Shown piece by piece: positions 1 to 64,000 of a stretch of 64,000 bases of DNA. The stretch's first letter is position 1. Every line of letters begins with the position of its first letter. Both the position numbers and the translations under genes were made by a program. The stretch is taken from NCBI RefSeq assembly GCF_013839425.1, contig NZ_JACDNP010000001.1, forward strand, positions 434,001 through 498,000, in the 5' to 3' direction. The DNA is from Halorhabdus salina. GTDB taxonomy: Archaea > Halobacteriota > Halobacteria > Halobacteriales > Haloarculaceae. A model generated the notes under the pieces. The model worked only from the letters and a program-made list of their open reading frames with translations, was not told where the DNA came from and searched no databases.

Positions 1-1
1 G

Positions 2-634
2 CTCAGCAAGTGGGTCGGCGAGAGTGAGAAAGCCATCCGCCAGACGTTCCGGAAGGCCAAACAGGTCGCCCCAACGGTCGTGTTCTTCGACGAACTCGAC
101 TCACTGGCCCCCGGTCGTGGCGGCCAGGGGTCGGGGTCGAACGTTTCCGAACGCGTCGTCAACCAGTTGCTGACCGAGATGGACGGCCTCGAAGACATGG
201 AAGAGGTGATGATCATCGGCGCGACCAACCGCCCAGACATGATCGACCCCGCCCTCATCCGCTCGGGTCGGTTCGACCGACTCGTCTACATCGGCGAACC
301 CGACGTCGAGGGGCGCGAGGAGATCCTGCGGATCCACACTGACGACTCGCCACTCTCACCGGACGTCTCCCTGCGCGAACTCGCCGAGATCACCGAGGGC
401 TACGTCGGCAGCGACCTCGAATCGATCGGTCGCGAGGCCGCGATTCGCGCCCTCCGGGAAAACGAGGACGCCGAAGAGATCGGCATGAGTCACTTCCGGG
501 CCGCACTCGAGGAGGTCCGCCCGACGGTCACCGACGACATCCGAGAGTACTTCGAGCAGATGGCAGACGAGTTCAAAGGCGGCGGTCCGGAACCTGAGCA
601 GCGCCGTGGCTCCGGTCGGATCGGCTTCCAATAG
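2..634 (+). CDS. CDC48/VAT-type AAA+ ATPase, C-terminal part (5' truncated by the window)
   Basis: The reading frame is already open at base 2 (Leu-Ser-Lys-Trp-Val-Gly-Glu), so the gene starts before the window and only its last 210 residues are visible. They carry the end of a second AAA domain: a Walker B FFDELDSLAP, the second region of homology (ATNRPDMIDPALIRSGRFDR) with its arginine finger, and a C-terminal helical lid. This arrangement is typical of archaeal CDC48/VAT unfoldases, which thread ubiquitin-like-tagged or misfolded proteins to the proteasome. The acidic C-terminal tail ends in GRIGFQ. A membrane-linked FtsH-like or other AAA protein is less likely because of the SRH sequence. 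A T-rich stretch follows the stop at 640-648 and may end transcription. Confidence 0.9.
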   Translation, partial: LSKWVGESEKAIRQTFRKAKQVAPTVVFFDELDSLAPGRGGQGSGSNVSERVVNQLLTEMDGLEDMEEVMIIGATNRPDMIDPALIRSGRFDRLVYIGEPDVEGREEILRIHTDDSPLSPDVSLRELAEITEGYVGSDLESIGREAAIRALRENEDAEEIGMSHFRAALEEVRPTVTDDIREYFEQMADEFKGGGPEPEQRRGSGRIGFQ

Positions 635-655
635 AGACGACCTTTTTCGAGTTCG

Positions 656-734
656 GGTGGACCCACTTCGTTCGTCCACCACTCACTCCAAAAAGCTCGA
701 CCAAAAAAGCCGCCGTCGCGGGACACAGTCCCGC
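656..734. terminator. Hairpin-rich intergenic segment between convergent genes
   Basis: Two perfect inverted repeats lie between the convergent AAA ATPase and histidine kinase genes: GGTGGAC (656-662) with GTCCACC (674-680), and GCGGGAC (718-724) with GTCCCGC (728-734). Together with the T-tract just after the ATPase stop they probably form the transcription end of both genes. The termination role is inferred. Confidence 0.4.
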
Positions 735-842
735 TCCGGCGGAGAGTCGCGGACCGATTCGTGGTTCCACCGCTCACCATATCGAAATCGCGAGGCGACT
801 CGCTCCACGCGCCAGACGCTATCGATCCGTCACCGAGCCGTT

Positions 843-3164
843 TCACTCCGTGACGGGAATCTTGACGACAAAGACCGCGCCCCTGGGCTCGTTATCGTCG
901 ACGTGAATCTGGCCGTCATACCGATCGAGGAGCGTTTCGACGAGGTACAGCCCGAGACCCGTCCCCTCGTTGTCGAGTCTGGTCTCTCCCTGTTCGAAGA
1001 TCCTGGACTTGTGTTCGTCGGGAATACCGGGGCCGTCATCGGCGACGCGAATCACGGCGTCGCCGTCTTCTATGGTCGCCGAGACGACCACTTCGGGACG
1101 GTCGTTGTCGTTGTGGCGGACCGCGTTGCTCAGGAGGTTCCGAAACACCGCTTCCAGCATGTCGTCGGCGCAGACCTCGACGGCCGGTATCGATCCGCCC
1201 GACCTAATCCGTGCGTGTTCGTGTTTGGATCCGACATCCGCGATCTCGGTTTCGAGTACGCTCCGGAGTGCTACCGGGTGGAGATCAGTGCCGGACTGGA
1301 GCATGATTTCGGTCACTTCTCTGGCCGTGTCGGTTATCTCGACGGCGTCTCGGGCAGCGTCGAGGATCCGGTCGGCATCCCGCCCGTGTTCGTCGCTCGC
1401 CTGCAACGACTCCGCATAGCCGGTCACGACCTGCAATTCGTTGCGGATGTCGTGGCGGACGATCTCATTGAGCACTTTCAGGTTGTCCCGCTGGGACTCG
1501 AGTCGTCGCTCGGACTCCTTGCGTGCGGTGATGTCTATCGCCGTCAGATAGACTCTCGAATGATTCTCCGCGTATATCTCGGGCACTTTTACGTCGAGAA
1601 TCTCGTCGATCCGATCGCCATCGAGCGTCTCAGCGACGGTCTGGACTCGGAAGTGAGACTCACCGCTGGCGAGCCGGGCCCAGATTTCCGCGTTTGCCTC
1701 GTAGGCTTCCGCTGTGAAGATCCCGTCGAGGTTGTCTATCAGTTCCGCCTTCGACGCCGCCCCGTACCGCTCGAGACCTTCCTTCGAGACGTCGATCACG
1801 TCGATCTTCTCCAGGATCGTCTGCATCTCCTCCGGGTGTTCTTTGAGGTACCGCTCGACGTCAGTCGCCTCCTCCGGGAGCGATTCGATATGCGCCGTGA
1901 CGGCGGAGAAGTCCTCGACCCAGATGACTGCCGGGTTCGATTCGAAGAGTGAACGATATCGTTGTTCACTCTCTTGGAGTGCTCGCTCACGTCGTTTGCG
2001 CTCGTCGATGTCGATGTGAATACCGGTGGCACGGAGCGCAGTCCCGTTCTCGTCACGTTCGACGACCCGCCCGATACTTCGCATCCACTTGTAGTCCCCG
2101 TCGGCGGTCCGCAACCGATATTCGACGTCCTGATATCCGGCGTCGTCTCCGATCTTGGTTTCGAACTCCGCCGTGACTTCCTGGCGGTCGTCGGGATGGA
2201 TACGTCGCTTCCACGCACCGTAGTGCTGATCGATCTCGTCGAACGAATGACCGAGCATCCCAGCCCACTGTTCGTTGAACTCCACCTCGTCCGTCCGCAG
2301 GTTCCAGTCCCACACCCCCAGGTTCGCCCCCTCGACCGCCAGTTCGAGGCGTTCCGAGAGGCGTTGCATCCGCCGTTCGTTCTCTCTGCGTTCGGTGATA
2401 TCCCGTGTGACACCGACGATTCCGTGGACGGATTCGTCGATCGCCACGGGAGTGAGACGATACTCCAAGACTGCGTGTCCGTGGTCCGGAAACTCGGCCT
2501 CGATCTCGCCGTGTACCGATTCTCGATCGCCGTCGAGCAACGCCTGATACGGATCGTTGTCGTGTTGCTCACGGACAAGTGATACCAGCGTGCTCGGCTC
2601 CCCTTCGAGTTCGTCCGTCGTCGTCCCATACCATTCGGCCACGCGATCGTTGACGACGTCGAAGTGGCCGTCCTCGTCGTAGATACACGCACCCTCCAGC
2701 ATCGAGTCGATGACGTGCTCGTAGCGTTGCAACGCCTCGGTACGTTTCCCGAGCGTCTTCCGTGATCGATGCGACTCGACGGCGTTCGTAATGTGGGTGG
2801 CCAGTACAGCGTACTGCTCGGTCCCGGTCTCCTTCCTGAGGTAGGTGGTCACGCCTGCTTCGATCGCCTCACTGGCCACCTCCTCGGATCCTTTCCCCGT
2901 GAATAGAACGAACGGGAGATCGGGATACTCCGCTCGGACCGCCTCGAGAAACGCGATGCCGTCCGCTCCGGGCATCGCGTAGTCGGAGACGATACAGTCG
3001 ACGTCGGTGTCATCGAGTGCCTCCAGCGCCTCGCTTGCACTCCTCGCGGACCGCACGGAGAGCCGCTCGTCCTCGCGTTCGAGGTACTCACCGACTAACT
3101 CAGTCAGAGCCGGCTCGTCGTCAACGTGGAGGACGGAGATATCGTTTCGCTCTCCCCGAACCAT
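843..3164 (-). CDS. Receiver-PAS-PAS-PAS histidine kinase
   Basis: This 773-residue soluble signalling protein has an N-terminal response-regulator receiver domain (about 8-125, phospho-acceptor Asp61 in VSDYAMPG, conserved Lys near 112). Three PAS-type sensor regions follow (about 145-260, 270-395 with the WDWNLRTDEVEF signature, and 400-550), then a HisKA helix with the phospho-His in IVRHDIRNELQ near 570. A HATPase_c domain (N box NLLSNAVRHND, G box DDGPGIPDE and GTGLGLYLVETL) forms the last ~110 residues. There are no membrane segments, so it senses a cytoplasmic signal, possibly redox or a small molecule. A receiver at the N terminus of a kinase is common in haloarchaea. No partner regulator is adjacent. 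The ATG at 3164 is followed directly by the receiver domain. Confidence 0.88.
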   Translation of the reverse strand: MVRGERNDISVLHVDDEPALTELVGEYLEREDERLSVRSARSASEALEALDDTDVDCIVSDYAMPGADGIAFLEAVRAEYPDLPFVLFTGKGSEEVASEAIEAGVTTYLRKETGTEQYAVLATHITNAVESHRSRKTLGKRTEALQRYEHVIDSMLEGACIYDEDGHFDVVNDRVAEWYGTTTDELEGEPSTLVSLVREQHDNDPYQALLDGDRESVHGEIEAEFPDHGHAVLEYRLTPVAIDESVHGIVGVTRDITERRENERRMQRLSERLELAVEGANLGVWDWNLRTDEVEFNEQWAGMLGHSFDEIDQHYGAWKRRIHPDDRQEVTAEFETKIGDDAGYQDVEYRLRTADGDYKWMRSIGRVVERDENGTALRATGIHIDIDERKRRERALQESEQRYRSLFESNPAVIWVEDFSAVTAHIESLPEEATDVERYLKEHPEEMQTILEKIDVIDVSKEGLERYGAASKAELIDNLDGIFTAEAYEANAEIWARLASGESHFRVQTVAETLDGDRIDEILDVKVPEIYAENHSRVYLTAIDITARKESERRLESQRDNLKVLNEIVRHDIRNELQVVTGYAESLQASDEHGRDADRILDAARDAVEITDTAREVTEIMLQSGTDLHPVALRSVLETEIADVGSKHEHARIRSGGSIPAVEVCADDMLEAVFRNLLSNAVRHNDNDRPEVVVSATIEDGDAVIRVADDGPGIPDEHKSRIFEQGETRLDNEGTGLGLYLVETLLDRYDGQIHVDDNEPRGAVFVVKIPVTE

Positions 3165-3250
3165 ACCTAGCTCTGTCGATGCCGACGTTTATATCTGCGT
3201 GTGTTTCTCGGTGGGTCGCTGACGCGATCTCGAGACGAAACGGGAGGGAC

Positions 3251-3396
3251 TTACAGCTCGCCGAGTTTCCGAAGGAGCTGACCGCGGTACACCTCCATCT
3301 TTTTCCGCTTCGGGTGAGCGCCGTGCGCTCACCACTTGCGCAAAAACATGGTCCACGCGAACGCAGTGAGTGTGGGCTCGGGAGAGCTTGCTCTCC
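3251..3396. repeat. Duplicated 3' end of the CBS-HPF gene plus two hairpins
   Basis: On the minus strand, the bases around 3252-3292 encode E-V-Y-R-G-Q-L-L-R-K-L-G-E-L-stop. This almost exactly copies the last codons of the neighbouring CBS-domain gene (E-E-Y-R-G-Q-L-L-R-K-L-G-E-L-stop at 3453-3495). The copy is a 3' fragment with no gene attached. Between the two copies are perfect inverted repeats: GGTGAGCG/CGCTCACC (3313-3333) and GGAGAGC/GCTCTCC (3381-3396). The block therefore looks like a duplicated gene end plus hairpin terminators. Confidence 0.7.
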
Positions 3397-3452
3397 CCGG
3401 TGGTGAAAAAGTTTCGACCTCACTCCGTTCGGTCGAGTCCAAGACGAGAGCC

Positions 3453-4604
3453 TTACAGCTCGCCGAGTTTCCGGAGTAGCTGGCCGCGGTACTCCTCGTC
3501 ACTCTCGACGCTTTTGAGTTCGAGGACGTTGCGCTGGAGTTTATCGAGGGCGACGTTGAAGCCCGTCTTCGCGCCGTAGCCTTCGCCAGTGCCGGCGACC
3601 TGTCCCTTGTTGGTCCGCAGACGGATCTTGCAACTGATCAGGGGCGTCCCCCGGAGTTTCTCTTTGTGCTCCTGGAAGCGGACGTGGGCGTGCTGGACCT
3701 GCATCGCCTGGTATTTATCGGCGACCTCCTCGATACCGACACGGATGTCCTGCCGGGAGATCGTATCTAGGAGCTTGATGTTGGTGATCTGGACGTCCAT
3801 GTGTTCTTCCTCGGTGAAGGTCAGCGCGCGCAAGACGTCCGTCTTGGTGACAATCCCGGTGACCAGGGACTCATCACGCTCGGGCGTAACGACGAGGCCA
3901 GCGTAGTCGTTTTCGAGCATCCGTCGGACGGCCGATTCGACGCTCTCATCGACCGTCGTCGTCGCGACGGGGCTGGACATGACGTCGTAGATCGGCAGAT
4001 CGAGAATCCGGTCGACGTCACCCGCGCGCTCGCCGGTCGTCGCCTTGTCCATGTCCCGGACGACCACGTCGACGATGTCGTGACGGGTCACCATCCCCGA
4101 CAGGCTACCATCCTCGTCGTCGAGGACCGGAAGTCTGGAGATGCCATGTTCCCGTAGGTGATTGATCGCCTGCCCGACCTGCGTGTCCTCGGTCGACGTC
4201 ACGACGTCGGCCGTGTAGATGTCTTCAACGGTAAGGGCGTCCAGATTGTCGATGACGGCCCGGAGAATATCATCGTCCGTGATGACACCCCAGAGCTTGT
4301 TGGCCTCGAAGACGGGCGCGATCTTCGTCCCGCTCTCGACGAGGACGCGGGCAGTCTCCCTGACGTCTCCCGTTCGATCGACTTTCGGTGCGTGTTGCAT
4401 CAGCGCCGTGGCCTTCGCACGGTCCTCGACATGTGATTGGACCAGCTGTTTCTGCGTGATGACGCCGGCGTACCCCTCGTCATCGAGGACAATTACCCCC
4501 TTGGGGTTCTTGCGTTCGAAGATGGATCGAACCTTGCCCAGTCGTTCGTCCGCGTCAACCTCGATGTAATCGCGGGTAGCGATATCAGCAATATCCATCG
4601 TCAC
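3453..4604 (-). CDS. Four-CBS-domain protein with C-terminal hibernation-factor-like domain
   Basis: The 383-residue protein starts MDIADIATRDYIEVD and carries four tandem CBS repeats (about 1-65, 66-125, 126-190 and 200-270, including PVLDDEDGSLSGMVTRHDIV), which bind adenine nucleotides in other proteins. The last ~110 residues (from MDVQITNIKLLDTISRQDIR through GEGYGAKTGFNVALDKL) resemble the ribosome hibernation-promoting factor/RaiA fold. Archaeal CBS proteins of this type have been reported as ribosome-dimerising factors, so a role in parking ribosomes according to energy charge is plausible but inferred. The gene lies downstream of the hydrogenase operon on the same strand, separated by about 100 bases. 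Its 3' end is duplicated nearby. Confidence 0.8.
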   Translation of the reverse strand: MTMDIADIATRDYIEVDADERLGKVRSIFERKNPKGVIVLDDEGYAGVITQKQLVQSHVEDRAKATALMQHAPKVDRTGDVRETARVLVESGTKIAPVFEANKLWGVITDDDILRAVIDNLDALTVEDIYTADVVTSTEDTQVGQAINHLREHGISRLPVLDDEDGSLSGMVTRHDIVDVVVRDMDKATTGERAGDVDRILDLPIYDVMSSPVATTTVDESVESAVRRMLENDYAGLVVTPERDESLVTGIVTKTDVLRALTFTEEEHMDVQITNIKLLDTISRQDIRVGIEEVADKYQAMQVQHAHVRFQEHKEKLRGTPLISCKIRLRTNKGQVAGTGEGYGAKTGFNVALDKLQRNVLELKSVESDEEYRGQLLRKLGEL

Positions 4605-4707
4605 GTTTGCACTTGGATGGCAAGGGTTATCAAACTTGTTCGGACTCGGTGGGACTCACCCGATCGAGGTGTGCGTACCTCCGGAACTCCCAACCGGATC
4701 TGCCCGC

Positions 4708-5187
4708 TCAGAGATCACGTGTGACGTCGACAACAGTGTTCGCTGCATCCGAGAGTGCGTTCGCGATCGGCTGACCCAGCCCCTCGCCATAGCTGACGTC
4801 GTCCGGCTGCACGCCGACGAGCCGAACCGTCGCCGGAGCGTCTTCGATCCGTCCGGCGAGTTCGAGGAGTTCGAACGGGGCCGTCCGATGGGTCCCACGA
4901 TCGGGACGCAGCTCCGCAGTACCGTCCGGAGCGAAAATTACGATCTCGCCGGGATCCCCGTCGAAGTCGACCGCATCGACGATCACGACGGCCTCGTACT
5001 CCGCGAGGACGTGTACCAGTTCGAACCCCGCGTCGCCCAGATCGAGCAGGTCCGTCGATGGGAGATCCCGCTCGGACAGTCGGTCGACGATCGCGGGACC
5101 GACACCGTCGTCACGGCGGTAGGGGTTACCGAGTCCGACGACGGCACGCGTTGGCGTCGCGTCGCCGTCTTCGCCCATCCGGGTCAC
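4708..5187 (-). CDS. Hydrogenase maturation protease (HycI/HoxW family)
   Basis: The 159-residue protein has the family's N-terminal GLGNPYRRDDGVG motif, with the nickel-sensing acidic residues, and a conserved VIVDAVDFDG strand. These proteases clip the C-terminal extension of the NiFe large subunit after nickel insertion. Its partner is the gene immediately upstream, whose product has a 12-residue extension after the last metal-binding motif. The GTG start at 5187 overlaps the large-subunit stop by four bases; an ATG at 5178 (MGEDGD) is an alternative start. It is the last gene of the hydrogenase operon. Confidence 0.9.
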   Translation of the reverse strand: MTRMGEDGDATPTRAVVGLGNPYRRDDGVGPAIVDRLSERDLPSTDLLDLGDAGFELVHVLAEYEAVVIVDAVDFDGDPGEIVIFAPDGTAELRPDRGTHRTAPFELLELAGRIEDAPATVRLVGVQPDDVSYGEGLGQPIANALSDAANTVVDVTRDL

Positions 5188-6506
5188 TCGCCATCATTCC
5201 CGACGAATTCGACGTCCAGATAGTGGGTCGAACAGGAGATGCAGGGGTCATAGGCCCGCACGAGCATCTCCAGGGTGTGCTCGATTTCGGCGTCGGGCCG
5301 GTCGACGATCGACGGCACGAACGCCTCCATGTCCCGCTGGATGTTCCCGTGGTTCTGGTTGGTCGGGATGACGCAGTTTGCCTCGGTCACTTCGCCAGCG
5401 TCGTCGTAGGCGTACTCGTGGAAGAGCACGCCACGGGGCACTTCGATCGCACCGATCCCCTGGCCAGTGGTCGGCTCGACCGTCGGGACGTGGTAGTCCG
5501 GCTGGTCGGCCAGTCCGTCCTCAAGAAGCTGCTCGATCAGGGAGACAGCTTCTTCCAGCAGGTGGGCGAGTTCGACCAGCTGAGCGACGTTGTTCAGATA
5601 CGGGTTGGTGACCGGGGGTTCGAGGGCGAAGCGATCGGCCAGATCGCTGGCCCGCGGGGCGAGTTGGTCTGCGTTGTTGTTGAACCGGGCAAGCGCACCG
5701 ACCATGTAGGCGTCGCGTTCGTGACGAGCGAACTTCGCCGTCGAGTGATCGACGACGTACTCGTTGGCGACATCCCGGTACTCGCCGACCGGGAGCTCGC
5801 CCACGTCTGAAGAGTGAATCGTCCCCTCATAGAAGGCGTACTCCTCGGGGTGGGTCAGCGAGATGTATTCGGTTTCGCGTTCGAAGTCGGGGAGCTCGTC
5901 GGCGAGGCTCGCGAGAAGATCGACGACCGTTTCCACGTCGTCCCAGCAGTTGCGGAGTCGATCGAGCAGGTCCCGGAGGGCGGACTCGTCCGGGAGCTTC
6001 GAGAACCCGCCCGGGAGGAGTCGCTGGGCGTGGACCGACCGGCCGGTGACGACCTCGGTCAGCTCGTTGCCCAGGCGATGAAGATCGACGACCGCATCGA
6101 GTTCGGGACCGTGGGTGTCGGCCAGCGGGAGGACCGACTTCTCGCCGACCAGATCCGGGAGCGCGAGATAGCCCAGGTGGAGGACGTGACTCTGGATCGT
6201 TTCGCCGTAGAGGGCCAGTTTGCGAAGTCGCTCGTCCTGGACGGAGACGTCGATCCCCATCGCCCTCTCGGTAGCTTTCAGCGATGCGATGGTGTGGCTG
6301 ACCGAGCAGATGGCACAGATCCGCGAGGTGACGTGGTGGGCCTCGTCGTAGTCCCGGCCGACCAGCATCGACTCGAAGTACCGCGGCGATTCGACGACCT
6401 GCCACTCACACCGCTGCAGTTCGCCATTTGCGATATCGAGGACGATCGATCCGTGACCCTCGACGCGCGTGACGAGGTCGTCCCCAACGTCGACGGAGTT
6501 GCTCAT
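5184..6506 (-). CDS. hydA: NiFe hydrogenase large (alpha) subunit, group 3b type
   Basis: The 440-residue subunit carries both cysteine pairs that hold the NiFe centre: L1 RICAICSVSH (Cys64, Cys67) and L2 DPCISCSTH (Cys422, Cys425). After His428 there are 12 residues (YLDVEFVGNDGE) that should be removed by the protease encoded next. The gene sits in the order beta-gamma-delta-alpha, the order of the Pyrococcus soluble hydrogenase I (hydBGDA). This supports a cytoplasmic, NAD(P)-linked bidirectional hydrogenase/sulfhydrogenase. It overlaps the small-subunit gene upstream by four bases and the protease gene downstream by four. An F420-reducing enzyme is less likely because the partner is a flavin diaphorase. 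Confidence 0.93.
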   Translation of the reverse strand: MSNSVDVGDDLVTRVEGHGSIVLDIANGELQRCEWQVVESPRYFESMLVGRDYDEAHHVTSRICAICSVSHTIASLKATERAMGIDVSVQDERLRKLALYGETIQSHVLHLGYLALPDLVGEKSVLPLADTHGPELDAVVDLHRLGNELTEVVTGRSVHAQRLLPGGFSKLPDESALRDLLDRLRNCWDDVETVVDLLASLADELPDFERETEYISLTHPEEYAFYEGTIHSSDVGELPVGEYRDVANEYVVDHSTAKFARHERDAYMVGALARFNNNADQLAPRASDLADRFALEPPVTNPYLNNVAQLVELAHLLEEAVSLIEQLLEDGLADQPDYHVPTVEPTTGQGIGAIEVPRGVLFHEYAYDDAGEVTEANCVIPTNQNHGNIQRDMEAFVPSIVDRPDAEIEHTLEMLVRAYDPCISCSTHYLDVEFVGNDGE

Positions 6507-7315
6507 GACTCACCCCCGTCGGCGACGGCCCGCTGCTCCCGTTCGAAGCCCCAGTAAAGCTGGTATTCGTCGAGAATTTCCTCGGTCGTCAGGCCGTGCG
6601 CTTCGAGGACGGCCGTGTAGGCGTCTTCGTTGGGGTCTTCGACCATCCCGCGACAGCCCCAACAGTGCGTCCCTTCCGAAACGCAAGTAGCCCCGCAGCC
6701 GCCACGGGTGATCGGCCCGAGGCAGGTCTCCCCGCGCTCGAACGCACAGAGGTTTTCCTCGAACTTGCACTGCAGACAGACAGGATAGTTGGGGATCGTC
6801 GGCTCGGCACCGTTGACCAGCGCCGTCACAGCCTGGACGAACTCCTCGCGATCGATCGGACAGCCCGGGATCTCGTAATCGACATCGATCACATCGTCGA
6901 TCGGCCGGGCGACTGGGTAGGACGAGATCCGATGGGCGTCCTCGCCGTAGACGCGCTCTTTGACCCGTTCGAAGTCCTGATCGTTACGTAGGGCGTTGAT
7001 GCCCGCAAAGGATGCACACGAGCCAAGCGCGATGACGGTGTCGGCATGCGTCCGGATACGAGTCAGCCGGCGCTCGTCGTGGGCCGTCGCGACGCCGCCC
7101 TCGATAAAGGCGATCTCGTAGTCCTCGCTGTGCTCGGTCATGGCTTCCCGGAAGCTGACGATCTCGACGACCTCGACGAGATCGAGCAGGCGGTCTTCGA
7201 GATTGAGTACCTGCAACTGATCGCCCTCACAGCCCGTGAAATCAAAGAAGGCAACGCGGGGTCGCTCATCCGCATCGCCTGGCTGTCGACCGTTTCCGGA
7301 ATCTCCGTCACTCAT
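6503..7315 (-). CDS. hydD: NiFe hydrogenase small (delta) subunit
   Basis: This 270-residue iron-sulfur subunit relays electrons from the NiFe site. It begins without a Tat signal and has TGCEGDQLQV (Cys29), GSCASFAG and PGCPIDREE, the ligands of the proximal 4Fe-4S cluster. The cysteine-rich tail (CLQCKFEENLC, CLGPITRGGCGATC, HCWGCRG) holds further clusters. Absence of an export signal agrees with a cytoplasmic group 3 enzyme. It overlaps the diaphorase gene upstream (7312-7315) and the large-subunit gene downstream by four bases each, so the set is translationally coupled. Confidence 0.93.
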   Translation of the reverse strand: MSDGDSGNGRQPGDADERPRVAFFDFTGCEGDQLQVLNLEDRLLDLVEVVEIVSFREAMTEHSEDYEIAFIEGGVATAHDERRLTRIRTHADTVIALGSCASFAGINALRNDQDFERVKERVYGEDAHRISSYPVARPIDDVIDVDYEIPGCPIDREEFVQAVTALVNGAEPTIPNYPVCLQCKFEENLCAFERGETCLGPITRGGCGATCVSEGTHCWGCRGMVEDPNEDAYTAVLEAHGLTTEEILDEYQLYWGFEREQRAVADGGES

Positions 7316-8172
7316 ACTTCAGCCTCCTCCTTGTCACGGACAGTCGTGTAATTGAACACGGGACCGTCCAGACAGACGTACAACTCGTTGAGCTGGCAGT
7401 GCCCACAGAGGCCGCGCCCGCAGTGCATGTTCCGTTCGAGCGAGAGGTAGATGCGCTCGTCGGGAAGCCCATTCTCTCGGAGACTCTTGATGACGAACCG
7501 GTACATGACCGGCGGGCCACAGACGAGTGCGACCGTCGTCGCCGGATCGAAGTCGAGAGGTGGAATCAGCGACGTGATGACGCCCGTATTGCCGTCCCAC
7601 TCCTGGCCGGCCGGGACCCCGTCGACGGTCTCGTGGTAGTCCATGATGGGTGAGTCAGCCCACGCCGCTAGTTCGTCGGGGAACAGCTGTTCGGCTGGCT
7701 CCGTACAGCCATATAGCGTCGTCAACTCGCCGAATTCGCCGGGTCGATCCAGCGCATAGTTGATGATCGATCGGAGTGGTGCGAGGCCGATCCCGCCGGC
7801 GACGAACAACAGATCTTCGCCCGCCAGCGCATCGACGTCGAATCCCGTGCCGTAGGGGCCCCGAATCCCGACAGTGTCACCGGATTCGAGATCGTGGATG
7901 GCATTGGTCACGTTGCCGACCGCGCGGATGCACAGTTCGAAGGGGCCGTCCTTGGTCGGCGAGGAGGCGATCGAGAACGGGGCTTCCCCGACACCGGGGA
8001 CGAACAACTGGACGAACTGCCCCGGTTCGTGGTCCAGGTCGATACCGTCCGGGAGATCGATGACGAACAGCTTGTCGTCGTCAGTGTAGGTTTCGACCCA
8101 GACGATCTGTCCCTCGACGGGCTGATACTCGCGTTCCCCCCGGGCGAACTGCGGGTCGGCGTGACTACGCAT
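7312..8172 (-). CDS. hydG: Hydrogenase diaphorase (gamma) subunit, FAD/NAD(P)-binding
   Basis: The 286-residue protein (start MRSHADPQF, ATG at 8172) has a ferredoxin-reductase fold: an FAD-binding barrel (about 20-110, GQFVQLFVPG and PFSIASSP), an NAD(P)-binding domain (VAGGIGLAPLRS and VALVCGPPVMYR), and a C-terminal 2Fe-2S motif MHCGRGLCGHCQ with a fourth cysteine in YVC. It passes electrons between NAD(P)H and the hydrogenase clusters. The open frame extends far upstream, but only the 8172 start matches the family. Its start overlaps the beta-subunit stop by eight bases. Confidence 0.92.
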   Translation of the reverse strand: MRSHADPQFARGEREYQPVEGQIVWVETYTDDDKLFVIDLPDGIDLDHEPGQFVQLFVPGVGEAPFSIASSPTKDGPFELCIRAVGNVTNAIHDLESGDTVGIRGPYGTGFDVDALAGEDLLFVAGGIGLAPLRSIINYALDRPGEFGELTTLYGCTEPAEQLFPDELAAWADSPIMDYHETVDGVPAGQEWDGNTGVITSLIPPLDFDPATTVALVCGPPVMYRFVIKSLRENGLPDERIYLSLERNMHCGRGLCGHCQLNELYVCLDGPVFNYTTVRDKEEAEV

Positions 8173-9208
8173 GCTGGGCCTCCCGGAGCTCGTTGTACAC
8201 TTCGCAGGGATCGGCCACCCCAGCGACGCAGTGGGCAGTACACCGGCCACAGCCGACGCAAGCGATGTCGCCGTAGCGCTCGTAGATGTACCATCCCTTG
8301 CGCATGAACCGGTGGCGATGGCGCTGAGCGACTTCCTCCCGGAAGTTCTCGCCCTGGGCGACCGTCGCGAAGTCTTCGAGCAGACAGCCGTCCCAGCGGC
8401 GTTCCTGTCGGCCGCTGTCGCCGTCAAGCTCTCTGACCATGTCCACGCTGAAACAGAAACACGTCGGACAGACCACGTTGCAGGTGCCACAGGAGAGACA
8501 CTGCTCGGCGTAGGCCTCCCAGAAGTCCATATCGTCGTAGCTGGCTTCGAGCAGCGAGGGCAGTTCCGCGGGTGGGAAGTCGAGACCGCGCTCGAACTCC
8601 GCCTCGAGGTCGGTCTCGATCGTCTCGACGCGGTCGATCTCCTCACTGGTGGCGTTGCGCGTCGGGACCGATTCGAGCAACTGATCGCCCTCGAAGGTGC
8701 CGATGTCGACGGCGAATTCATCATCGAGCTCGGTCACCATGAGATCGTACCCCGACTCGATGGAGGCCGTGTCCATGCTCGCAGCGAAGCAGGTGTCGGC
8801 CACGTCCTGCATCGTCAGGCCGATCAACACGGAGTTCTCGCGCTTGCGTCGATACGGTTCATCGTGTAACGTGTCGATGAAGATCTTGTCGAGTTGCCTG
8901 ATCGCCGCCAGATCATAGGGATGGACGCCGACAATGATCCGCCCGGTCGGATCGGCTTCGGCGCGCATCTCGTAGTCCGCCGCTCCGGCGTCTCGTCGAT
9001 ACGTCAGTAATGTCTCCCGCTGGGGCATCACGTACTTTTTGGGCGACAGTCGCGTCAGATCGTACTCGAAGGCGAGATCCGACGCCGATTCTAGGCTGTC
9101 GAACACGTACCCGTCGCCGTCTGCCTGTACCCCGACCACCTCACGTGGATCCTCAGCGATCAACTCCGAAATCAACGCCGTGAAGTCCGATCGATCGATT
9201 ATTTTCAT
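8165..9208 (-). CDS. hydB: Hydrogenase 4Fe-4S (beta) subunit
   Basis: The 347-residue first gene of the operon encodes a ferredoxin-type electron carrier with two cysteine clusters near the C terminus: CLSCGTCNVVCPTC (around 240) and CVGCGRCTAHCVAG followed by DPC (around 315). The N-terminal part resembles the beta subunit of sulfhydrogenase. The ATG at 9208 (MKIIDRSDF) is chosen because a GGAG-type ribosome site lies about 10 bases before it; a longer frame to 9259 adds an Arg-rich stretch unlike the family. A TATA box and palindrome lie about 90-110 bases upstream. Confidence 0.9.
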   Translation of the reverse strand: MKIIDRSDFTALISELIAEDPREVVGVQADGDGYVFDSLESASDLAFEYDLTRLSPKKYVMPQRETLLTYRRDAGAADYEMRAEADPTGRIIVGVHPYDLAAIRQLDKIFIDTLHDEPYRRKRENSVLIGLTMQDVADTCFAASMDTASIESGYDLMVTELDDEFAVDIGTFEGDQLLESVPTRNATSEEIDRVETIETDLEAEFERGLDFPPAELPSLLEASYDDMDFWEAYAEQCLSCGTCNVVCPTCFCFSVDMVRELDGDSGRQERRWDGCLLEDFATVAQGENFREEVAQRHRHRFMRKGWYIYERYGDIACVGCGRCTAHCVAGVADPCEVYNELREAQHA

Positions 9209-9295
9209 GGCCTCGTCTCCGCTCGACCGGTCTTTCCGGTCTCTCGAGCGAACAGGCACCGACCGGAAGCCTAAGAGTACCAGTGTATTCCCAGT

Positions 9296-9319
9296 TAATG
9301 AGAATCAATCATTATAATG
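9296..9319 (-). promoter_or_regulatory. Hydrogenase operon promoter with overlapping palindrome
   Basis: On the minus strand ATTATAAT (9312-9319) is a good TATA box for hydB. It overlaps an inverted repeat, TAATGA (9296-9301), 7 bases, TCATTA (9309-9314). The arrangement is what an operator covering a core promoter looks like, and the bases resemble an iron-regulator (Fur/DtxR-type) box. The identity of the regulator is inferred. Confidence 0.45.
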
Positions 9320-9397
9320 GTCGATGGAGTATGTTCCTGGCCAGTCGCTGACGCCCGAACGAAGGACTTTAGCGTTCGCTCGGCGGATTGAGGGCAG

Positions 9398-9868
9398 ATG
9401 GGAACGATTCGGATCGTCAGCGGTACAGGCACCGGCCCGACGCCGACGGCCGCTTACGACGCCGCCCTGGCCGCGGCCGGCGTCCACAACTACAATCTAA
9501 TCACGCTCTCGTCGGTGATTCCGGCGAACGCGACGATCGAGGTCGGAGTCGACGTGCCAGATCTCGGCCCGGCCGGCCAAGGGCTATACGTCGTCGAGGC
9601 CGAGGCGACGACCGACAGCGGCGAGGCTGCGGCGGCGATCGGCTGGGCACGCGAGCCCGAGGGGCCGGGGATCTTCTATGAAGTCTCGGGGACCGACGAG
9701 CAGGCAGTCCAAAACGATGTCCGTGCAGGCCTCGAAGCTGGCCGGGACCTCCGGGAGTGGTCGTTTGTCGAGGACAACCTCGTCATCGAGACGACAGCGG
9801 CGACCGACGGGGAGTATGCGAGTGCGATCGTCCTCGCGGTCTACGGCGACAGTCATGCCCTCGTCTGA
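9398..9868 (+). CDS. pdaD: Pyruvoyl-dependent arginine decarboxylase
   Basis: The 156-residue proenzyme converts arginine to agmatine, needed in archaea for polyamines and for agmatidine in the tRNA-Ile anticodon. The self-cleavage site is visible at LITLSSVIPANA: cleavage between Ser38 and Ser39 makes the pyruvoyl group on the beta chain. The N-terminal GTGTGPTPTAAYDAAL and the later GWAREPEGPGIFYE match the family. It is transcribed away from the hydrogenase operon; a weak TATA-like CTTTAGC lies about 30 bases before the ATG. Confidence 0.93.
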   Translation: MGTIRIVSGTGTGPTPTAAYDAALAAAGVHNYNLITLSSVIPANATIEVGVDVPDLGPAGQGLYVVEAEATTDSGEAAAAIGWAREPEGPGIFYEVSGTDEQAVQNDVRAGLEAGRDLREWSFVEDNLVIETTAATDGEYASAIVLAVYGDSHALV

Positions 9869-9964
9869 TTGTCCGGGCCCGAACACTGCCTGACAGACGA
9901 AAGACAGGATTGGCCGCAGCCGGCGGGTTTATACGTTCCTGTAGCCTACTCCTTCGAACAGTTC

Positions 9965-10321
9965 ATGTACGGAAATACGTCGTTCTCGGGTGCGTCCGGG
10001 ACTGTGATCGAGTTGTCGCCGGAAGACCGGCGGGCGATCCGGAGTGACCTCACGCGCGTCGCCGCCAAAACCCGCGACCTCCTGCCCGGCGAGTATGCCG
10101 TCGGCGCGGAGCTGACGACCAGTTCCGAGGGCCCGGAAGCGATGATCGCTGTCCAGCCGCCCGTCGGCCAGCCCGTCAGCGCGGGCTATCGGCCTGAGTC
10201 CGAGACGGATCTGCGGATCGACGACGAGGAGTGCTCGGAACTCGCTCGCGGCCTTGCGGCCAGTGCTGCCCTCCAGGTCAAGCAAGCGATGGGCGACGCG
10301 AGTGCAGCACCCGCCCAGTAG
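9965..10321 (+). CDS. Haloarchaeal conserved protein, DUF5811-like
   Basis: The 118-residue protein starts MYGNTSFSG and contains RSDLTRVAAKTRDLLPGEYAVG and AVQPPVGQPVSAGYRP, features I associate with the haloarchaeal family DUF5811. Function is unknown. The ATG at 9965 is preferred over the upstream open frame because a TATA box (TTTATAC, about 9927-9933) lies 31-38 bases before it, the spacing of a leaderless haloarchaeal transcript. No membrane segment or metal motif is seen. Confidence 0.75.
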   Translation: MYGNTSFSGASGTVIELSPEDRRAIRSDLTRVAAKTRDLLPGEYAVGAELTTSSEGPEAMIAVQPPVGQPVSAGYRPESETDLRIDDEECSELARGLAASAALQVKQAMGDASAAPAQ

Positions 10322-10360
10322 TCGTTCCGAACTCACTATTCTCGTGGACTCGACAACAGT

Positions 10361-10435
10361 CCCCCATATCGTCGGGATCGGGGTACTCCACTGGATTCGA
10401 TAAGTCGGATGCAGTTGTATGGGGGTCCCCCCATA
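10361..10435. promoter_or_regulatory. Palindromic operator before the TumE/TumA-like genes
   Basis: TATGGGGG (10418-10425), 2 bases, CCCCCATA (10428-10435) is a perfect 8-bp inverted repeat about 30 bases before the toxin start. A second half site, CCCCCATAT, lies at 10361-10369. The location fits autoregulation by the downstream HTH antitoxin, which is inferred. Confidence 0.55.
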
Positions 10436-10462
10436 GAGTTTTGGTGATGGGGTTCATACCAT

Positions 10463-10753
10463 ATGATATCGATGGGCCATGCGGTTATCGAGAACGTGGA
10501 GGACCGGGTTGGCGATCGCGTCGTTCGACGGAAGATCATCCGGACTGATGACCCACAGTACCCCAGCGGCTATCGCTACGCACTCCACTACGGCTTTACG
10601 GACGGAGGAGGCACCGTCCTTCGCTACGATAACGAGAACAAAACGCCCGGACGACACGAATGCCACACAGGCGGCGAGGTCACCGAGATCGAGTTCCCAG
10701 GGATGATGGAACTCCGCGATCGGTACCTCGAAGAAATCGACCATCGACTATGA
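10463..10753 (+). CDS. TumE-family toxin-like protein
   Basis: This 96-residue protein (or 93 residues from the internal Met of MGHAVIEN) resembles the DUF6516/TumE toxin family. It has an N-terminal mixed beta region with RVVRRKIIRTDDPQYPSGY, a central YALHYGF, and a conserved tail HECHTGGEV followed by FPGMMELRDRYLEEI. It overlaps the next gene by four bases (ATGA), and that gene encodes an HTH protein, the usual TumE-TumA order of toxin then antitoxin. The molecular target is not evident. Identification is by pattern and context. Confidence 0.7.
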   Translation: MISMGHAVIENVEDRVGDRVVRRKIIRTDDPQYPSGYRYALHYGFTDGGGTVLRYDNENKTPGRHECHTGGEVTEIEFPGMMELRDRYLEEIDHRL

Positions 10754-11178
10754 CCGAAAACACACTCAAAATCACGTTTCAGCAGGGAGACGATCACCGC
10801 GACGCGGCTCGCGAGCGGTTGCAACGGGCTGAATCGGAGGCGACCGGCGAAGCGATCGAACAGGACGTACGCTTCGTTCTGAACTTCGAGGAGTTCGACG
10901 ACATTGCCCGTCTCATGCGCAGCACCCATCTCGAGCTCATCGAAACAATCGTCTCCGACGAGCCAGCAAGTATCCGTCACCTCGCCGACCTCGTCGAGCG
11001 CGACTACCGCGATGTCCACCGGAACCTGCAGGACCTCGAATCACTCGGCGTGATCGAGTTCGAGGACGACGGCTCACGCAAGCGACCGATTCTCCGGGGC
11101 GGGGCCGAAAGCATCGATTTCTCGATTCGTTTCCCGCGATCAACTGATCGCGGCGAAGCGTCCGAGACACCTGCCTGA
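10750..11178 (+). CDS. TumA-like HTH antitoxin/regulator
   Basis: The 142-residue protein has a polar N-terminal helix region (DDHRDAARERLQRAE) and a winged helix-turn-helix at about 60-118 (LIETIVSDEPASIRHLADLV, RDYRDVHRNLQDLESLGVI), followed by EDDGSRKRPIL in the wing. It is translationally coupled to the preceding toxin-like gene. It probably binds the palindrome at 10418-10435 and neutralises the toxin. A stand-alone regulator is the alternative. Confidence 0.7.
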   Translation: MTENTLKITFQQGDDHRDAARERLQRAESEATGEAIEQDVRFVLNFEEFDDIARLMRSTHLELIETIVSDEPASIRHLADLVERDYRDVHRNLQDLESLGVIEFEDDGSRKRPILRGGAESIDFSIRFPRSTDRGEASETPA

Positions 11179-11248
11179 ACTACCAGCTGCGTCTGCGGTG
11201 ATCACTCGCCAGGCTGACAGAGGCATTCGACACAAGGGATTCGGTACG

Positions 11249-11656
11249 ATGGCGGCAGATCAAAGACGGGCCGACAGTGAAGCTCCGGACGATCCGTCGG
11301 ATCTGCTGCCCGAAGACAGTGTGCTCACCCTCGAGGAGTATCTCGACATGCACGCCGCCGTTGGCCACCGCACGCGCTTCGAGATCCTTTACCGACTCGT
11401 CTACGGCGGCGAGATGAGTCCCACCGAACACGAAGACGCGCTGGACATCGACGACAGCACACTCCACTATCACCTTAACGAACTCGTCGACGTCGGTCTC
11501 GTCGAGAAACGAAAGCGTACCGAGCGGGACCAGGACGGCCTGTACACGTATTATCGGGCGACTGTCTTCGGCGAGGTGACGCTCACTGACGGCGTCGAGG
11601 CGTTGATCCGTGGCGAGGGCGCGTTCGACGCGATGTACGACAGTTCGACGGAGTAA
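11249..11656 (+). CDS. ArsR-like winged-helix regulator
   Basis: The 135-residue protein contains LTLEEYLDMHAAVGHRTRFEI, then a winged HTH with TEHEDALDIDDSTLHYHLNEL as the recognition region and LVEKRKRTERDQDGLYTYYRATVFGEV as the wing. The His/Tyr of LHYHL is typical of haloarchaeal ArsR-type regulators. Start at ATG 11249 (MAADQRR) is preferred; the frame is open to 11198. No ligand cysteines are seen, so a metal-sensing role is not supported. It lies alone between two toxin-antitoxin loci. Confidence 0.75.
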   Translation: MAADQRRADSEAPDDPSDLLPEDSVLTLEEYLDMHAAVGHRTRFEILYRLVYGGEMSPTEHEDALDIDDSTLHYHLNELVDVGLVEKRKRTERDQDGLYTYYRATVFGEVTLTDGVEALIRGEGAFDAMYDSSTE

Positions 11657-11904
11657 CCAACACCGCTGTCGTCTCGACGCGCGTCGTTCGGACGATTGAC
11701 TAACGACTCTTGGCTAACCAGATGAAATAATGAGCAGTTTTTCTTATATTCCACCAGTTGGCGTGCAAGATATAGAGGGTGAAGTCAGCAGTAGTTCCAT
11801 CGTCATTGTTGGGGAAAAGCAGACGAGGGATAATTGCAGGAATTTTCACTCGACACCTGGGGTCTTGTCCGCTCAGCGGATCGTGTAGCGTGACAAGTAG
11901 GAAT

Positions 11905-12255
11905 TCACAGCCCGAGGCTGTTTTTTATCGCAGCATCGATCTTTGCCAGTCGCGTCGCCGGCACCGACCCGATATTCTTCGTCACTCGGTTGCTAATATC
12001 GACAACACGGATCTGACTGAGATCAGCCACGGAATCGTGATTGAGCGGCGTGTTCGAGGCACGGACTTCCACTTCAAACGGGTAGATGTCAGTGGGGTCG
12101 TACTGCTTCGTGAAGGGGGCGACGATCGTCGTTGGGGAGTACTGGTTGCCAACGTCGTTTTGAATAACGATACAGGGCCTCTTCGAACCCTGTTGTTCAC
12201 TTCCTTTCGTTGGATTCAATTCGACAATGACGATGTCTCCACGGCGCACCTTCAC
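11905..12255 (-). CDS. MazF/PemK-like toxin
   Basis: The 116-residue protein begins MKVRRGDIVIVELNPTKGSE and continues SKRPCIVIQNDVGN, the SH3-like barrel signature of MazF/PemK endoribonucleases that cut mRNA in stressed cells. The conserved Arg of RPC and a later Thr/Ser region (SPTTIVAPFT) are present. Translation starts at GTG 12255, three bases after the antitoxin stop. It forms a two-gene unit with the AbrB-fold protein upstream. Confidence 0.9.
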   Translation of the reverse strand: MKVRRGDIVIVELNPTKGSEQQGSKRPCIVIQNDVGNQYSPTTIVAPFTKQYDPTDIYPFEVEVRASNTPLNHDSVADLSQIRVVDISNRVTKNIGSVPATRLAKIDAAIKNSLGL

Positions 12256-12258
12256 AGG

Positions 12259-12528
12259 TCACTCGCCCCACTCCGGAGCATCCCCGAGTTGCTCGGTTGC
12301 TTCTGCTGACGTTCCGTCCATCTCTGCGGCCAGCTGCCGGGACCGGTCTGCTCGTTTCCTGTATCCTTCCGCTAAGCGCTCTTCGTCCGTCGGCGGTTTG
12401 ATGATGATCTCGTCGTTAACCTCGATGAACCTGATCTCGTCGCCACCTTCGATCCCGCGGCGGTCGCGGAGCTCTTTCGGGATGGTGACTTGGCCCCGAT
12501 CACCGACTTTCCGGGTATGTTCTGCCAT
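12259..12528 (-). CDS. MazE/AbrB-type antitoxin
   Basis: The 89-residue protein has an N-terminal swapped-hairpin AbrB DNA-binding domain (RKVGDRGQVTIPKELRDRRG, GGDEIRFIEVNDEIIIK) and a charged C-terminal tail that would wrap the toxin. It is encoded immediately before the MazF-like toxin, so both are made from one message. Two TTCATAC direct repeats before its start are likely autoregulatory sites. Confidence 0.88.
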   Translation of the reverse strand: MAEHTRKVGDRGQVTIPKELRDRRGIEGGDEIRFIEVNDEIIIKPPTDEERLAEGYRKRADRSRQLAAEMDGTSAEATEQLGDAPEWGE

Positions 12529-12533
12529 ACGAG

Positions 12534-12551
12534 TTCATACTTTTTTCATAC
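12534..12551. promoter_or_regulatory. Direct repeats before mazE
   Basis: TTCATAC occurs at 12534-12540 and 12545-12551, spaced 11 bases start to start (one helical turn), 6-23 bases upstream of the antitoxin ATG. This fits a binding site for the AbrB-type antitoxin; the role is inferred. Confidence 0.4.
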
Positions 12552-12592
12552 TCTTAGTGGTATCGGTGCCTGCCGACTTGGAGAACCAGTCA

Positions 12593-12623
12593 CGTGCAAG
12601 ACTCGCGCGTTCCATCTTGCACG
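12593..12623. terminator. Perfect 9-bp inverted repeat after infB
   Basis: CGTGCAAGA (12593-12601) and TCTTGCACG (12615-12623) form a perfect hairpin with a 13-base loop between the end of infB and the mazE start. It may end the infB transcript or serve as an operator for mazEF; neither is shown. Confidence 0.4.
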
Positions 12624-12681
12624 GCACAACTTGGTATAATACGGAAACAGTAACAGCGCTATCTTCGATGAAATCTTGACG

Positions 12682-14502
12682 TCACTTGCCCCAGAAGGGG
12701 TCCTTGTTCCGCCGCTTGTCCAGATACATCGACAGCGCTTCGCGCTCGTCGGCAGTGATCTCCTCGGTCAACTCCTGTTCTAAGATCTTGGCGTGTTTTT
12801 CGGGCAGTTCGATCCAGAGTTCGTCACCCTCCTCGATGCCTCGCCCGACCGTGGGCCCGTCGATCGAGACGGCGACGCGCTCGCCCGCTCGTGACTGGTC
12901 GACGTCTTCGCCCTCGTCCTGGATGCCTTTCAACTGCCCGACGCGCTCGGGTTCGCTCCCCTCGAACCGAACCACGTTGCTGTTGCGCACGATGGTTCCC
13001 GAGAGGACCTCGACGCCGACGACCGCGGGATCGGATTGACGGAAGGTGTGATCGTCGAGGATGTGGAACCGGGCGGGGCGGGTAATGTTCTCCAAGATCT
13101 GCTCCTGCTGGGACTCCTCGATGGCCTCGACGTGATCCTGGTAGTCCTCGATCAGCTGGTAGATGACGTCGTGCTGGAAGATCTGAACGTCTTCCTGTTC
13201 GGCCAGTGCACGGGCGTCGTCCAGTATCTCGACGCCGAACGCCAGAATGGCCCGGTTGATGGGCTCGCCTGCGGTCTCGGCGACGCGAATGTCCCGGGGT
13301 GCCACGTCGCCGACCTCCGCGCGCATGATCGGGATCTCCTCGTCGGCCAGCGTCCCGGAGATGGCCTCCAGGCTGCCGAGCGTGTCGGCCTTGACGACGA
13401 CGCCCTCCTCCTCAGTGGCGACCTCGATCTCGGCGAGTTCGGCTTCGACCTCGGCGAGGACCTCTTCGAGAGGGCGATCGCGCACCACGCGAATAGGTGC
13501 GCCCGCCATCGCGTCGTCGAGGTCGGGCGCGGCGATCTTCACGCCCGCTGCAGCAGCCACAGAGTCGACTTTCTCGAACTCCTTTTCGGTGCGGATCTCG
13601 GCGAGTGGGCGCGGCTGGAGGAGCGCCCGGACCTCCGTGACGATCGGTCCTTCCAGGCCACCGACGACGATTTGATCGTTGGCGCGAATCGTCCCGTCGT
13701 AGACGACGGCATCGATCGTCGCACCGAACCCGCGCTCGTCGCTGACTTCGAGGACAGTTCCCGCACCGGCACCGCCGACATCGATCGCCATCTCCTCTTT
13801 GAGATAGCGCTGGGAGAGGCCCATCAACACGGTCAACAAGTCCGGGACGCCCTCGCCGGTCAGGGCCGACAGCGGGACGACGCCGATGTTGTTCTGGAAG
13901 TTCTGAACCCGCCAGTAGAAGTCCGCCGAGAAGCCTTCGTCGCTCAACTGGCCGATGAGTTCATAGAGGCGCTCGTCCAAATCAGACTGGACGCGGTCGG
14001 GTTGGCGCTCCTTGCTTACCTGAATCGGTTGCTCGTCGTTGGGGTTCCAGCCCGGGATCGTGTCGACCTTGTTTGCCGCGACGACGAAGGGCGTCTGGGT
14101 CCGTTTGAGGATGTCTAGGGCTTCCTCGGTCTGTGGCTGGAAGCCGTCGGTGACGTCGACGACGACGATCGCGATGTCGGCCAGCGCGCCGCCACGGGAC
14201 CGGAGCGTCGAAAAGGAGTGATGGCCCGGCGTGTCGATAAAGAGCAGTCCCGGCAGGTCGAAGTCGTCGGGATCGACGAGATCGCCGGCCATCTTCCCGA
14301 TCACGTCGAGCGGGACGGCAGTCGAACCGATGTGCTGGGTGATCGCGCCGGCCTCACCTTCAGTGACGGCCGAACCGCGAATCGTGTCAAGGAGCGTCGT
14401 CTTACCATGGTCGACGTGACCCAGTACGGCGACGATGGGCGTTCGAAGCGATTGAGCATCATCAACGGGGGTCGTCTCGGCGTCAGGATCTGAATCGGAC
14501 AT
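12682..14502 (-). CDS. infB: Translation initiation factor aIF5B (archaeal IF2)
   Basis: The 606-residue GTPase promotes ribosomal subunit joining. The G1 motif [11 protein letters not shown] lies at about 26-36, G3 DTPGHHSF near 95 and G4 NKVD near 147. After the G domain come beta-barrel domain II, the alpha/beta/alpha domain III ([16 protein letters not shown]), and barrel domain IV with its C-terminal helices ([21 protein letters not shown]). Length and order match archaeal aIF5B, with no intein. ATG 14502 (MSDSDPD) is preferred over a GTG three codons upstream. It is divergent from the PRC-barrel gene. Confidence 0.96.
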
Positions 14503-14625
14503 GAGTACCACCAGAAACGGTTCGTTAGTTCCTGAGAGCCGTGCCCAGCAGTTAAGTGCATCGTCCTATCGCGGGCGTCAGACGTCCCCGTGGCGTTTAT
14601 GTAACAGGACCGGGTACACGGCGGT

Positions 14626-14865
14626 ATGGCAGAAATACTCGCCGAGAACCTCTCCGGGAAAGCCGTCATGGGGTCCGACGGAGCGGAACTCGGCATGCTG
14701 TACAACATCACGATGGACATCGAGTCAGGACGGCTCGTCGATCTGCTGATCGAGCCCGACGAAAGTCTCGGCGACACACGCTTCGACGTCGACGACGCGG
14801 GACGGTTACACGTCCCCGTCGGTCGTGTACAGGCCGTCAAAGACCACATGATCATCCAGCGTTAA
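14626..14865 (+). CDS. PRC-barrel domain protein
   Basis: The 79-residue protein is a single PRC-barrel (LSGKAVMGSDGAELGMLYNI then DIESGRLVDLLIEP), a small beta barrel found in RNA-processing and photosynthetic proteins. Its stop is directly followed by the ATG of the Nob1-like gene, so the two are co-translated. This pairing suggests a role in ribosome maturation, which is inferred from context. A TATA-like GTTTATG lies about 30 bases before the ATG. Confidence 0.88.
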   Translation: MAEILAENLSGKAVMGSDGAELGMLYNITMDIESGRLVDLLIEPDESLGDTRFDVDDAGRLHVPVGRVQAVKDHMIIQR

Positions 14866-15330
14866 ATGAACGTTCTCGACGCGTCTGCCTTTATCAACGA
14901 GTATCACACCGACGAGCGAGTTGCGACGATCCCGCTCGTCCGCGAGGAACTCGAAGACGAGAGTGCCTATCGCTTCGATGCCCTCGAAGGATCGGGGATG
15001 CACCTCCACATCCCCGACGAGGAGACTGTCGAGCAGATCCAACGAGCTGCCGGCGAAACCGGCGACCTCGAGGAGCTGTCCAGAACAGACATCAGACTCG
15101 TCGCGGCCGCTTTCGAACTCGACGGTCGCCTGGTCACCGACGACTACGCGATGCAAAACGTCGCCGAAAAGCTAGAGATTGCCGTCGAGGTGATCGCCCG
15201 GGAGGGAATCGAGGAACAACGCGAGTGGCACTTCCAGTGTCAGGGCTGTGGCCGGGAGTTCGACGAGCAACACGAGCGCTGTCCGATCTGTGGCAGCCCC
15301 CTCTCCCGGAAGAACCCTTCAAGCGCTTAA
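14866..15330 (+). CDS. Nob1-like rRNA maturation endonuclease (PIN + zinc ribbon)
   Basis: The 154-residue protein has an N-terminal PIN domain (MNVLDASAFIN with Asp5; VREELED; LSRTDIRLVAAAFEL; LVTDDYAMQNVA) with the acidic residues that bind metal. The C-terminal zinc ribbon is CQGCGREFDEQHERCPICG. This two-part layout is that of archaeal Nob1, which cuts the 3' end of pre-16S rRNA. It begins immediately after the PRC-barrel stop. A VapC toxin is excluded by the zinc ribbon and absence of an antitoxin partner. Confidence 0.88.
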   Translation: MNVLDASAFINEYHTDERVATIPLVREELEDESAYRFDALEGSGMHLHIPDEETVEQIQRAAGETGDLEELSRTDIRLVAAAFELDGRLVTDDYAMQNVAEKLEIAVEVIAREGIEEQREWHFQCQGCGREFDEQHERCPICGSPLSRKNPSSA

Positions 15331-15515
15331 ACGCTGGTGTCGTCGCTCTCGGCTGCCCGCGGACTGTCCGTCCCCCGCTCACCCTCGAGGGTGTCGATCC
15401 CGAGGTCGAGCAACTGCCGGAGGACCGCCTCCTCAGTCAGATCGTTTTCTCGGGCCAACGCTTCGACTTCACGCGCCCGCGACTCATCCAACACAACCGA
15501 GAACCGGGTCGGCAT
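15327..15515 (-). CDS. Ribbon-helix-helix-like small DNA-binding protein
   Basis: The 62-residue protein has the N-terminal strand MPTRFSVVLDESRAREVEAL followed by two helices (ENDLTEEAVLRQLLDLGIDTLE), the pattern of CopG/Arc-type ribbon-helix-helix proteins, and a disordered tail. It is convergent with the Nob1-like gene and overlaps its end by four bases. A TATA box and a perfect palindrome upstream suggest autoregulation. No toxin partner is adjacent. Confidence 0.72.
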   Translation of the reverse strand: MPTRFSVVLDESRAREVEALARENDLTEEAVLRQLLDLGIDTLEGERGTDSPRAAESDDTSV

Positions 15516-15535
15516 ACATCGTGGTAGCTATTCAC

Positions 15536-15568
15536 ATAGTATAAATCCTCGTCAGACTTCTGTCTGAC
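15536..15568 (-). promoter_or_regulatory. Promoter and palindrome of the ribbon-helix-helix gene
   Basis: On the minus strand ATTTATACT (15536-15544) is a TATA box 21-29 bases before the ATG, implying a leaderless transcript. Directly upstream is a perfect inverted repeat, GTCAGAC (15551-15557), TTCT, GTCTGAC (15562-15568). Confidence 0.55.
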
Positions 15569-15656
15569 AGCGATTGTCCAGAACACGGCCAGGCAATCCA
15601 GTGGTCGGAAACTGGACGAAAGCCCGAGTGAGTTGTACGGGACCAACCCACCAGGG

Positions 15657-16430
15657 CTACGGGAGAGACACGATTCCAGTCGTCGCAATATCGTTGGTGT
15701 AGACGATGTATTGGCCCAGAAACTGGAATGCGTTGAACGCACCGTGGATGAGGATCGGGACGGTGAGGTTTCGTGTCCGTCGGTAACTTTCCCCCAACAC
15801 GAGGGCCAGGACGAACAGGATCGGTAGCGTCGTCACCAGCGCAGCAAGCCCGCTGGTGAGGTACGCCGGGACGTGGACCAACGCGAAGATGACGCTGGCG
15901 ATGAGGACAGCGTGCAACCGGGAGAAACGGGGGTACAGTGACTTCTGGACGATATTTCGGTAAAATATCTCCTCACCTGGGGCGATCACCAGAAACGACA
16001 GTGGGATGAGCGCCAGGTATATTTCTGGGGTATCGTTCTGATTGACAGTCTCAATGACGCTGTGTTCGGCCGTCGAGATATTGAGCGATTGAATGACGAG
16101 GCTAATAGCCATCAACCCACCCAGAAGAACGAAAAACCCAAGCAGGCTATAGCCGAGATCGCGCAGGCTCGGGAGAGAAACGTCAATAAATGACAGATCG
16201 AGGTCGTGGCGCCACAGGTATGTCCCGGCCAGCGCGACAAATCCGATACCGCTACCGATCGTTACCGCGGCGTACTCGTGTGTAGGCGTCACTGGATCGA
16301 TCACGAGCAACAGCGGGGAGGCAAGCACGATTGCCAACAGCTGACTGCCAAATAGTCCAATCAAGGCCCAGAATCCTGCACGAAGGACAAACAACAGACG
16401 CTGCCGATCGGTCTCGTCAATCGCGACCAT
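15657..16430 (-). CDS. CPBP-family intramembrane metalloprotease
   Basis: The 257-residue membrane protein has about seven or eight hydrophobic segments and the three CPBP/CAAX-protease motifs: APGEEIFYRN (the EExxxR motif), FALVHVP (FxxxH) and LIHGAFNAF (HxxxN). These residues bind zinc within the membrane. In other organisms such proteins process prenylated proteins or bacteriocins; the haloarchaeal substrate is unknown. ATG 16430 (MVAIDETDR) is chosen; the upstream extension is not membrane-like. It is divergent from the next gene. Confidence 0.9.
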   Translation of the reverse strand: MVAIDETDRQRLLFVLRAGFWALIGLFGSQLLAIVLASPLLLVIDPVTPTHEYAAVTIGSGIGFVALAGTYLWRHDLDLSFIDVSLPSLRDLGYSLLGFFVLLGGLMAISLVIQSLNISTAEHSVIETVNQNDTPEIYLALIPLSFLVIAPGEEIFYRNIVQKSLYPRFSRLHAVLIASVIFALVHVPAYLTSGLAALVTTLPILFVLALVLGESYRRTRNLTVPILIHGAFNAFQFLGQYIVYTNDIATTGIVSLP

Positions 16431-16545
16431 GCACACGTTGACGGCCGGCAGCGCCAAAGAGGCTACGTTTCCCGCGGAAGCGACCGGGAATCAAGCGGCG
16501 TCCAGAACCACGGCGTTTATTCGGCGACGCTCGGTACGAACAGCC

Positions 16546-17082
16546 GTGACGAACGATGACGCCTACGACGGCCTGTTTGGGGCCGTCTCTTATGCCTTCC
16601 GCGCGACGGACTCGCGGCTCTGTCGCTGGTACATCGTCCTCGGTAGCCTCGTTGCAGCCCTTATCGCCTTCGTCTTTGCCCTTGCCGTCGTCTCACTGGT
16701 CAGTGGGACTGTCAGGACAGCCGGCGGGATGCTCACAAGTTCACGGGCGTTTTACGTCGTCGTCGCCCTGTTCCTCGTCGGCCCGCTACTGGCACCGATC
16801 CTGCTGGTGGCCCGCACCCACCGTCGCGGTGAGGGTGACGCTCGCTACGATCGGGCACTTTCCGGGACAGGATTTCTGTTCGTCCTCTCGATTTACTTCG
16901 GCCTGGTTGCGTCGATGCCGTCAACCTTCCAGTTGAACGGCGAGACAATTTCTCGCCCCCCAGCGGACGGCCTACTCGGTCCGGTCGTCGAGTCATGCTA
17001 CGCCCTCCCCGAGCCAGCCTGGCCGATTGTCCCGACCACCGCGGCGGCTATCATGGTCGTCGTCCATCGCCTGTATCGGTGA
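16546..17082 (+). CDS. Four-segment membrane protein of unknown function
   Basis: The 178-residue protein starts at GTG 16546 (TNDDAYDGLFGAVSYAFRA) and has hydrophobic segments around 28-55, 68-88, 108-125 and 155-175. A TATA-like GTTTATT about 30 bases upstream supports this leaderless start instead of the longer frame to 16429. No catalytic motif is visible. Confidence 0.65.
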   Translation: MTNDDAYDGLFGAVSYAFRATDSRLCRWYIVLGSLVAALIAFVFALAVVSLVSGTVRTAGGMLTSSRAFYVVVALFLVGPLLAPILLVARTHRRGEGDARYDRALSGTGFLFVLSIYFGLVASMPSTFQLNGETISRPPADGLLGPVVESCYALPEPAWPIVPTTAAAIMVVVHRLYR

Positions 17083-17157
17083 GGTTCCTCGCGATTCAGG
17101 CCGGCGATTTCCGCTTGGACCGACGAGGAAAAGGGCGTTGGGCCCCTTTCGGGAGAT

Positions 17158-17625
17158 ATGAGCGAGAAGACGGGCACATTTGTGGTCACGAACGTCGATG
17201 AAGCCTCGGCAGTAGTAACTGATGTCGAAGACGCCCAGGTGCACACCCTCGCCGAGCATCCGGACCTAGAACGAAACGAAATCCTCGACGCGACGATCCG
17301 ACCCGAGCCACCGATGGAGGTGACCTGGGAACTAGTCACAATCCACGATCGCCGGACCATTCCCGTCGAACATAACCCGGAAACGCCGACAAAACAGGCC
17401 CGAAAGCTCGCCACAGAGCAGTCCGTCGGTGCGGTGACCCAACGTGAGCGGGCCGGGGAAGGCGAACTGCACGTGTTGACTGTCCCACCGGAACAAACCG
17501 ACCAGGCAGTCGCCGACGTTCGCGAAGACGATGCGACCCGCCGACAGGCCGCCCGACTGGGCGTCGATCGCGTCGAGATCCGTGCCGATGAGGGCGTCGT
17601 CAGTGTACGATATCTGCCAGACTGA
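17158..17625 (+). CDS. Haloarchaeal conserved protein, DUF5812-like
   Basis: The 155-residue protein starts MSEKTGTFVVTNVDEASAVV and continues with HTLAEHPDLERNEILDATI, MEVTWELVTIHDRRTIPVE and a C-terminal VEIRADEGVVSVRYLPD. I associate this pattern with the haloarchaeal DUF5812 family. Function is unknown; it is soluble, acidic and has no cysteines. It is convergent with the guaB-like gene. Confidence 0.75.
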   Translation: MSEKTGTFVVTNVDEASAVVTDVEDAQVHTLAEHPDLERNEILDATIRPEPPMEVTWELVTIHDRRTIPVEHNPETPTKQARKLATEQSVGAVTQRERAGEGELHVLTVPPEQTDQAVADVREDDATRRQAARLGVDRVEIRADEGVVSVRYLPD

Positions 17626-17648
17626 AACAGCCCGGACACCAAGCGGCC

Positions 17649-18713
17649 TTAGTCGCTGCTGTCGCTGACGACGCTCTCCCAGTCGTGATCGAAGTGTGCC
17701 CCTTCGCGTTCACGGGCGCTGGCCTCGACGGCCATGAACGCGGCATTCTCGCGGGCCGCCGGGATCGTGTGGCCGCCACAGTAGCTGAGTCCCGATCGGA
17801 TGCCGGCGGCGAAGCGATCCGCAACGCCGGCGATCGAGCCGCTGTAGGTCGTCAGCCCTTCGACACCTTCGTCAGCGTCCGGCCCGTCGGCGTCTTTGTC
17901 GGTACGGTCCTCGGCGGCGGCGGTCGTCGCCATCCCGCGGGATCGCTTGTACTGCTCGCCGTCGACCTCGATCACCTCACCCGGCGATTCGTCGGTCCCG
18001 GCGAACAGACTCCCCATCATCACGGTATCGGCCCCGGCCATCAGCGCCTTGACGGCATCGCCTGACGAGCGAATGCCGCCATCGGCGATAACGGGCACGT
18101 CCAGCGAGTCGGCGACATCGGCACAGCGATCGACGGCCGTGAGTTGCGGGACGCCAGCCCCAGCGACTTTCCGCGTCGTACAGTGGCTGCCCGGCCCGAC
18201 GCCGACTTTGACGGTATCGGCACCGATAGCGTAGAGGTCCTCGACTGCCTCGGGGGTCGCCACGTTCCCGACCACGAGATTGTCGGGGTCGTACTCGGCG
18301 ACGAGGGTTTCGACGGCGTCGAGACATCGCTCCAGGTGAGCATGGGCCACGTCGACGACGATGGCGTCGGCGCCGGCCTCGAGTGCCCGTTCGGTGCGTT
18401 CGAGATAACCCTCGGCGATGCCGACGGCCGCACCGACGCGTTCACCCGCATCGACGACGGCCTCGATCTCGGCGGCCTGTTCGTCGATCGCGAGGAACCG
18501 ATGGATCGTCCCAAATCCGCCCGCACGAGAGAGTGCGATCGCCGCTTCCCGTTCCGTGACGGAGTCCATCGGCGCCGAGAGCAGTGGTCGGTCGAGTTCG
18601 ATACCAGGCGTCAATTGCGTCGAGAGGTCCACATCGTCCCGGCTGTCGACGGGGGAACGCTGTGGCACGAGCAGGACATCCCCGTAGGAACGTCCGGTCG
18701 TGAGGTCGTTCAT
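17649..18713 (-). CDS. IMP dehydrogenase/GMP reductase family enzyme lacking CBS domains
   Basis: The 354-residue TIM-barrel enzyme has the opening [21 protein letters not shown], substrate loop [10 protein letters not shown], the catalytic cysteine loop [15 protein letters not shown], phosphate-binding [16 protein letters not shown] and [15 protein letters not shown]. The CBS module usually inserted in IMP dehydrogenase is absent, which favours GMP reductase (GMP to IMP) or a short haloarchaeal IMPDH-like enzyme. An acidic insertion ([14 protein letters not shown]) precedes the flap region. It is transcribed toward the DUF5812-like gene. Confidence 0.85.
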
Positions 18714-18821
18714 TCCGACCGATTATTGGGACGGCAACAAATAACGTCGTCGTTACGGGAGTAGAGGCGTCGCCGGGACGCTTTAGGAAGGCTTATTCAG
18801 GGCCGTGCCACACCCACGGTC

Positions 18822-19682
18822 ATGATCGAGTTCGAGGTTCCGGAAATCGATTATACCCGGTACTCCAACCGGCAGCTGGCGGCCGTCCCGCTTGCCGTCC
18901 TGACGGTGGCGCTGGTCGTCCTGGCCAGTGCCTGGGCAATCACCGGGTCGCCGGTCGCTCTTGGTATCGACTTTACGGGTGGATCCCAGATGACGGTCCA
19001 GTCCGATATGTCGCCGGCGGAACTGCAAGCTGCCTTTTCGCCTGATCCGGTGTCCGTCCAGGGTGTCCAGCGATACACGGACAGGTACGTGCTGACGTTC
19101 AGTGAATCGAATATCGGTAATCTGCGCGAACAGGCCGAGTCAGCTGGCCTGTCTGTCCTCGGGAGCGGTTCGACGCCAGCTTCCTTCGGTGCTGACAGTA
19201 TGCGAATCGGGATGATCGGCGTCGGAATTGCCTTCCTCGGGATGAGTATCCTGGCGTTCGCACTTTTCAGAACGTTCGTGCCGAGCGTCGCAATCATCGT
19301 CTCGGCGTTCTCGGATCTGATGATCCCGCTTGCCGTGCTCAGTCTCCTCGGCGTGAAGCTTTCTCTGGGCACGATCGCCGGGCTCCTCATGCTGATCGGG
19401 TACTCCGTCGACTCGGACATCCTGTTGAACAACCACATTCTCCGGCGACGGGGCGAATTCTATGAGAGTACCTACCAGGCGATGGAAACAGGTGTCACGA
19501 TGACGTTGACGTCGCTGGTGGCAATGGCCGTCATGGCGATCCTGGCGACGTTCTTCAACATCCAGGTCATGGCACAGATCGGATTCGTCCTCGTCATCGG
19601 GCTGGCCGCCGACCTAATGAATACCTACATGCTCAATCTGAGTCTGCTTCGCTGGTACAAGTTCCGCGGGGTGAAGCGATGA
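18822..19682 (+). CDS. secF: Protein-export membrane protein SecF
   Basis: The 286-residue protein has an N-terminal membrane segment, the conserved IDFTGGSQMTVQ beta-region, a short periplasmic-type domain, and five further segments including the SecF signature AGLLMLIGYSVDSDILLNNHI. With SecD it uses the proton or ion gradient to assist release of secreted proteins. The stop overlaps the secD ATG by four bases, giving the secF-secD order known in haloarchaea. A TATA-like sequence about 30 bases before the ATG suggests a leaderless transcript. Confidence 0.94.
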   Translation: MIEFEVPEIDYTRYSNRQLAAVPLAVLTVALVVLASAWAITGSPVALGIDFTGGSQMTVQSDMSPAELQAAFSPDPVSVQGVQRYTDRYVLTFSESNIGNLREQAESAGLSVLGSGSTPASFGADSMRIGMIGVGIAFLGMSILAFALFRTFVPSVAIIVSAFSDLMIPLAVLSLLGVKLSLGTIAGLLMLIGYSVDSDILLNNHILRRRGEFYESTYQAMETGVTMTLTSLVAMAVMAILATFFNIQVMAQIGFVLVIGLAADLMNTYMLNLSLLRWYKFRGVKR

Positions 19683-21202
19683 ATATTCGTGACAACTGGC
19701 GGATCGTCCTCCTGGCCGTCTTCGTAGTCGGGAGTGGCGTTGCCCTATTCGCTCCGGTTGCCGGTGGAGCCACTGACGACGGGGGACTGACCAACCTCCA
19801 GTACGGGATTCAACTCGACGGTGGGACCAGCCTGCAGGCACCGGCAGTCGGGATCACAGCGGAAGGGGTGAATGTAAGTGTGGATGACGAAACCGCGCTT
19901 GCACAGAACGTTTCGGCTGCGGTGTCGGTCGATCCGATCGACGTGCGTGTCTCAGCGAGGTCACAGACTGTCGAAGTGTTCTCGCGCAACGCCACCCAGG
20001 ATCAGCTACGGGACGCCCTCATCGCCGAGGGGTATCAACCCGATAGCGTCCGAGACGGCGTCACACAGCAGACACGCGAGGATATGGTGCAGGTCATCCA
20101 GGACAAGGTACAGGAGTCCGCACTCAGTGGCGGGAGCGTCTCGACGATCAACGGCATCGAGGGGACGTTCATCTCCATTACGGCACCGGATCGGGACCAA
20201 GAGGAACTGCAAAGCCTCCTCGACGAACGTGGTGTCGTGCGTATCTATGCGGTACATCAGAACGACAACGGATCGTTCGTCCAAGATCAGGTGCTCAGAC
20301 AGGACGACTTCAAGAGCATTGGGTTTGCACGGAAGGATCAGGGCGAAGCAGTCGTGCCCGTGACGATCAGGAATTCGGTCGCCGAACGGTTCCAACAGGA
20401 GATGGTCGAGTACGGGTTCGGACAGGCCCGCCGGTGTGGCGTCAATCGGGATTCGGCGTCGAACGTCTCGGACGTGGACGACTACTGCCTGGTGACGACG
20501 TTGAACGGCGAGGTCGTGTTCTCAGGCGGGGTCCAGCAAAATCTCGCCACCTCCTTTGCCAACGGTGAGTTTGCCAACGGTCCGAACTTCCGGATGACGA
20601 CCGGCCAAAATATGACCCAGGCGAAAGACCTCGAGATCAGCCTCCGGGCCGGCCGACTGCCCGCCCCACTTGACTTCGATAACGCCAGAGTTCAGAGTCT
20701 CGAACCATCGATGGGCCAGGAGTTCCGCATGGACTCGCTGATCATCGGGATCATGGCCGTGCTGTCGGTGAGCGGGATGATTTACCTCCGCTATCGTGAT
20801 CCGCGGGTCGCCTTGCCGATGATCGTCACGGCACTCTCGGAAGTGTTCATCTTGCTTGGGTTCGTCGCCCTCGTCCAGTATCCGCTGAACCTCTCACACA
20901 TCGCCGGGTTCATCGCCGTCGTCGGGACTGGGGCCGACGACCTGATCATCATCGCCGACGAGATCCTCCAGCGGGAGGATATCACGACCGACCGTGTCTT
21001 CCAGAACCGATTCCGGAAGGCCTTCTGGGTGATCGGGGCAGCGGCCGCGACGACGATCATCGCAATGAGTCCGTTGACGGTCCTCTCGCTCGGTGATCTG
21101 AGTGGGTTCGCCATCGTGACGATCGTCGGCGTGCTGATCGGTGTCCTGATCACGCGGCCGGCCTACGGCGACGTCCTCCGGAACCTCATCTTAGAGGAAT
21201 AG
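19679..21202 (+). CDS. secD: Protein-export membrane protein SecD
   Basis: The 507-residue partner of SecF has an N-terminal membrane segment, IQLDGGTSLQAP (P1 start), a large extracellular domain (about 50-350), and six C-terminal membrane segments beginning DSLIIGIMAVLSVSGMIY. The loop AGFIAVVGTGADDLIIIADEIL matches the conserved SecD region, with the paired Asp. It is coupled to secF by an ATGA overlap. The abundant S-layer proteins encoded at 25-32.6 kb are likely clients. Confidence 0.94.
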   Translation: MNIRDNWRIVLLAVFVVGSGVALFAPVAGGATDDGGLTNLQYGIQLDGGTSLQAPAVGITAEGVNVSVDDETALAQNVSAAVSVDPIDVRVSARSQTVEVFSRNATQDQLRDALIAEGYQPDSVRDGVTQQTREDMVQVIQDKVQESALSGGSVSTINGIEGTFISITAPDRDQEELQSLLDERGVVRIYAVHQNDNGSFVQDQVLRQDDFKSIGFARKDQGEAVVPVTIRNSVAERFQQEMVEYGFGQARRCGVNRDSASNVSDVDDYCLVTTLNGEVVFSGGVQQNLATSFANGEFANGPNFRMTTGQNMTQAKDLEISLRAGRLPAPLDFDNARVQSLEPSMGQEFRMDSLIIGIMAVLSVSGMIYLRYRDPRVALPMIVTALSEVFILLGFVALVQYPLNLSHIAGFIAVVGTGADDLIIIADEILQREDITTDRVFQNRFRKAFWVIGAAAATTIIAMSPLTVLSLGDLSGFAIVTIVGVLIGVLITRPAYGDVLRNLILEE

Positions 21203-21266
21203 ATCTCGCGCTTCCGGGGCAGTCGCGTCCGTATGCTTTTCCGCGCGGCTTGTGAACTGCTCATCG

Positions 21267-21437
21267 ATGGTCGAGGACAGCGATCAATTCTACTGTGAGA
21301 CCTGTGATCGCGAGGTCGCTGAATCCGAGGTGATTCGCACCAAAACGATGGGGAGCCTGGACCCAGACAAATGGCAGACGTTTTGCTGTCCCGAGTGTGG
21401 CAATCGCTTACAAACAGTCTTCGTTGGCGAGGAGTAG
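21267..21437 (+). CDS. Small zinc-ribbon protein
   Basis: The 56-residue protein has two CxxC pairs, YCETCDREV and CCPECGNRL, about 30 residues apart, making a single zinc ribbon typical of the many small zinc-finger proteins of haloarchaea. The ATG at 21267 gives MVEDSDQFYC; a longer frame from 21252 is possible. Function is unknown. It is convergent with rnhB. Confidence 0.8.
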   Translation: MVEDSDQFYCETCDREVAESEVIRTKTMGSLDPDKWQTFCCPECGNRLQTVFVGEE

Positions 21438-21458
21438 GCAGATTGGGGCCGCGACGCC

Positions 21459-22196
21459 TCAAAAGTCGTCCAGGGCCGCCTGATCGTCACTCTCGCCGGC
21501 AGCGGGCTGATCGTTCCCGCGCTCGAAATCGTCGAGGGCGGCCTGATCGGCCTGGATCAGAACGTCCCGGCAGGTCTGCCAGCACTCGCGGGCACAATCA
21601 GGCAGGTGTCCGTTCGTGTCGACGTACGATTCCAGAAACGCCCGCGTCGTTTCGTCGCCCGGATAGCCGCTCCCGACAGCGCCGTATTCGTCGGCCAGGT
21701 CCGCGACGTGGGCGTCGCGTTCGACTTTGGCGATGATGCTCGCTGCGCCGACGATCGGATGGTTCTCGTCGGCCCCATGTTCGGCCCGGAGATCGAGGTC
21801 AGCCTCGATTCGGTCGGCCACACGGCGCTCGAACCGGACAGCGTTCGTATCACCGGCGTCGAGATACGTGTCGAGGTCGTCGCTGGCGACCGGCGAGAGG
21901 GCCTCAGCGTGAGCGGCGACGGTGAGGGTGTTCATGTCCGTCTCAGGGTCGTCGATCCGCTCGACGGTGATCTCGCTGACTGCAACAGCGTGGGCCCGGT
22001 CGTGGATCGTCGCCGCAAGTTCCTCACGTCGCGCCGCCGAGAGTGCCTTCGAATCGTCGACGTCTTCGGGAAGGTCGGCTGGATCGGCGACGACACAGGC
22101 CGAAAACATCGACCCCAGGACTGGCCCCTTCCCGGCCTCGTCGACGCCCGCTCGAAGATTACGGTCAGCGCTGTCGGGTGTCTCGGCTCCCGTCAT
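21459..22196 (-). CDS. rnhB: Ribonuclease HII with duplicated PCNA-binding tail
   Basis: The 245-residue enzyme removes RNA from RNA-DNA hybrids. The catalytic signature GVDEAGKGPVLGSM and later VGAASIIAKVERD are present, with the second acidic residues in RAEHGADENHP. The C terminus carries QAALDDF twice, about 21 residues apart, the last copy ending the protein. Each fits a PCNA-interacting-peptide box (Q-x-x-L-x-x-F). It overlaps the upstream pus10 stop by four bases, so the two genes are coupled. Confidence 0.93.
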   Translation of the reverse strand: MTGAETPDSADRNLRAGVDEAGKGPVLGSMFSACVVADPADLPEDVDDSKALSAARREELAATIHDRAHAVAVSEITVERIDDPETDMNTLTVAAHAEALSPVASDDLDTYLDAGDTNAVRFERRVADRIEADLDLRAEHGADENHPIVGAASIIAKVERDAHVADLADEYGAVGSGYPGDETTRAFLESYVDTNGHLPDCARECWQTCRDVLIQADQAALDDFERGNDQPAAGESDDQAALDDF

Positions 22197-23482
22197 TCCG
22201 TTTCGGCGTCCCGCAGGAATCGATCTTCGATGAACGGTTCGGCTTCACCCTCGACGGTGACAACGTCCAACGCCGTGACGACCGCCTCGACGCCCAGCAG
22301 GCCGGCGAGGCTTGGCTCGGTTCGTCCCTCGTCGCCGGAGACGAGTTCCTTGACGTAGAGCCCACCCTCGCCGTGGATCTCGATCGTGGCGTGGGTGTCG
22401 TCGTCGCGTTCACCGCCGATAGTGTATACTTCACGCGTACGTACGATATCCCCGCGACGGTGGGCGACGCGGTTGGGAGTGCGTTGCTCGATCGTCGCGC
22501 CGTCGAGCGCGTCGAAAGCGTCTTCGAGCGCGTCCGAATCGACGGATTCGGCGAATTCGACGTCCATCCGGTAGGTTTTGGACGCGTCCAGTTCTTTGAC
22601 GCGTTCGACCATCTCGTGGGTGACCGCTTCCAGCCCCTCGACCTCGACCTTTCCGTCGGCAAAGTCGTTGATGTCGGTCTGAAGCGCCTCGACATCGACC
22701 GCCCGGGTTCGTGGCTCCTTGACTTCGATCACGAACGGGCGCCCCGTCCCAAGCATGAGGGCGTCGACGTCCTCGCGGCCGGCCCCGTGAAACACCCCTT
22801 CGGCACCGTCCATCGCCTCGCGGACCACGGGTGCGCTCAACTCTTCGACGCTCTCATCGTAGCGATAGCCCGTGCCGTCACAGCCCGCACAGGGCTCGCC
22901 GTCGACGGTACCAGTGGCGTTGCAGTCGTTGCAGGGCCACTCCGTCTGGGGAATGTCGCGTTCCAGTTTCCGGTAGCGACCGTAGACGAACGCGGAGTTG
23001 ACCTGCACGTCGACGCTGTCGGCCTCGAGATCGACGAGGATCTGGACGTCCGGGCGTTCGAAACCCACCTCCGCGTCGACGCGAGCGCCGACGCGCTTGC
23101 CGACCTCGCGGTTGACTTCCCGCTTGAACGGTTCGCCGGCGTCATCATCGAGGCCGACATCCTCGCGAAGCAGCGAGGCGTTCTCCTCGAGTAGTGGCGG
23201 GACGCGGGTGCCGACCTGGTAGGTGTCAAACTCGTACGGTTCGAGTGCATCGACGATCCGGTCGGCCCAGTCATCGAACGTCTCACAGACTCCGTCACAG
23301 ACCCAACAGTCCTCGGGTGACTCGAAGGGCTCGTCCTCGGCGAGTGCGAGTACTGTTCGCAACGATCGCCCTCGTTCGGCGTTGGTGAGGCCGAAGCTCC
23401 GGTCGGCCACTGGCCGCCCCAGACAGGCATCACACAGCGGCCCCGTCGCCGTCGCCTCGCGGGCATACGAAAGTACGTCCAT
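22193..23482 (-). CDS. pus10: tRNA pseudouridine synthase Pus10
   Basis: The 429-residue enzyme makes pseudouridine at tRNA positions 54 and 55 in archaea. It has an N-terminal zinc-binding region (CDACLGRP and CWVCDGVC), a THUMP-like middle, a second CxxC region (CNDCNATG and CAGCDGTGYRYD), and the catalytic core around GREDVDALMLGTGRPFVIEV, where the catalytic Asp lies. It is followed by rnhB with an ATGA overlap. TrmY, encoded at 45976, methylates the pseudouridine made at position 54. Confidence 0.93.
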   Translation of the reverse strand: MDVLSYAREATATGPLCDACLGRPVADRSFGLTNAERGRSLRTVLALAEDEPFESPEDCWVCDGVCETFDDWADRIVDALEPYEFDTYQVGTRVPPLLEENASLLREDVGLDDDAGEPFKREVNREVGKRVGARVDAEVGFERPDVQILVDLEADSVDVQVNSAFVYGRYRKLERDIPQTEWPCNDCNATGTVDGEPCAGCDGTGYRYDESVEELSAPVVREAMDGAEGVFHGAGREDVDALMLGTGRPFVIEVKEPRTRAVDVEALQTDINDFADGKVEVEGLEAVTHEMVERVKELDASKTYRMDVEFAESVDSDALEDAFDALDGATIEQRTPNRVAHRRGDIVRTREVYTIGGERDDDTHATIEIHGEGGLYVKELVSGDEGRTEPSLAGLLGVEAVVTALDVVTVEGEAEPFIEDRFLRDAETE

Positions 23483-23791
23483 ACGCCATCAGTGGCGAGG
23501 GGGGCGTAATTTCCTTTCGAGTCCGGTGGCGGGCGAACGCTGTCATCGCCGGTCCGTACTGGACGGATCGAATCGCTTTTGGCCCCGAATGGACTGCCGT
23601 CCCGAGACGCAACTTTGTGAGTGACGGCGAGGACATCTCCGAAGAACAACGCGACGCCCTCTCGGAAGGAAACCCTCGGGCGAGGAGTGTCAGATTCGGT
23701 CTCGTCGTGGTGACGAGCGCGCTCACAAGACAGGTCCCGTCGGTGAGAACATATATGCCGGTCACCCGCCAACGTCCGGCCACATAGGCGG
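23483..23791. promoter_or_regulatory. Intergenic region with the cheF promoter
   Basis: No convincing gene is seen here. Its right end carries ACATATATGCC at about 23748-23758, a TATA box 34-44 bases before the first cheF ATG. The rest separates two divergent genes. Confidence 0.5.
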
Positions 23792-24652
23792 ATGAGCGAC
23801 GACGAACGGAAACTGCTGGATACGGCCGGGGACTACCGGTACGCGGTCCGGGACGGGCAGCAAGTCTCTGGGGCCGACTGGCAGTCCTGTCGGTTAGTGC
23901 TGACCAACAAGCGACTGGTACTGGCCGGAAACGGGTCCAACCAGACGCTCCCGCACGGGCGCGTAACGATTCCTGACGATCCCGAGGAGTTCGTTAGCGA
24001 CGTGAGCGAAACCCTCCCGTTGGGGATGGGATCGAACGTGATCGTCGCCGCCGCGACGGACGATCCGGCATTCGTCCAGACGTACTGCCGGGCGAACGTC
24101 GGTGGGGAAGTACTGCTCGTCAGGCACCCAGCAGTTGTGGGCGGCGTCATTCAGGACGATGCCGAGTGGTCGAAAGCCCGATTTGCGATCGACGACGAGG
24201 AGTTCAGCTTGCAGTTTCCCGACGGCGAATCGATCGCCTGTGCCCTGGACGACATCGGGACGGTCGAGACGGGATCGCGGACGGTCATGGGCGAGCAACG
24301 CCGGGTCGTCGAGGTCGAACACACCGACAGCGAGGGCACAAGCCTCGAAACCCACCTCTCGGGCACTGACCGGCACACCTCCGTCCTCCGGACGCTGTTC
24401 GAGCAACTTGTCGAGGCCCGAGACGGCGAGTACGAACTGACGGAGATGGAAAATCAAGTCTTGATGGCCCTGTATTCGGGCGTCTCGCCGTTCGAAATGG
24501 CAGATTTTGTCGGCATCAGCGTCGACGAGGTCGAGGAGATCTATCAGAAGTTGCTGGACGTCGGGGCTGTCGACGAGGTCCGGACACGAACGGAAGTGTC
24601 GTTGAACGCCCAGGGGCGGAACATGGCCAGCGAGGCGATGAACGAACAGTGA
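23792..24652 (+). CDS. cheF: Archaeal taxis protein CheF, copy 1
   Basis: The 286-residue protein belongs to the archaeal CheF (DUF439) family, which links phosphorylated CheY to the archaellum motor. Typical features are SGADWQSCRLVLTNKRLVLAG, LLVRHPAVVGGVIQDDAEW, the charged VEVEHTDSEGTSLETHLSG, and a C-terminal winged helix (MENQVLMALYSGVSPFEMADFVGISVDEVEEIY). It lies away from any che cluster, directly upstream of the S-layer genes. A second copy is at 32770. Confidence 0.88.
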   Translation: MSDDERKLLDTAGDYRYAVRDGQQVSGADWQSCRLVLTNKRLVLAGNGSNQTLPHGRVTIPDDPEEFVSDVSETLPLGMGSNVIVAAATDDPAFVQTYCRANVGGEVLLVRHPAVVGGVIQDDAEWSKARFAIDDEEFSLQFPDGESIACALDDIGTVETGSRTVMGEQRRVVEVEHTDSEGTSLETHLSGTDRHTSVLRTLFEQLVEARDGEYELTEMENQVLMALYSGVSPFEMADFVGISVDEVEEIYQKLLDVGAVDEVRTRTEVSLNAQGRNMASEAMNEQ

Positions 24653-24668
24653 GGGATCCCCTTCACTG
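24647..24668 (+). terminator. Hairpin at the end of cheF copy 1
   Basis: CAGTGA (24647-24652, containing the stop codon) pairs with TCACTG (24663-24668), and the loop contains the palindrome GGGATCCC. It probably ends the cheF transcript. Confidence 0.4.
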
Positions 24669-24861
24669 AAGATCGGCCTGTCGAGCCATCCCAACGCTTC
24701 CCGATCCCTCTGGAGATAACAGGCATCAATTCAGTATCGAGTTGTTCGGAGAAACGATCCTGACAGAGTGGGACAACCCGACAAGTAGACGATCGAGCAG
24801 TACACTCCAGGCCACTATAAAACGCCAAGAATAGTTTTATATAAGAGAGGAGACAGTTGGT

Positions 24862-24984
24862 GAGAAAGTATATACCCAAACCCCTGTTTATTCAGGGATG
24901 AGAGCCGCCAGACTCCCGTACCACCGTGTGGCGTCATGCAGATCGCGGTGGAAGGGGCTGGCCGTAAATAGCATAATACAACCC
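24862..24984 (+). promoter_or_regulatory. Promoter and conserved leader of S-layer gene 1
   Basis: The segment begins GAGAAAGTATATAC (TATA box), and CCACCG (24921-24926) and CGGTGG (24946-24951), 19 bases apart, form a stem in the leader. The layout matches S-layer gene 2 (29243-29365): box to stem 59 bases, box to ATG 123 bases in both. Further TATA-like boxes at about 24815 and 24834 suggest tandem promoters. Confidence 0.65.
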
Positions 24985-27900
24985 ATGTCAGACTATACCG
25001 AGAACTTCCGTGCACTGTTCCTCACAGCGCTGATGGTCTTCAGCGTCTTCGCTGGGACCGTCGCGTTGAGTGGGACAGCCGTTGCGGCAAGCAATGGAAG
25101 CGATGTTCAACCGGGTTCCGACACGACTCTTCCAGATGTGTATCCATCTGATCCGCTTGAAACCTTCGGAGACGGAACTGCCGAGGCAACTGTGGGCGGT
25201 TCTGAGCAGGATTATACGAGTATCAACACTGCGATCAACAACGTTGGAACCGGTGACGAAATCCTTGTCGTCTCGGAGGAGTACGATTCGAGCAACGAAG
25301 GCGGGACGATAACCGTCGACAAGGACGTGACGATCGTCTCCGACGATGGGGACGCGGTCGTTGACGCTGAGACGTACGGTTACGGCAAAGCGTTCGACGT
25401 CCAATCGAGTTCTGTGACCATCGCTGGCTTCGAAATCAGGGGTGATACCGATTACGACGTCATCAGTTCAAAGACCAGCGGCGGGTCACTGACTGTGGCG
25501 TATTCTACACTTTCCATCAATACGAACACCGGAACGAGTCCGGATGATGGCAACAGCCCATACGCGATAGACACGGACTTCTCCCTAACTGTCGAGAATA
25601 GCGTCGTTCGGGGTGACGACAACACCCTCGCCTACGGTCTCACGACGCGAGGGGGGAGTGCTTCCGACGACAGTGAGTTCAAGAACAACGTCGTCGAAGA
25701 CGTCGTCACTGGTCTCCAGACGCGGGGGGCAAGCGGCGTCGTCGTCGCCAACAACACCTTTTCGAGTATCCCAGCTTCGGCAGCGTTCATCACGAGCCGA
25801 CAGGCAGAGGTGACGGCGTACGACATCAGACACAACGACATCTCGAACGTCGGTAATGCGGTCGATATTAACGCCAATACCAACGACATCTCCGGAGTCT
25901 CGATCAACTACAACAACTTCGAGAACGCGGGCCAGTTGGGTGGCCCCTACTACACCGTTGCAGCAAGAGAAAACGGCGGATCGATCACCAGCACAGTTGA
26001 TGCGACACACAATTGGTGGGGAGACGTCAGTGGCCCGAGCATCGACGGACCGGGTTCCGGCGGTGGTGTCTCCGGTGACATCGATTACGCCCCTTGGACG
26101 GGCGAGCGAATGGCTGAATCAACCGCGCCGGACGTCCGATCGGCGATCGAGTACACCGACTTGGACGACGACGAAACCAGAGTCGAAATCACGTTTACAG
26201 AACCGATCGACGCGACCGACGTCAGTGGCGATCTGACCCTGTACGCCGACGGAAACGAACTCAGCTACACCCCGGTCGATATCGACGGTACCGATGGAAA
26301 GGTTACCGTCGCACTCAGCCAAGATATAAAACCAAATGAAGATCTGGTTGTGAACTTCACGTCGCTCACCGACGCTGCTGGGAATACAAACGACGCGCCG
26401 GGGAACCTCACGGCCACCGTGACTGGTGCCACCATCGAACCGGAACCCGATGGGACCGCAGCCGGTGACACCGCTGACAGCACTCTCTCGACATATCAGG
26501 GAACGGCCGTCGCGGTCGACTTCTCGGCCGATCACCAGGTCGATACTGACTACGAACGGGATGCCGACGGCGAATTCCAATTCTCCGGATCGTCAGGTCT
26601 GTTCAGTCAAGTCGTCGTGTTCGACACAGAAGGGGAAAACACATCAGCTACACATCAGTTCGACACGGACAAGGATTCGAGTACCTACGAGGGGACAGTC
26701 GACCTTCGGCCGCTTGATCTCAAAATCACGGTCGACGACGCGTCAATCCAGACTGATGAAGAACTGTCCGGCTCGGTCTCGTCGAACGCGGGCAACCGCG
26801 ACGTCGAGGTGACGCTGTACGACGAGAACGAGGATGTCTACGATACCACGACCGCCACGCTGGACGGCAGCGGTGACGGCACGTTCAGCTTCAGCGGCCT
26901 GGAGGCCGGATCGTACTCGATCGAGGCCACCGATGTCCAGACCGGCGAGACCGTCTCGCCACAGGACACCGACATCGAGGAACAACCGGAAGGCGAGGCT
27001 GACTTCGGTGGCGTCTCCGTGTTCGAGGAGGATCGTGGTGACGTCGTCGAGATCCCGATCCAGATCAGTGGGACCGACACCGCGACGGTGAACTTCGGCA
27101 GCGACTCCGCCGGATTCAACGCCACGGTGACGCTCACCGACGGCAACAACGACGGCGAAGTCACGCTGCTGTGGAACACGGTCGAACAAAAGGGTCTGAG
27201 TGCTGCCGCGACGCCCGACGGTGAGGACCCCGACGACGTTTCGGCCACGTACAACACGACCGACGTCAGTACGACGCCGAACATCCGAGCCGACGTCTAC
27301 GACGCCGGGAACTACGACCTCAACGTCCGGTCCGGCGACGACGAGACGAAAGCGTCTGAAGGCGTCGCGACAGTCTCGCTGGACGGCCGTGACACCAACG
27401 GCGTGAGTACGTGGACGGCACCCGCTAGTGTCGACGCGAGCAGCGTCGAGAACATTGAAGCCGGCATCGGCGTCAACATCACGCAGGACGGTACGATCTC
27501 CGCTGGCGATCAGATGGTCCTCGCGCTCGACGCCAACGGCCTCGAAGGCGCACTGGAAGCGGCCGGTGCCAGTGACGACAACACGAGCGCCAAGTTCCAG
27601 AAGGCGGCCACCAACGGCTGGTTCAACCTGAACGTAACTCAGAGCAACCCGAGCCAGAACGCGCCGCCCAAACTCCAGACGCTGGACAACATGAACTACG
27701 ACGAGTTCTCGGTCGTCGCTGACGAGACCGAGGGCCAGGCCGACACCTACTACGTCGTCATCGATAGCGCTGCGCTTGACACCTACCGCGACGCGGATCG
27801 TGACGGCGTTGTTGACAACACTGAAAACGAAGTCGACCCCGCGGCCGGTGACGAATTCGACACGACGGTCACCGTCCTCGGCACACAGGGTGGCCTCGCG

Positions 27901-28815
27901 TACGACGACGCCCAAGAAGTCACGGACGACTTCTCGATCGACAGCGCGACCGCGTCGGTCGACTACATGGGTCAGGACGAGCGCCTCGTCCGTAACGAGG
28001 CCAACCAGACTATCTCCGGCACCACCACGGTCGCTGTCGGCTCGGAACTCACTGTCCGTGTCAACAGTCAGACCAGCACCGATCCGTTCCTCAAACCGGC
28101 AACGGTGACCGTCGAGGCCGGATCCGGTGACACGAACACCTGGGAGTCCGACTTCGACTTCAGTGCCAACGACATCGGCACTGAATTCACGATCAGCGTC
28201 CGGGACGCCAACGGCAACGTCCTGGGTTCGGGCGAAGGCATGATCGTTGCCGAACCGACCGCCGAAGTTGTCTTCGACGACCAGGAGACCAGCGGTGACG
28301 TCGTCATCCTGTCGTCGGTCAACATGACCCGTGGTGGCTTCGTCGCCATCCACGACGCTGATGGCATCATCGGCGTCTCCGAGTACCTCGATGCCGGTGA
28401 GGAGTACACCGACAAGCGTGTCCTCCTCGACGAGCCGATCTCGGAGAGTGCCGAACTCGTCGCCATGCCCCACATGGACGAGGACAACAACGGCCAGTTC
28501 AACGCCAGTGTTGACGGCGCGTACATGGCCGACGGCACTGAAGTGACCGACTCCGCACAGATCACTATCCCGGCGGTGACTGCGACGGAGACCGCGACGG
28601 AAACCGCAACGGCGACCGCAACGGAAACCGCGACGGAAACCGCAACGGCGACCGCAACGGAAACCGCGACGGAAACCGCGACGGAAACTGCAACGGAAAC
28701 CGAAACGGAAACCGCAACTGAAACGACCACCACGAGCGGGCCTGGCTTCACGGCTGTGCTCGCTGTGCTGGCGCTGATCGGCGCTGCACTGCTCGCGGTC
28801 CGCCGCGACCAGTAA
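24985..28815 (+). CDS. S-layer glycoprotein 1 with beta-helix domain and PGF-CTERM
   Basis: The 1276-residue surface protein starts MSDYTENFRALFLTALMVFS, an S-layer signal peptide cleaved near AVAA. Residues ~55-370 form a parallel beta-helix-like region ending in ATHNWWGDVSGP and IDYAPW, a hallmark of NosD/pectate-lyase-like helices. Ig-like modules then follow, shared with S-layer gene 2, with many N-x-S/T glycosylation sites. A Thr/Glu-rich stalk (TETATETATAT type) and the terminal SGPGFTAVLAVLALIGAALL plus RRDQ make a PGF-CTERM anchor, processed by archaeosortase A in Haloferax. ATG 24985 is used because the signal peptide begins there; the frame opens at 24898. Confidence 0.9.
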   Translation: MSDYTENFRALFLTALMVFSVFAGTVALSGTAVAASNGSDVQPGSDTTLPDVYPSDPLETFGDGTAEATVGGSEQDYTSINTAINNVGTGDEILVVSEEYDSSNEGGTITVDKDVTIVSDDGDAVVDAETYGYGKAFDVQSSSVTIAGFEIRGDTDYDVISSKTSGGSLTVAYSTLSINTNTGTSPDDGNSPYAIDTDFSLTVENSVVRGDDNTLAYGLTTRGGSASDDSEFKNNVVEDVVTGLQTRGASGVVVANNTFSSIPASAAFITSRQAEVTAYDIRHNDISNVGNAVDINANTNDISGVSINYNNFENAGQLGGPYYTVAARENGGSITSTVDATHNWWGDVSGPSIDGPGSGGGVSGDIDYAPWTGERMAESTAPDVRSAIEYTDLDDDETRVEITFTEPIDATDVSGDLTLYADGNELSYTPVDIDGTDGKVTVALSQDIKPNEDLVVNFTSLTDAAGNTNDAPGNLTATVTGATIEPEPDGTAAGDTADSTLSTYQGTAVAVDFSADHQVDTDYERDADGEFQFSGSSGLFSQVVVFDTEGENTSATHQFDTDKDSSTYEGTVDLRPLDLKITVDDASIQTDEELSGSVSSNAGNRDVEVTLYDENEDVYDTTTATLDGSGDGTFSFSGLEAGSYSIEATDVQTGETVSPQDTDIEEQPEGEADFGGVSVFEEDRGDVVEIPIQISGTDTATVNFGSDSAGFNATVTLTDGNNDGEVTLLWNTVEQKGLSAAATPDGEDPDDVSATYNTTDVSTTPNIRADVYDAGNYDLNVRSGDDETKASEGVATVSLDGRDTNGVSTWTAPASVDASSVENIEAGIGVNITQDGTISAGDQMVLALDANGLEGALEAAGASDDNTSAKFQKAATNGWFNLNVTQSNPSQNAPPKLQTLDNMNYDEFSVVADETEGQADTYYVVIDSAALDTYRDADRDGVVDNTENEVDPAAGDEFDTTVTVLGTQGGLAYDDAQEVTDDFSIDSATASVDYMGQDERLVRNEANQTISGTTTVAVGSELTVRVNSQTSTDPFLKPATVTVEAGSGDTNTWESDFDFSANDIGTEFTISVRDANGNVLGSGEGMIVAEPTAEVVFDDQETSGDVVILSSVNMTRGGFVAIHDADGIIGVSEYLDAGEEYTDKRVLLDEPISESAELVAMPHMDEDNNGQFNASVDGAYMADGTEVTDSAQITIPAVTATETATETATATATETATETATATATETATETATETATETETETATETTTTSGPGFTAVLAVLALIGAALLAVRRDQ
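28587..28730 (+). repeat. Thr/Glu/Ala stalk repeat in S-layer gene 1
   Basis: Tandem short units of the form ACGGAAACCGC code for alternating T-E-T-A and T-A-T-A. Copy number is likely to vary between strains because units are nearly identical in DNA. This repeat also creates long false reading frames on the other strand. Confidence 0.85.
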
Positions 28816-29242
28816 CGCGCCTGGGCAGGATTACTGACCACGACTGCTCGCCGAACGCGAGCCACACGATCCGGTGAGGGCCGAATTGCCGCCGACTACC
28901 CATTTTGCGTTCGTCTGTATCCTGTGCCGGGACTCGATCGCACGAATCAATCGATTGGGGGCGCGCATGGACGCGTGGCTGTCGCCTGCGTAGGTGAACG
29001 GACGGCAACTGCCCCGACGGGCTGGGTGCGAGCCCGCCGCCGGCCGAGGGCAAGTCCACAGTCGAAGGGTGTCACTAATCGCCGGCGGGAACGGCCAGCA
29101 GAGGGGGTCAAACCGATCGATCGCAATTTCCCCTTAAAACCTTTGTGGGAGCGGGCAAACACAGACGGGTGAAACCTCCCGAAACCGGGCCGGAGGGGGC
29201 GTCGCAATGGGGTTGACGTGTGTTCGCACACCCGTCAGGAAC
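28816..29242. other. Structured intergenic region between the S-layer genes
   Basis: No credible gene is seen in this stretch. A TATA-like CCTTAAAACC lies at about 29133. Downstream is a hairpin, TGACG-TGTG with a TTCG loop and CACA-CC-CGTCA (29214-29237), and a CCTCC/GGAGG pair just before it. A small RNA or an upstream promoter element are both possible; neither is shown. Confidence 0.4.
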
Positions 29243-29365
29243 CAGAAAGCATTTACCACATCTGGGAGTTGGATACCAACGTGAACCGCCAGTCTCGGAG
29301 ACCACCGTGCGGTGCACTGCGGATCGCGGTGGGAGAGGCTGGCGGGGACTGACACAACACAAACT
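29243..29365 (+). promoter_or_regulatory. Promoter and conserved leader of S-layer gene 2
   Basis: CAGAAAGCATTTAC at 29243 contains the TATA box. CCACCG (29302-29307) and CGGTGG (29327-29332) form a leader stem with a 19-base loop, and ATCGCGGTGG is shared with the leader of S-layer gene 1. Spacings to the stem and to the ATG equal those of gene 1. Confidence 0.65.
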
Positions 29366-32300
29366 ATGACAGACTATAACGAGAAAATCCGTGCGCTGTT
29401 CCTCACAGCGCTGATGGTCTTCAGCGTCTTCGCTGGGACTGTCGCGTTGAGTGGTGCAGCAGCGGGAGCAGTTAGCGGAACTGGAGACGTTTCTGGAGAT
29501 CTCATCCCCAGTGACGTCCAGACTGGAACGCACGAAATAACAACAGAAGTCAACATCAGTAGTTTAGACGATACTTCTGACTACAACGTGACACTTGAAG
29601 TCCCCTCCGGGGTCACGCTGAACGATGCTAGTGGCCTTGTGGCCGATGGCTCAACGGCCGCTAGTGGGAGTGACGTTGCAACCCTTCACAAGGTGAATAC
29701 AAGCGGAGACTCCGCTCCTGAATACATCAATGTCTCAGTTGCTAAAGGGGACCTGAGTGGAACCGCTCTGGACTTCCAGGTTGTCCAGAACGTCACCGTC
29801 TCCAGCGAAGGGGACTACGACTTCACCGCATCAGTTGACGAAGGCGATGACGATAGCTACCAAGCCTCCGAAGCAGTCCTCGGCACGCTCAACGTTGACG
29901 ATGCTGGTCCGTCGATGACCGGTGCCGTCGAGTTCGAGGGCACTGGCACTGGCGTCAACCAAGCAGACTCCAGCAATATCGAGGTTAGCTTCGCAGAGGC
30001 CGTCTACGACGACGAGGGCAACAACCTGGAATCGGGCGATGTCGAAGTCTTCGTGAACGGTGAAGCGGCAGGTTACGACTTTGACACTAACGGTGCAGAC
30101 GGTCAGGTCTTGCTGAGTTCGGGCACCGCGCTCGATCCGACCGACACCGTCGAAGTCAACTTCACCACGCCGATCCAGGACGCGGCCGGTAACAATGTCA
30201 CGATCACGAACGAATCCGTGACCGTCACCGGTGCCACGTTCGGTCAAGGTACACCCAACGACCAGACGGAATACGCTGGTACGACCATCGCCTACGTGGC
30301 GAATAGTAGTGGGGGTATCCCCGCAGACCTTGATCAGGATCTGGAGATCTTCGCCGGCGACGAACTGCTCCTGGACGGTAGCACCGGTTCCGGTAGCCAG
30401 GTGCTCGCCTGGGACAGTTCCGGTAAAGACACGAGCGTCAGCTACTATTTCAACACGTCCGCTAACGACGTGAAGCTCACGCTCCGTAGTCTTCAGCTGA
30501 CCGCCACGGTCGACAGCACGGACATCCAAGGTGAGGACCTGGCCGGATCGGTCTCGGCACGTGCGGGCAACCGCGACGTCGAGGTTACGATCACGGACAG
30601 CGACGACAACACCCAGACTTCGACCGTCTCGCTGGACGGCAGCGGTGACGGCACGTTCAGCTTCGATGTCCCTGACGAAGACGACACCTACACTGTCGAA
30701 GCCGTCGATGTCCAGACGGGCACCACGGCTTCGGCCGACGACGTGAGCGTCACGAAAGTCCCGACAGGCTCGGCTGACTTCGGTGGCGTCTCCGTGTTCG
30801 AAGAGGACCGCGGTGACGTCGTCGAGGTCCCAGTCTCGATCTCGGGCGGCGTTGACAAAGCGACGGTCAAAATCGGCAGCGACTCCGCCGGATTCAACGC
30901 CACGGTGAAGGTCACCGACGGCAACAACGACGGCGAAGTCACGCTGCTGTGGAACACGGTCAAGGAACAGGCCACGGACAGTCTCTCGACCGCCAGTACG
31001 CCTGACGGCGAGGACGAAGACGATGTCTCGGTCGTCGAGAACCCGGTCCACGAGATCAACGGCGACGACAACGTGGACATCTACGACGCCGGTAACTACG
31101 ACATCAACGTCCGTTCAGGTGAGGACGCAAGCGACGCCTCCGATGCAGTCGCAACGATCTCGCTGGACGGCCGTGAGACCAACGGTGTCTCGACGTGGAC
31201 GGCACCGGACAGTGTCGACACGAGCAGCGTCGAAGAAATCGAATCCCAGATCGGCACCAACATCACGCAGGACGGGACGATCGCCCTCGGCGATCAGATG
31301 GTCCTTGCGATCGACGCCAACGGCCTCGAAGGCGCACTGGAAGCAGCCGGCGGCGACAACACGACCGTCAAATTCCAGGATGCAGCTTCGGCTGGCTGGT
31401 TCAGTCTGAACATGACGCAGACGAACCCCGGCCAGAACGCTGCGCCCAAGCTCCAGACGCTCGCTAACATGAACTACGACGAAGTTAGCGTCGTCGCTGA
31501 CGAGACTGAGGGCCAGGCAGACACCTACTACGTCGTCGTCGACAGCGACGCGCTGAACACCTACCGCGACGCTGATCGTGACGGCGAGGTCACTGACGAC
31601 ATTGGGAACCAAGCCGACCCCGCAGCCGATGACAAGTTCGACACAGGCTTCATCGTCAACGGCACAGAGGGCGGCCTTGCCTACCAGAGCGACGAAGTCA
31701 TCACCACCGGATTCTCGATCGACAGCGCGACCGCGTCGGTCGACTACATGGGTCAGGACGAGCGCCTCGTCCGCAACGAAGATGCCCAGACCATCTCCGG
31801 CACCACCACGGTCGCTGTCGGCTCGGAACTCACTGTCCGTGTCAACAGCCAGACCAGCACCGATCCGTTCCTCAAACCGGCAACGGTGACCGTCGAGGCC
31901 GGATCCGGTGACACGAACACCTGGAGTTACAACTTCAACTTCAGTGCCAACGAAGTCGATACTGAATTCACGATCAGCGTCCGCCAGGGCAACACCGTCC
32001 TGGGTTCGGGCGAAGGTATGGTCGTTGCCGAACCGAACGCCGAAGTTGTCTTCGACGATCAGGAGACCAGCGGTGAAGTCGTCGTCCTGTCGTCGGTCAA
32101 CATGACCCGTGGTGGCTTCGTCGCCATCCACGACGCTGATGGCATCATCGGCGTGACGGGGTACCTCGAGGCCGGTGAGGAGTACACCAACAAGCGTGTC
32201 CTCCTCGACGAACCGATCTCGGAGAGTACCGAACTCGTCGCCATGCCGCACCTGGACGAGGACAACAACGCACAGTTCAACGCCAGTGTTGACGGCGCGT

Positions 32301-32593
32301 ACATGGCCGACGGGACTGAAGTGACGGACGCAGCAAGCGTCACCATCCCGACGGTAACCGCAACGGAGACCGCCACGGAAACCGAAACCGCAACGGAGAC
32401 CGCCACGGAAACCGCGACGGAAACCGCAACTGAAACCGCCACGGAAACCGCCACGGAAACGGAAACCGCGACGGAAACTGAAACGGAAACCGCAACTGAA
32501 ACGACCACCACGAGCGGGCCTGGCTTCACGGCTGTGCTCGCTGTGCTGGCACTGATCGGCGCTGCACTGCTCGCGGTCCGCCGCGACCAGTAA
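29366..32593 (+). CDS. S-layer glycoprotein 2, PGF-CTERM type
   Basis: The 1075-residue surface protein starts MTDYNEKIRALFLTALMVFS with the same signal peptide type as gene 1. It lacks the beta-helix region and instead has an N-terminal NVTLEVPSGVTLNDASG domain. From about residue 190 it parallels gene 1: an Ig-like SSNIEVSFAEAVYDDEGN module, the ADFGGVSVFEEDRGDVVEVP region, and the BGTF-like C-terminal part with SATASVDYMGQDERLVRNE. It ends in a Thr/Glu stalk and the PGF-CTERM anchor SGPGFTAVLAVLALIGAALL plus RRDQ. Several blocks are nearly identical in DNA to gene 1. It is probably the canonical S-layer subunit or a partner of gene 1. Confidence 0.92.
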   Translation: MTDYNEKIRALFLTALMVFSVFAGTVALSGAAAGAVSGTGDVSGDLIPSDVQTGTHEITTEVNISSLDDTSDYNVTLEVPSGVTLNDASGLVADGSTAASGSDVATLHKVNTSGDSAPEYINVSVAKGDLSGTALDFQVVQNVTVSSEGDYDFTASVDEGDDDSYQASEAVLGTLNVDDAGPSMTGAVEFEGTGTGVNQADSSNIEVSFAEAVYDDEGNNLESGDVEVFVNGEAAGYDFDTNGADGQVLLSSGTALDPTDTVEVNFTTPIQDAAGNNVTITNESVTVTGATFGQGTPNDQTEYAGTTIAYVANSSGGIPADLDQDLEIFAGDELLLDGSTGSGSQVLAWDSSGKDTSVSYYFNTSANDVKLTLRSLQLTATVDSTDIQGEDLAGSVSARAGNRDVEVTITDSDDNTQTSTVSLDGSGDGTFSFDVPDEDDTYTVEAVDVQTGTTASADDVSVTKVPTGSADFGGVSVFEEDRGDVVEVPVSISGGVDKATVKIGSDSAGFNATVKVTDGNNDGEVTLLWNTVKEQATDSLSTASTPDGEDEDDVSVVENPVHEINGDDNVDIYDAGNYDINVRSGEDASDASDAVATISLDGRETNGVSTWTAPDSVDTSSVEEIESQIGTNITQDGTIALGDQMVLAIDANGLEGALEAAGGDNTTVKFQDAASAGWFSLNMTQTNPGQNAAPKLQTLANMNYDEVSVVADETEGQADTYYVVVDSDALNTYRDADRDGEVTDDIGNQADPAADDKFDTGFIVNGTEGGLAYQSDEVITTGFSIDSATASVDYMGQDERLVRNEDAQTISGTTTVAVGSELTVRVNSQTSTDPFLKPATVTVEAGSGDTNTWSYNFNFSANEVDTEFTISVRQGNTVLGSGEGMVVAEPNAEVVFDDQETSGEVVVLSSVNMTRGGFVAIHDADGIIGVTGYLEAGEEYTNKRVLLDEPISESTELVAMPHLDEDNNAQFNASVDGAYMADGTEVTDAASVTIPTVTATETATETETATETATETATETATETATETATETETATETETETATETTTTSGPGFTAVLAVLALIGAALLAVRRDQ
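32358..32505 (+). repeat. Thr/Glu stalk repeat in S-layer gene 2
   Basis: Tandem ACGGAAACCGC-type units code for T-E-T-A repeats before the PGF anchor, as in gene 1 but with a different unit order, so the two arrays have expanded independently or recombined. Confidence 0.85.
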
Positions 32594-32769
32594 CGCACCT
32601 GATCAGCAATAACTTCGACTGACCGCCGGAAGCGGTCCTCATTCGCCGTGCGGTTTTCATTTTTTGACCCACGTGAGCGACGCGTCTCGACGATGTGTTG
32701 GAACAGCCACACAGAGTGGCCGTAAGTCCTAATCCACTGGCCAGCGTAGCGTCGGGTACGAATCTGGGC

Positions 32770-33636
32770 ATGAGTGAAGGCGAACAGAAATTGATGGACG
32801 ACCGGGGGCAATTTCTGGAGGCAGTCCAGAGTGGGCGTGACGTTCAAGACGCCGACTGGGCCCAGTGTCGGATCGTCCTCACGACAGCCCGAATCGCCAT
32901 CGTCGCCGACGAGAAACGGACGATTCCACTCGATTCGATTACCGATATCGGTGGCCGCTATGACGTCAACCAAAACGCGGCGGGGGTCGCTAGCTACGTC
33001 ACTCTTCAGATCGGGGACGACGATGTACTCTTGCTTCGCGCTCCCGAACAAGACGAGTTCGAGACCGACCTCTATCGGGCCTTTATCGACAACACAATCC
33101 TGTACGTCCAACATCCGGCGGTCAAGGGCGGCGTCGTCCAGGGGGCTGAGTGGCAGCGGGCGAAAGTGAAACTCACCGACAATGCGCTCCAGTTAGCGAT
33201 GGAAGACGGCCAGTACGTCACCATCGACCGGGACGACATCGGCGACGTCGAGATCGACGACCAGCAGGTCGATGAGACAACACGTCGCGTGTTCGAAGTC
33301 GAGCACACCGACGACAAGGGCACGAGTGTCGAGACCCATCTCACGGGCGAAGCCAAGCAAGTCACAATTCTCGAAGAAGTACTCCAGGAAGGTGCGGAAC
33401 GCAACCAGGCGAATCTCGATCTATCACCAGTCGAACAGCAAGTGATTATGGCGCTACACTCGGGCGTCTCACCGTTCGATCTCCCGGATTTCGTCGAAAC
33501 GGACGTCGAAGAGATCGAGGCAATTTTCGATCGCTTGATCGAACTCGACGTGATCGAGACGCTTCGCGAACGGACGGAAGTCGAGATGACCTCCCGAGGG
33601 CGACAGGTTGCAAGCGACGAGATGGGCAACCAATAG
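32770..33636 (+). CDS. cheF: Archaeal taxis protein CheF, copy 2
   Basis: The 288-residue paralogue (ATG 32770, MSEGEQKLMDDRGQFLEA) keeps the CheF layout: DADWAQCRIVLTTARIAIV, LYVQHPAVKGGVVQGAEW, FEVEHTDDKGTSVETHL and the C-terminal winged helix (VEQQVIMALHSGVSPFDLPDFVETDVEEIEAI). It is clearly related to but divergent from copy 1. It lies just after the S-layer genes. The open frame runs upstream to 32695, but the ATG at 32770 aligns with copy 1. Confidence 0.87.
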   Translation: MSEGEQKLMDDRGQFLEAVQSGRDVQDADWAQCRIVLTTARIAIVADEKRTIPLDSITDIGGRYDVNQNAAGVASYVTLQIGDDDVLLLRAPEQDEFETDLYRAFIDNTILYVQHPAVKGGVVQGAEWQRAKVKLTDNALQLAMEDGQYVTIDRDDIGDVEIDDQQVDETTRRVFEVEHTDDKGTSVETHLTGEAKQVTILEEVLQEGAERNQANLDLSPVEQQVIMALHSGVSPFDLPDFVETDVEEIEAIFDRLIELDVIETLRERTEVEMTSRGRQVASDEMGNQ

Positions 33637-33695
33637 AGTGGGGCAGTGCTCGCGGGACCCAGAACGTTCAAGCGTCTACCAGGCCTCCGACCGGC

Positions 33696-34889
33696 ATGAG
33701 CAGGCAGACGGCAGTCGTGCTGGCGGCCGGCGAAGGAACGCGGCTCCGGCCACTGACGCACAATCGGCCCAAGCCGATGCTCCCCGCTGCGAACCGGCCG
33801 ATCCTCGAACACGTTTTGGACGCGCTCGTCGAGACGGGGGTCGACGAGATCGTCCTCGTCGTCGGGTACAAACGTGATCGCGTCCAGAACCATTTCGGAC
33901 CGACATACCGGAACCGACCGATTACGTACGTCCGACAGGACAAACAACTCGGGAGTGGGCACGCCCTCCACAAGGCCGAAGACACCGTTTCGGGATCGAT
34001 GCTCGTCGTCAACGGCGACACGCTGATCGATCCGACCATCGTGGCCGACGTGAGCGAGACCTTCGAGGACGGCGACGCGGCCGCAACGCTGGCAGTGCTG
34101 GACGGGCCCGATCCACACGAGTACGGCGCCGTGGCCGTCGATGGCACCACGGTCACCGACCTCGTCGAGAAACCCGACGCCGGCGACTATCGACTGATCA
34201 ACGCCGGCGTCTACGCCTTCGAGCAGGAGATCTTCGACGTGATCGACTCGACACCTCGGTCGCGCGGCGAGCTGGCCTTGACGGAGTCGCTTGGTCGACT
34301 CCTCGCAGAGCAACCGGTCACCGCCGCCGAGACCGACGGCGTCTGGGTCGACGCGACCTATCCCTGGGACCTCCTCGAGTTGAGCCGGGAAGTGCTACAG
34401 AGTGGCGTGACTGCCCTCCCAGAGCGAACACAGAGTGTGTGGATCGCCGACAGTGCCAGCGTGCACGACACAGCGACCGTCCAGGGACCGGCAGTGATCG
34501 GCCCGGACAGCGAGATCGGTCCGGGTGCAGTGATCGGCCCGACAGTCGCGCTGGGCCGCAATGTTACCGTCGGCGCGAACGCCACAGTCGGTCGCTCCGT
34601 CCTCGACGACGATACACGCGTCGGCCCCGGGGCGACGTTGCTCGACGTCGTGACCGGGCAGGACGTGCGTGTGGGGGCCGGAAGCGTCGTTCCGGGCGGT
34701 CCAGGGCCAGTCGAAGTCGGCGAGGAGATCTTCCAGGACCGACCCCTCGGGGCGTTGCTGGCCGATCGGGTCCACGCCGAGGGTGGCGTCACCGTCGACC
34801 CGGGGACGCTCGTCGGACCGAACGCCACCCTCCGGACGGGCGTCACCGTGAGCGAGAACGTCCCCGCCGACGTGGAGGTGCGTCGCTGA
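33696..34889 (+). CDS. glmU: GlmU-like bifunctional sugar-1-phosphate nucleotidyltransferase/acetyltransferase
   Basis: The 397-residue protein has an N-terminal nucleotidyltransferase domain (VLAAGEGTRLRPLTHNRPKPML, NGDTLIDPTI, VEKPDAGDY) and, from about 250, hexapeptide left-handed beta-helix repeats (VIGPDSEIGPGAVIGPTVAL, ATVGRSVLDDDTRVGPGA). This is the archaeal GlmU layout that makes UDP-GlcNAc from glucosamine-1-phosphate. It overlaps glmS by one base (TGATG), and the pair supplies amino-sugar for surface glycans. Confidence 0.88.
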   Translation: MSRQTAVVLAAGEGTRLRPLTHNRPKPMLPAANRPILEHVLDALVETGVDEIVLVVGYKRDRVQNHFGPTYRNRPITYVRQDKQLGSGHALHKAEDTVSGSMLVVNGDTLIDPTIVADVSETFEDGDAAATLAVLDGPDPHEYGAVAVDGTTVTDLVEKPDAGDYRLINAGVYAFEQEIFDVIDSTPRSRGELALTESLGRLLAEQPVTAAETDGVWVDATYPWDLLELSREVLQSGVTALPERTQSVWIADSASVHDTATVQGPAVIGPDSEIGPGAVIGPTVALGRNVTVGANATVGRSVLDDDTRVGPGATLLDVVTGQDVRVGAGSVVPGGPGPVEVGEEIFQDRPLGALLADRVHAEGGVTVDPGTLVGPNATLRTGVTVSENVPADVEVRR

Positions 34890-36691
34890 TGTGTGGGATC
34901 ATCGGCTGTGTGGGCCATGGCACCGAAACGACCGACGTCCTCCTCGACGGACTGTCGACGCTGGACTATCGGGGCTACGATTCGGCCGGCGTCGCGCTTT
35001 CCAACGGCACCGTCGACGTTGTCAAACGATCGGGGGCGATCGAGGACCTCGTCTCGGCTGTCGAGGCGAGTCCACCGACGGGACCAGTCGGAATCGGCCA
35101 CACACGCTGGAGCACTCACGGCCCGCCGACCGACGAGAACGCCCATCCCCACGTCGACTGTCCCGGCGAGGTCGCCGTCGTGCACAACGGAATCATCGAG
35201 AACTACGAGGCACTGCGCGAGCGTCTCCGGGCAGCCGGCCACACATTCGAGAGCGACACGGACACCGAAGTCATCCCTCACTTGATCGAGTCCGAGCGCG
35301 ACGATGGGGCCGATCCAGAAACGGCCGTCAGGCGCGCAGTCGAGCGATTGGAAGGGAGCTTTGCCGTCGCCGCAGTACTGGCCGACAGTGACGCGATCTT
35401 CGCTGCCAGGCGGGACTCGCCGCTCGTGTTAGGGATCGATGACGGCGGCGATAGACGACGGTATTACCTGGCGAGCGATGTCCCGGCGTTCCGAGAATAC
35501 ACCGACCGGGTGGTCTATCTGGACGACGGCGAGTTCGCTCGCCTCACGCCGGAGGACTGGACCGTCACGACTCTGGCCGGCGATCGAGTCGAGAAACCCG
35601 TCGACACCGTCGAGTGGGACCCCGAAGAGACGGGCAAGGCGGGTTACGACCACTTCATGGCAAAGGAGATCAACGAGCAACCCCGGGCACTTCGGCAGTG
35701 TCTCTCAGAGCGGGTCGACGAACTCGACGGCGAGGTTTCCATCGGCGACTTGGCCTACCTGAATCCACGGGGTGTCCAGTTGGTCGCAGCGGGGACGAGC
35801 TATCACGCGGCGCTGTACGGTGCCCAGCTCTTCCGGGCGGCAGGCGTCCCCGCAACGGCGTATCTGGCCCACGAATACGCCACCGGGACGCCGCCGATCG
35901 GCGACGAACTGGTGATCGGTGTTACTCAGAGCGGCGAAACGGCCGACACGCTTTCGGCGTTGCGTGAGGCCAGTGCCCGCGGGGCGCGCACGCTCGCGGT
36001 GACGAACGTCGTCGGGTCGACGGCGGCCCGCGAATGTGACGACGCCTTCTACATCAAGGCGGGCCCGGAGATCGGCGTCGCCGCGACCAAGACCTTCGCC
36101 AGCCAGCTGGCGGCACTGAACACCCTGACGATCGGGATGGTCCCGAGCAAGGACGATCGCGAGGCCATCGCGGCACTGCGTGACCTTCCGGCAGACGTCC
36201 AGCAGGTTCTTGATGAATCCAACGCAGCGGCCGTCGCCGAACAGTATCTCGACAGCGAAGCCTATTTCTTCATCGGGCGCGGCCTCCAGTATCCAGTCGC
36301 TCTGGAGGGTGCGTTGAAGATGAAAGAAATCACGTACAAACACGCCGAGGGATTCGCCGCCGGCGAGTTGAAACACGGCCCGCTGGCGCTTGTGACGAGT
36401 GAGACACCCGTCTTCGCGATCGTGACTGGCGACGGCGAGCGGGCCCAAAAGACCATCGGGAACGTCAAAGAGGTTGAGGCGCGGGACGCTCCAGTCGTCG
36501 CGGTGACTGACGGAGCGAGCGACGTCTCGCGCTATGCCGATCACGTCCTCTCGATACCCGAGAGTTCACCCCAGACCGCCGCCGTGTTGGCGAACGTCCA
36601 GCTCCAGCTTGCAGCCTACCACACCGCCGCGAAACTGGGTCGGCCGATTGACAAGCCGCGGAATCTAGCCAAGAGCGTTACTGTGGAGTAG
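34889..36691 (+). CDS. glmS: Glutamine-fructose-6-phosphate aminotransferase
   Basis: The 600-residue enzyme starts MCGIIGCVGHG, with the N-terminal Cys that releases ammonia from glutamine, and has GHTRWSTHGPPTDENAHPH in the glutaminase domain. Two SIS domains follow (from about 280: AAGTSYHAALYGAQLF, TQSGETADTLSALREA, and KEITYKHAEGFAAGELKHGP) that bind fructose-6-phosphate, ending in the conserved DKPRNLAKSVTVE. Length matches the family. It is translated with glmU. Confidence 0.95.
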   Translation: MCGIIGCVGHGTETTDVLLDGLSTLDYRGYDSAGVALSNGTVDVVKRSGAIEDLVSAVEASPPTGPVGIGHTRWSTHGPPTDENAHPHVDCPGEVAVVHNGIIENYEALRERLRAAGHTFESDTDTEVIPHLIESERDDGADPETAVRRAVERLEGSFAVAAVLADSDAIFAARRDSPLVLGIDDGGDRRRYYLASDVPAFREYTDRVVYLDDGEFARLTPEDWTVTTLAGDRVEKPVDTVEWDPEETGKAGYDHFMAKEINEQPRALRQCLSERVDELDGEVSIGDLAYLNPRGVQLVAAGTSYHAALYGAQLFRAAGVPATAYLAHEYATGTPPIGDELVIGVTQSGETADTLSALREASARGARTLAVTNVVGSTAARECDDAFYIKAGPEIGVAATKTFASQLAALNTLTIGMVPSKDDREAIAALRDLPADVQQVLDESNAAAVAEQYLDSEAYFFIGRGLQYPVALEGALKMKEITYKHAEGFAAGELKHGPLALVTSETPVFAIVTGDGERAQKTIGNVKEVEARDAPVVAVTDGASDVSRYADHVLSIPESSPQTAAVLANVQLQLAAYHTAAKLGRPIDKPRNLAKSVTVE

Positions 36692-36711
36692 TGAAGAGAG
36701 AACGGTGGTGG

Positions 36712-37125
36712 TCAATACATCTCCCAGTCAACTACGTCAATGCCGTCGATCCGTTCGAAGTGATCGACGTTCGACGTAAGCACGGGCAATTGTTCGGAAA
36801 GCGCCGTCGCTGCGATGTAGACATCGTGGAGGTCGTGAAGCGGTTCACCGCGTGCCCGAAAGTCAGCAATGATATCGGCCGCCGCCGTTCCGACCGATCG
36901 CGTGACGTCGATGATTTCGAAACGATCACAGAGTCGCTCGAGTGCATTCATCGCTTCCCTGTGGGCGTCGGTTCCCTGCTCGTAGCGTTTGTTGACCCCA
37001 AGCCGAAGTTCCGTTACCGTCACGACGCTGATCGCGTGATAGCCTTCCACATCGAGTTTTTCGACCCGCTGGCCGACGTCACCACGGTCGATATCGACCA
37101 CAACGGACGTATCAATGAGTTTCAT
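36712..37125 (-). CDS. VapC-type PIN-domain toxin
   Basis: The 137-residue protein has the PIN pattern: MKLIDTSVVVDIDRGD (Asp5), VTVTELRLGVNKR (Glu), DLHDVYIAATAL (Asp) and LTSNVDHFERIDGI (Asp). VapC toxins cut tRNA or rRNA. It overlaps the VapB-like antitoxin upstream by 14 bases, the usual order. It is inserted between glmS and the sugar epimerase operon. Confidence 0.9.
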   Translation of the reverse strand: MKLIDTSVVVDIDRGDVGQRVEKLDVEGYHAISVVTVTELRLGVNKRYEQGTDAHREAMNALERLCDRFEIIDVTRSVGTAAADIIADFRARGEPLHDLHDVYIAATALSEQLPVLTSNVDHFERIDGIDVVDWEMY

Positions 37126-37339
37126 CGTCGAGGCGGGTCAGCGTTCCGTCGCTCAGCGCACGAACGTCGTCTTTCACGGCGGCGTACGTTTCCTGATCGA
37201 GAACCCCTTCCCCGCTGACATCAGCCAGCTTTCCGCCTCGTTCGAGACGCTCTTCGATGAGTTCGCTAAAGCTCCGATCTCCCTTCTCTCGTTTCAGCTT
37301 CCGGTAGACGTCGTCGGATATGGAGATGTTCTTGCTCAT
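37112..37339 (-). CDS. VapB-type antitoxin
   Basis: The 75-residue protein begins MSKNISISDDVYRKLKREKG, a haloarchaeal VapB DNA-binding segment (DUF217-like), and has an acidic tail (DVRALSDGTLTRLDDETH) that would bind the toxin. ATG 37339 is selected because an inverted repeat and TATA-like ACTTATTGG lie just upstream; the frame extends to 37423. Confidence 0.85.
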   Translation of the reverse strand: MSKNISISDDVYRKLKREKGDRSFSELIEERLERGGKLADVSGEGVLDQETYAAVKDDVRALSDGTLTRLDDETH

Positions 37340-37349
37340 TGTTTGTGTA

Positions 37350-37365
37350 TGGGTGCTTGTACCCA
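37350..37365. promoter_or_regulatory. Inverted repeat before vapB
   Basis: TGGGT (37350-37354), 6 bases, ACCCA (37361-37365) lies 11-26 bases upstream of the antitoxin ATG and beside the TATA-like box, a likely autoregulatory site. Confidence 0.4.
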
Positions 37366-37454
37366 ATAAGTACACGGGTCGATTTTCCGTCCGTTCGTCA
37401 CGTGGTGGTACGACCTCAAGCAAACCTCCCCGAACGGGAAGACTTATGCAGATA

Positions 37455-37475
37455 GTTACTCACGCTATGAGTAAC
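37455..37475. promoter_or_regulatory. TrmB-like palindrome before the epimerase operon
   Basis: GTTACTCA (37455-37462), 5 bases, TGAGTAAC (37468-37475) is a perfect 8-bp palindrome ending two bases before the ATG at 37478 and lying just downstream of TATA-like GACTTATGC. Its core TACT-N8-GAGTA fits the published haloarchaeal TrmB motif. A site downstream of TATA would repress. Confidence 0.7.
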
Positions 37476-37477
37476 AC

Positions 37478-38653
37478 ATGACGATCCTCGTCACCGGCGG
37501 CGACGGCTATCTGGGATGGCCGACCGCCCTGCGCATCGCGACTCGCACCGACGACCGCGTAATTCTGGTGGACAACTTCGCCCGGCGGGAGTGGGTCGAG
37601 GAGGTCGGCTCCGTCAGTGGCGTGCCGATCGCCTCGATCGACGAACGCATCGAGGCCGCCGAGGACGTACACGGCGTCCGGAATCTCTCCTTTGTCGAGG
37701 GCGACCTCGTCGAGAAATCGTTCGTCGAGGAGTTGCTGGCCGTCCACGAACCAGCCGTGATTGTCCACACGGCGGCCCAGCCCTCCGCGCCCTACAGCCA
37801 GATCAATGGCGAGCGCGCCAACTACACCCAGCACAATAACATGCAGGCCACCCGGAACCTGCTGTGGGGCCTGGAAGAAGCCGATCTGACGGATACCCAC
37901 TTCATCGAGACGACGACCACCGGGGTTTATGGGGCACCCGAGTTCCCGATCCCCGAGGGCGGTGCGACGATGACAAACCAGAGCGCGGAAGACGAGGTCC
38001 CGTTCCCGGCGATGGCGGGGAGCTGGTATCATCTCACGAAATCCCACGACGCGGCGAACATGCGCCTGGCCCACTCGCAGTTCGACATCCCTATCTCGGA
38101 CGTGCGGACGGCGATCACCTACGGCACCGAGACTGAGGAGACCGCCGCCGACCCGCGACTCGCCACGCGCTTTGACTTCGATTACTACTTCGGCGTGGTC
38201 GCGCATCGCTTCGCCGCCCAGGCCATTTCGGGCTATCCGATGACCGTCTACGGCAAAGGCGAGCAACGAAAGCCGTTCATCGCCCTGGAAGATGCCGTCG
38301 AAGGGCTGGCTCAACTCGCACTTGCCGACCCCGACGATCGGCCCGACGAGCATGTCGTCTACAACCAGGTGACGCGGGCGATCTCGATCGTCGAAGTGGC
38401 CGAGACGATCGCCGACGTGGCCGGCGAGTACGATCTAGACGTCGCCGTCGAGCACTTCGAGAATCCGCGCGACGAGGACGAGACCCACAAGATGGAGATC
38501 GAAAACGACCGTTACGCCGACCTGATCGACGGACAGAGTGAAACCTTCGAAGAGGGCGTCCGGTCGCTCCTGGGCACACTCCTCGAGTACGACGACCGGA
38601 TCGCAGCCCACGAGGACCGGTTCCTCCCGGGCGTGTTGACCGACGATGAGTGA
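37478..38653 (+). CDS. UDP-sulfoquinovose synthase-like SDR (Agl3/SQD1 family)
   Basis: The 391-residue enzyme matches SQD1/Agl3 motif by motif: GGDGYLGWPTAL (NAD-binding), NFARREW, VPIASIDERIEAAEDV, AQPSAPYSQI, YTQHNNMQATRN, the catalytic WYHLTKSHD (Tyr and Lys), VYGKGEQRKPFIALEDAVEG and the late NPRDEDETHK. SQD1 converts UDP-glucose plus sulfite to UDP-sulfoquinovose; in Sulfolobus Agl3 supplies it for S-layer glycans. It is first in an operon of three SDR genes. Substrate is inferred from similarity. Confidence 0.87.
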   Translation: MTILVTGGDGYLGWPTALRIATRTDDRVILVDNFARREWVEEVGSVSGVPIASIDERIEAAEDVHGVRNLSFVEGDLVEKSFVEELLAVHEPAVIVHTAAQPSAPYSQINGERANYTQHNNMQATRNLLWGLEEADLTDTHFIETTTTGVYGAPEFPIPEGGATMTNQSAEDEVPFPAMAGSWYHLTKSHDAANMRLAHSQFDIPISDVRTAITYGTETEETAADPRLATRFDFDYYFGVVAHRFAAQAISGYPMTVYGKGEQRKPFIALEDAVEGLAQLALADPDDRPDEHVVYNQVTRAISIVEVAETIADVAGEYDLDVAVEHFENPRDEDETHKMEIENDRYADLIDGQSETFEEGVRSLLGTLLEYDDRIAAHEDRFLPGVLTDDE

Positions 38654-39605
38654 GCCCCGGGACGTCCTCGTGACCGGCGGGCTGGGATACATCGGGAGTG
38701 CGCTGGTCCCGCAGCTCGCCGACGCCGACGACGTCGGCCGGATTGTGGTGCTGGACTCCCTTGCCAGCGGGTCGCCGCGCCACCTGCTGGAAGCGCGGGT
38801 CGACGGCAACTTTGACTTCCGTCGCGGCGACGTCCGGGAGTACGGCGACGTCGAGAGCGCCATGCGTGGCGTCGATACCGTGATCCACCTCGCGGCGATC
38901 ACCGGCGCGGCGAGCACCCACGACCGCCGGGCAGAGACGATGGCGGTCAACTTGGAGGGGACGGAAAACGTCTGCAACGCTGCCCGGAAACTCGACGTCG
39001 AGAACCTGGTCTTTGCCTCCTCGTGTAACAACTACGGCCGGGCCGCGAGTACGGATATCGACGAGACGACCGAACCGGATCCGCTGAATCCCTACGCCGA
39101 GGCGAAGGTGGCGGCCGAAGAGGTCGTCGCCGAGTTCGCCCACGAAAACAGCGCGACCGCGACGGCGCTCCGGATGAGTACCAACTACGGCTACGCACCG
39201 GGCGTGCGCTTCAACCTCGTGGTCAACCACTTCGTCTTCCGGGCGCTGACTGGTCGACCGCTGACGGTCTATGGCGACGGCAGCAACTGGCGACCGTTCA
39301 TCCACGTCAGCGACGCCGCCCGCGCGTTCGGTCACGCCGCCCGCTACCCCACCGACTGGCCGCAAGCGGTCTACAACGTCGGCAGTGACGATGGCAACTA
39401 CCGGATCAGCGAGATTGCCGAGATCGTCAGCGACGAGGTGGCTCCCGTCGAGGTCACCTACCTCGAAGACGAACACCCCGGCCCCTCCTATCACGTGAAC
39501 TTCGACCGTCTGGCCGAGACTGGCTTCGAGCCCGAATGGACGCTCCGGGACGGCGTCCGGAACCTCGCTGCCGTGCTTCGGGACCGACAGGAGATCAACG
39601 CATGA
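38646..39605 (+). CDS. NAD-dependent sugar epimerase/dehydratase
   Basis: The 319-residue SDR enzyme has VTGGLGYIGSALVPQL, DTVIHLAAITGAAS, catalytic NPYAEAKVAAEE and VYGDGSNWRPFIHVSDAARA. It is a nucleotide-sugar epimerase or dehydratase of the UDP-glucose 4-epimerase type; the exact substrate cannot be told. It overlaps the preceding gene by eight bases and the following one by four, so all three are translated together. Confidence 0.88.
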   Translation: MSEPRDVLVTGGLGYIGSALVPQLADADDVGRIVVLDSLASGSPRHLLEARVDGNFDFRRGDVREYGDVESAMRGVDTVIHLAAITGAASTHDRRAETMAVNLEGTENVCNAARKLDVENLVFASSCNNYGRAASTDIDETTEPDPLNPYAEAKVAAEEVVAEFAHENSATATALRMSTNYGYAPGVRFNLVVNHFVFRALTGRPLTVYGDGSNWRPFIHVSDAARAFGHAARYPTDWPQAVYNVGSDDGNYRISEIAEIVSDEVAPVEVTYLEDEHPGPSYHVNFDRLAETGFEPEWTLRDGVRNLAAVLRDRQEINA

Positions 39606-40606
39606 CTGAAGCTACCGATTTCGACCCTGGGGAACCGCTTTCGATCGCCGTGACGGGCGCGGCCGGCTTCATCGGCTCGCGGGTCGTCGATCGGTTACAG
39701 GCCGCCCATCCGGACTGGGAACTCACGGCGATCGACAACTTCTATCTGGGCGATGTCCGGGAGATCGGCGAGGTGACCGTCGAACACGTCGATGTCCGCG
39801 ATCGACGACGACTGGAGGACACACTCTCGGGTAGCGACATCGTGATGCACCTGGCGGCGATCAGCGGCGTCGACGATTGCGGGGAGCAAGCCGACCTGGC
39901 CTACGAAACCAACGTCTACGGAACCGAGAACGTCGCCTGGTTCTGCCGGAAGCACGGGGCGGCGCTGATCTTCCCGTTCAGCATGGCTGTGCTGGGCACC
40001 CCCGAGTCGTTCCCGATCACGGCCGAGCACCCCCGCGACCCCATGAACTGGTACGGCCGCTCGAAGCTCCTCAACGAGCGCGCGATCGAGACTTACGCTG
40101 AAGGGGCCTTTCCGGCCCACCTATTCTTGAAGTCGAACCTCTATGGTAGCCACGAGGTCGGCGAGCAAGTCGTCTCGAAGGGGACCGTGATCAATTTCTT
40201 CCTCGACCGGGCGCTTGCCGACGAGGCGCTGACCGTCTACGAACCGGGAACACAGGCGCGCAATTACATCCACGTCAAGGACATTGCCCGGGCCTACGTT
40301 CGCGGTGCTGAACGACTAGCCGACCAGTTGGCGGCGGGCGAGACCGGCGTCGAGAAATACGAACTCGCCAGCGACGAGGATCCGAGTGTCCGGACGGTCG
40401 CAAAGCGAGTGCAGGCGATTGCCCGGGAGCACGGGTTCGATCCCGACGTCGAACTCGTCGAGAATCCGCGGGCCGGCGAGGAGACCCTCGTAGAGGAGTT
40501 CGGCGTCGACACGTCGGCCGCCCAGGAGACGCTGGGCTGGGAGGTCCGACACTCGATCGAGGAGACGGTCCGTGAGGCGATTGGGCACGATCTAGATGCT
40601 GACTGA
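39602..40606 (+). CDS. NAD-dependent sugar epimerase/dehydratase
   Basis: The 334-residue SDR enzyme has VTGAAGFIGSRVVDRLQ, DIVMHLAAISGVDDC, catalytic NWYGRSKLLNE and VYEPGTQARNYIHVKDIARA. ATG at 39602 overlaps the previous stop (ATGA). It closes the three-gene operon that probably makes a modified sugar for surface glycans or lipids. It is convergent with the TrmB-family gene. Confidence 0.88.
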   Translation: MTEATDFDPGEPLSIAVTGAAGFIGSRVVDRLQAAHPDWELTAIDNFYLGDVREIGEVTVEHVDVRDRRRLEDTLSGSDIVMHLAAISGVDDCGEQADLAYETNVYGTENVAWFCRKHGAALIFPFSMAVLGTPESFPITAEHPRDPMNWYGRSKLLNERAIETYAEGAFPAHLFLKSNLYGSHEVGEQVVSKGTVINFFLDRALADEALTVYEPGTQARNYIHVKDIARAYVRGAERLADQLAAGETGVEKYELASDEDPSVRTVAKRVQAIAREHGFDPDVELVENPRAGEETLVEEFGVDTSAAQETLGWEVRHSIEETVREAIGHDLDAD

Positions 40607-41452
40607 TCACGCCACGGCAGTAGACTCGTGCTCCCAGATCAACTCGAAGTACCGACCCAGCCCGGCGACAAATGATTCGTTTTCGGTGATCGCGGCCTGA
40701 CGCATCGACAGCGGGACATCTTCTTCCTCGACGAGAACGACCGCAGTCCCTGACTCGTAGTCCATGCTCGGATCGGCGATCGTCCCACGCCAGGGGAGGC
40801 GCTCGTCGCTGAACCGCAACGCGACATCCGGATACGTAGACTGGAGATGTTCGATCCGCTCGGCCTGGATAGCGCGGTTGTCCGGCGTGAGGTGTGCGGG
40901 CTCGAGCAGGAGGACCCGGATCGAGAGGCCCCGTTCGCAGGCGTCGGCGAAAGAGGGTTCGACCGCCGCGAAGTACTCGAAACTCTTGGTCAGGACGCGG
41001 ATCTCCGTCGTGGCCTCGTGGTAGAGTCGCCGAGTCTCGGTTTCGCTGGGCTGGCCGACGTCGACGACGTGAAAGAGGTCTTCCGTCGGTGTGACGTCCT
41101 CGCTTGCCCGTTCGTAGACCGGGCCGAACTCCGCGAGGAACGAGTCACGGACCGACTCGACGTCCCCACGAAAGGTCTCGAAGGACTGGCGGCGATTCTC
41201 GATGGCCCGCTCGAGGATCGTCTCAGGATGGTGGGCCTCGTACTCCTTTGGCCGGCCCGGAATCTCCTTGACGTACCCCGCGTTCGAGAGCGTCTCCAGG
41301 ACGTCATAGATCCGCGCCCGCGGGATGCCGGTCGCCTCCGCGAGGTTCGGGGCCGTCGTCCGCCCGATCTCGAGGAGTTGTCTGAGCGCTGTCGCCTCGT
41401 ACTCGCGCAGTTCGAGGTGCTCGAAAAGCTCCGTAGCGCTATCGTCGGTCAT
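40607..41452 (-). CDS. TrmB-family sugar-responsive transcription regulator
   Basis: The 281-residue protein has an N-terminal winged HTH (LREYEATALRQLLEIGRTTA, GIPRARIYDVLETLSNAGYV), a helical linker (about 75-110) and the C-terminal effector domain typical of TrmB (RRLYHEATTEIRVLTKSFEYF, LSIRVLLLEPAHLTPDNRA). Family members in archaea sense sugars and control gluconeogenic and sugar-uptake genes. ATG 41452 is chosen since a TATA box (CTTAAAG, about 41480) lies about 30 bases upstream. Two TACT-N8-GAGTA palindromes flank its region at 37455 and 41540. Confidence 0.88.
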   Translation of the reverse strand: MTDDSATELFEHLELREYEATALRQLLEIGRTTAPNLAEATGIPRARIYDVLETLSNAGYVKEIPGRPKEYEAHHPETILERAIENRRQSFETFRGDVESVRDSFLAEFGPVYERASEDVTPTEDLFHVVDVGQPSETETRRLYHEATTEIRVLTKSFEYFAAVEPSFADACERGLSIRVLLLEPAHLTPDNRAIQAERIEHLQSTYPDVALRFSDERLPWRGTIADPSMDYESGTAVVLVEEEDVPLSMRQAAITENESFVAGLGRYFELIWEHESTAVA

Positions 41453-41539
41453 TGTCGATCTGTTCACACGGAATGTCTTTAAGTCACGGGCCTCGCGATC
41501 GGCGCATCCAGAAGCTATTTATCGCAGGCAGCTGGCTTA

Positions 41540-41560
41540 GTTACTACGGATTTGAGTAAC
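41540..41560. promoter_or_regulatory. Second TrmB-like palindrome before the small Cys protein
   Basis: GTTACT (41540-41545), 8 bases, GAGTAAC (41554-41560) contains TACT-N8-GAGTA, as at 37455-37475, and abuts the GTG at 41561. A TATA-like CTATTTATC lies at about 41513. It lies roughly 90 bases from the TrmB-family start. Confidence 0.65.
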
Positions 41561-41677
41561 GTGACTGATCGAGCCGACGTCGACGACGACCATCTCACGG
41601 ACATCGAGGACGGCTGTGGCTGTGCGGAGATCTGGGAAGGGCTGAGCGAGCAGCGAATAGAGCCTGACGACGACTGA
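41561..41677 (+). CDS. Small Cys-containing protein (38 residues)
   Basis: A short frame starts at GTG 41561 and encodes MTDRADVDDD, HLTDIEDGCGCAEIWEGL and SEQRIEPDDD. The CGC centre and acidic ends look like a small metal-binding or adaptor protein, and I believe similar short proteins occur in haloarchaea. It is preceded by a TATA box and a TrmB-like palindrome at the start codon, which supports a real transcribed unit. A second in-frame TTG start at 41552 is possible. Confidence 0.5.
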   Translation: MTDRADVDDDHLTDIEDGCGCAEIWEGLSEQRIEPDDD

Positions 41678-41773
41678 TACTCGCGGGTGGAACAGGCGAG
41701 TGCGTTCAGTGAGAGAAAGGCAAAAAGCGAGAGTATCCGACCAATTTCTCCGGTGTAGAGAGATACCCTCCAC

Positions 41774-43327
41774 TCACTCCAGATACCCGATATCTTCCAG
41801 GCGCTGCTCGACATCCGCGTCTAGCTGTTCCTCGGCGTCGCTGGCTTGGCCGCGCTCTGGCAGTGGCTCACGCGTCCGCACCTCCCGAGTCGCCGTGTCA
41901 CTGTCGTCCTCGAACGCCCCCAAAATCGGTCGACCGTCCATGTCTGCAGGAACTGCCTGGTCCAGCCAGTGCAACACGGTCGGCGCGATGTCCGAGATAC
42001 GGATCGTCCCGAAGTCCGTCGACGCTACGTCCTCGCCGTGGAACAGCGCCATCCCGGCGGGGACGTTCTCGGCTCGCCAGCCATCCGGTTCGGTGACGGC
42101 ATCGCCGGCACCCATCGCCCCGCTGGTGTGGACGCCGGGCCGCTGATCGAAGATCAGATCGGGTGCCCGATCGACGTAGGGCCCGGAATAGATCTCCTCG
42201 GGCCGGTAGATCTCGCGGGCGATCGACTCGCCGGTCGTGCCCGTCACGTCGGCGAGATCTGCCGCTAGCTCGGCCAGGATCGACTCGCGTTCGGCCTCGT
42301 CGTCGGCAGTGACATAAAGGAGTCCCTGTCCGCTGCCGATCGCGGTCGTCTCCGCCCAGTCGACCATGTCGAGTTTCGCCTCGCGCTGGACGCCCTCGTC
42401 GCTGGGGAAGCGCTCAACGATTCGGCGGGGAATCAGCGGGCGAATGTACTGTTCCAGCCCCAGCGAGCGGACGAGCCCGGCGATTCGCTCCTGGGTTATC
42501 CCCACGTCGTGGAGCCGCGAAGCCAGACTCGAGGTCGTCGTGAGGTAGCCCTGTTCTTCGAGCCACCGATTGACGTAAAACACCGTGTCGATCTCCGTAC
42601 AGCCGTGATCGGACATGAGCACCAGGTTGTACTCACCCTCGAGGAAGTGGCTCAGTTCCTCGTCAACGATTTCCCAGGCCTCGCGGGTCTCGGGCCCGTC
42701 CCAGAAATAGTGCTGGAGGACGTTCAGGTGAAAGAGCGTGACGTGGAGGAAGTCCAGCTCGTCCTCTTCCAGTAGCGTTCGGGCCGTTTGAAGGCGCGTC
42801 CGCAGGAGATCATGGACCATCTCGACCTCGCGGTCGGCGTCCTCGTTCGAGGTGAGGACGTTCGCGGGATGGACACGATAGTCGAACTGTTCTTCCAGGT
42901 CGGCCTGCAGTTCGGGCGGTTCGGTGTAGTCGTCCTCGCCCGAGCGAGGGCCGCCGGCGACCATCGGGCCGTCGATCGCGCGCGGCGGGTAGGACATCGG
43001 GAGATTGACGACGCCCGTCCGGAGGTCGGCGTCGTTGAGATAGTCCCACAGTTCCGGACTCCGGAAGTCCGTCGAATCGGGCAGGTGCATCGAGCGGTCG
43101 TCGGTGTCGATGCGTTCCCACCAGTAGACGCCGAGTTTGCCCGGGTTCTTCCCCGATGCGTAGCACTTCCAGTTCGGACAGGTGACCGGCGGGAGGTGGC
43201 TGCGGGAGACGCCCGAGGCCCCCTCCTCGCGGAGGCGCTCGATAGTCGGCAAGTGGCCCGCCTCGATCCAGGGCTCGATCAGTGGCCAGTTGGCCCCATC
43301 GAGGCCGACGACGACGGTCGGATTCAT
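41774..43327 (-). CDS. Alkaline-phosphatase-superfamily phosphodiesterase
   Basis: The 517-residue protein starts MNPTVVVGLDGANWPLIEPW, with an early metal-binding Asp, and has the nucleophile region LPPVTCPNWKCYASGKNPG. Later metal ligands lie in MSDHGCTEID and PGVHTSGAMGAG. It belongs to the type I phosphodiesterase/nucleotide pyrophosphatase family, with no export signal. Such genes often lie with glycan or lipid-sugar clusters in haloarchaea, suggesting a role on a sugar-nucleotide or lipid phosphate. ATG 43327 fits the family start. Confidence 0.82.
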   Translation of the reverse strand: MNPTVVVGLDGANWPLIEPWIEAGHLPTIERLREEGASGVSRSHLPPVTCPNWKCYASGKNPGKLGVYWWERIDTDDRSMHLPDSTDFRSPELWDYLNDADLRTGVVNLPMSYPPRAIDGPMVAGGPRSGEDDYTEPPELQADLEEQFDYRVHPANVLTSNEDADREVEMVHDLLRTRLQTARTLLEEDELDFLHVTLFHLNVLQHYFWDGPETREAWEIVDEELSHFLEGEYNLVLMSDHGCTEIDTVFYVNRWLEEQGYLTTTSSLASRLHDVGITQERIAGLVRSLGLEQYIRPLIPRRIVERFPSDEGVQREAKLDMVDWAETTAIGSGQGLLYVTADDEAERESILAELAADLADVTGTTGESIAREIYRPEEIYSGPYVDRAPDLIFDQRPGVHTSGAMGAGDAVTEPDGWRAENVPAGMALFHGEDVASTDFGTIRISDIAPTVLHWLDQAVPADMDGRPILGAFEDDSDTATREVRTREPLPERGQASDAEEQLDADVEQRLEDIGYLE

Positions 43328-43538
43328 TACCTTGTACTGAGCCAAAGACCACTAAAGGTATTCTGTTCCAGTATGGGGCCGGATGCTACGGGGCCGTACT
43401 GCCGACGATACAGATGTCTACGCGTATGGCGTCAGGAACCACGCTCGCCTCGCCATCTCACAATTGGTTTGATCCCGCCGCCCCAAACAACAGTATGTCC
43501 GATCGAAACGACCGGCCCGTCCGATCCGAGGTGGTCGC

Positions 43539-44141
43539 GTGAATCGACGACGAGCAGACGCCGCCGCGGGACTGATCATCGGCGCGATACTTCTCGGCGG
43601 CGCCGGCCTCGTCCGGCAGGCATTCGGACAGCGGTCCAGTGCCGACGGCCAGATGGGAGGGATGATGGATTCGATGCACGGACCCGATCCGCTGTGGGTC
43701 GGGGTCAGTACGCTACTGCTGGTCGCCGTCCTCGTCGGCGTCTACCTGCTCGTCCGACCGGAGCTGACAACCGATACCGAGTCCACCCCTTGGGCGTCAC
43801 GCGGCGACGACCGAGATCAGGGCGATAACGAGGCCGTCAATACCACCCCCTCGACGGACGGAAACACCGAGTCACGCGAGACAGCCGGCTCGACGAACCC
43901 GGAGGCGAACCCGACCGAGCGCGTCCTGGATCTGTTGCCCGACGATGAGCGTCGCGTTCTCGAACCGGTCATCGAATCGCCGGGCATCACCCAGATCGAA
44001 CTCAGGGATCGGTCGGCATTCTCGAAGAGCAAAGTCAGCCAGACAGTCAGCGACCTCGAAGAGCGGGGCCTGCTCTATCGGGAACGCCAGGGTCGGACCT
44101 ACCGGATCTATCCGAGCGAAGACCTCGACCTCGACGAGTGA
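43539..44141 (+). CDS. Membrane-anchored winged-helix regulator
   Basis: The 200-residue protein has a hydrophobic segment at 8-27, a Met/His-rich loop (QMGGMMDSMHG), a second membrane segment (about 52-71), a long Ser/Thr/Asn linker, and a C-terminal winged HTH (ESPGITQIELRDRSAFSKSKVSQTVSDLEERGLLYRE in shape). The DNA-binding domain would face the cytoplasm. The Met-rich exposed loop could sense metal, which is inferred. It starts at GTG 43539. Confidence 0.78.
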   Translation: MNRRRADAAAGLIIGAILLGGAGLVRQAFGQRSSADGQMGGMMDSMHGPDPLWVGVSTLLLVAVLVGVYLLVRPELTTDTESTPWASRGDDRDQGDNEAVNTTPSTDGNTESRETAGSTNPEANPTERVLDLLPDDERRVLEPVIESPGITQIELRDRSAFSKSKVSQTVSDLEERGLLYRERQGRTYRIYPSEDLDLDE

Positions 44142-44318
44142 TCGCTGCGGGGCGACCCTGCCAGCTCGGCGATCGCCCGTTTTCGGTCGTCACGAACGAT
44201 CTCGCCAGCGAGACACGGTTACATCGACGCAGAAACGTTCTCGAACGATCTCCTCACTCTGTTCACACCCACGACAGTAACCGCCCGACCCGCTTTTGTC
44301 CACGTGAGGAAAGTCACG

Positions 44319-44720
44319 ATGACAGAGAGAACCACAGCACTGGTGGTCGCGGTGATCGCAATTGTGGGTGTCCTGATCGCGACACCGGCGATCAGCGCCC
44401 ACGGGACTGATGGAGAGACAGTGAACCAGACGATGGCGAACGCCACCGACGACCGGACGATGATGTCTGGCCACGGCCATGGGCATCACGCGGCCGGGAA
44501 CGCGAGCGAGTGGATGTCGACGAACGCCAGCGACTGGCCGGGCGTTCACGCGAACGCGAGCGACTGGCTTCACGGAGACAACGACACCGTCGGCGGGGCA
44601 TCCCATGCGGACGACTGGGATCACGCACCGCACGACGACGATCACGACCGTGATCCCCACCACGACGATCACACTCACGATGACGACCGCGGTCACGGCA
44701 TAGGTGGGCACGGATGCTGA
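44319..44720 (+). CDS. Exported His/Asp-rich protein
   Basis: The 133-residue protein has an N-terminal hydrophobic segment (TTALVVAVIAIVGVLIATPA) ending in AISAHG, then a very His/Asp-rich tail (GHGHGHHAAG, HDDDHDRDPHHDDHTHDDD) with Asn-Ala-Ser glycosylation-type repeats. This suggests extracellular metal binding. ATG 44319 is chosen over the GTG at 44304 because a TGAGGA ribosome site lies about 10 bases before it. It overlaps the next gene by seven bases. Confidence 0.72.
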   Translation: MTERTTALVVAVIAIVGVLIATPAISAHGTDGETVNQTMANATDDRTMMSGHGHGHHAAGNASEWMSTNASDWPGVHANASDWLHGDNDTVGGASHADDWDHAPHDDDHDRDPHHDDHTHDDDRGHGIGGHGC

Positions 44721-45124
44721 GGGACGACGTAAGTGACGCGAGTCGGCTCCGTGCCAGATCCCGAGCCCAGTCCGAAAGTGAACGCCTGGGACGACACGCA
44801 GGGACGGCGACCGTACGATTCGCCCTCAGCGCGCTCGCGCTCGTCGCCGCCACCGGGGTCGCGAGCGCCCAGCACGCGGGCGGCGGGATGGGGGGTGGTG
44901 GATTCAGCGGATTCGGCGGCCCCGGATTCGGCCTCGTGTTCTGGCTCCTTCTCGGCCTCGGCATCGTCCTGCTCGTCGCATACGCACGCGATGGAGATCG
45001 ATCCAAGCCGGACGCACACTCGACGGATCGCGCACTCGAAACACTCAGAGAGCGCTACGCCCGCGGAGATATCTCCAGCGAGGAGTTCGAGGCCCGCCGG
45101 ATGGAACTCGAGCGATCGAGATGA
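44714..45124 (+). CDS. SHOCT-domain membrane protein
   Basis: The 136-residue protein has a hydrophobic N-terminal stretch (FALSALALVAATGVASAQ) after an Arg-rich lead, a Gly/Met-rich segment (HAGGGMGGGGFSGFGG), one membrane helix (LVFWLLLGLGIVLLVAYA), and a C-terminal SHOCT helix pair (ALETLRERYARGDISSEEFE). SHOCT tails usually mediate oligomerisation. It overlaps the His-rich gene by seven bases and its stop overlaps a micro-frame start by four. Confidence 0.75.
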   Translation: MLRDDVSDASRLRARSRAQSESERLGRHAGTATVRFALSALALVAATGVASAQHAGGGMGGGGFSGFGGPGFGLVFWLLLGLGIVLLVAYARDGDRSKPDAHSTDRALETLRERYARGDISSEEFEARRMELERSR

Positions 45125-45216
45125 GCGGGCAGGAGCAGCGAGAATCGAACGGACGGGAAACATCCCCCGCAACAGTCACCCACATCCGGCGTCGGACCGT
45201 ATTCCGAACACAATGA
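45121..45216 (+). CDS. Micro-frame coupled after the SHOCT gene
   Basis: A 31-residue frame (MSGQEQRESNGRETS and on) starts on the ATG overlapping the SHOCT stop (ATGA) and ends on a TGA overlapping the next ATG. Its sequence has no recognisable fold. It may be a real small protein or only a ribosome relay; I am not sure. Confidence 0.25.
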   Translation: MSGQEQRESNGRETSPATVTHIRRRTVFRTQ

Positions 45217-45245
45217 TCTCGCCCTGGCGGAAGATTCGACGATGA
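45213..45245 (+). other. Ten-codon micro-frame coupled to the methyltransferase
   Basis: MISPWRKIRR is encoded between two ATGA overlaps: its ATG lies on the previous TGA and its own TGA lies on the methyltransferase ATG. It is likely a reinitiation relay, not a functional peptide. Confidence 0.25.
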
Positions 45246-45892
45246 CCGGCGAGGAGTCGACGGGCCACCCGATCGTCGCGGCCATCTACGACCCGCTGAC
45301 CGCACCCTTCGACGACCGATTGCTGGGTGAGCACCGTGAGTACCTCGCTGCGGACCTGTCGGGGTCGGTCCTGGATCTCGGATCCGGGACGGGCGCGATG
45401 TTCCCACACTTCGCGACGGCCGAGCCGTCCGAAAGCCCGTCGCCGACGTTCCACGCGATCGAACCCGATCCGTACATGCGACGCCGGGCCCAGTCGCGGG
45501 CGAACGACCTCGATCTACCGATCGACATTCGGCCCGACCCAGCGGAATCGCTCCCCTACGAGGACGATTCGATGTCGGTCGTCATTGCGTCCCTCGTGCT
45601 CTGTACGATCCCGGACGTCGAGGCGGCACTTGGGGAGGTCGCCCGCGTGCTCGAACCGGGCGGTGAGTTTCGCGTCCTCGAACACGTCGCCGCCGAAGGC
45701 TGGTCCGGACACCTTCAGACGGCCGTCAACCCAGTCTGGAAGCGAGCGGCGGCCGGCTGTCACCTCGATCGGGATACCGAGGCAACGCTGCGCGCTCACG
45801 ATCGCTTCGCAGTCCAGGAACTGACGACCCTGGAGATGGGGGTTCCCCCGGTGAAACCATTCATTCGCGGGACCCTCGAAGTGCGTGAGTGA
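45242..45892 (+). CDS. Class I SAM-dependent methyltransferase
   Basis: The 216-residue enzyme has the SAM-binding GSVLDLGSGTGAMFPHFA, the acidic AIEPDPYMRRRA, and SVVIASLVLCTIPDVEAAL with an LEPGGEFRVLEHV strand, a Rossmann methyltransferase of the UbiE/methyltransferase-11 type. Small-molecule or lipid substrate is likely, but unknown. Its ATG is coupled by ATGA to the preceding micro-frame. It ends the Met/His-rich operon. Confidence 0.88.
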   Translation: MTGEESTGHPIVAAIYDPLTAPFDDRLLGEHREYLAADLSGSVLDLGSGTGAMFPHFATAEPSESPSPTFHAIEPDPYMRRRAQSRANDLDLPIDIRPDPAESLPYEDDSMSVVIASLVLCTIPDVEAALGEVARVLEPGGEFRVLEHVAAEGWSGHLQTAVNPVWKRAAAGCHLDRDTEATLRAHDRFAVQELTTLEMGVPPVKPFIRGTLEVRE

Positions 45893-45975
45893 CCGTTCTC
45901 GGCGCGACCCGAGTCGACGCTTTCCGTTCGAGTCGAGTCGACGTGCTAAAACGCACTCGCGTGTGAGAACCGTTC

Positions 45976-46572
45976 ATGCGCCAGTTCGTCGTACTCGGCC
46001 ACGAGGCCCCGACGACGCCCGAGTTTTCCCTGGCGGACCTGCCGGGCTCGGCTGGCCGCCTCGACGTGCTCTGTCGGTGTCTGAACGCCGCGTTCTTCCG
46101 CTCGCACGGCATCCGGGAGGACGTTCGTGTTCGCCTGGTTCTCGGGGATACGTTCACGCTCCGGTTCGAAGGCAGCGAGTTACAGGGCCTCAATCCGGAC
46201 GAGCGAAGCACTGCGGCCCGGATCCGGAGTGCCCTAGAGCGTCGTGACGAGGCGATCGGCCACCAGGCAGTCGAGACGTCGCCGGGCATCTATCTCTCGC
46301 GCCGCGACGTCGAGGCCGCTCTCCGTGACGCTGCCGCGGAGGGGGAGCTCCTGACCCTGCACGAGGACGGGGATCCGATCGTCGACGGAGCGCTCCCGGC
46401 CGATCCGGTGTTCGTGCTCTCGGATCACCGGGACTTCACCGACGCCGAACAGACCCTGCTTGAGGAATTGGATGCGAGGCGAATTCGGCTGGGACCAACG
46501 GCGATCCACGCCGACCACGCGATCACCGTCGCCCAGAATTATCTCGACACGGACGGATTCAGAACCTACTGA
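45976..46572 (+). CDS. trmY: tRNA pseudouridine-54 N1-methyltransferase
   Basis: The 198-residue SPOUT enzyme starts [21 protein letters not shown] and has the family's [20 protein letters not shown] and [18 protein letters not shown], with the C-terminal trefoil knot around [20 protein letters not shown]. It methylates pseudouridine 54 in archaeal tRNA, a base made by Pus10, encoded at 22193. It stands alone, followed by the amphi-Trp gene in the opposite direction. Confidence 0.92.
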
Positions 46573-46586
46573 ACACACGGAATCCG

Positions 46587-46865
46587 TTACTCGATTTGGA
46601 GGTCGCCACCGCCGTCACCGGCGTTTTCGTCCCATTCCAGTTCGAACTCGACACTGAGTTCGCCGTGGCCGTCGGTCGGTCCTTCGCGTTCGGCCTTGAC
46701 TTCGAAGGTCGGGCGTTGGGGCGGGTCCATCGTGACTGACTGGTCGCCGGCCGACAGCGAGATCGGGTCGCCGCCGTCCAGGTTGTCGGCAACGGTCCGG
46801 AGGTAGGATGCGATCTCGCTGCGGGACAAGGAACGTTCCGTCTCGAAGAGCACTTCTTCTGGCAT
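46587..46865 (-). CDS. Amphi-Trp domain protein
   Basis: The 92-residue protein starts MPEEVLFETERSLSRSEIAS and carries LRTVADNLDGGDPISLSAGDQSV and FEVKAEREGPTDGHGELSVEFELEW, the pattern of the amphi-Trp domain common in haloarchaea. Function is unknown, possibly membrane or protein binding. ATG 46865 is used; the frame extends to 47063 through the tRNA, which is not coding. Confidence 0.78.
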   Translation of the reverse strand: MPEEVLFETERSLSRSEIASYLRTVADNLDGGDPISLSAGDQSVTMDPPQRPTFEVKAEREGPTDGHGELSVEFELEWDENAGDGGGDLQIE

Positions 46866-46989
46866 GGATGGACAGAGAGGCGGGACAGTGATAAGTGTTG
46901 CAGCGGCGACAAGCTGAGTAGCGACGAATTCGCCGGACTGGACGCGTCTCGCAAGAGTTAAAGGCGAACGTCGGCAAGCACTCAGATGC

Positions 46990-47062
46990 GGGCCGGTGGG
47001 GTAGCTTGGTATCCTTCGGCCTTCGGGTGGCCGTAACCGCGATTCGAATTCGCGCCGGCCCA
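46990..47062 (+). tRNA. tRNA-Pro (anticodon CGG)
   Basis: The 73-base cloverleaf is complete: acceptor stem GGGCCGG (46990-46996) with CCGGCCC (47055-47061), D arm with GGTA, anticodon stem CGGCC (47017-47021) with GGCCG (47029-47033) around a TTCGGGT loop (anticodon CGG), T stem CGCGA/TCGCG around TTCGAAT, and discriminator A. CCA is not encoded. A TATA-like AGTTAAAG lies at 46956-46963 and a T-rich end follows at about 47071. No intron is present. Accessory DNA begins directly after it. Confidence 0.94.
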
Positions 47063-47240
47063 CTTCTGCCCGTGTTTTCTGAGAGTCGAGGATAATCCCC
47101 GTATAGCTTGGGGTTCAGGTGTTCGATCACCGGTTTGGGCTGGGAGAGTCGAACATGACTCATGTTGCGGGTGGCGCTTGCTGGCGGTTTTCAGAGAGTC
47201 GGCGTAGTGAAAGTGGGGGTTCGGTGGTTGTTGAGAAGTG

Positions 47241-47690
47241 GGTAACACTGAACCTGACCGCGGGCATGGGGTGCAGGGCTGCTACTCTGCGTTAATGGCG
47301 GTATGGTCGTGCTGGCAGTCCGTGATTCGTTCTGTTAGTGTCCTGTGTTCGCGCTCATTCATCGTGTTAACTCGGGGCGATAACATTGCGCGGTAACACT
47401 GCGCGGCCACTGTGGGCAATAACACTTTCCGGTCACCGTGGTTGCTCACCGTGGGTGGCTGGGGAGAACACAGATCCTGACCGCAGTGGTTGGGGGTACA
47501 GGGTTGCTGCTTTGCGTTACCGGGTAGTATGGTCGTGTGGACAGTGGTTCCCTGTGTTCGTGGTCACTTATCGTGTTGGCTCTGGGCGATAACACCGTAC
47601 GGTAACACTGCGCGGCCACTGTGAGCAATCACACTTCTTGACCGCTGTGAGAGGCAACAGTGGGTGATCAAGGTTACTGGGGTGACACTG
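47241..47690. repeat. About 209-bp tandem duplication with TAACACT-type repeats
   Basis: Two imperfect units can be read: GATAACATTG 47379 and 47588 (second copy GATAACACCG), GGTAACACTG 47392 and 47601, AATAACACTT 47418 and 47627 (second copy AATCACACTT). All are exactly 209 bases apart, with shared CGCGGCCACTGTG between. An earlier copy of the short repeat lies at 47241 and a later one at 47681 (GGTGACACTG). No gene is visible. The start of the duplication is less exact because of a small indel. Confidence 0.7.
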
Positions 47691-47737
47691 TTCCTGTCCG
47701 CTGCCGTTGACAGGATCGATAGTATCGTTACTGGGTG

Positions 47738-47926
47738 TTACTGCTCCTCTTCCAGTTCATCGAGTTCGGCGTCAAGGGCTTCCTCATCTATCGGGTCAGC
47801 GTGACACTCGCCCTCCGCGTGACACTCACCCTCTGCGTGGTCGAACATCCGTTTGAGCTGGGCGAGACTGGCGGCGTGTCGTCGTCGGAGGTCCTCGTCG
47901 GTCGGTTCGCGCCTGTCGTCGTCCAT
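47738..47926 (-). CDS. Small acidic protein with Cys-His repeat
   Basis: The 62-residue protein from ATG 47926 starts MDDDRREPTDEDLRRRHAAS and has a helical SLAQLKRMFDHAE segment, a tandem GECHAEGECHA, and an acidic tail (DEEALDAELDELEEEQ). The two Cys-His units could bind one metal. The tandem repeat in protein comes from an 18-base duplication in DNA. No family is recognised. Confidence 0.5.
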   Translation of the reverse strand: MDDDRREPTDEDLRRRHAASLAQLKRMFDHAEGECHAEGECHADPIDEEALDAELDELEEEQ

Positions 47927-48335
47927 GTAGAACCGTACGTCTCTCGGTGACAAGAAAGCGTGCGTCGTCAGTATTCAACCACTCGGCTTCTCGTGTCGCT
48001 AACAGTCTGTACCGGGAGCTTCACCTCGCTGGGGTTGCCGGCGCGTGCCCGCGATTCACGGTCTGGACATCTGGCGCGACATCAGAAAAACGGGACACCC
48101 AATGGATACCTCAAGGATAGAGTACCAGGCTCACCCTCATGCCCGCGAAAAAGTTCCGGACACCCCCCGTTACAGTGCGCGTTTCCCAAACGATAACCCA
48201 ACATAAAACAGCGTTTCAGCGCGCGAGCCCCGAGTATAATATATCCTTCATGATTGGAAGGGTAAGCAGGAAGAAGGTGTCATAGAAAGATTCCGGGGAA
48301 TTTGAGAATGAGTACCGCTGCCGTCAGATAGACCG
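47927..48335. other. Intergenic DNA without visible genes
   Basis: No convincing coding frame, tRNA or strong hairpin is seen. Base composition becomes A/T-richer than the left half of the window, marking the accessory region. A TATA-like TATAATATATCC occurs at about 48235. Confidence 0.4.
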
Positions 48336-49109
48336 TTATAGTTCCGAGGCTGATTCGCGGTACTCAGAGTACTGGGCCTTCGCCCACGTAATCGCAGAAG
48401 CCGTGTCGTTGACAATTGTACCGTTCACTCCCCCATTTTCGTACAGTGTGATCCCTGCGTATTCACATGTCCCGTGTTCAATCAGCCAGAGCGCATAGGG
48501 AAACGGCTCATCGATAACATATATCTGGATTGTGTCTGATTCTATGAGGGATTCGAATTCGTTTTCATAATTCTGCTCTATCGCTTCCAGAAGGTCACTT
48601 TCGAGAATTAGCTCCAATTCGAAGTCATCATCTCGTAGACGTTCCAGAAGGTAGTCGAAATATTCGCGTTGGACAACGGGTGCAGTTCCAATCATGCTGC
48701 TTGCCTCTTCCAGTAATTCTGTGCCAGGCTGATGAGCTATATCTGGCGTACGGACTGATGAATAGACGTCTGCATCAGCGAGGAACGCTTTATCGAGCGA
48801 ATCTAAGGGCAGGGTGTTTAACAATGCAGTATTGCTTTGAACCTGCTTAGTGTCCGTCCGGTAATCTCGGTGAAATTGAAGAGCTGCCTGTCCTGCCACT
48901 GTCAATTGGAACTGCTGTCCTGCTGGTTGAGTTGGTTCGACACACCTGACATCGAGAAGCTCATCCATTGCCCGGTTGATCGTTGATCTGGAATACTCCA
49001 GTTCCTCCACTAGCTCGGGTTTCGTTTTGGGCTCCCCAGAAAGTGCTTCAACGAGCCAGTATCTCTTCGAAAATACATCACGCAACTGTTCTCCCTCCGT
49101 ACCTGTCAT
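48336..49109 (-). CDS. Winged-helix regulator, FilR1-like
   Basis: The 257-residue protein has an N-terminal winged HTH (LVEALSGEPKTKPELVEELE, YSRSTINRAMDELLDVRCVE, with wing LTVAGQAALQFHRDY). The C-terminal effector domain of the FilR1/methanogenesis-regulator type (ALLNTLPLDSLDKAFLADAD, ELILESDLLEAIEQNYENEF, YALWLIEHGTCEYAGITLYE) is common in haloarchaea. It is divergent from the exported hydrolase gene and may control it. Codon use is more A/T-rich than in the left half. Confidence 0.8.
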   Translation of the reverse strand: MTGTEGEQLRDVFSKRYWLVEALSGEPKTKPELVEELEYSRSTINRAMDELLDVRCVEPTQPAGQQFQLTVAGQAALQFHRDYRTDTKQVQSNTALLNTLPLDSLDKAFLADADVYSSVRTPDIAHQPGTELLEEASSMIGTAPVVQREYFDYLLERLRDDDFELELILESDLLEAIEQNYENEFESLIESDTIQIYVIDEPFPYALWLIEHGTCEYAGITLYENGGVNGTIVNDTASAITWAKAQYSEYRESASEL

Positions 49110-49289
49110 ACCGTACTAAACCAAATTGGCCTTTTTAGGGCTGATTATTCTCTTCCAGTACCTGAGAGAACATCCAGAACATGGTCACTTTCCCAGTGAA
49201 TGCATTTACACTGTAGATATCACAATCGCCATACGAAATGGACGAAGTTTGGACCCTACGTTACTGCTCGAAGGGGAGTGAGTGCTAAG

Positions 49290-50981
49290 ATGAACACGTT
49301 TTGGAGCCGACGTGGACTACTACGTCGTACTGGCACAGGAATCGTAGGGATGGCAATGCTCGGTACCGCTGGCACATCTGCTGGGCAAGAGGACCCGGAG
49401 GCTTCCATAACATTCAATGACCAGATATCAGACGGTAGTTCAGTCACAGTCGGGAAAATCGAAACCGAGGTCGAGGCACGTTTTATAATCCGTGATCAAG
49501 ACTCGAATGGAATTGGCGGCCAGGTTACATTTGACGCAGGAACTGCCGTTGAAGAATATGAAGTAGACCTCTCAACGGAACTCACAGAAGCAGAAACGCT
49601 TTCGGCGAATCTCTATGACTCAAGCGGCTCAAATATTGCGCGTGATACCGCGAGAATCACTGTTGGAGATCCGGGAGAGTTCGCTTCTGGGATCGGCCCC
49701 ACGCTTGTTGAAGCAGACCCTGCTGCGGGTTTCAATTATCCATACTTCCTCTACGCACCATCACGACCAACCGATAGCAGTCCCGGTTCAATCCTCGTTC
49801 AACCCAATAACAGCGGTCAAACAACTGATAACTTCGATACTCATAAGCAGTCTGCACGAAACCGGATTGAAAACGGAATCTCACGAACGGTCAGTGAACG
49901 GCTATCTGTGCCGTTACTTATTCCTGTGTTCCCCCGACCGCAAACAGATCCGGTGGACTGGCGACACTACGTCCATGCGTTAGATCGCCAGACGATGCAA
50001 ATTTCGGATGGCCCTCTCGAACGAGTTGATCTTCAACTCTTACGGATGGTGGATCACGCACAGGAGATGCTATCCGATCAGTCCTACACCGTTGACGATC
50101 AGATTCTACTGAACGGATTTTCTGCTGCAGGAAACTTTGTTGATCGCTTTGCTGTTCTTCATCCAGATCGTGTTCGATCTGTCACTGCTGGCGGATTGAA
50201 CGGGATGGCGATGCTTCCGCTTGAGGAAGTAAAGGGCCATACGCTGAATTTCCATATCGGAATCGCAGACGTTGAGGAACTTACTGGAGAGCCGGTTGAC
50301 TTAGATGCGCTCAGTGAAGTCAATCAGTTCCTCTTTATGGGCGGTGAGGATTCAAACGATACGATCCCGTACGATGATGCATGGAGTGAAGAGATGCGGG
50401 AAATCGCTCTTGAGGTCTATGGAGAAAAGATGGTTGCGGAGCGATTCCCATACTGTCAGTCTGCATACGAGCAAGCCGGTGTTGACGCACAGTTCAAAAT
50501 ATACGAAGGGGTTGCCCATAGTCCTCGCCCAGCAGTAGAGGATATCGTGGAGTTTCATCAGCGGAGTCTCAATGGAGAGGACGTGAGTAGCTTCAACCAA
50601 GATCTTGGCATTGAACCAACAATTGGATATACGACTGAGCAACCTGAGGTTGGAGAGCCAATTGAGTTTGATGCGAGTTCTACAGAAGTCAGTCGTGGAC
50701 AAATCCTCGCGTACACGTGGGAGTTCCCAAATGGCGAAACTTCGGCGGGTAAAACGGTAACACACCGGTTTGAAGAACCAGGTCAACACAGCGTCAATCT
50801 CAGTGTAGTCGATAATAACGGACGGACAGCTACAACAGAGACAACACTTACTGTGGGAAAACAAGCTGACCAACAAACCATCACTGATCTACGAATTACG
50901 TTACCCGGCGTTGGAGTCGGTGTGGCTGTGACAAGTGCTGCTGGAGGCCTCTACTCACTCAAAAACCGGTTACAAGACTAA
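49290..50981 (+). CDS. Tat-exported alpha/beta-hydrolase with PKD domain
   Basis: The 563-residue protein has a twin-arginine signal (SRRGLLRRTGTGIVGMAML), an N-terminal beta module (30-130), and a hydrolase domain with nucleophile motif GFSAAGNFVDRFA, an acidic segment near LFMGGEDSND, and GVAHSPRP holding the likely catalytic His. A PKD domain follows (about 440-540: FDASSTEVSRGQILAYTWEF, HSVNLSVVDNNGRTATTETT), then a hydrophobic C-terminal anchor. It may be an esterase or polymer hydrolase at the cell surface. ATG 49290 is chosen for the Tat signal. It is divergent from a regulator. Confidence 0.8.
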   Translation: MNTFWSRRGLLRRTGTGIVGMAMLGTAGTSAGQEDPEASITFNDQISDGSSVTVGKIETEVEARFIIRDQDSNGIGGQVTFDAGTAVEEYEVDLSTELTEAETLSANLYDSSGSNIARDTARITVGDPGEFASGIGPTLVEADPAAGFNYPYFLYAPSRPTDSSPGSILVQPNNSGQTTDNFDTHKQSARNRIENGISRTVSERLSVPLLIPVFPRPQTDPVDWRHYVHALDRQTMQISDGPLERVDLQLLRMVDHAQEMLSDQSYTVDDQILLNGFSAAGNFVDRFAVLHPDRVRSVTAGGLNGMAMLPLEEVKGHTLNFHIGIADVEELTGEPVDLDALSEVNQFLFMGGEDSNDTIPYDDAWSEEMREIALEVYGEKMVAERFPYCQSAYEQAGVDAQFKIYEGVAHSPRPAVEDIVEFHQRSLNGEDVSSFNQDLGIEPTIGYTTEQPEVGEPIEFDASSTEVSRGQILAYTWEFPNGETSAGKTVTHRFEEPGQHSVNLSVVDNNGRTATTETTLTVGKQADQQTITDLRITLPGVGVGVAVTSAAGGLYSLKNRLQD

Positions 50982-51029
50982 TCCAGCTCACGTAGTGTTT
51001 TCAAACTAATTTAAAAACACAATAGACAC

Positions 51030-51842
51030 ATGGGATTTCTTGGCAAATACGCAGCGTTTCGATGGGTGACCGGTGGTCGCGGTGGTGGCGGAGGTAGTGG
51101 CGGCTCTGGCTTCGTACTTATATTCGCTGTTATAGTCGGAATTATCGGTGTTATCTGGGCTATTTTCTCAGTCTTCTCCTTTGTGTGGAACCTTATCTAC
51201 GGTATCGTTCGACCGATCCTGATGGTGTTTCCCCCAGTTACCATCCCACTGGCAGTTGCACTTTTAGGATGGCCGTTTACCTGGCTCAGCCCATATTCTA
51301 CTGAGAAGACAGACGCCTTCCTTAACGGAACTGAAGACAACCTCTCATTTGGCCCATACGCGTTCTGGGCTGTGTCTTCAGTTAATATCATGTTCCTAAC
51401 TGGTGCTTATGATGCCTTCCCAGAACCGAATGGTCTGATCGAGATGGTAATTGGGCTAGTTGTAGCACTTCTGTTGCTGTACGGTGCCTATGAACTGTTT
51501 CACTTCCCATATCGAAGTTTCAAGTTATTACTACATTCGCCACGTGGTCCATTCTATGTCATCGCACTTCTTTCACCGATGTCAGCTGGTCTCATCACCA
51601 GTGCCTTCAATGTCTCTCTGAACATTGTCTTGCCCCTTCCAGAGTTGCTGGGATCGGAATTAGCTGTGATTGCTGGATCCCTCGTGTTTCTCAACACGAC
51701 GTACCTTGGTGGGGCGTTAGCTGTTCTATGGAATCAAGGCGTGATTCAAGCAAACGCAGATGCTGCTGAGAAAGAAGACAGTCGCATGGAGACGAATAGA
51801 AATACGGATACAACCACCGAATCCAGTCCAAACACCAACTAA
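51030..51842 (+). CDS. Multi-pass membrane protein of unknown function
   Basis: The 270-residue protein begins MGFLGKYAAFRWVTGGRGGG and has a Gly-rich lead followed by about six hydrophobic segments (from FVLIFAVIVGIIGVIWAIFS to LAVIAGSLVFLNTTYLGGAL) and a polar C-terminal tail. No motif suggests an activity. It follows the exported hydrolase on the same strand and is convergent with the helicase gene. Confidence 0.6.
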   Translation: MGFLGKYAAFRWVTGGRGGGGGSGGSGFVLIFAVIVGIIGVIWAIFSVFSFVWNLIYGIVRPILMVFPPVTIPLAVALLGWPFTWLSPYSTEKTDAFLNGTEDNLSFGPYAFWAVSSVNIMFLTGAYDAFPEPNGLIEMVIGLVVALLLLYGAYELFHFPYRSFKLLLHSPRGPFYVIALLSPMSAGLITSAFNVSLNIVLPLPELLGSELAVIAGSLVFLNTTYLGGALAVLWNQGVIQANADAAEKEDSRMETNRNTDTTTESSPNTN

Positions 51843-51989
51843 CTTACTAAGCCAATAGTTGCCATCCATCTCTATTTAATTCCCAATTTTGGCTATTTGA
51901 ATGTTGTTGGCAATACGAATGGCTAGCTGACTGAAAACCAGAGACATCATCAGACAGATCTGCGATACAAGCAGACCAGAATCGAATTT

Positions 51990-54530
51990 CTATTGTAGCT
52001 CTTCCAATAGCTGTATTGCTAACTGCTTGTTGAGGCTTCGGTTCGCATTCCCACAGTGGGGCGAGTGAATACAGGACGGGCACCCATCTTGACAGCCACA
52101 GTCCTGAAGCAACGTGAGCGTCTTCACAAGAAGATCATCGAGTTGCTCGAAAGCCTGACGTGTAAGTCCAGCACCTCCAGGATGACCATCGTGAATGAAA
52201 ACCGTCCCGCCAGACGTCTGGCCATGGCTTGGCGTCGAAAGACCACCAATGTCGCCTCGGTCGCACAAAACCTCCATAGGGAACAGCGATATCAATGCAT
52301 GTTCGATAGCGTGGAGAGCACTCAGATATTCCTCTTGTGACTCCGCCTGATCAACAATCATAGCTTCAACATCATCTGGGACGGTGATGAACAGGCCTGT
52401 TGTCTTGATCGATTGTGACTCCAGCGGCTCCTCAAACTCACACTCCTGAGGGGTGTCATCGCTGGGGTCGCTGTACCGCAAGTACCCTGTAACCGTATCC
52501 TCCACTGTAAATTCTCCTAGTGTAGCTTGTACGGTCATCTCATGCGTTTCAGCGGACGAACTCTCATACGTGTCTTCGATAGTAATGGACTTTTCTCGGA
52601 GTGCTCGTGTGTACGCTGCTGTCGGTGTCGATTCCAGCAGTGCTCGGTCCGATTCGAGGTCTAATTCGACTACTTGGTATGTTTGTTTCTGGTGGCGATA
52701 GATTGCATCCGGATGTGCATCCCGTACTGCAGCACCGAATTCAAGCGATGCGAGCTTCTCGTCCCGGTTTCGATCGATAAGATCGATCTCGCGGTCATCG
52801 ATCGCTCGAATATTTGTATTCCATTGCACGTCAGAGTCCGTGGCGCGCCACTGAATCCGGTCGCCACTCTCTACACGGCGAAGACGATCATTCACTTCTG
52901 CTTCTGTGACGATATCCGGTAGGTCGGCACCGAAATAGTCCTCATCACGAGGCGATAAGAAGTGATCACTTGCTGCACAGACGACGTGGTCCGGACGAAT
53001 TGAGTTATTTGAAGGGTTGACGGCAGCCTGTTCAGCACCTCCCTCAAACAGTTCGTCTGGATCCCGGATCGTATACTGGTCAAGTGGATCATCAGCTCCG
53101 ACAAGAACAACGAGACAGGTGTCTTCGCCACGCCCAGCTCGGCCTGCCCGTTGGAACGTACTCATTGACGTTCCGGGATACCCATCAAGCAAAACAACAT
53201 CGAGTGTCCCGATATCGATTCCAAGTTCAAGCGCGTTCGTACTCCAGACACCACGAGCATCCCCGCTGCGAAGTTCCTCTTCAAGTTTGAGGCGACGACC
53301 GGTATTCAGCGCGGCATGATACGCGTGGGTGCTGTCTGCGAGATCATCTTGTCCCCGGTTACGCAGCATTCTGTCCGCCCAATCCACATACTGCTCTGTT
53401 CCCTGTCTGGCAGCAGTGAAGACCAGCGTCTGATATCCTCTGGTTACGAGATCACAGAACAAACGCACCGATTCAACGTGGTGTGAGCGTCGTTCTCCGC
53501 CGACTACTTCCTGATGAGAGGGGAGCGCAACCTCGTCAGGGGAATCCGAGGACTCACTTGTTTCAGATTGTGTATCAGTCGTCGAACTCGATTCGGTATC
53601 GATAGCCGCTGCATTCTTCTCGGGCGGATGTTCGTCATGGCCAGCACGGACAGTGCCGTCCGGGCTGACAGCTGGATCCGGAATCGACTGATCCTGGTCA
53701 GCGTCCTGCTTGAGTGGCGGGTTCCAGAATAGCCAGTGTCGATCTCCCGACGCACTACCGTCATCATCCACAAGTTCGAACGTAGGTTCCTTCTGTCCCG
53801 TAACGGTTGACGCATGCTCAACAGGGTTTCCGATCGTCGCTGAACAACAGATGTACTGTGGCGACGAATCGTAGTAGTCACACAACCGGTTGAGCCGTCG
53901 GAAGATCAGCGATGCATGGCTTCCAAAGACTCCACGGTACATGTGGACCTCATCAATAACTACGGTATCCAATTGCTGGAACAACCACCGCCAGTGATTC
54001 TTCCCATGAGCGTACGGGAGGAGACTAAGATGGAGTTGGTCGATCGTTGTGAGAAGAATATCGGGCTGTGTCTGTCTGATTTCCTTTCGATCTGGTTTGG
54101 ATGTTTCCCCTGTTTGAACGCCGATATCAATCGAAGTATCGAACCCCAACTCATCATCAAACACCTCAAATGTATCTGCCTGATCGTTGATGAGCGCACG
54201 ATACGGTGCGATATAGAGTGTTTTCCCGGCGTTTTCGATCGCTCTCTCAATACCGGGTACGACGTACGTGAGGGTTTTGCCAGATGCTGTCGGTGTGGCC
54301 ACCACAACGTTCGACCCGGACTGGACTGCCTCAATAGCGTTCACCTGATGTGAGTACAGACTTGTGATCCCTTCCTGTTGTAGTGCAGACGAGAGCGGGG
54401 CAGAAACAGCGAGATCGTCAGTCTCCGCAGATTGGCCCTTTACGATCTGCTGATGAGCGATCTGTCCCTCGTAATAACCTCGACCCCGCAACCATTCGAT
54501 GGTGTCTTCAATTCCGGGTCGATCCTTCAT
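51990..54530 (-). CDS. DEXH helicase of the MrfA/Hrq1 type with DUF1998
   Basis: The 846-residue protein has helicase motif I ATPTASGKT (78-86), motif II VVIDEVHMYRG, motif III SATIG, and the second RecA domain with FTAARQGTEQ, TNALELGIDIG and QRAGRAGRG. The C-terminal DUF1998 region ends with four cysteines (CGCQDGCPSCIHSPHCGN), the metal site of MrfA. Relatives repair mitomycin-type DNA lesions. An acidic, disordered insertion sits at about 290-355. ATG 54530 (MKDRPGIEDTIEWL) is chosen as the family start; the frame is open to 54704. It heads the island's left arm. Confidence 0.86.
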   Translation of the reverse strand: MKDRPGIEDTIEWLRGRGYYEGQIAHQQIVKGQSAETDDLAVSAPLSSALQQEGITSLYSHQVNAIEAVQSGSNVVVATPTASGKTLTYVVPGIERAIENAGKTLYIAPYRALINDQADTFEVFDDELGFDTSIDIGVQTGETSKPDRKEIRQTQPDILLTTIDQLHLSLLPYAHGKNHWRWLFQQLDTVVIDEVHMYRGVFGSHASLIFRRLNRLCDYYDSSPQYICCSATIGNPVEHASTVTGQKEPTFELVDDDGSASGDRHWLFWNPPLKQDADQDQSIPDPAVSPDGTVRAGHDEHPPEKNAAAIDTESSSTTDTQSETSESSDSPDEVALPSHQEVVGGERRSHHVESVRLFCDLVTRGYQTLVFTAARQGTEQYVDWADRMLRNRGQDDLADSTHAYHAALNTGRRLKLEEELRSGDARGVWSTNALELGIDIGTLDVVLLDGYPGTSMSTFQRAGRAGRGEDTCLVVLVGADDPLDQYTIRDPDELFEGGAEQAAVNPSNNSIRPDHVVCAASDHFLSPRDEDYFGADLPDIVTEAEVNDRLRRVESGDRIQWRATDSDVQWNTNIRAIDDREIDLIDRNRDEKLASLEFGAAVRDAHPDAIYRHQKQTYQVVELDLESDRALLESTPTAAYTRALREKSITIEDTYESSSAETHEMTVQATLGEFTVEDTVTGYLRYSDPSDDTPQECEFEEPLESQSIKTTGLFITVPDDVEAMIVDQAESQEEYLSALHAIEHALISLFPMEVLCDRGDIGGLSTPSHGQTSGGTVFIHDGHPGGAGLTRQAFEQLDDLLVKTLTLLQDCGCQDGCPSCIHSPHCGNANRSLNKQLAIQLLEELQ

Positions 54531-54672
54531 CTGTTGGTTCTTGGAGATTGATACTTGTGAACTTTTGCGATTCAAGGGCTCTGTTGAAACCCTCTTTGTT
54601 AGACACCTTCCCTGGAGGAACAGATGAGAAGCCACCGAATTCATCACCGTCAAAACGGCCGCATAATGGTGA

Positions 54673-54870
54673 TTAGAGGATGTTGAAGTACTGAAGACCG
54701 GCAATCAGTAGGATGGCGACGATCAAAATGAGTTTCATTACCCAGGGTGGAACGTCTTTCCGAATTCTGAATGCCCAGTCCGTGGGGTCGGCCTCGAAAA
54801 CCCGGTTCCCGATGTCTGAGTTGCAATTCGTGTCGTACTCTATTCGTTGGAAGAACTGCAGGCTCTGCAT
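54673..54870 (-). CDS. Possible small membrane protein
   Basis: The 65-residue frame overlaps the end of the coiled-coil zinc-ribbon gene by 31 bases and ends in a single membrane helix (VMKLILIVAILLIAGLQYF). It may be a real membrane partner of the neighbouring genes or a chance frame. No family is known to me. Confidence 0.35.
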   Translation of the reverse strand: MQSLQFFQRIEYDTNCNSDIGNRVFEADPTDWAFRIRKDVPPWVMKLILIVAILLIAGLQYFNIL

Positions 54871-56006
54871 TGAAGAGAGCCTTTGACCCTCTTCAGAGGG
54901 TTATCTACGCTCAACACACTATCACATGAAGAACACTGGACGGTGTCCGTAGTTCCGATCCCGCTCCCGTATCCGAGAGTCACCGTTCGGGAAACTCCTT
55001 GTTCGACCAGTTCGATATCGAGTTCTCCCCGTTCGTACTCTACCTGTGTTACCGTGAGAGGAGTCACTCGAATATCCAACGCATGCCGCTTTCGGATTTC
55101 TTCCTGCTTTTGGGGAAACCCCTGGTCTCGCCGTTCGTGCAGAGTTCTCAATTCGGAATCAACCTCTTCATACTCAGCTTTTGCCTCTTTCCGTTTCTTC
55201 AGTGCCTCCACGCGATCGTTCTGATCACTGCTATTGATCGCTTCACTCAGCTCATCAATCTTCGAGGACAGCTTGGAACGTTCCTCCTCCAACTCTTGGA
55301 TCCGTTGTTGTTGCAGCTGCCGGTACTCTTCGACCTCTGCGTCCGCTGCTCTGGATGCCTCATTATGAACCTCATCAATTTCGTTCTGGATGCTCTGCAT
55401 CAGCTGATCTTGGGCTGTGCCGAGAAGCGATCGTGCGTCTGATCTCGATAATGAGAATTCCGTGGTAGTGGGAGAACTGTTCGTAGGTATCGACGTCATT
55501 TGAAGAAACGTCTCCTCTAACGCCGGAAGTCTCTGTTCCGAGCGGTGATCGATAGCGATGGCGCGAAGGAGTTCTTGTTGGTATTCACTGACTGTCTCGA
55601 TACTCACCTCGAAAAGGACCACAATCGCGGTACGGTCGTAGTACGGCGTGAACTGTATTTCCCTCACTTCGACGTCGCCTTGTTTAATCCACTGTGGAAT
55701 CACTACGTCGTCCTGATCGGCTTCTATCGATATTTTCCCGGTAGGGCGACGCTCAGCTGCCTCTCTGAGGATTCGCTGGAAAACCTCACTTTCTGGATGG
55801 AGGGGCTCTCCAGTACTATCGTCGTCTCTGCCCGCACCACAAAGCAGCGATAGGCTGCCTGCCGGCAATTCTGTATCCCCATTGTCTTGGATCGTAACTT
55901 CCCAGGTGTCTCCTCGTGTCTCAATGGTGCCGCCGAGTGACTCTAAGTAGCGTTCGGAGAAGTCCTCAACGACGGACTGCGTGACCGCGAGTGCTTCGTC
56001 AGTCAT
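54840..56006 (-). CDS. Coiled-coil protein with C-terminal zinc ribbon
   Basis: The 388-residue protein starts MTDEALAVTQSVVEDFSERY. Residues 1-170 are a mixed alpha/beta region, 185-285 a long coiled coil (EEYRQLQQQRIQELEEERSK, DELSEAINSSDQNDRVEALK), and the end has a zinc ribbon (CSSCDSVLSV with CRACSSS). The 8-base overlap with the SNF2 helicase stop (ATGACTGA) shows it is co-translated with it. It probably binds nucleic acid and serves the helicase. No family is recognised. Confidence 0.7.
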   Translation of the reverse strand: MTDEALAVTQSVVEDFSERYLESLGGTIETRGDTWEVTIQDNGDTELPAGSLSLLCGAGRDDDSTGEPLHPESEVFQRILREAAERRPTGKISIEADQDDVVIPQWIKQGDVEVREIQFTPYYDRTAIVVLFEVSIETVSEYQQELLRAIAIDHRSEQRLPALEETFLQMTSIPTNSSPTTTEFSLSRSDARSLLGTAQDQLMQSIQNEIDEVHNEASRAADAEVEEYRQLQQQRIQELEEERSKLSSKIDELSEAINSSDQNDRVEALKKRKEAKAEYEEVDSELRTLHERRDQGFPQKQEEIRKRHALDIRVTPLTVTQVEYERGELDIELVEQGVSRTVTLGYGSGIGTTDTVQCSSCDSVLSVDNPLKRVKGSLQCRACSSSNE

Positions 56007-57753
56007 CGCTTTCTCCCAAGTCGAATCCCTCAAAGACGCCGTTGTTGAACTCCTCCAGTTTGTCAGCAAGCTCGCGTTGTTCTTGCAGATCGACGGCCAT
56101 GGCATCGAAGTCGTTCTCCAGATCGACTTCTGAACCAGCATTAACCAGTCGCTCGAAAATCTGGTCCTCGAAGCTTGTCCCTGACTCTTCTAACCGACTC
56201 AAGATTGAACTTAGCTCGCCCACACTTTGTTGGAACAGGTCGATTTTGTGGTAGAGGCGTTCCAGTACGTATTCTTCAACAGTATCCTTTAGTGCCATGT
56301 TGAAGACGAAGACGTCACGTTTCTGTCCGATCCGGTGAACACGTCCAATACGTTGTTCAACACGCATCGGATTCCATGACAAGTCTAAATTTACTAACAG
56401 GTTACAAAACTGAAGGTTTCGGCCTTCGCTCATTGCATCAGTTGAAACAAGGATTCCACCTTCTTCCTCAAAGTCCTCCACGATCTGTTCTTTCTCACTA
56501 CTGGAGTGTCCACCGTGGAACGCGTGGACGGTATACCCTTCCGAGGCCAGGCGATCAAGCACTTGGCGTTGAGTCGCGCGAAACTGGGTGAAGACGATCA
56601 CACGCCCCATTTCGACGGTGTCACGAGCTTCTTCGACGATATCCAGAAGCCGCTCCTGTTTCGTTACTGTATCAATCTCTTCGATCAGATCCAGAATTGA
56701 CTCCAGTTCGTCCGCGTGGGTGAGTTCAGACTGCTCATGGAGTCGTTTCTCGATTGTTTCCTTGAGCGCTACGGGACTGCTAACGACTTCCTTCTGGAGG
56801 AGCATCAACACGAGCTTCTGACCCTGATCCTGGCTGTAGGCACCCTTGACGTAGTCAGAGACTGCCTGGTAGAGTTCACGTTCTTTTTGAGTCGGATCGA
56901 ACGTCCGTGTATCGATGGTTCGGTCCGTGAAGTCAATATCCGTGTCCTCCCGCCGGTTCCGAATCATCACCTTGTTCAACCGGTCCTGTAGCTCGTCCCG
57001 GTTCACCAACGTCTCCTGATTGCTGTTCACGAAGTACTGGTGGAAGACGTCGCGTGTGCCGAACAGTCCGGGACGGAGAAGCGAGACGACGTTATACAGG
57101 TCCGTCAGTTCGTTCTGAATCGGCGTCGCCGTGAGGAAGAACGCGTAATTATACGAAAGTCGGTCGATCAGGTCGTATCGATCCGTCTCTTCGTTCTTGA
57201 CGTAGTGCGCCTCGTCAAGAACCAAAACATCCCAGTCACGGTCGAGAACCGTCTGGCGGTGTCTCTCACTCTTCGCGGTGTCGATGCTTGCAATGATGTA
57301 GTCATGTGTGTCGAAGTCCTCGAATTCATCGTCGTAGTTGCAGACGAATTCGAGGCCGAACTTCTCCTGGAGTTCAGCCTGCCACTGTTTCGCCAGCTGC
57401 GCAGGCGTGAGGATGAGGACCGACTCGTCCGTCTCTCGAAAGTGCATCTCCTTGAGAATCATCCCAACTTCGATGGTCTTCCCGAGCCCGACCTCGTCAG
57501 CGAGAAGGGCCTTCCCGTCCATTTCGAAGAGCGCCCGATAGGCTGCATCCACCTGATGTTCCAGTAGCTTGACGGAGTTTTCGTCCAACTCTTTCAGCGA
57601 CCGAAGTTCGGAGTCCGGCTGGCCCGCTTGGAGACGAACAGCTTGGATGCTCTGTAAATGATCCTCCTCTGCACCATCCTCAGACAATGAATCGAGAAGA
57701 TCGTCCGCAGACTCGTGTGTGACCTCAACATCAACGAGGTCGTAACTTCCCAT
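55999..57753 (-). CDS. SNF2-family helicase
   Basis: The 584-residue protein has motif I LLADEVGLGKTIEVG (Lys92), motif Ia ILTPAQLAKQWQ, motif II VLDEAHYVKN, motif III LTATPIQN, motif V GILVSTDAMSEGRNLQ, and motif VI QRIGRVHRIGQKRDV. The latter two fit bacterial SNF2/RapA-type translocases, not DEAD helicases. It is the first gene of the unit with the coiled-coil protein and is divergent from the DUF499-like ATPase, with only about 140 bases between their starts. ATG 57753 is used; the frame extends to 57855. Confidence 0.88.
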   Translation of the reverse strand: MGSYDLVDVEVTHESADDLLDSLSEDGAEEDHLQSIQAVRLQAGQPDSELRSLKELDENSVKLLEHQVDAAYRALFEMDGKALLADEVGLGKTIEVGMILKEMHFRETDESVLILTPAQLAKQWQAELQEKFGLEFVCNYDDEFEDFDTHDYIIASIDTAKSERHRQTVLDRDWDVLVLDEAHYVKNEETDRYDLIDRLSYNYAFFLTATPIQNELTDLYNVVSLLRPGLFGTRDVFHQYFVNSNQETLVNRDELQDRLNKVMIRNRREDTDIDFTDRTIDTRTFDPTQKERELYQAVSDYVKGAYSQDQGQKLVLMLLQKEVVSSPVALKETIEKRLHEQSELTHADELESILDLIEEIDTVTKQERLLDIVEEARDTVEMGRVIVFTQFRATQRQVLDRLASEGYTVHAFHGGHSSSEKEQIVEDFEEEGGILVSTDAMSEGRNLQFCNLLVNLDLSWNPMRVEQRIGRVHRIGQKRDVFVFNMALKDTVEEYVLERLYHKIDLFQQSVGELSSILSRLEESGTSFEDQIFERLVNAGSEVDLENDFDAMAVDLQEQRELADKLEEFNNGVFEGFDLGESDD

Positions 57754-57896
57754 AGTCTCGTAGAGACAGGTTCGCGTGAAATACGTTTTGTGACCGACCG
57801 AAGCAGGCGAGCACGTCTGATTGGTCCTGAGAAGCGAGGATGTTCGCAGGACCATAGTGTTTATTGGGTGTCCAAGAGGTGTGTTTAAGTATTAAG

Positions 57897-60800
57897 ATGG
57901 CACAGACAGGATCCTTGTCGAACACCCTCGATGACACGGTAACTCTCAGCCGTGAGCTTCGGGAAGAGGGGCAGATCGATGGCCAGGTGAAGCTCTACAA
58001 CGTGGATGACGATGACGAGTTCGAGTCAGATGCGGAACTCTTCTTCGAACGAACCCTGATGACACAGGGGCTCCGTGAGGCGCTTTCGATTCTCCGTGAT
58101 TCGCTCACGGGCGATGACCCGCGTGGGACGCACATCCTCTACGGTCCGTACGGCAGTGGGAAGTCCCACCAGATGGTGGCGCTGTACCACTGCTTCGACG
58201 ATCCCGACGCAGCAGGTACGTGGGCAAGCGACTCGGTCGAAGGCTTCGACACGGCACTTCCCGACTCGGCGACGCCGGTCACAGTCGCTATGCAGAACGA
58301 GCAGTACGAGTATCTCTGGGAACCGTTCTTCGAGGCGCTCGATTACGATCCTGGAACGTTCAGTTCGGGCGGGTATCCCGATATGCAGACGATTCAGGAC
58401 GCCGTCGGCGACGACACGGTCGCGTTCTTCGTAGACGAACTGGAGGACTGGTTCGATACACTCCAGGGCGACCGGAAAAGTGCGAACAAAGCCTTCCTCC
58501 AGTCGCTGCTCGAATCAACGGCGCTCTCCGATCTCGAACTCTACACTATCGTCTCTGTTCTGCGCGAGGGCTCCGAGGTCCACGACATCCTGAACCGGGA
58601 ACAGGCGGTCGAGGTCAACATGAACAACCAGGTGGACAAACGCGAGGTCCTTCGTCACCGCCTGATCGATTCAGTGAACGAGAATGCTGCCCGCGAAATC
58701 GTCAACGGGTACTACGACGCGTACGACCAATCCGATCATGTCACCATTCCCGATGATCTGCTGTCGGAGATGCATGATTTGTATCCGTTCCATCCCGTGC
58801 TTTTGGACGCGCTTGAGACGCGGTACTACGCTGACGAGGATAACCAGAACACGCGGGGGATGATCTACCTCTTCTCGAAGGTTCTCTTGGAGATGCAGGA
58901 TCAGACGGATCTGATCACGCACGGTGATATCGACGCTATCGAGTTCGAGGACGAACTGGCGAAGATTAACTACGAGCGGTTGAACGCGGCGACGGGCGAC
59001 ATCAAAAGCCGCATCGATGAAGACGATGTTCCCCACGGCCGACGTATTCTGAACACGATCCTCCTGTACTCGCTGAAGCCGAGCGAGGGCGAGGGCGCGG
59101 AGGTCTCGGAGATCGTCATGGGTGCCTACCAGACAGGCGATCTCGTCTCAGACGTTGTCCTCAACCTCGAACGTCTCCACGGTGTCGCGTGGCATCTCCA
59201 CAAGCTGAACGGAAAGTACGCGATCCGCGACCGGCAGAACCCGAACGCGCTCATCCGAAACGCGGCCGTAGACGTCTCCGAGACATCGGCGAAGGCTGAA
59301 GTCGCGGATTTCATCACCGATATCTTCGGGTCGAACGCACACCCGGTCGGATTCCGGACGAACGATATGCGGGACATCCCAGACGACCGCGAGGTCAAGG
59401 TCGTCGTGAAAGACGACCAGTGGACGAACGAGGAGGTCGAGAAAGTCATCACGAACGATGGGCGTGGCCGGGAGTGGCGTAACACCCTCGTGTTCGTCCA
59501 ACCCTCGGGCGACAAGGCCATCGAGTCTGGGACACGGTACATCGATAAGGCGCGGTACATCGAGGGCGCACGGCAGGTCCTCGCCGACGAATCTCTCGAT
59601 GACGAAATCCGGACGTCGATCAAGGGTATGCGGGAGCAGGAGGAAAACGAACTCCGCGAAGAACTCCAGCTCCTGTACGGAGAGGTGCTTGACGGGAACG
59701 ACCTGCTCAACGACTGGGGACAGATGACGCCGATGGAACTCGACGTCTACGTTCACGATGAGGCAGAGCTGAGTGCGTCGAACATCGCGGACTCAGCATC
59801 TGCCGATCCGTTTGACCTCCAGTCGGACGTCTGGGCTATCGCTGAGGACCTTCTGGAGCGACGCGGGGAGATCTCGGTTGAGGACATCTACGAGCAATTC
59901 CTCCGCGACCCGGAGCTTCCGATCCCCGGCAGTGCGAACGACGTGCTAAATGCGACGGTGAAAGCGCTCTCGGACAAACCGGTGCTCGCCCGTGACACTG
60001 GTGGGTTCCGCGACGACCTCTCCGGCAGTTCGCTGGACACCGTCCTCGTCCAGCAAGACGATGTGGACGTATGGGGCGTCGATGACGTCGAACAGGAACT
60101 GCGTCAGCGGTTCGGGAGCGGAACGACCGCGCTCGATATCGGTGACTTCGAACTGGAACTCGTCGAAGACGGCGAGATCTGGATCGACGGCGACAGCCAC
60201 GACGTCGTGATGCGGGCCATCGGTCGGCTCGCTCGTGAGGAGCAGTACGTCATTGTCAAAGGGAACGAGATCCTCGATAAACCACAATCCGACGCAACGG
60301 TCCGAGACGTCGGCGGCGCGGAGGTTGTCGGTGCATCGTCCCTCGTAGACCGCATCGAGACGCACATCGACGACGACGGCTACGCGAACCTCGACACAAT
60401 TATCGGCGAGGTCCGTGCCGAGGAGTCGGTGTTCCTCCCGCCGGACGAGACCGAGTCTGTCGCCCGCGAAGCAGTCAATGAATTCCTCGTAGACGACTAC
60501 GTTCTGGAAGCCGGCGGTCGGTATCTTGGATCGCTCGGCGACCGCGACCCGACGACGGTAAAGATCGTTCCGACGGTACCCGAACGGATCGGCGACCAGA
60601 TCCTGGAGTACATCGAGGACTTAGAACCGGGAGACCAGTTCACGGTGAACAAGGTCACGGATCGGTTCGACAGCAGTGTTACCGAGTACATGGTGCGGAC
60701 GTACCTGCTGGAGAACATCGGGAAGGACGAAGAGCCCGAGTACGTCGTCAACACGACCGGTTCGGAGAAAGCCTCCGACTGGGTCCCTGGGTACCCGTTC

Positions 60801-61103
60801 CGGAAGGCAGACACGGAGATTCCCACGTGGCGCTTCGAGTACAACGGCGACGACGTCGCCGCGATGCGGAGCAAATGGCGGAACAACCACCAGACGGGAA
60901 GTGTCGATTACGGCGACGTCACGTTCATGTTGCCCGACCGCGAGGGTGTTCCCAGCGCTCTTCAGGGGACCGCCGACGTCGAGCGGACGCAAGTCAGCCT
61001 GACGCTGCGATCCGGACAGGACTACACGAAGGTCCAGGACCTCTTCGAGCGGATGCCCGAGGAGGCGTCAAGCCTGAAGATCGAGATTACCTTCCAGAAG
61101 TAG
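57897..61103 (+). CDS. Large DUF499-like AAA+ ATPase
   Basis: The 1068-residue protein has a Walker A GPYGSGKS (83-90) after FFERTLMTQGLREAL, which aligns with the FFxRTYLTEGLR pattern of DUF499 (COG1483) proteins. Walker B VAFFVDELED lies at 175-184. The rest holds conserved LYPFHPVLLDAL and later modules (DVRAEESV-type winged helix repeats, about 620-1000). DUF499 proteins sit in predicted defence cassettes with SNF2 helicases and methylases. BREX BrxC/PglY-like ATPases are the alternative. It is G/C-richer than its left neighbours. A TATA-like TTTATTG about 30 bases before ATG 57897 fits a leaderless start. Confidence 0.75.
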   Translation: MAQTGSLSNTLDDTVTLSRELREEGQIDGQVKLYNVDDDDEFESDAELFFERTLMTQGLREALSILRDSLTGDDPRGTHILYGPYGSGKSHQMVALYHCFDDPDAAGTWASDSVEGFDTALPDSATPVTVAMQNEQYEYLWEPFFEALDYDPGTFSSGGYPDMQTIQDAVGDDTVAFFVDELEDWFDTLQGDRKSANKAFLQSLLESTALSDLELYTIVSVLREGSEVHDILNREQAVEVNMNNQVDKREVLRHRLIDSVNENAAREIVNGYYDAYDQSDHVTIPDDLLSEMHDLYPFHPVLLDALETRYYADEDNQNTRGMIYLFSKVLLEMQDQTDLITHGDIDAIEFEDELAKINYERLNAATGDIKSRIDEDDVPHGRRILNTILLYSLKPSEGEGAEVSEIVMGAYQTGDLVSDVVLNLERLHGVAWHLHKLNGKYAIRDRQNPNALIRNAAVDVSETSAKAEVADFITDIFGSNAHPVGFRTNDMRDIPDDREVKVVVKDDQWTNEEVEKVITNDGRGREWRNTLVFVQPSGDKAIESGTRYIDKARYIEGARQVLADESLDDEIRTSIKGMREQEENELREELQLLYGEVLDGNDLLNDWGQMTPMELDVYVHDEAELSASNIADSASADPFDLQSDVWAIAEDLLERRGEISVEDIYEQFLRDPELPIPGSANDVLNATVKALSDKPVLARDTGGFRDDLSGSSLDTVLVQQDDVDVWGVDDVEQELRQRFGSGTTALDIGDFELELVEDGEIWIDGDSHDVVMRAIGRLAREEQYVIVKGNEILDKPQSDATVRDVGGAEVVGASSLVDRIETHIDDDGYANLDTIIGEVRAEESVFLPPDETESVAREAVNEFLVDDYVLEAGGRYLGSLGDRDPTTVKIVPTVPERIGDQILEYIEDLEPGDQFTVNKVTDRFDSSVTEYMVRTYLLENIGKDEEPEYVVNTTGSEKASDWVPGYPFRKADTEIPTWRFEYNGDDVAAMRSKWRNNHQTGSVDYGDVTFMLPDREGVPSALQGTADVERTQVSLTLRSGQDYTKVQDLFERMPEEASSLKIEITFQK

Positions 61104-61114
61104 TTCCGCTTCTT

Positions 61115-61327
61115 TTACTGGTCGGCGTCGGCGTTTCTGACTAAGGCTTCGACGACGATTTCGTCACCGTCCGCCTCATCCAGCATATCCCTCAGAACGG
61201 TCTTCAGTCGTCTATCGAACAAACTGCGTGGGTTCAGCGGTGTTAGTTCCGCTTCAAGCTCATCTCTGCTTACTGTTCCAGAAATCACGGAGTCTCCGCC
61301 TTCTCGTACTTCCAGCAAATCGGCCAT
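61115..61327 (-). CDS. Small hypothetical protein
   Basis: The 70-residue frame starts MADLLEVREGGDSVISGTVS and is acidic and helical (LFDRRLKTVLRDMLDEA). It lies between the DUF499-like ATPase and the DUF262 gene on the minus strand and is the only frame there. No family is known to me; an antitoxin-like or accessory role is possible only by position. Confidence 0.42.
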   Translation of the reverse strand: MADLLEVREGGDSVISGTVSRDELEAELTPLNPRSLFDRRLKTVLRDMLDEADGDEIVVEALVRNADADQ

Positions 61328-61409
61328 ATCGAACCATCCTCAGCACGCTGGATAGCCTGTTCGATTGCCGCCTTACTCAACAATCGATGGGAACGGTGTT
61401 AGTGTGCTT

Positions 61410-63248
61410 CTATCTGTCCCAGTACTCTGAACCCGGTTCGGGCCAGACCTCACTCGCTTGCTTTGCGAGCCACTCGCCACGCTCAGCAATCGTGTCTTCG
61501 TTCCATTCGTCAGGCCAATTCGTAACCAGGTGCTTGTTCAGCCGCAGGACTGTGTGCTCCTGAACCGCCTCTCGTTTATCGTCCCACGCTGCATTCGAAA
61601 TAGAGGGGTTTAGCTTATCAGTGAGGATGGTCAGATTCCCGATTCGGTCCTTTGCATCGTCACGTTCCATCCGTTCTACCTCAGCGGGCCGGTCTCCTGG
61701 GAGCGACCAGTGGGTGGACCACTTCTGCGGGAGAATATGCTCAATCTCCAGATCCTGAGTGAACTCTACCGTCTCGCTGTACCCGGTGTTACGCAACTCG
61801 CGTTCGATGGCCGCGAACACCATTTTGAGACGTCGCTGGTTGATGACGGCCCAGTACTCCATGTTCACCATCGAGTCCGTCAGCTTGTCGTCACCGGGCC
61901 AGTAGTCGCTCTCACCCTCTTTGCTTCGAAAGAATTCGACGACGACATCGCCGACGTGCTCGTTGTCTCGCTCCTTGAGTTCGTCCAGCAACTCGATGAA
62001 TATCTTGTTGTAGTTCTTCGACGTCAGGCGGGAGAGCATCCGACGCATCAGCCAGCTCTCGATTGCTTCGACGGCTTTCACCCGCTGTTCCTTCGGGATG
62101 TCCTCATGGCCGAAGATCCAGAGGAGAACCGGGTACGGCGTCGTCGTATCGAGGATATCCAGTCGGTGGAAGAAGATCCCTTCCCGAGACTCACGGTCGG
62201 GTTCAGAGATGGTCTCGTAGATTGACGCGTAGTAGTCGATGTCCTTCACGATCTCTTCGACCGAGTTGTCGGTCCTATCAAGGTACTTCCGGAACGCCGG
62301 GAAAAGCTTCTTCGCGCGGACCTGCTGGCTCATCTCCATCGTGAGCCAGTGCATGATGAATACGTCTATCTTCGGACGGTCGAGCCGTCCCTGCGAGACA
62401 TCGACGCGCCATTCGTCTTCGTCGAACTGCTTCCAGTACTTGTCGTGGAGGTCGCCGGGGTCGTCCTGCTGGATCGTCGCCTCTCGGAAGAGGTAGTTCT
62501 TGATCAGGTCGGCGGCGAGTAGCGGTGTTCCACGGGCGTTCAGCGTCTCGAATATCACCTGTGCGTCGTCGTTGGATTCGAGGTCGATGACGACGACACG
62601 GAGCAGGTGCCACATCGTCGTGACAAGCGCATCGAGATGTTCTTCGGTGGGTTCGTCTCCAGATTCTGCCCACTCCCGAATTTCGTCTCTGAAGTACCGG
62701 AAGCACTCCTCCAAGTTGTCGTCGCCATCGAGTTTGGAGTGCTCTGACTCCGGGTCCGAGAAGGTCAGCACGTCGATGAACGCGTCCTGATCGGCTTCGA
62801 TCGGCCAGACCTTCAGCCGGTCCGTATCGGTGGTGGTCAGATCCGTGTCGTTGTACATCAGCTTCTCCACCAACGACGCCGACTCTTCGTGAGCGAGATC
62901 AGTCGCCACGGAATGCACAGCAGACAGCAGAACTTGAAGTGTGATCAAGCGCTGCTGGCCGTCAATGATCTCACGCGTCTCCAACTTCTGCGTCGGCGTC
63001 GATTGCTGATCGAGGACGATGGCTCCTAGGAAGTGCGGGGAGGTGTCCTGTTGCGCTTCCTGTCGTTCGATTTGGTTACTCGCCCCTGCTTGTCGATCCA
63101 TCAGTTCATCCACGACGAGTTGGAGATCCTCCCAGAGCGGCTTCCAGTGTTCTTCCTCCTTCCACACGTACGGCCGCTGAAACCGTGGAACGACGTACCG
63201 AGTGTCCTTCCGAAAGATGTCCTTTAGATCGAGGGTGTCTGCTTTCAT
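61410..63248 (-). CDS. GmrSD-like DUF262 and HNH (DUF1524) protein
   Basis: The 612-residue protein has an N-terminal DUF262 domain (VPRFQRPYVWK at 20-30, EIIDGQQRLITLQ at about 93-105), a ParB/Srx-like nucleotide-dependent fold, a helical middle, and a C-terminal DUF1524 HNH nuclease (IEHILPQKW at about 510, GNLTILTDKLN). This is the combined GmrS-GmrD layout of type IV modification-dependent restriction. Full length suggests an intact enzyme. A TATA box about 30 bases upstream fits a leaderless transcript. Confidence 0.9.
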   Translation of the reverse strand: MKADTLDLKDIFRKDTRYVVPRFQRPYVWKEEEHWKPLWEDLQLVVDELMDRQAGASNQIERQEAQQDTSPHFLGAIVLDQQSTPTQKLETREIIDGQQRLITLQVLLSAVHSVATDLAHEESASLVEKLMYNDTDLTTTDTDRLKVWPIEADQDAFIDVLTFSDPESEHSKLDGDDNLEECFRYFRDEIREWAESGDEPTEEHLDALVTTMWHLLRVVVIDLESNDDAQVIFETLNARGTPLLAADLIKNYLFREATIQQDDPGDLHDKYWKQFDEDEWRVDVSQGRLDRPKIDVFIMHWLTMEMSQQVRAKKLFPAFRKYLDRTDNSVEEIVKDIDYYASIYETISEPDRESREGIFFHRLDILDTTTPYPVLLWIFGHEDIPKEQRVKAVEAIESWLMRRMLSRLTSKNYNKIFIELLDELKERDNEHVGDVVVEFFRSKEGESDYWPGDDKLTDSMVNMEYWAVINQRRLKMVFAAIERELRNTGYSETVEFTQDLEIEHILPQKWSTHWSLPGDRPAEVERMERDDAKDRIGNLTILTDKLNPSISNAAWDDKREAVQEHTVLRLNKHLVTNWPDEWNEDTIAERGEWLAKQASEVWPEPGSEYWDR

Positions 63249-63700
63249 CGATGACCGAATGTTCCGTGGAGAGTTGTATAAATGGTTCCAAGACTAACCC
63301 ATCACCCGAATCCAAAGGTGAGGGCGGGAAGATGTTACCATCGCGCGAGCGAGTCTATAGATTTCCCAGCGAATCTGGGGTATCCCCTGTGTTGGTGCGG
63401 CTTTGGGCCGAACCTCCGCTCCGTCGTGTATTCACAAACAATTCATTGAGAGCTCATCAGTTTCTGGCGTCGAACCACTTCGCGCCGGTGTTAGATATCT
63501 GTGCCATTTCGGGACTCATTAGCTACTCTCGCCCACCTCTTCTGACACGCATAGTCGCTCTAACCCCTCAGAACAACGTATTCCCGGAGAAACACTCGGA
63601 GCGTAGCGATTCGGGAAACGAGTACCAAACTAATCCCATCCCCTCTGGGGCTTACCTTTAAAGCAGACTGGCGGTTGTAGTTGTTCGGGTCCAACCCACC
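63249..63700. other. Intergenic DNA without visible genes
   Basis: Apart from the DUF262 promoter at the left and a TATA-like CCTTTAAAG (about 63654-63662) for the next gene, no coding frame, tRNA or repeat array is seen here. Confidence 0.45.
63274..63284 (-). promoter_or_regulatory. TATA box of the DUF262 gene
   Basis: On the minus strand the bases read CATTTATACAA, centred about 30 bases before the ATG at 63248, the spacing expected for a leaderless haloarchaeal transcript. Confidence 0.6.
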
Positions 63701-63982
63701 ATGCAGACAGAAAAAACGATCAACCGCGCGAAGAAGATCGACGAATCGCTAGAGATCATCGCTAAGATCGAAGAAGTGGTCGGAGTACCGCTGACAGAGA
63801 GTCGGCGAGCACTACAGGTGGCTGGAGAGTACGTCATGAGTGACTCAATGTTCGTAGAACAGATGGTCCAGGCAATGACTGAGGCAGCCGGCTTCGCCAT
63901 CGAAACGGGTCACGATGACTTGGCATCCGACGCCATCCAGAACGTGACTGACCTCGAAACGCTCGTCTCTGACGGCGAGTAG
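63701..63982 (+). CDS. Small helical protein of unknown function
   Basis: The 93-residue protein starts MQTEKTINRAKKIDESLEII and is predicted all-helical and acidic, with SRRALQVAGEYVMSDSMFVE and MVQAMTEAAGFAIETGHDDL. No known domain or partner is visible. A TATA-like CTTTAAAG lies about 40 bases before the ATG. Confidence 0.6.
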   Translation: MQTEKTINRAKKIDESLEIIAKIEEVVGVPLTESRRALQVAGEYVMSDSMFVEQMVQAMTEAAGFAIETGHDDLASDAIQNVTDLETLVSDGE

Positions 63983-64000
63983 GCAACTTCTTCGACGTTC

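Follow-up and report, generated by a model that had tools for sequence, protein, structure and literature searches.

A probable haloarchaeal variant of the Hma and BREX-related restriction-modification-like systems with a two-gene helicase and McrBC

Do the helicase, ATPase and nuclease genes that lie side by side in a Halorhabdus salina chromosome form one system, and can such a system do without a DNA methylase? The window, that is, the whole 64,000-nt stretch analysed here, corresponds to C1:434001-498000 of a 2.86-Mb haloarchaeal assembly; the DNA just past its end is referred to as L003, so that L003:104 equals position 64104 of the extended window. A sequence-only reading had grouped five genes of the window, encoding a MrfA-like helicase, a coiled-coil zinc-ribbon protein (hereafter CC), a SNF2 helicase, a DUF499 ATPase and a DUF262/HNH protein, into an undescribed defence or DNA-repair system lacking a methylase. 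These genes are real and correctly placed. Read together with L003, the window probably contains the left-hand two thirds of a seven-gene antiviral system of restriction-modification-like type, in a chromosomal copy; the gene composition of this system is well supported, whereas its mechanism we infer. The features are as follows.

46990-47063, tRNA-Pro(cgg) gene, left edge of the low-GC segment holding the locus
51990-about 54533/54536 (start approximate), minus strand, MrfA/Hrq1-like DEAD helicase with MZB (DUF1998); PF00270, PF00271, PF09369 (82 bits)
54840-56006, minus strand, CC, coiled-coil zinc-ribbon protein of 388 aa; no Pfam family above cut-off
55999-56006, minus strand, end of SNF2 overlapping the start of CC by 8 bp, seen in the sequence and conserved
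55999-57753, minus strand, SNF2 helicase of 584 aa without fused nuclease; PF00176 128 bits, PF00271 86 bits
57897-61103, plus strand, DUF499 AAA+ ATPase of 1068 aa, HmaC-like; PF04465 39.3 bits (cut-off 23)
61410-63248, minus strand, GmrSD-type (DUF262/HNH) type IV-like nuclease; PF03235 (GmrSD_N) 132 bits, PF07510 (GmrSD_C) 90 bits
L003:104-2779 (extended window 64104-66779), plus strand, DUF1156 methylase of 891 aa; PF06634 34.8 bits (cut-off 24)
L003:7588-7971, plus strand, sp127, a protein of 127 aa; no Pfam or PADLOC match
L003:7976-9733, convergent with the methylase, McrC nuclease; PF10117 37.1 bits (cut-off 23.9)
L003:9733-11004, convergent with the methylase, McrB GTPase (P0010); AAA_5 and, by eye, MNMSD

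The apparent lack of a methylase turned out to be an artefact of the window edge. Indeed, a DUF1156 gene, the very type of methylase that the sequence-only reading had named as speaking against it, starts 104 bp beyond the window and is the next conserved gene after GmrSD. Its product carries DPFMGGG at residue 134 and DPPY at residue 543, matches the PADLOC model HmaB (8.9e-34) and, as part of the best overall explanation, is likely a methylase of the N6/N4-amino type. The DUF499 ATPase, with the Walker A motif GPYGSGKS at residue 83, matches PADLOC HmaC (2.1e-18), and the NCBIfam antiphage models for DUF499 and DUF1156 give scores far below their cut-offs. A methylase-free defence or repair system made of MrfA, SNF2-CC, DUF499 and GmrSD would agree with the absence of a methylase inside the window, and in Bacillus helicases of the MrfA family function in the repair of mitomycin damage. 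However, the DUF1156 methylase directly follows and recurs in homologous loci, the MrfA gene is kept only in near-identical Halorussus islands and GmrSD is replaced elsewhere, which makes this explanation highly improbable.

Comparison of homologous loci delimits the conserved unit. A CC search of 392 haloarchaeal genomes found 61 loci in 57 genomes at high similarity; in 52 of the 61, both DUF499 and McrC lie on the CC contig at a distance of up to 40 kb, and several of the loci without both genes are contig ends. At the genome level CC occurs in 57, McrC in 65 and both in 52 (odds ratio 258, Fisher p 2e-46, which overstates independence since the genomes are related). In a map of 50 loci, DUF499 is divergent beside SNF2 with the methylase nearby. 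The conserved unit consists, from left to right, of CC and SNF2 reading leftwards, DUF499 reading rightwards, a cargo interval, the DUF1156 methylase reading rightwards, a second cargo interval, sp127 reading rightwards and, facing it, McrC and McrB. The same gene order was confirmed on a complete plasmid of halophilic archaeon DL31, whose annotation lists an AAA_5 ATPase, hypotheticals, DUF1156, an AAA+ ATPase, a helicase and a hypothetical protein. A collection-wide scan (49 loci) met the CC family in Halobacteria alone, and a phylum-wide search returned it solely from the same order. In a divergent clade (L175, L177 and L178), two or three DUF1156 methylase genes surround DUF499 and McrBC; a first impression that this clade lacks DUF499 was dismissed, the gene being present further off. 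In L163-L173, a further haloarchaeal layout, a DUF499 gene (about 30% identical), an unassigned gene of about 310 aa and a DUF1156 methylase gene follow each other, with no recognisable helicase within the fetched 19 kb.

The five genes of the sequence-only reading do not, as a set, correspond to this unit: MrfA is absent from nearly all loci and the GmrSD slot is exchangeable. Among about 95 loci, the MrfA gene stands beside the SNF2-CC pair only in Halorussus L054, L094 and L095, near-identical islands sharing the whole neighbourhood, and was therefore ruled out as a component. With MrfA outside the conserved unit, the repair half of the earlier proposal lacks support, and what is left is best read as a defence cassette. 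GmrSD was likewise rejected as a dedicated nuclease of the system, as its slot varies or stands empty elsewhere. This slot, between DUF499 and the methylase, holds GmrSD in the window and an about 90% identical GmrSD in L058, L064, L065 and L066. Most related loci carry something else there, such as a DUF5677 protein (PADLOC DitA 7e-39), DUF3644, MTaX1-HNH, MTaX1-AAA, Fic, a transposase or a DUF6036 nucleotidyltransferase together with an HTH protein; in L050, L075, L077, L079 and L086 the slot is empty and DUF499 and the methylase overlap or abut. The interval between methylase and sp127 is also variable, containing here two proteins of 182 and 265 aa and another GmrSD. The 265-aa cargo protein (L003:3773-4570) has no Pfam match, and its C-terminus resembles HhH-GPD DNA glycosylases by eye. 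In PADLOC searches, sp127 gave nothing, and the GmrSD cargo of the window matched Orf5 (2.4e-88), mREase_IV (4e-77) and HEC-06 (2.5e-72). HEC stands for Hma-embedded candidate and HEC-06 has been reported with antiviral activity (PMC12988326), so that embedding of such a cargo in Hma-type loci is already known.

Within the unit, SNF2 adjoins CC on the same strand and the two form one operon, from which the DUF499 gene diverges. The eight-base overlap of the pair was described exactly (55999-56006), and the neighbourhood survey found it identical in 49 of the 50 homologous loci mapped, the window's own included. The one exception, L043, is a divergent homologue in which the reading frames overlap by 4 bp. 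Such conservation points to more than chance. SNF2 shows the motifs DEVGLGKT, DEAH and QRIGRVHR, and its best solved relative is RapA. DrmD is its best profile, at 282 bits against an NCBIfam cut-off of 950. Pfam detected neither a nuclease domain on SNF2 or CC nor an N-terminal Tudor or nuclease domain on SNF2. The helicase is distributed over two genes (584-aa SNF2 and 388-aa CC here) in all related loci mapped. Long reading frames that had suggested a CC-SNF2 fusion in some genomes proved to be CC joined to a zinc-finger array, SNF2 remaining separate. Haloarchaea also have loci (L195, L196) in which a DUF1156 methylase stands next to a one-piece helicase of some 1310 aa, so that the split form is a distinct lineage beside the one-piece form.

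The sequence-only reading had taken CC for a dedicated partner of SNF2 belonging to no family. The pair is indeed conserved and no curated family covers CC: Pfam, NCBIfam and PADLOC gave no family above cut-off and no meaningful PADLOC match. Nevertheless, CC is probably the separately encoded C-terminal half of a known helicase type, the RapA/DrmD/BrxHII-type SNF2 helicases, followed by a zinc ribbon. In BrxHII and RapA, this half comprises a degenerate REase-like domain and then an alpha+beta domain into which a pair of coiled-coil helices is inserted (PMC12839542). The AlphaFold2 model of CC (pLDDT 84, pTM 0.68) shows an a-b-b-b-a-b arrangement at residues 10-94, several strands at 113-153, a long hairpin of helices at 188-307, further strands at 310-347 and a CxxC...CxxC ribbon, and its predicted secondary structure agrees with that published layout (PMC12839542). 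In hhalign, the CC family alone matched the C-terminal parts of one-piece helicases with E 5.7e-5 (probability score 66), and with paralogues added the match reached E 4.5e-7 to 1.1e-6 (score 91-93), colinear over about 220 columns; the best of 30 block-shuffled control profiles gave E 0.01. The direct match between CC and RapA profiles is weak (E 0.02), and Foldseek with the full-length protein and with its N-terminal part, the latter in a poor model (pLDDT 63), returned no RapA and no match with E below 0.001. The assignment thus relies on the haloarchaeal and pooled profiles. A PDB sequence profile was discarded as a guide to the identity of CC, since all it matched were coiled-coil proteins, among them designed ones. 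CC evolves fast along most of its length (mean pairwise identity 0.62). Complete-plasmid records label it 'hypothetical protein', a likely misannotation corrected here.

Similar two-gene layouts occur elsewhere. A paralogous haloarchaeal pair consists of SNF2 and a protein of 675-1185 aa, with a 4-bp overlap in most cases; this second protein (L034:7329-10613, L036:7593-10970, L038:7637-11125, L041:4779-8336, L042:7652-10918, L045:7850-9877) is made of the CC module, a long Cys/His repeat array (CxxC..CxxH) and a conserved tail, and has no Pfam or PADLOC family. In several of these loci the pair has conserved neighbours of about 980 (ResIII helicase), 286, 340 and 298 aa. Plasmids of Nostoc and Calothrix (L184:4074-6843, L185:5821-8590) show a split-like layout in which a 569-aa SNF2 precedes a 346-aa hypothetical protein; by profile comparison these 346-aa partners are no more than possible relatives of CC.

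The relationship to RapA raises the question of whether the locus serves defence at all. A RapA-like SNF2-CC could act on RNA polymerase or chromatin, with the methylase as an epigenetic enzyme, in a regulatory or DNA-maintenance complex; RapA being the best solved relative of SNF2, and the paralogous pair lacking an adjacent methylase and an adjacent DUF499 of the window type, would both suit such a role. On the other hand, the distribution is patchy (57 of 392 genomes), plasmid copies occur and the locus lies in a segment of low G+C next to a tRNA gene. Moreover, the locus contains the restriction nucleases McrC and GmrSD, and the centre of the methylase is hypervariable. A purely regulatory function is accordingly improbable, and we favour the antiviral one. 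As to the segment itself, G+C drops from about 0.64 to 0.46-0.60 after the tRNA-Pro gene, which places the system genes in an island-like segment; no attachment repeats of the tRNA-Pro 3' end of at least 14 bp were found. Positions 48336-51842 encode a FilR1-type regulator, a protein of 593 aa with a PKD domain and one of 270 aa without Pfam match, and the Halorussus L054 locus is flanked by neighbours of matching size and order, suggesting that a larger block moved as one.

The right-hand end of the unit is formed by McrBC and sp127. McrC and McrB were present in each of 20 regions retrieved beyond the methylase, for the most part 84-99% identical to the L003 copies, and sp127 in the same 20, between methylase and McrC and usually close to the latter; in the window's genome the sp127 and McrC stops are 5 bp apart. 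The PD-x-DSK motif of McrC, of the PD-(D/E)XK type, is intact in 21 of 21 sequences, and MNMSD in McrB is a form of the MNxxD GTPase signature. Pfam found no modified-base reader domain (DUF3578, EVE) on McrB, only AAA-type and other P-loop domains. This fits direction of the nuclease by the complex; a reader of unrecognised type is possible.

McrBC with sp127 could nevertheless be a stand-alone system that merely shares a defence island with an independent Hma/BR-like neighbour. The two are convergent, with 0.6-6.5 kb of cargo between methylase and McrBC, and in 19 of the 71 places with McrC homologues no CC accompanies them, most of these homologues being 36-40% identical or on contig fragments; such distant McrC homologues do occur without the rest of the system. 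Against this stands the presence of McrBC and sp127 in 20 of 20 loci despite the changing genes in between, and the lack of a Pfam reader domain on McrB. Furthermore, SNF2, DUF499, McrC and McrB are similarly conserved (mean pairwise identity 0.92, 0.92, 0.89 and 0.90), and their distances are intercorrelated (0.70-0.90), with a rank correlation of 0.81 between McrC and DUF499, as for parts of one system. We therefore regard two independent neighbours as unlikely and the single system as the better account.

This single system is best compared with sets already described as antiphage or restriction-modification-like, in which DUF499, a methylase and SNF2 occur together (PMC12839542, PMC7641849, PMC8565338); HEPN-DUF499 operons had been described earlier (PMC3710099). 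The helicase-methylase-ATPase system Hma (PADLOC; PMC8565338) shares with it SNF2, the DUF1156 methylase, DUF499 and cargo between core genes, and in one locus HmaA (2.1e-56), HmaB (8.9e-34) and HmaC (2.1e-18) all match. In contrast to Hma, the helicase here is encoded by two genes (the PADLOC HmaA model is one protein of 1176 aa), no nuclease domain is detected on it, and McrBC and sp127 are constant. The BREX-related (BR) types 1-3 likewise combine DUF499, a DUF1156 N6-MTase and Swi2/Snf2 with auxiliary GmrSD/HNH nucleases nearby (PMC12839542), and the general trio is present here, PF04465, PF06634 and PF00176 all scoring above cut-off. Which nuclease Hma/BR systems employ depends on the subtype (REase fusion, HKD fusion or PglZ). 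Type 1 has an active REase fused to the helicase C-terminus in 79% of cases (PMC12839542), whereas Pfam shows no such fusion here; the HKD nuclease on the helicase and the stand-alone DUF3780 that define type 2 are both missing from the locus proteins scanned with Pfam. For type 3, PF08665 (PglZ, also of BREX) has no match in the whole genome, positive controls being detected, and the fast-evolving iSTAND domain gave no match with general profiles. The locus therefore fits none of BR types 1-3, and the main text of PMC12839542 makes no mention of McrB or McrC. Archaeal COG1743-DUF499-SNF2/nuclease-EVE operons, a predicted restriction system (PMC7641849), contain the same three core families, but there a PD-(D/E)XK or PLD nuclease is joined to SNF2 and an EVE protein is added, whereas in the present case SNF2 is split and the nuclease comes from McrBC. 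Unlike DISARM, the locus has no PLD-family DrmC, as no PLD match appeared among the locus proteins scanned. McrBC type IV systems share McrC with PF10117 and PD-x-DSK and McrB with AAA_5 and MNMSD, yet here McrB has no Pfam reader and the pair is genetically tied to a methylase-containing system. Finally, RapA, BrxHII and DrmD share the helicase core and, probably, the C-terminal half (degenerate REase-like domain, then alpha+beta with coiled-coil insert), but in the present locus this half is encoded on its own by a fast-evolving gene and ends in a zinc ribbon.

Contrary to the original proposal of a candidate undescribed system, the locus is thus likely a haloarchaeal, restriction-modification-like variant of the Hma or DUF499-centred BR kind, equipped with a split helicase and McrBC. 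The three-part core and the embedding of cargo are already known; the split helicase and the constant McrBC and sp127 set the locus apart from Hma.

The variability of the methylase bears on how such a system may operate. Its mean pairwise identity is 0.72, with a C-terminus near 0.9 and only 0.50 over residues 351-450, between the two motifs; its distances correlate weakly with those of SNF2 (0.24) and CC (0.13). The latter value, hardly a correlation, led us to reject CC as the partner that lends the methylase its specificity. As the restriction parts show no matching variation, the methylase may set specificity for both marking and restriction. As suggested by its DPF.GGG and DPPY motifs and its conservation profile, it would mark host DNA at a variant-specific site through the hypervariable central region. 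DUF499 and the two-piece SNF2-CC motor could, by family resemblance, work with the methylase in scanning or holding DNA and recognise sites that are not modified. McrC, whose catalytic motif is seen in the sequence, would then cut the invader, driven by McrB through a presumed coupling, and the exchangeable cargo beside the methylase (here two GmrSD enzymes) may provide back-up layers. CC would act as the regulatory C-terminal half of the helicase, encoded apart. This sequence of events and any role of sp127 are guesses. A more specific version, in which reader-less McrBC is steered by DUF499/SNF2-CC to DNA without the system's own mark, with CC as sensor or clutch and sp127 as coupling factor, is put forward tentatively, as one possibility that we hold to be somewhat doubtful.

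Hma and BR systems are widespread and their effector logic is unsettled. The haloarchaeal subtype, with its constant McrBC and its motor and regulatory halves already split, offers a tractable test of target choice, movement and cutting. In addition, with its constant frame and two exchangeable cargo slots it forms a natural inventory of defence genes in archaea, of which several lack any known domain.
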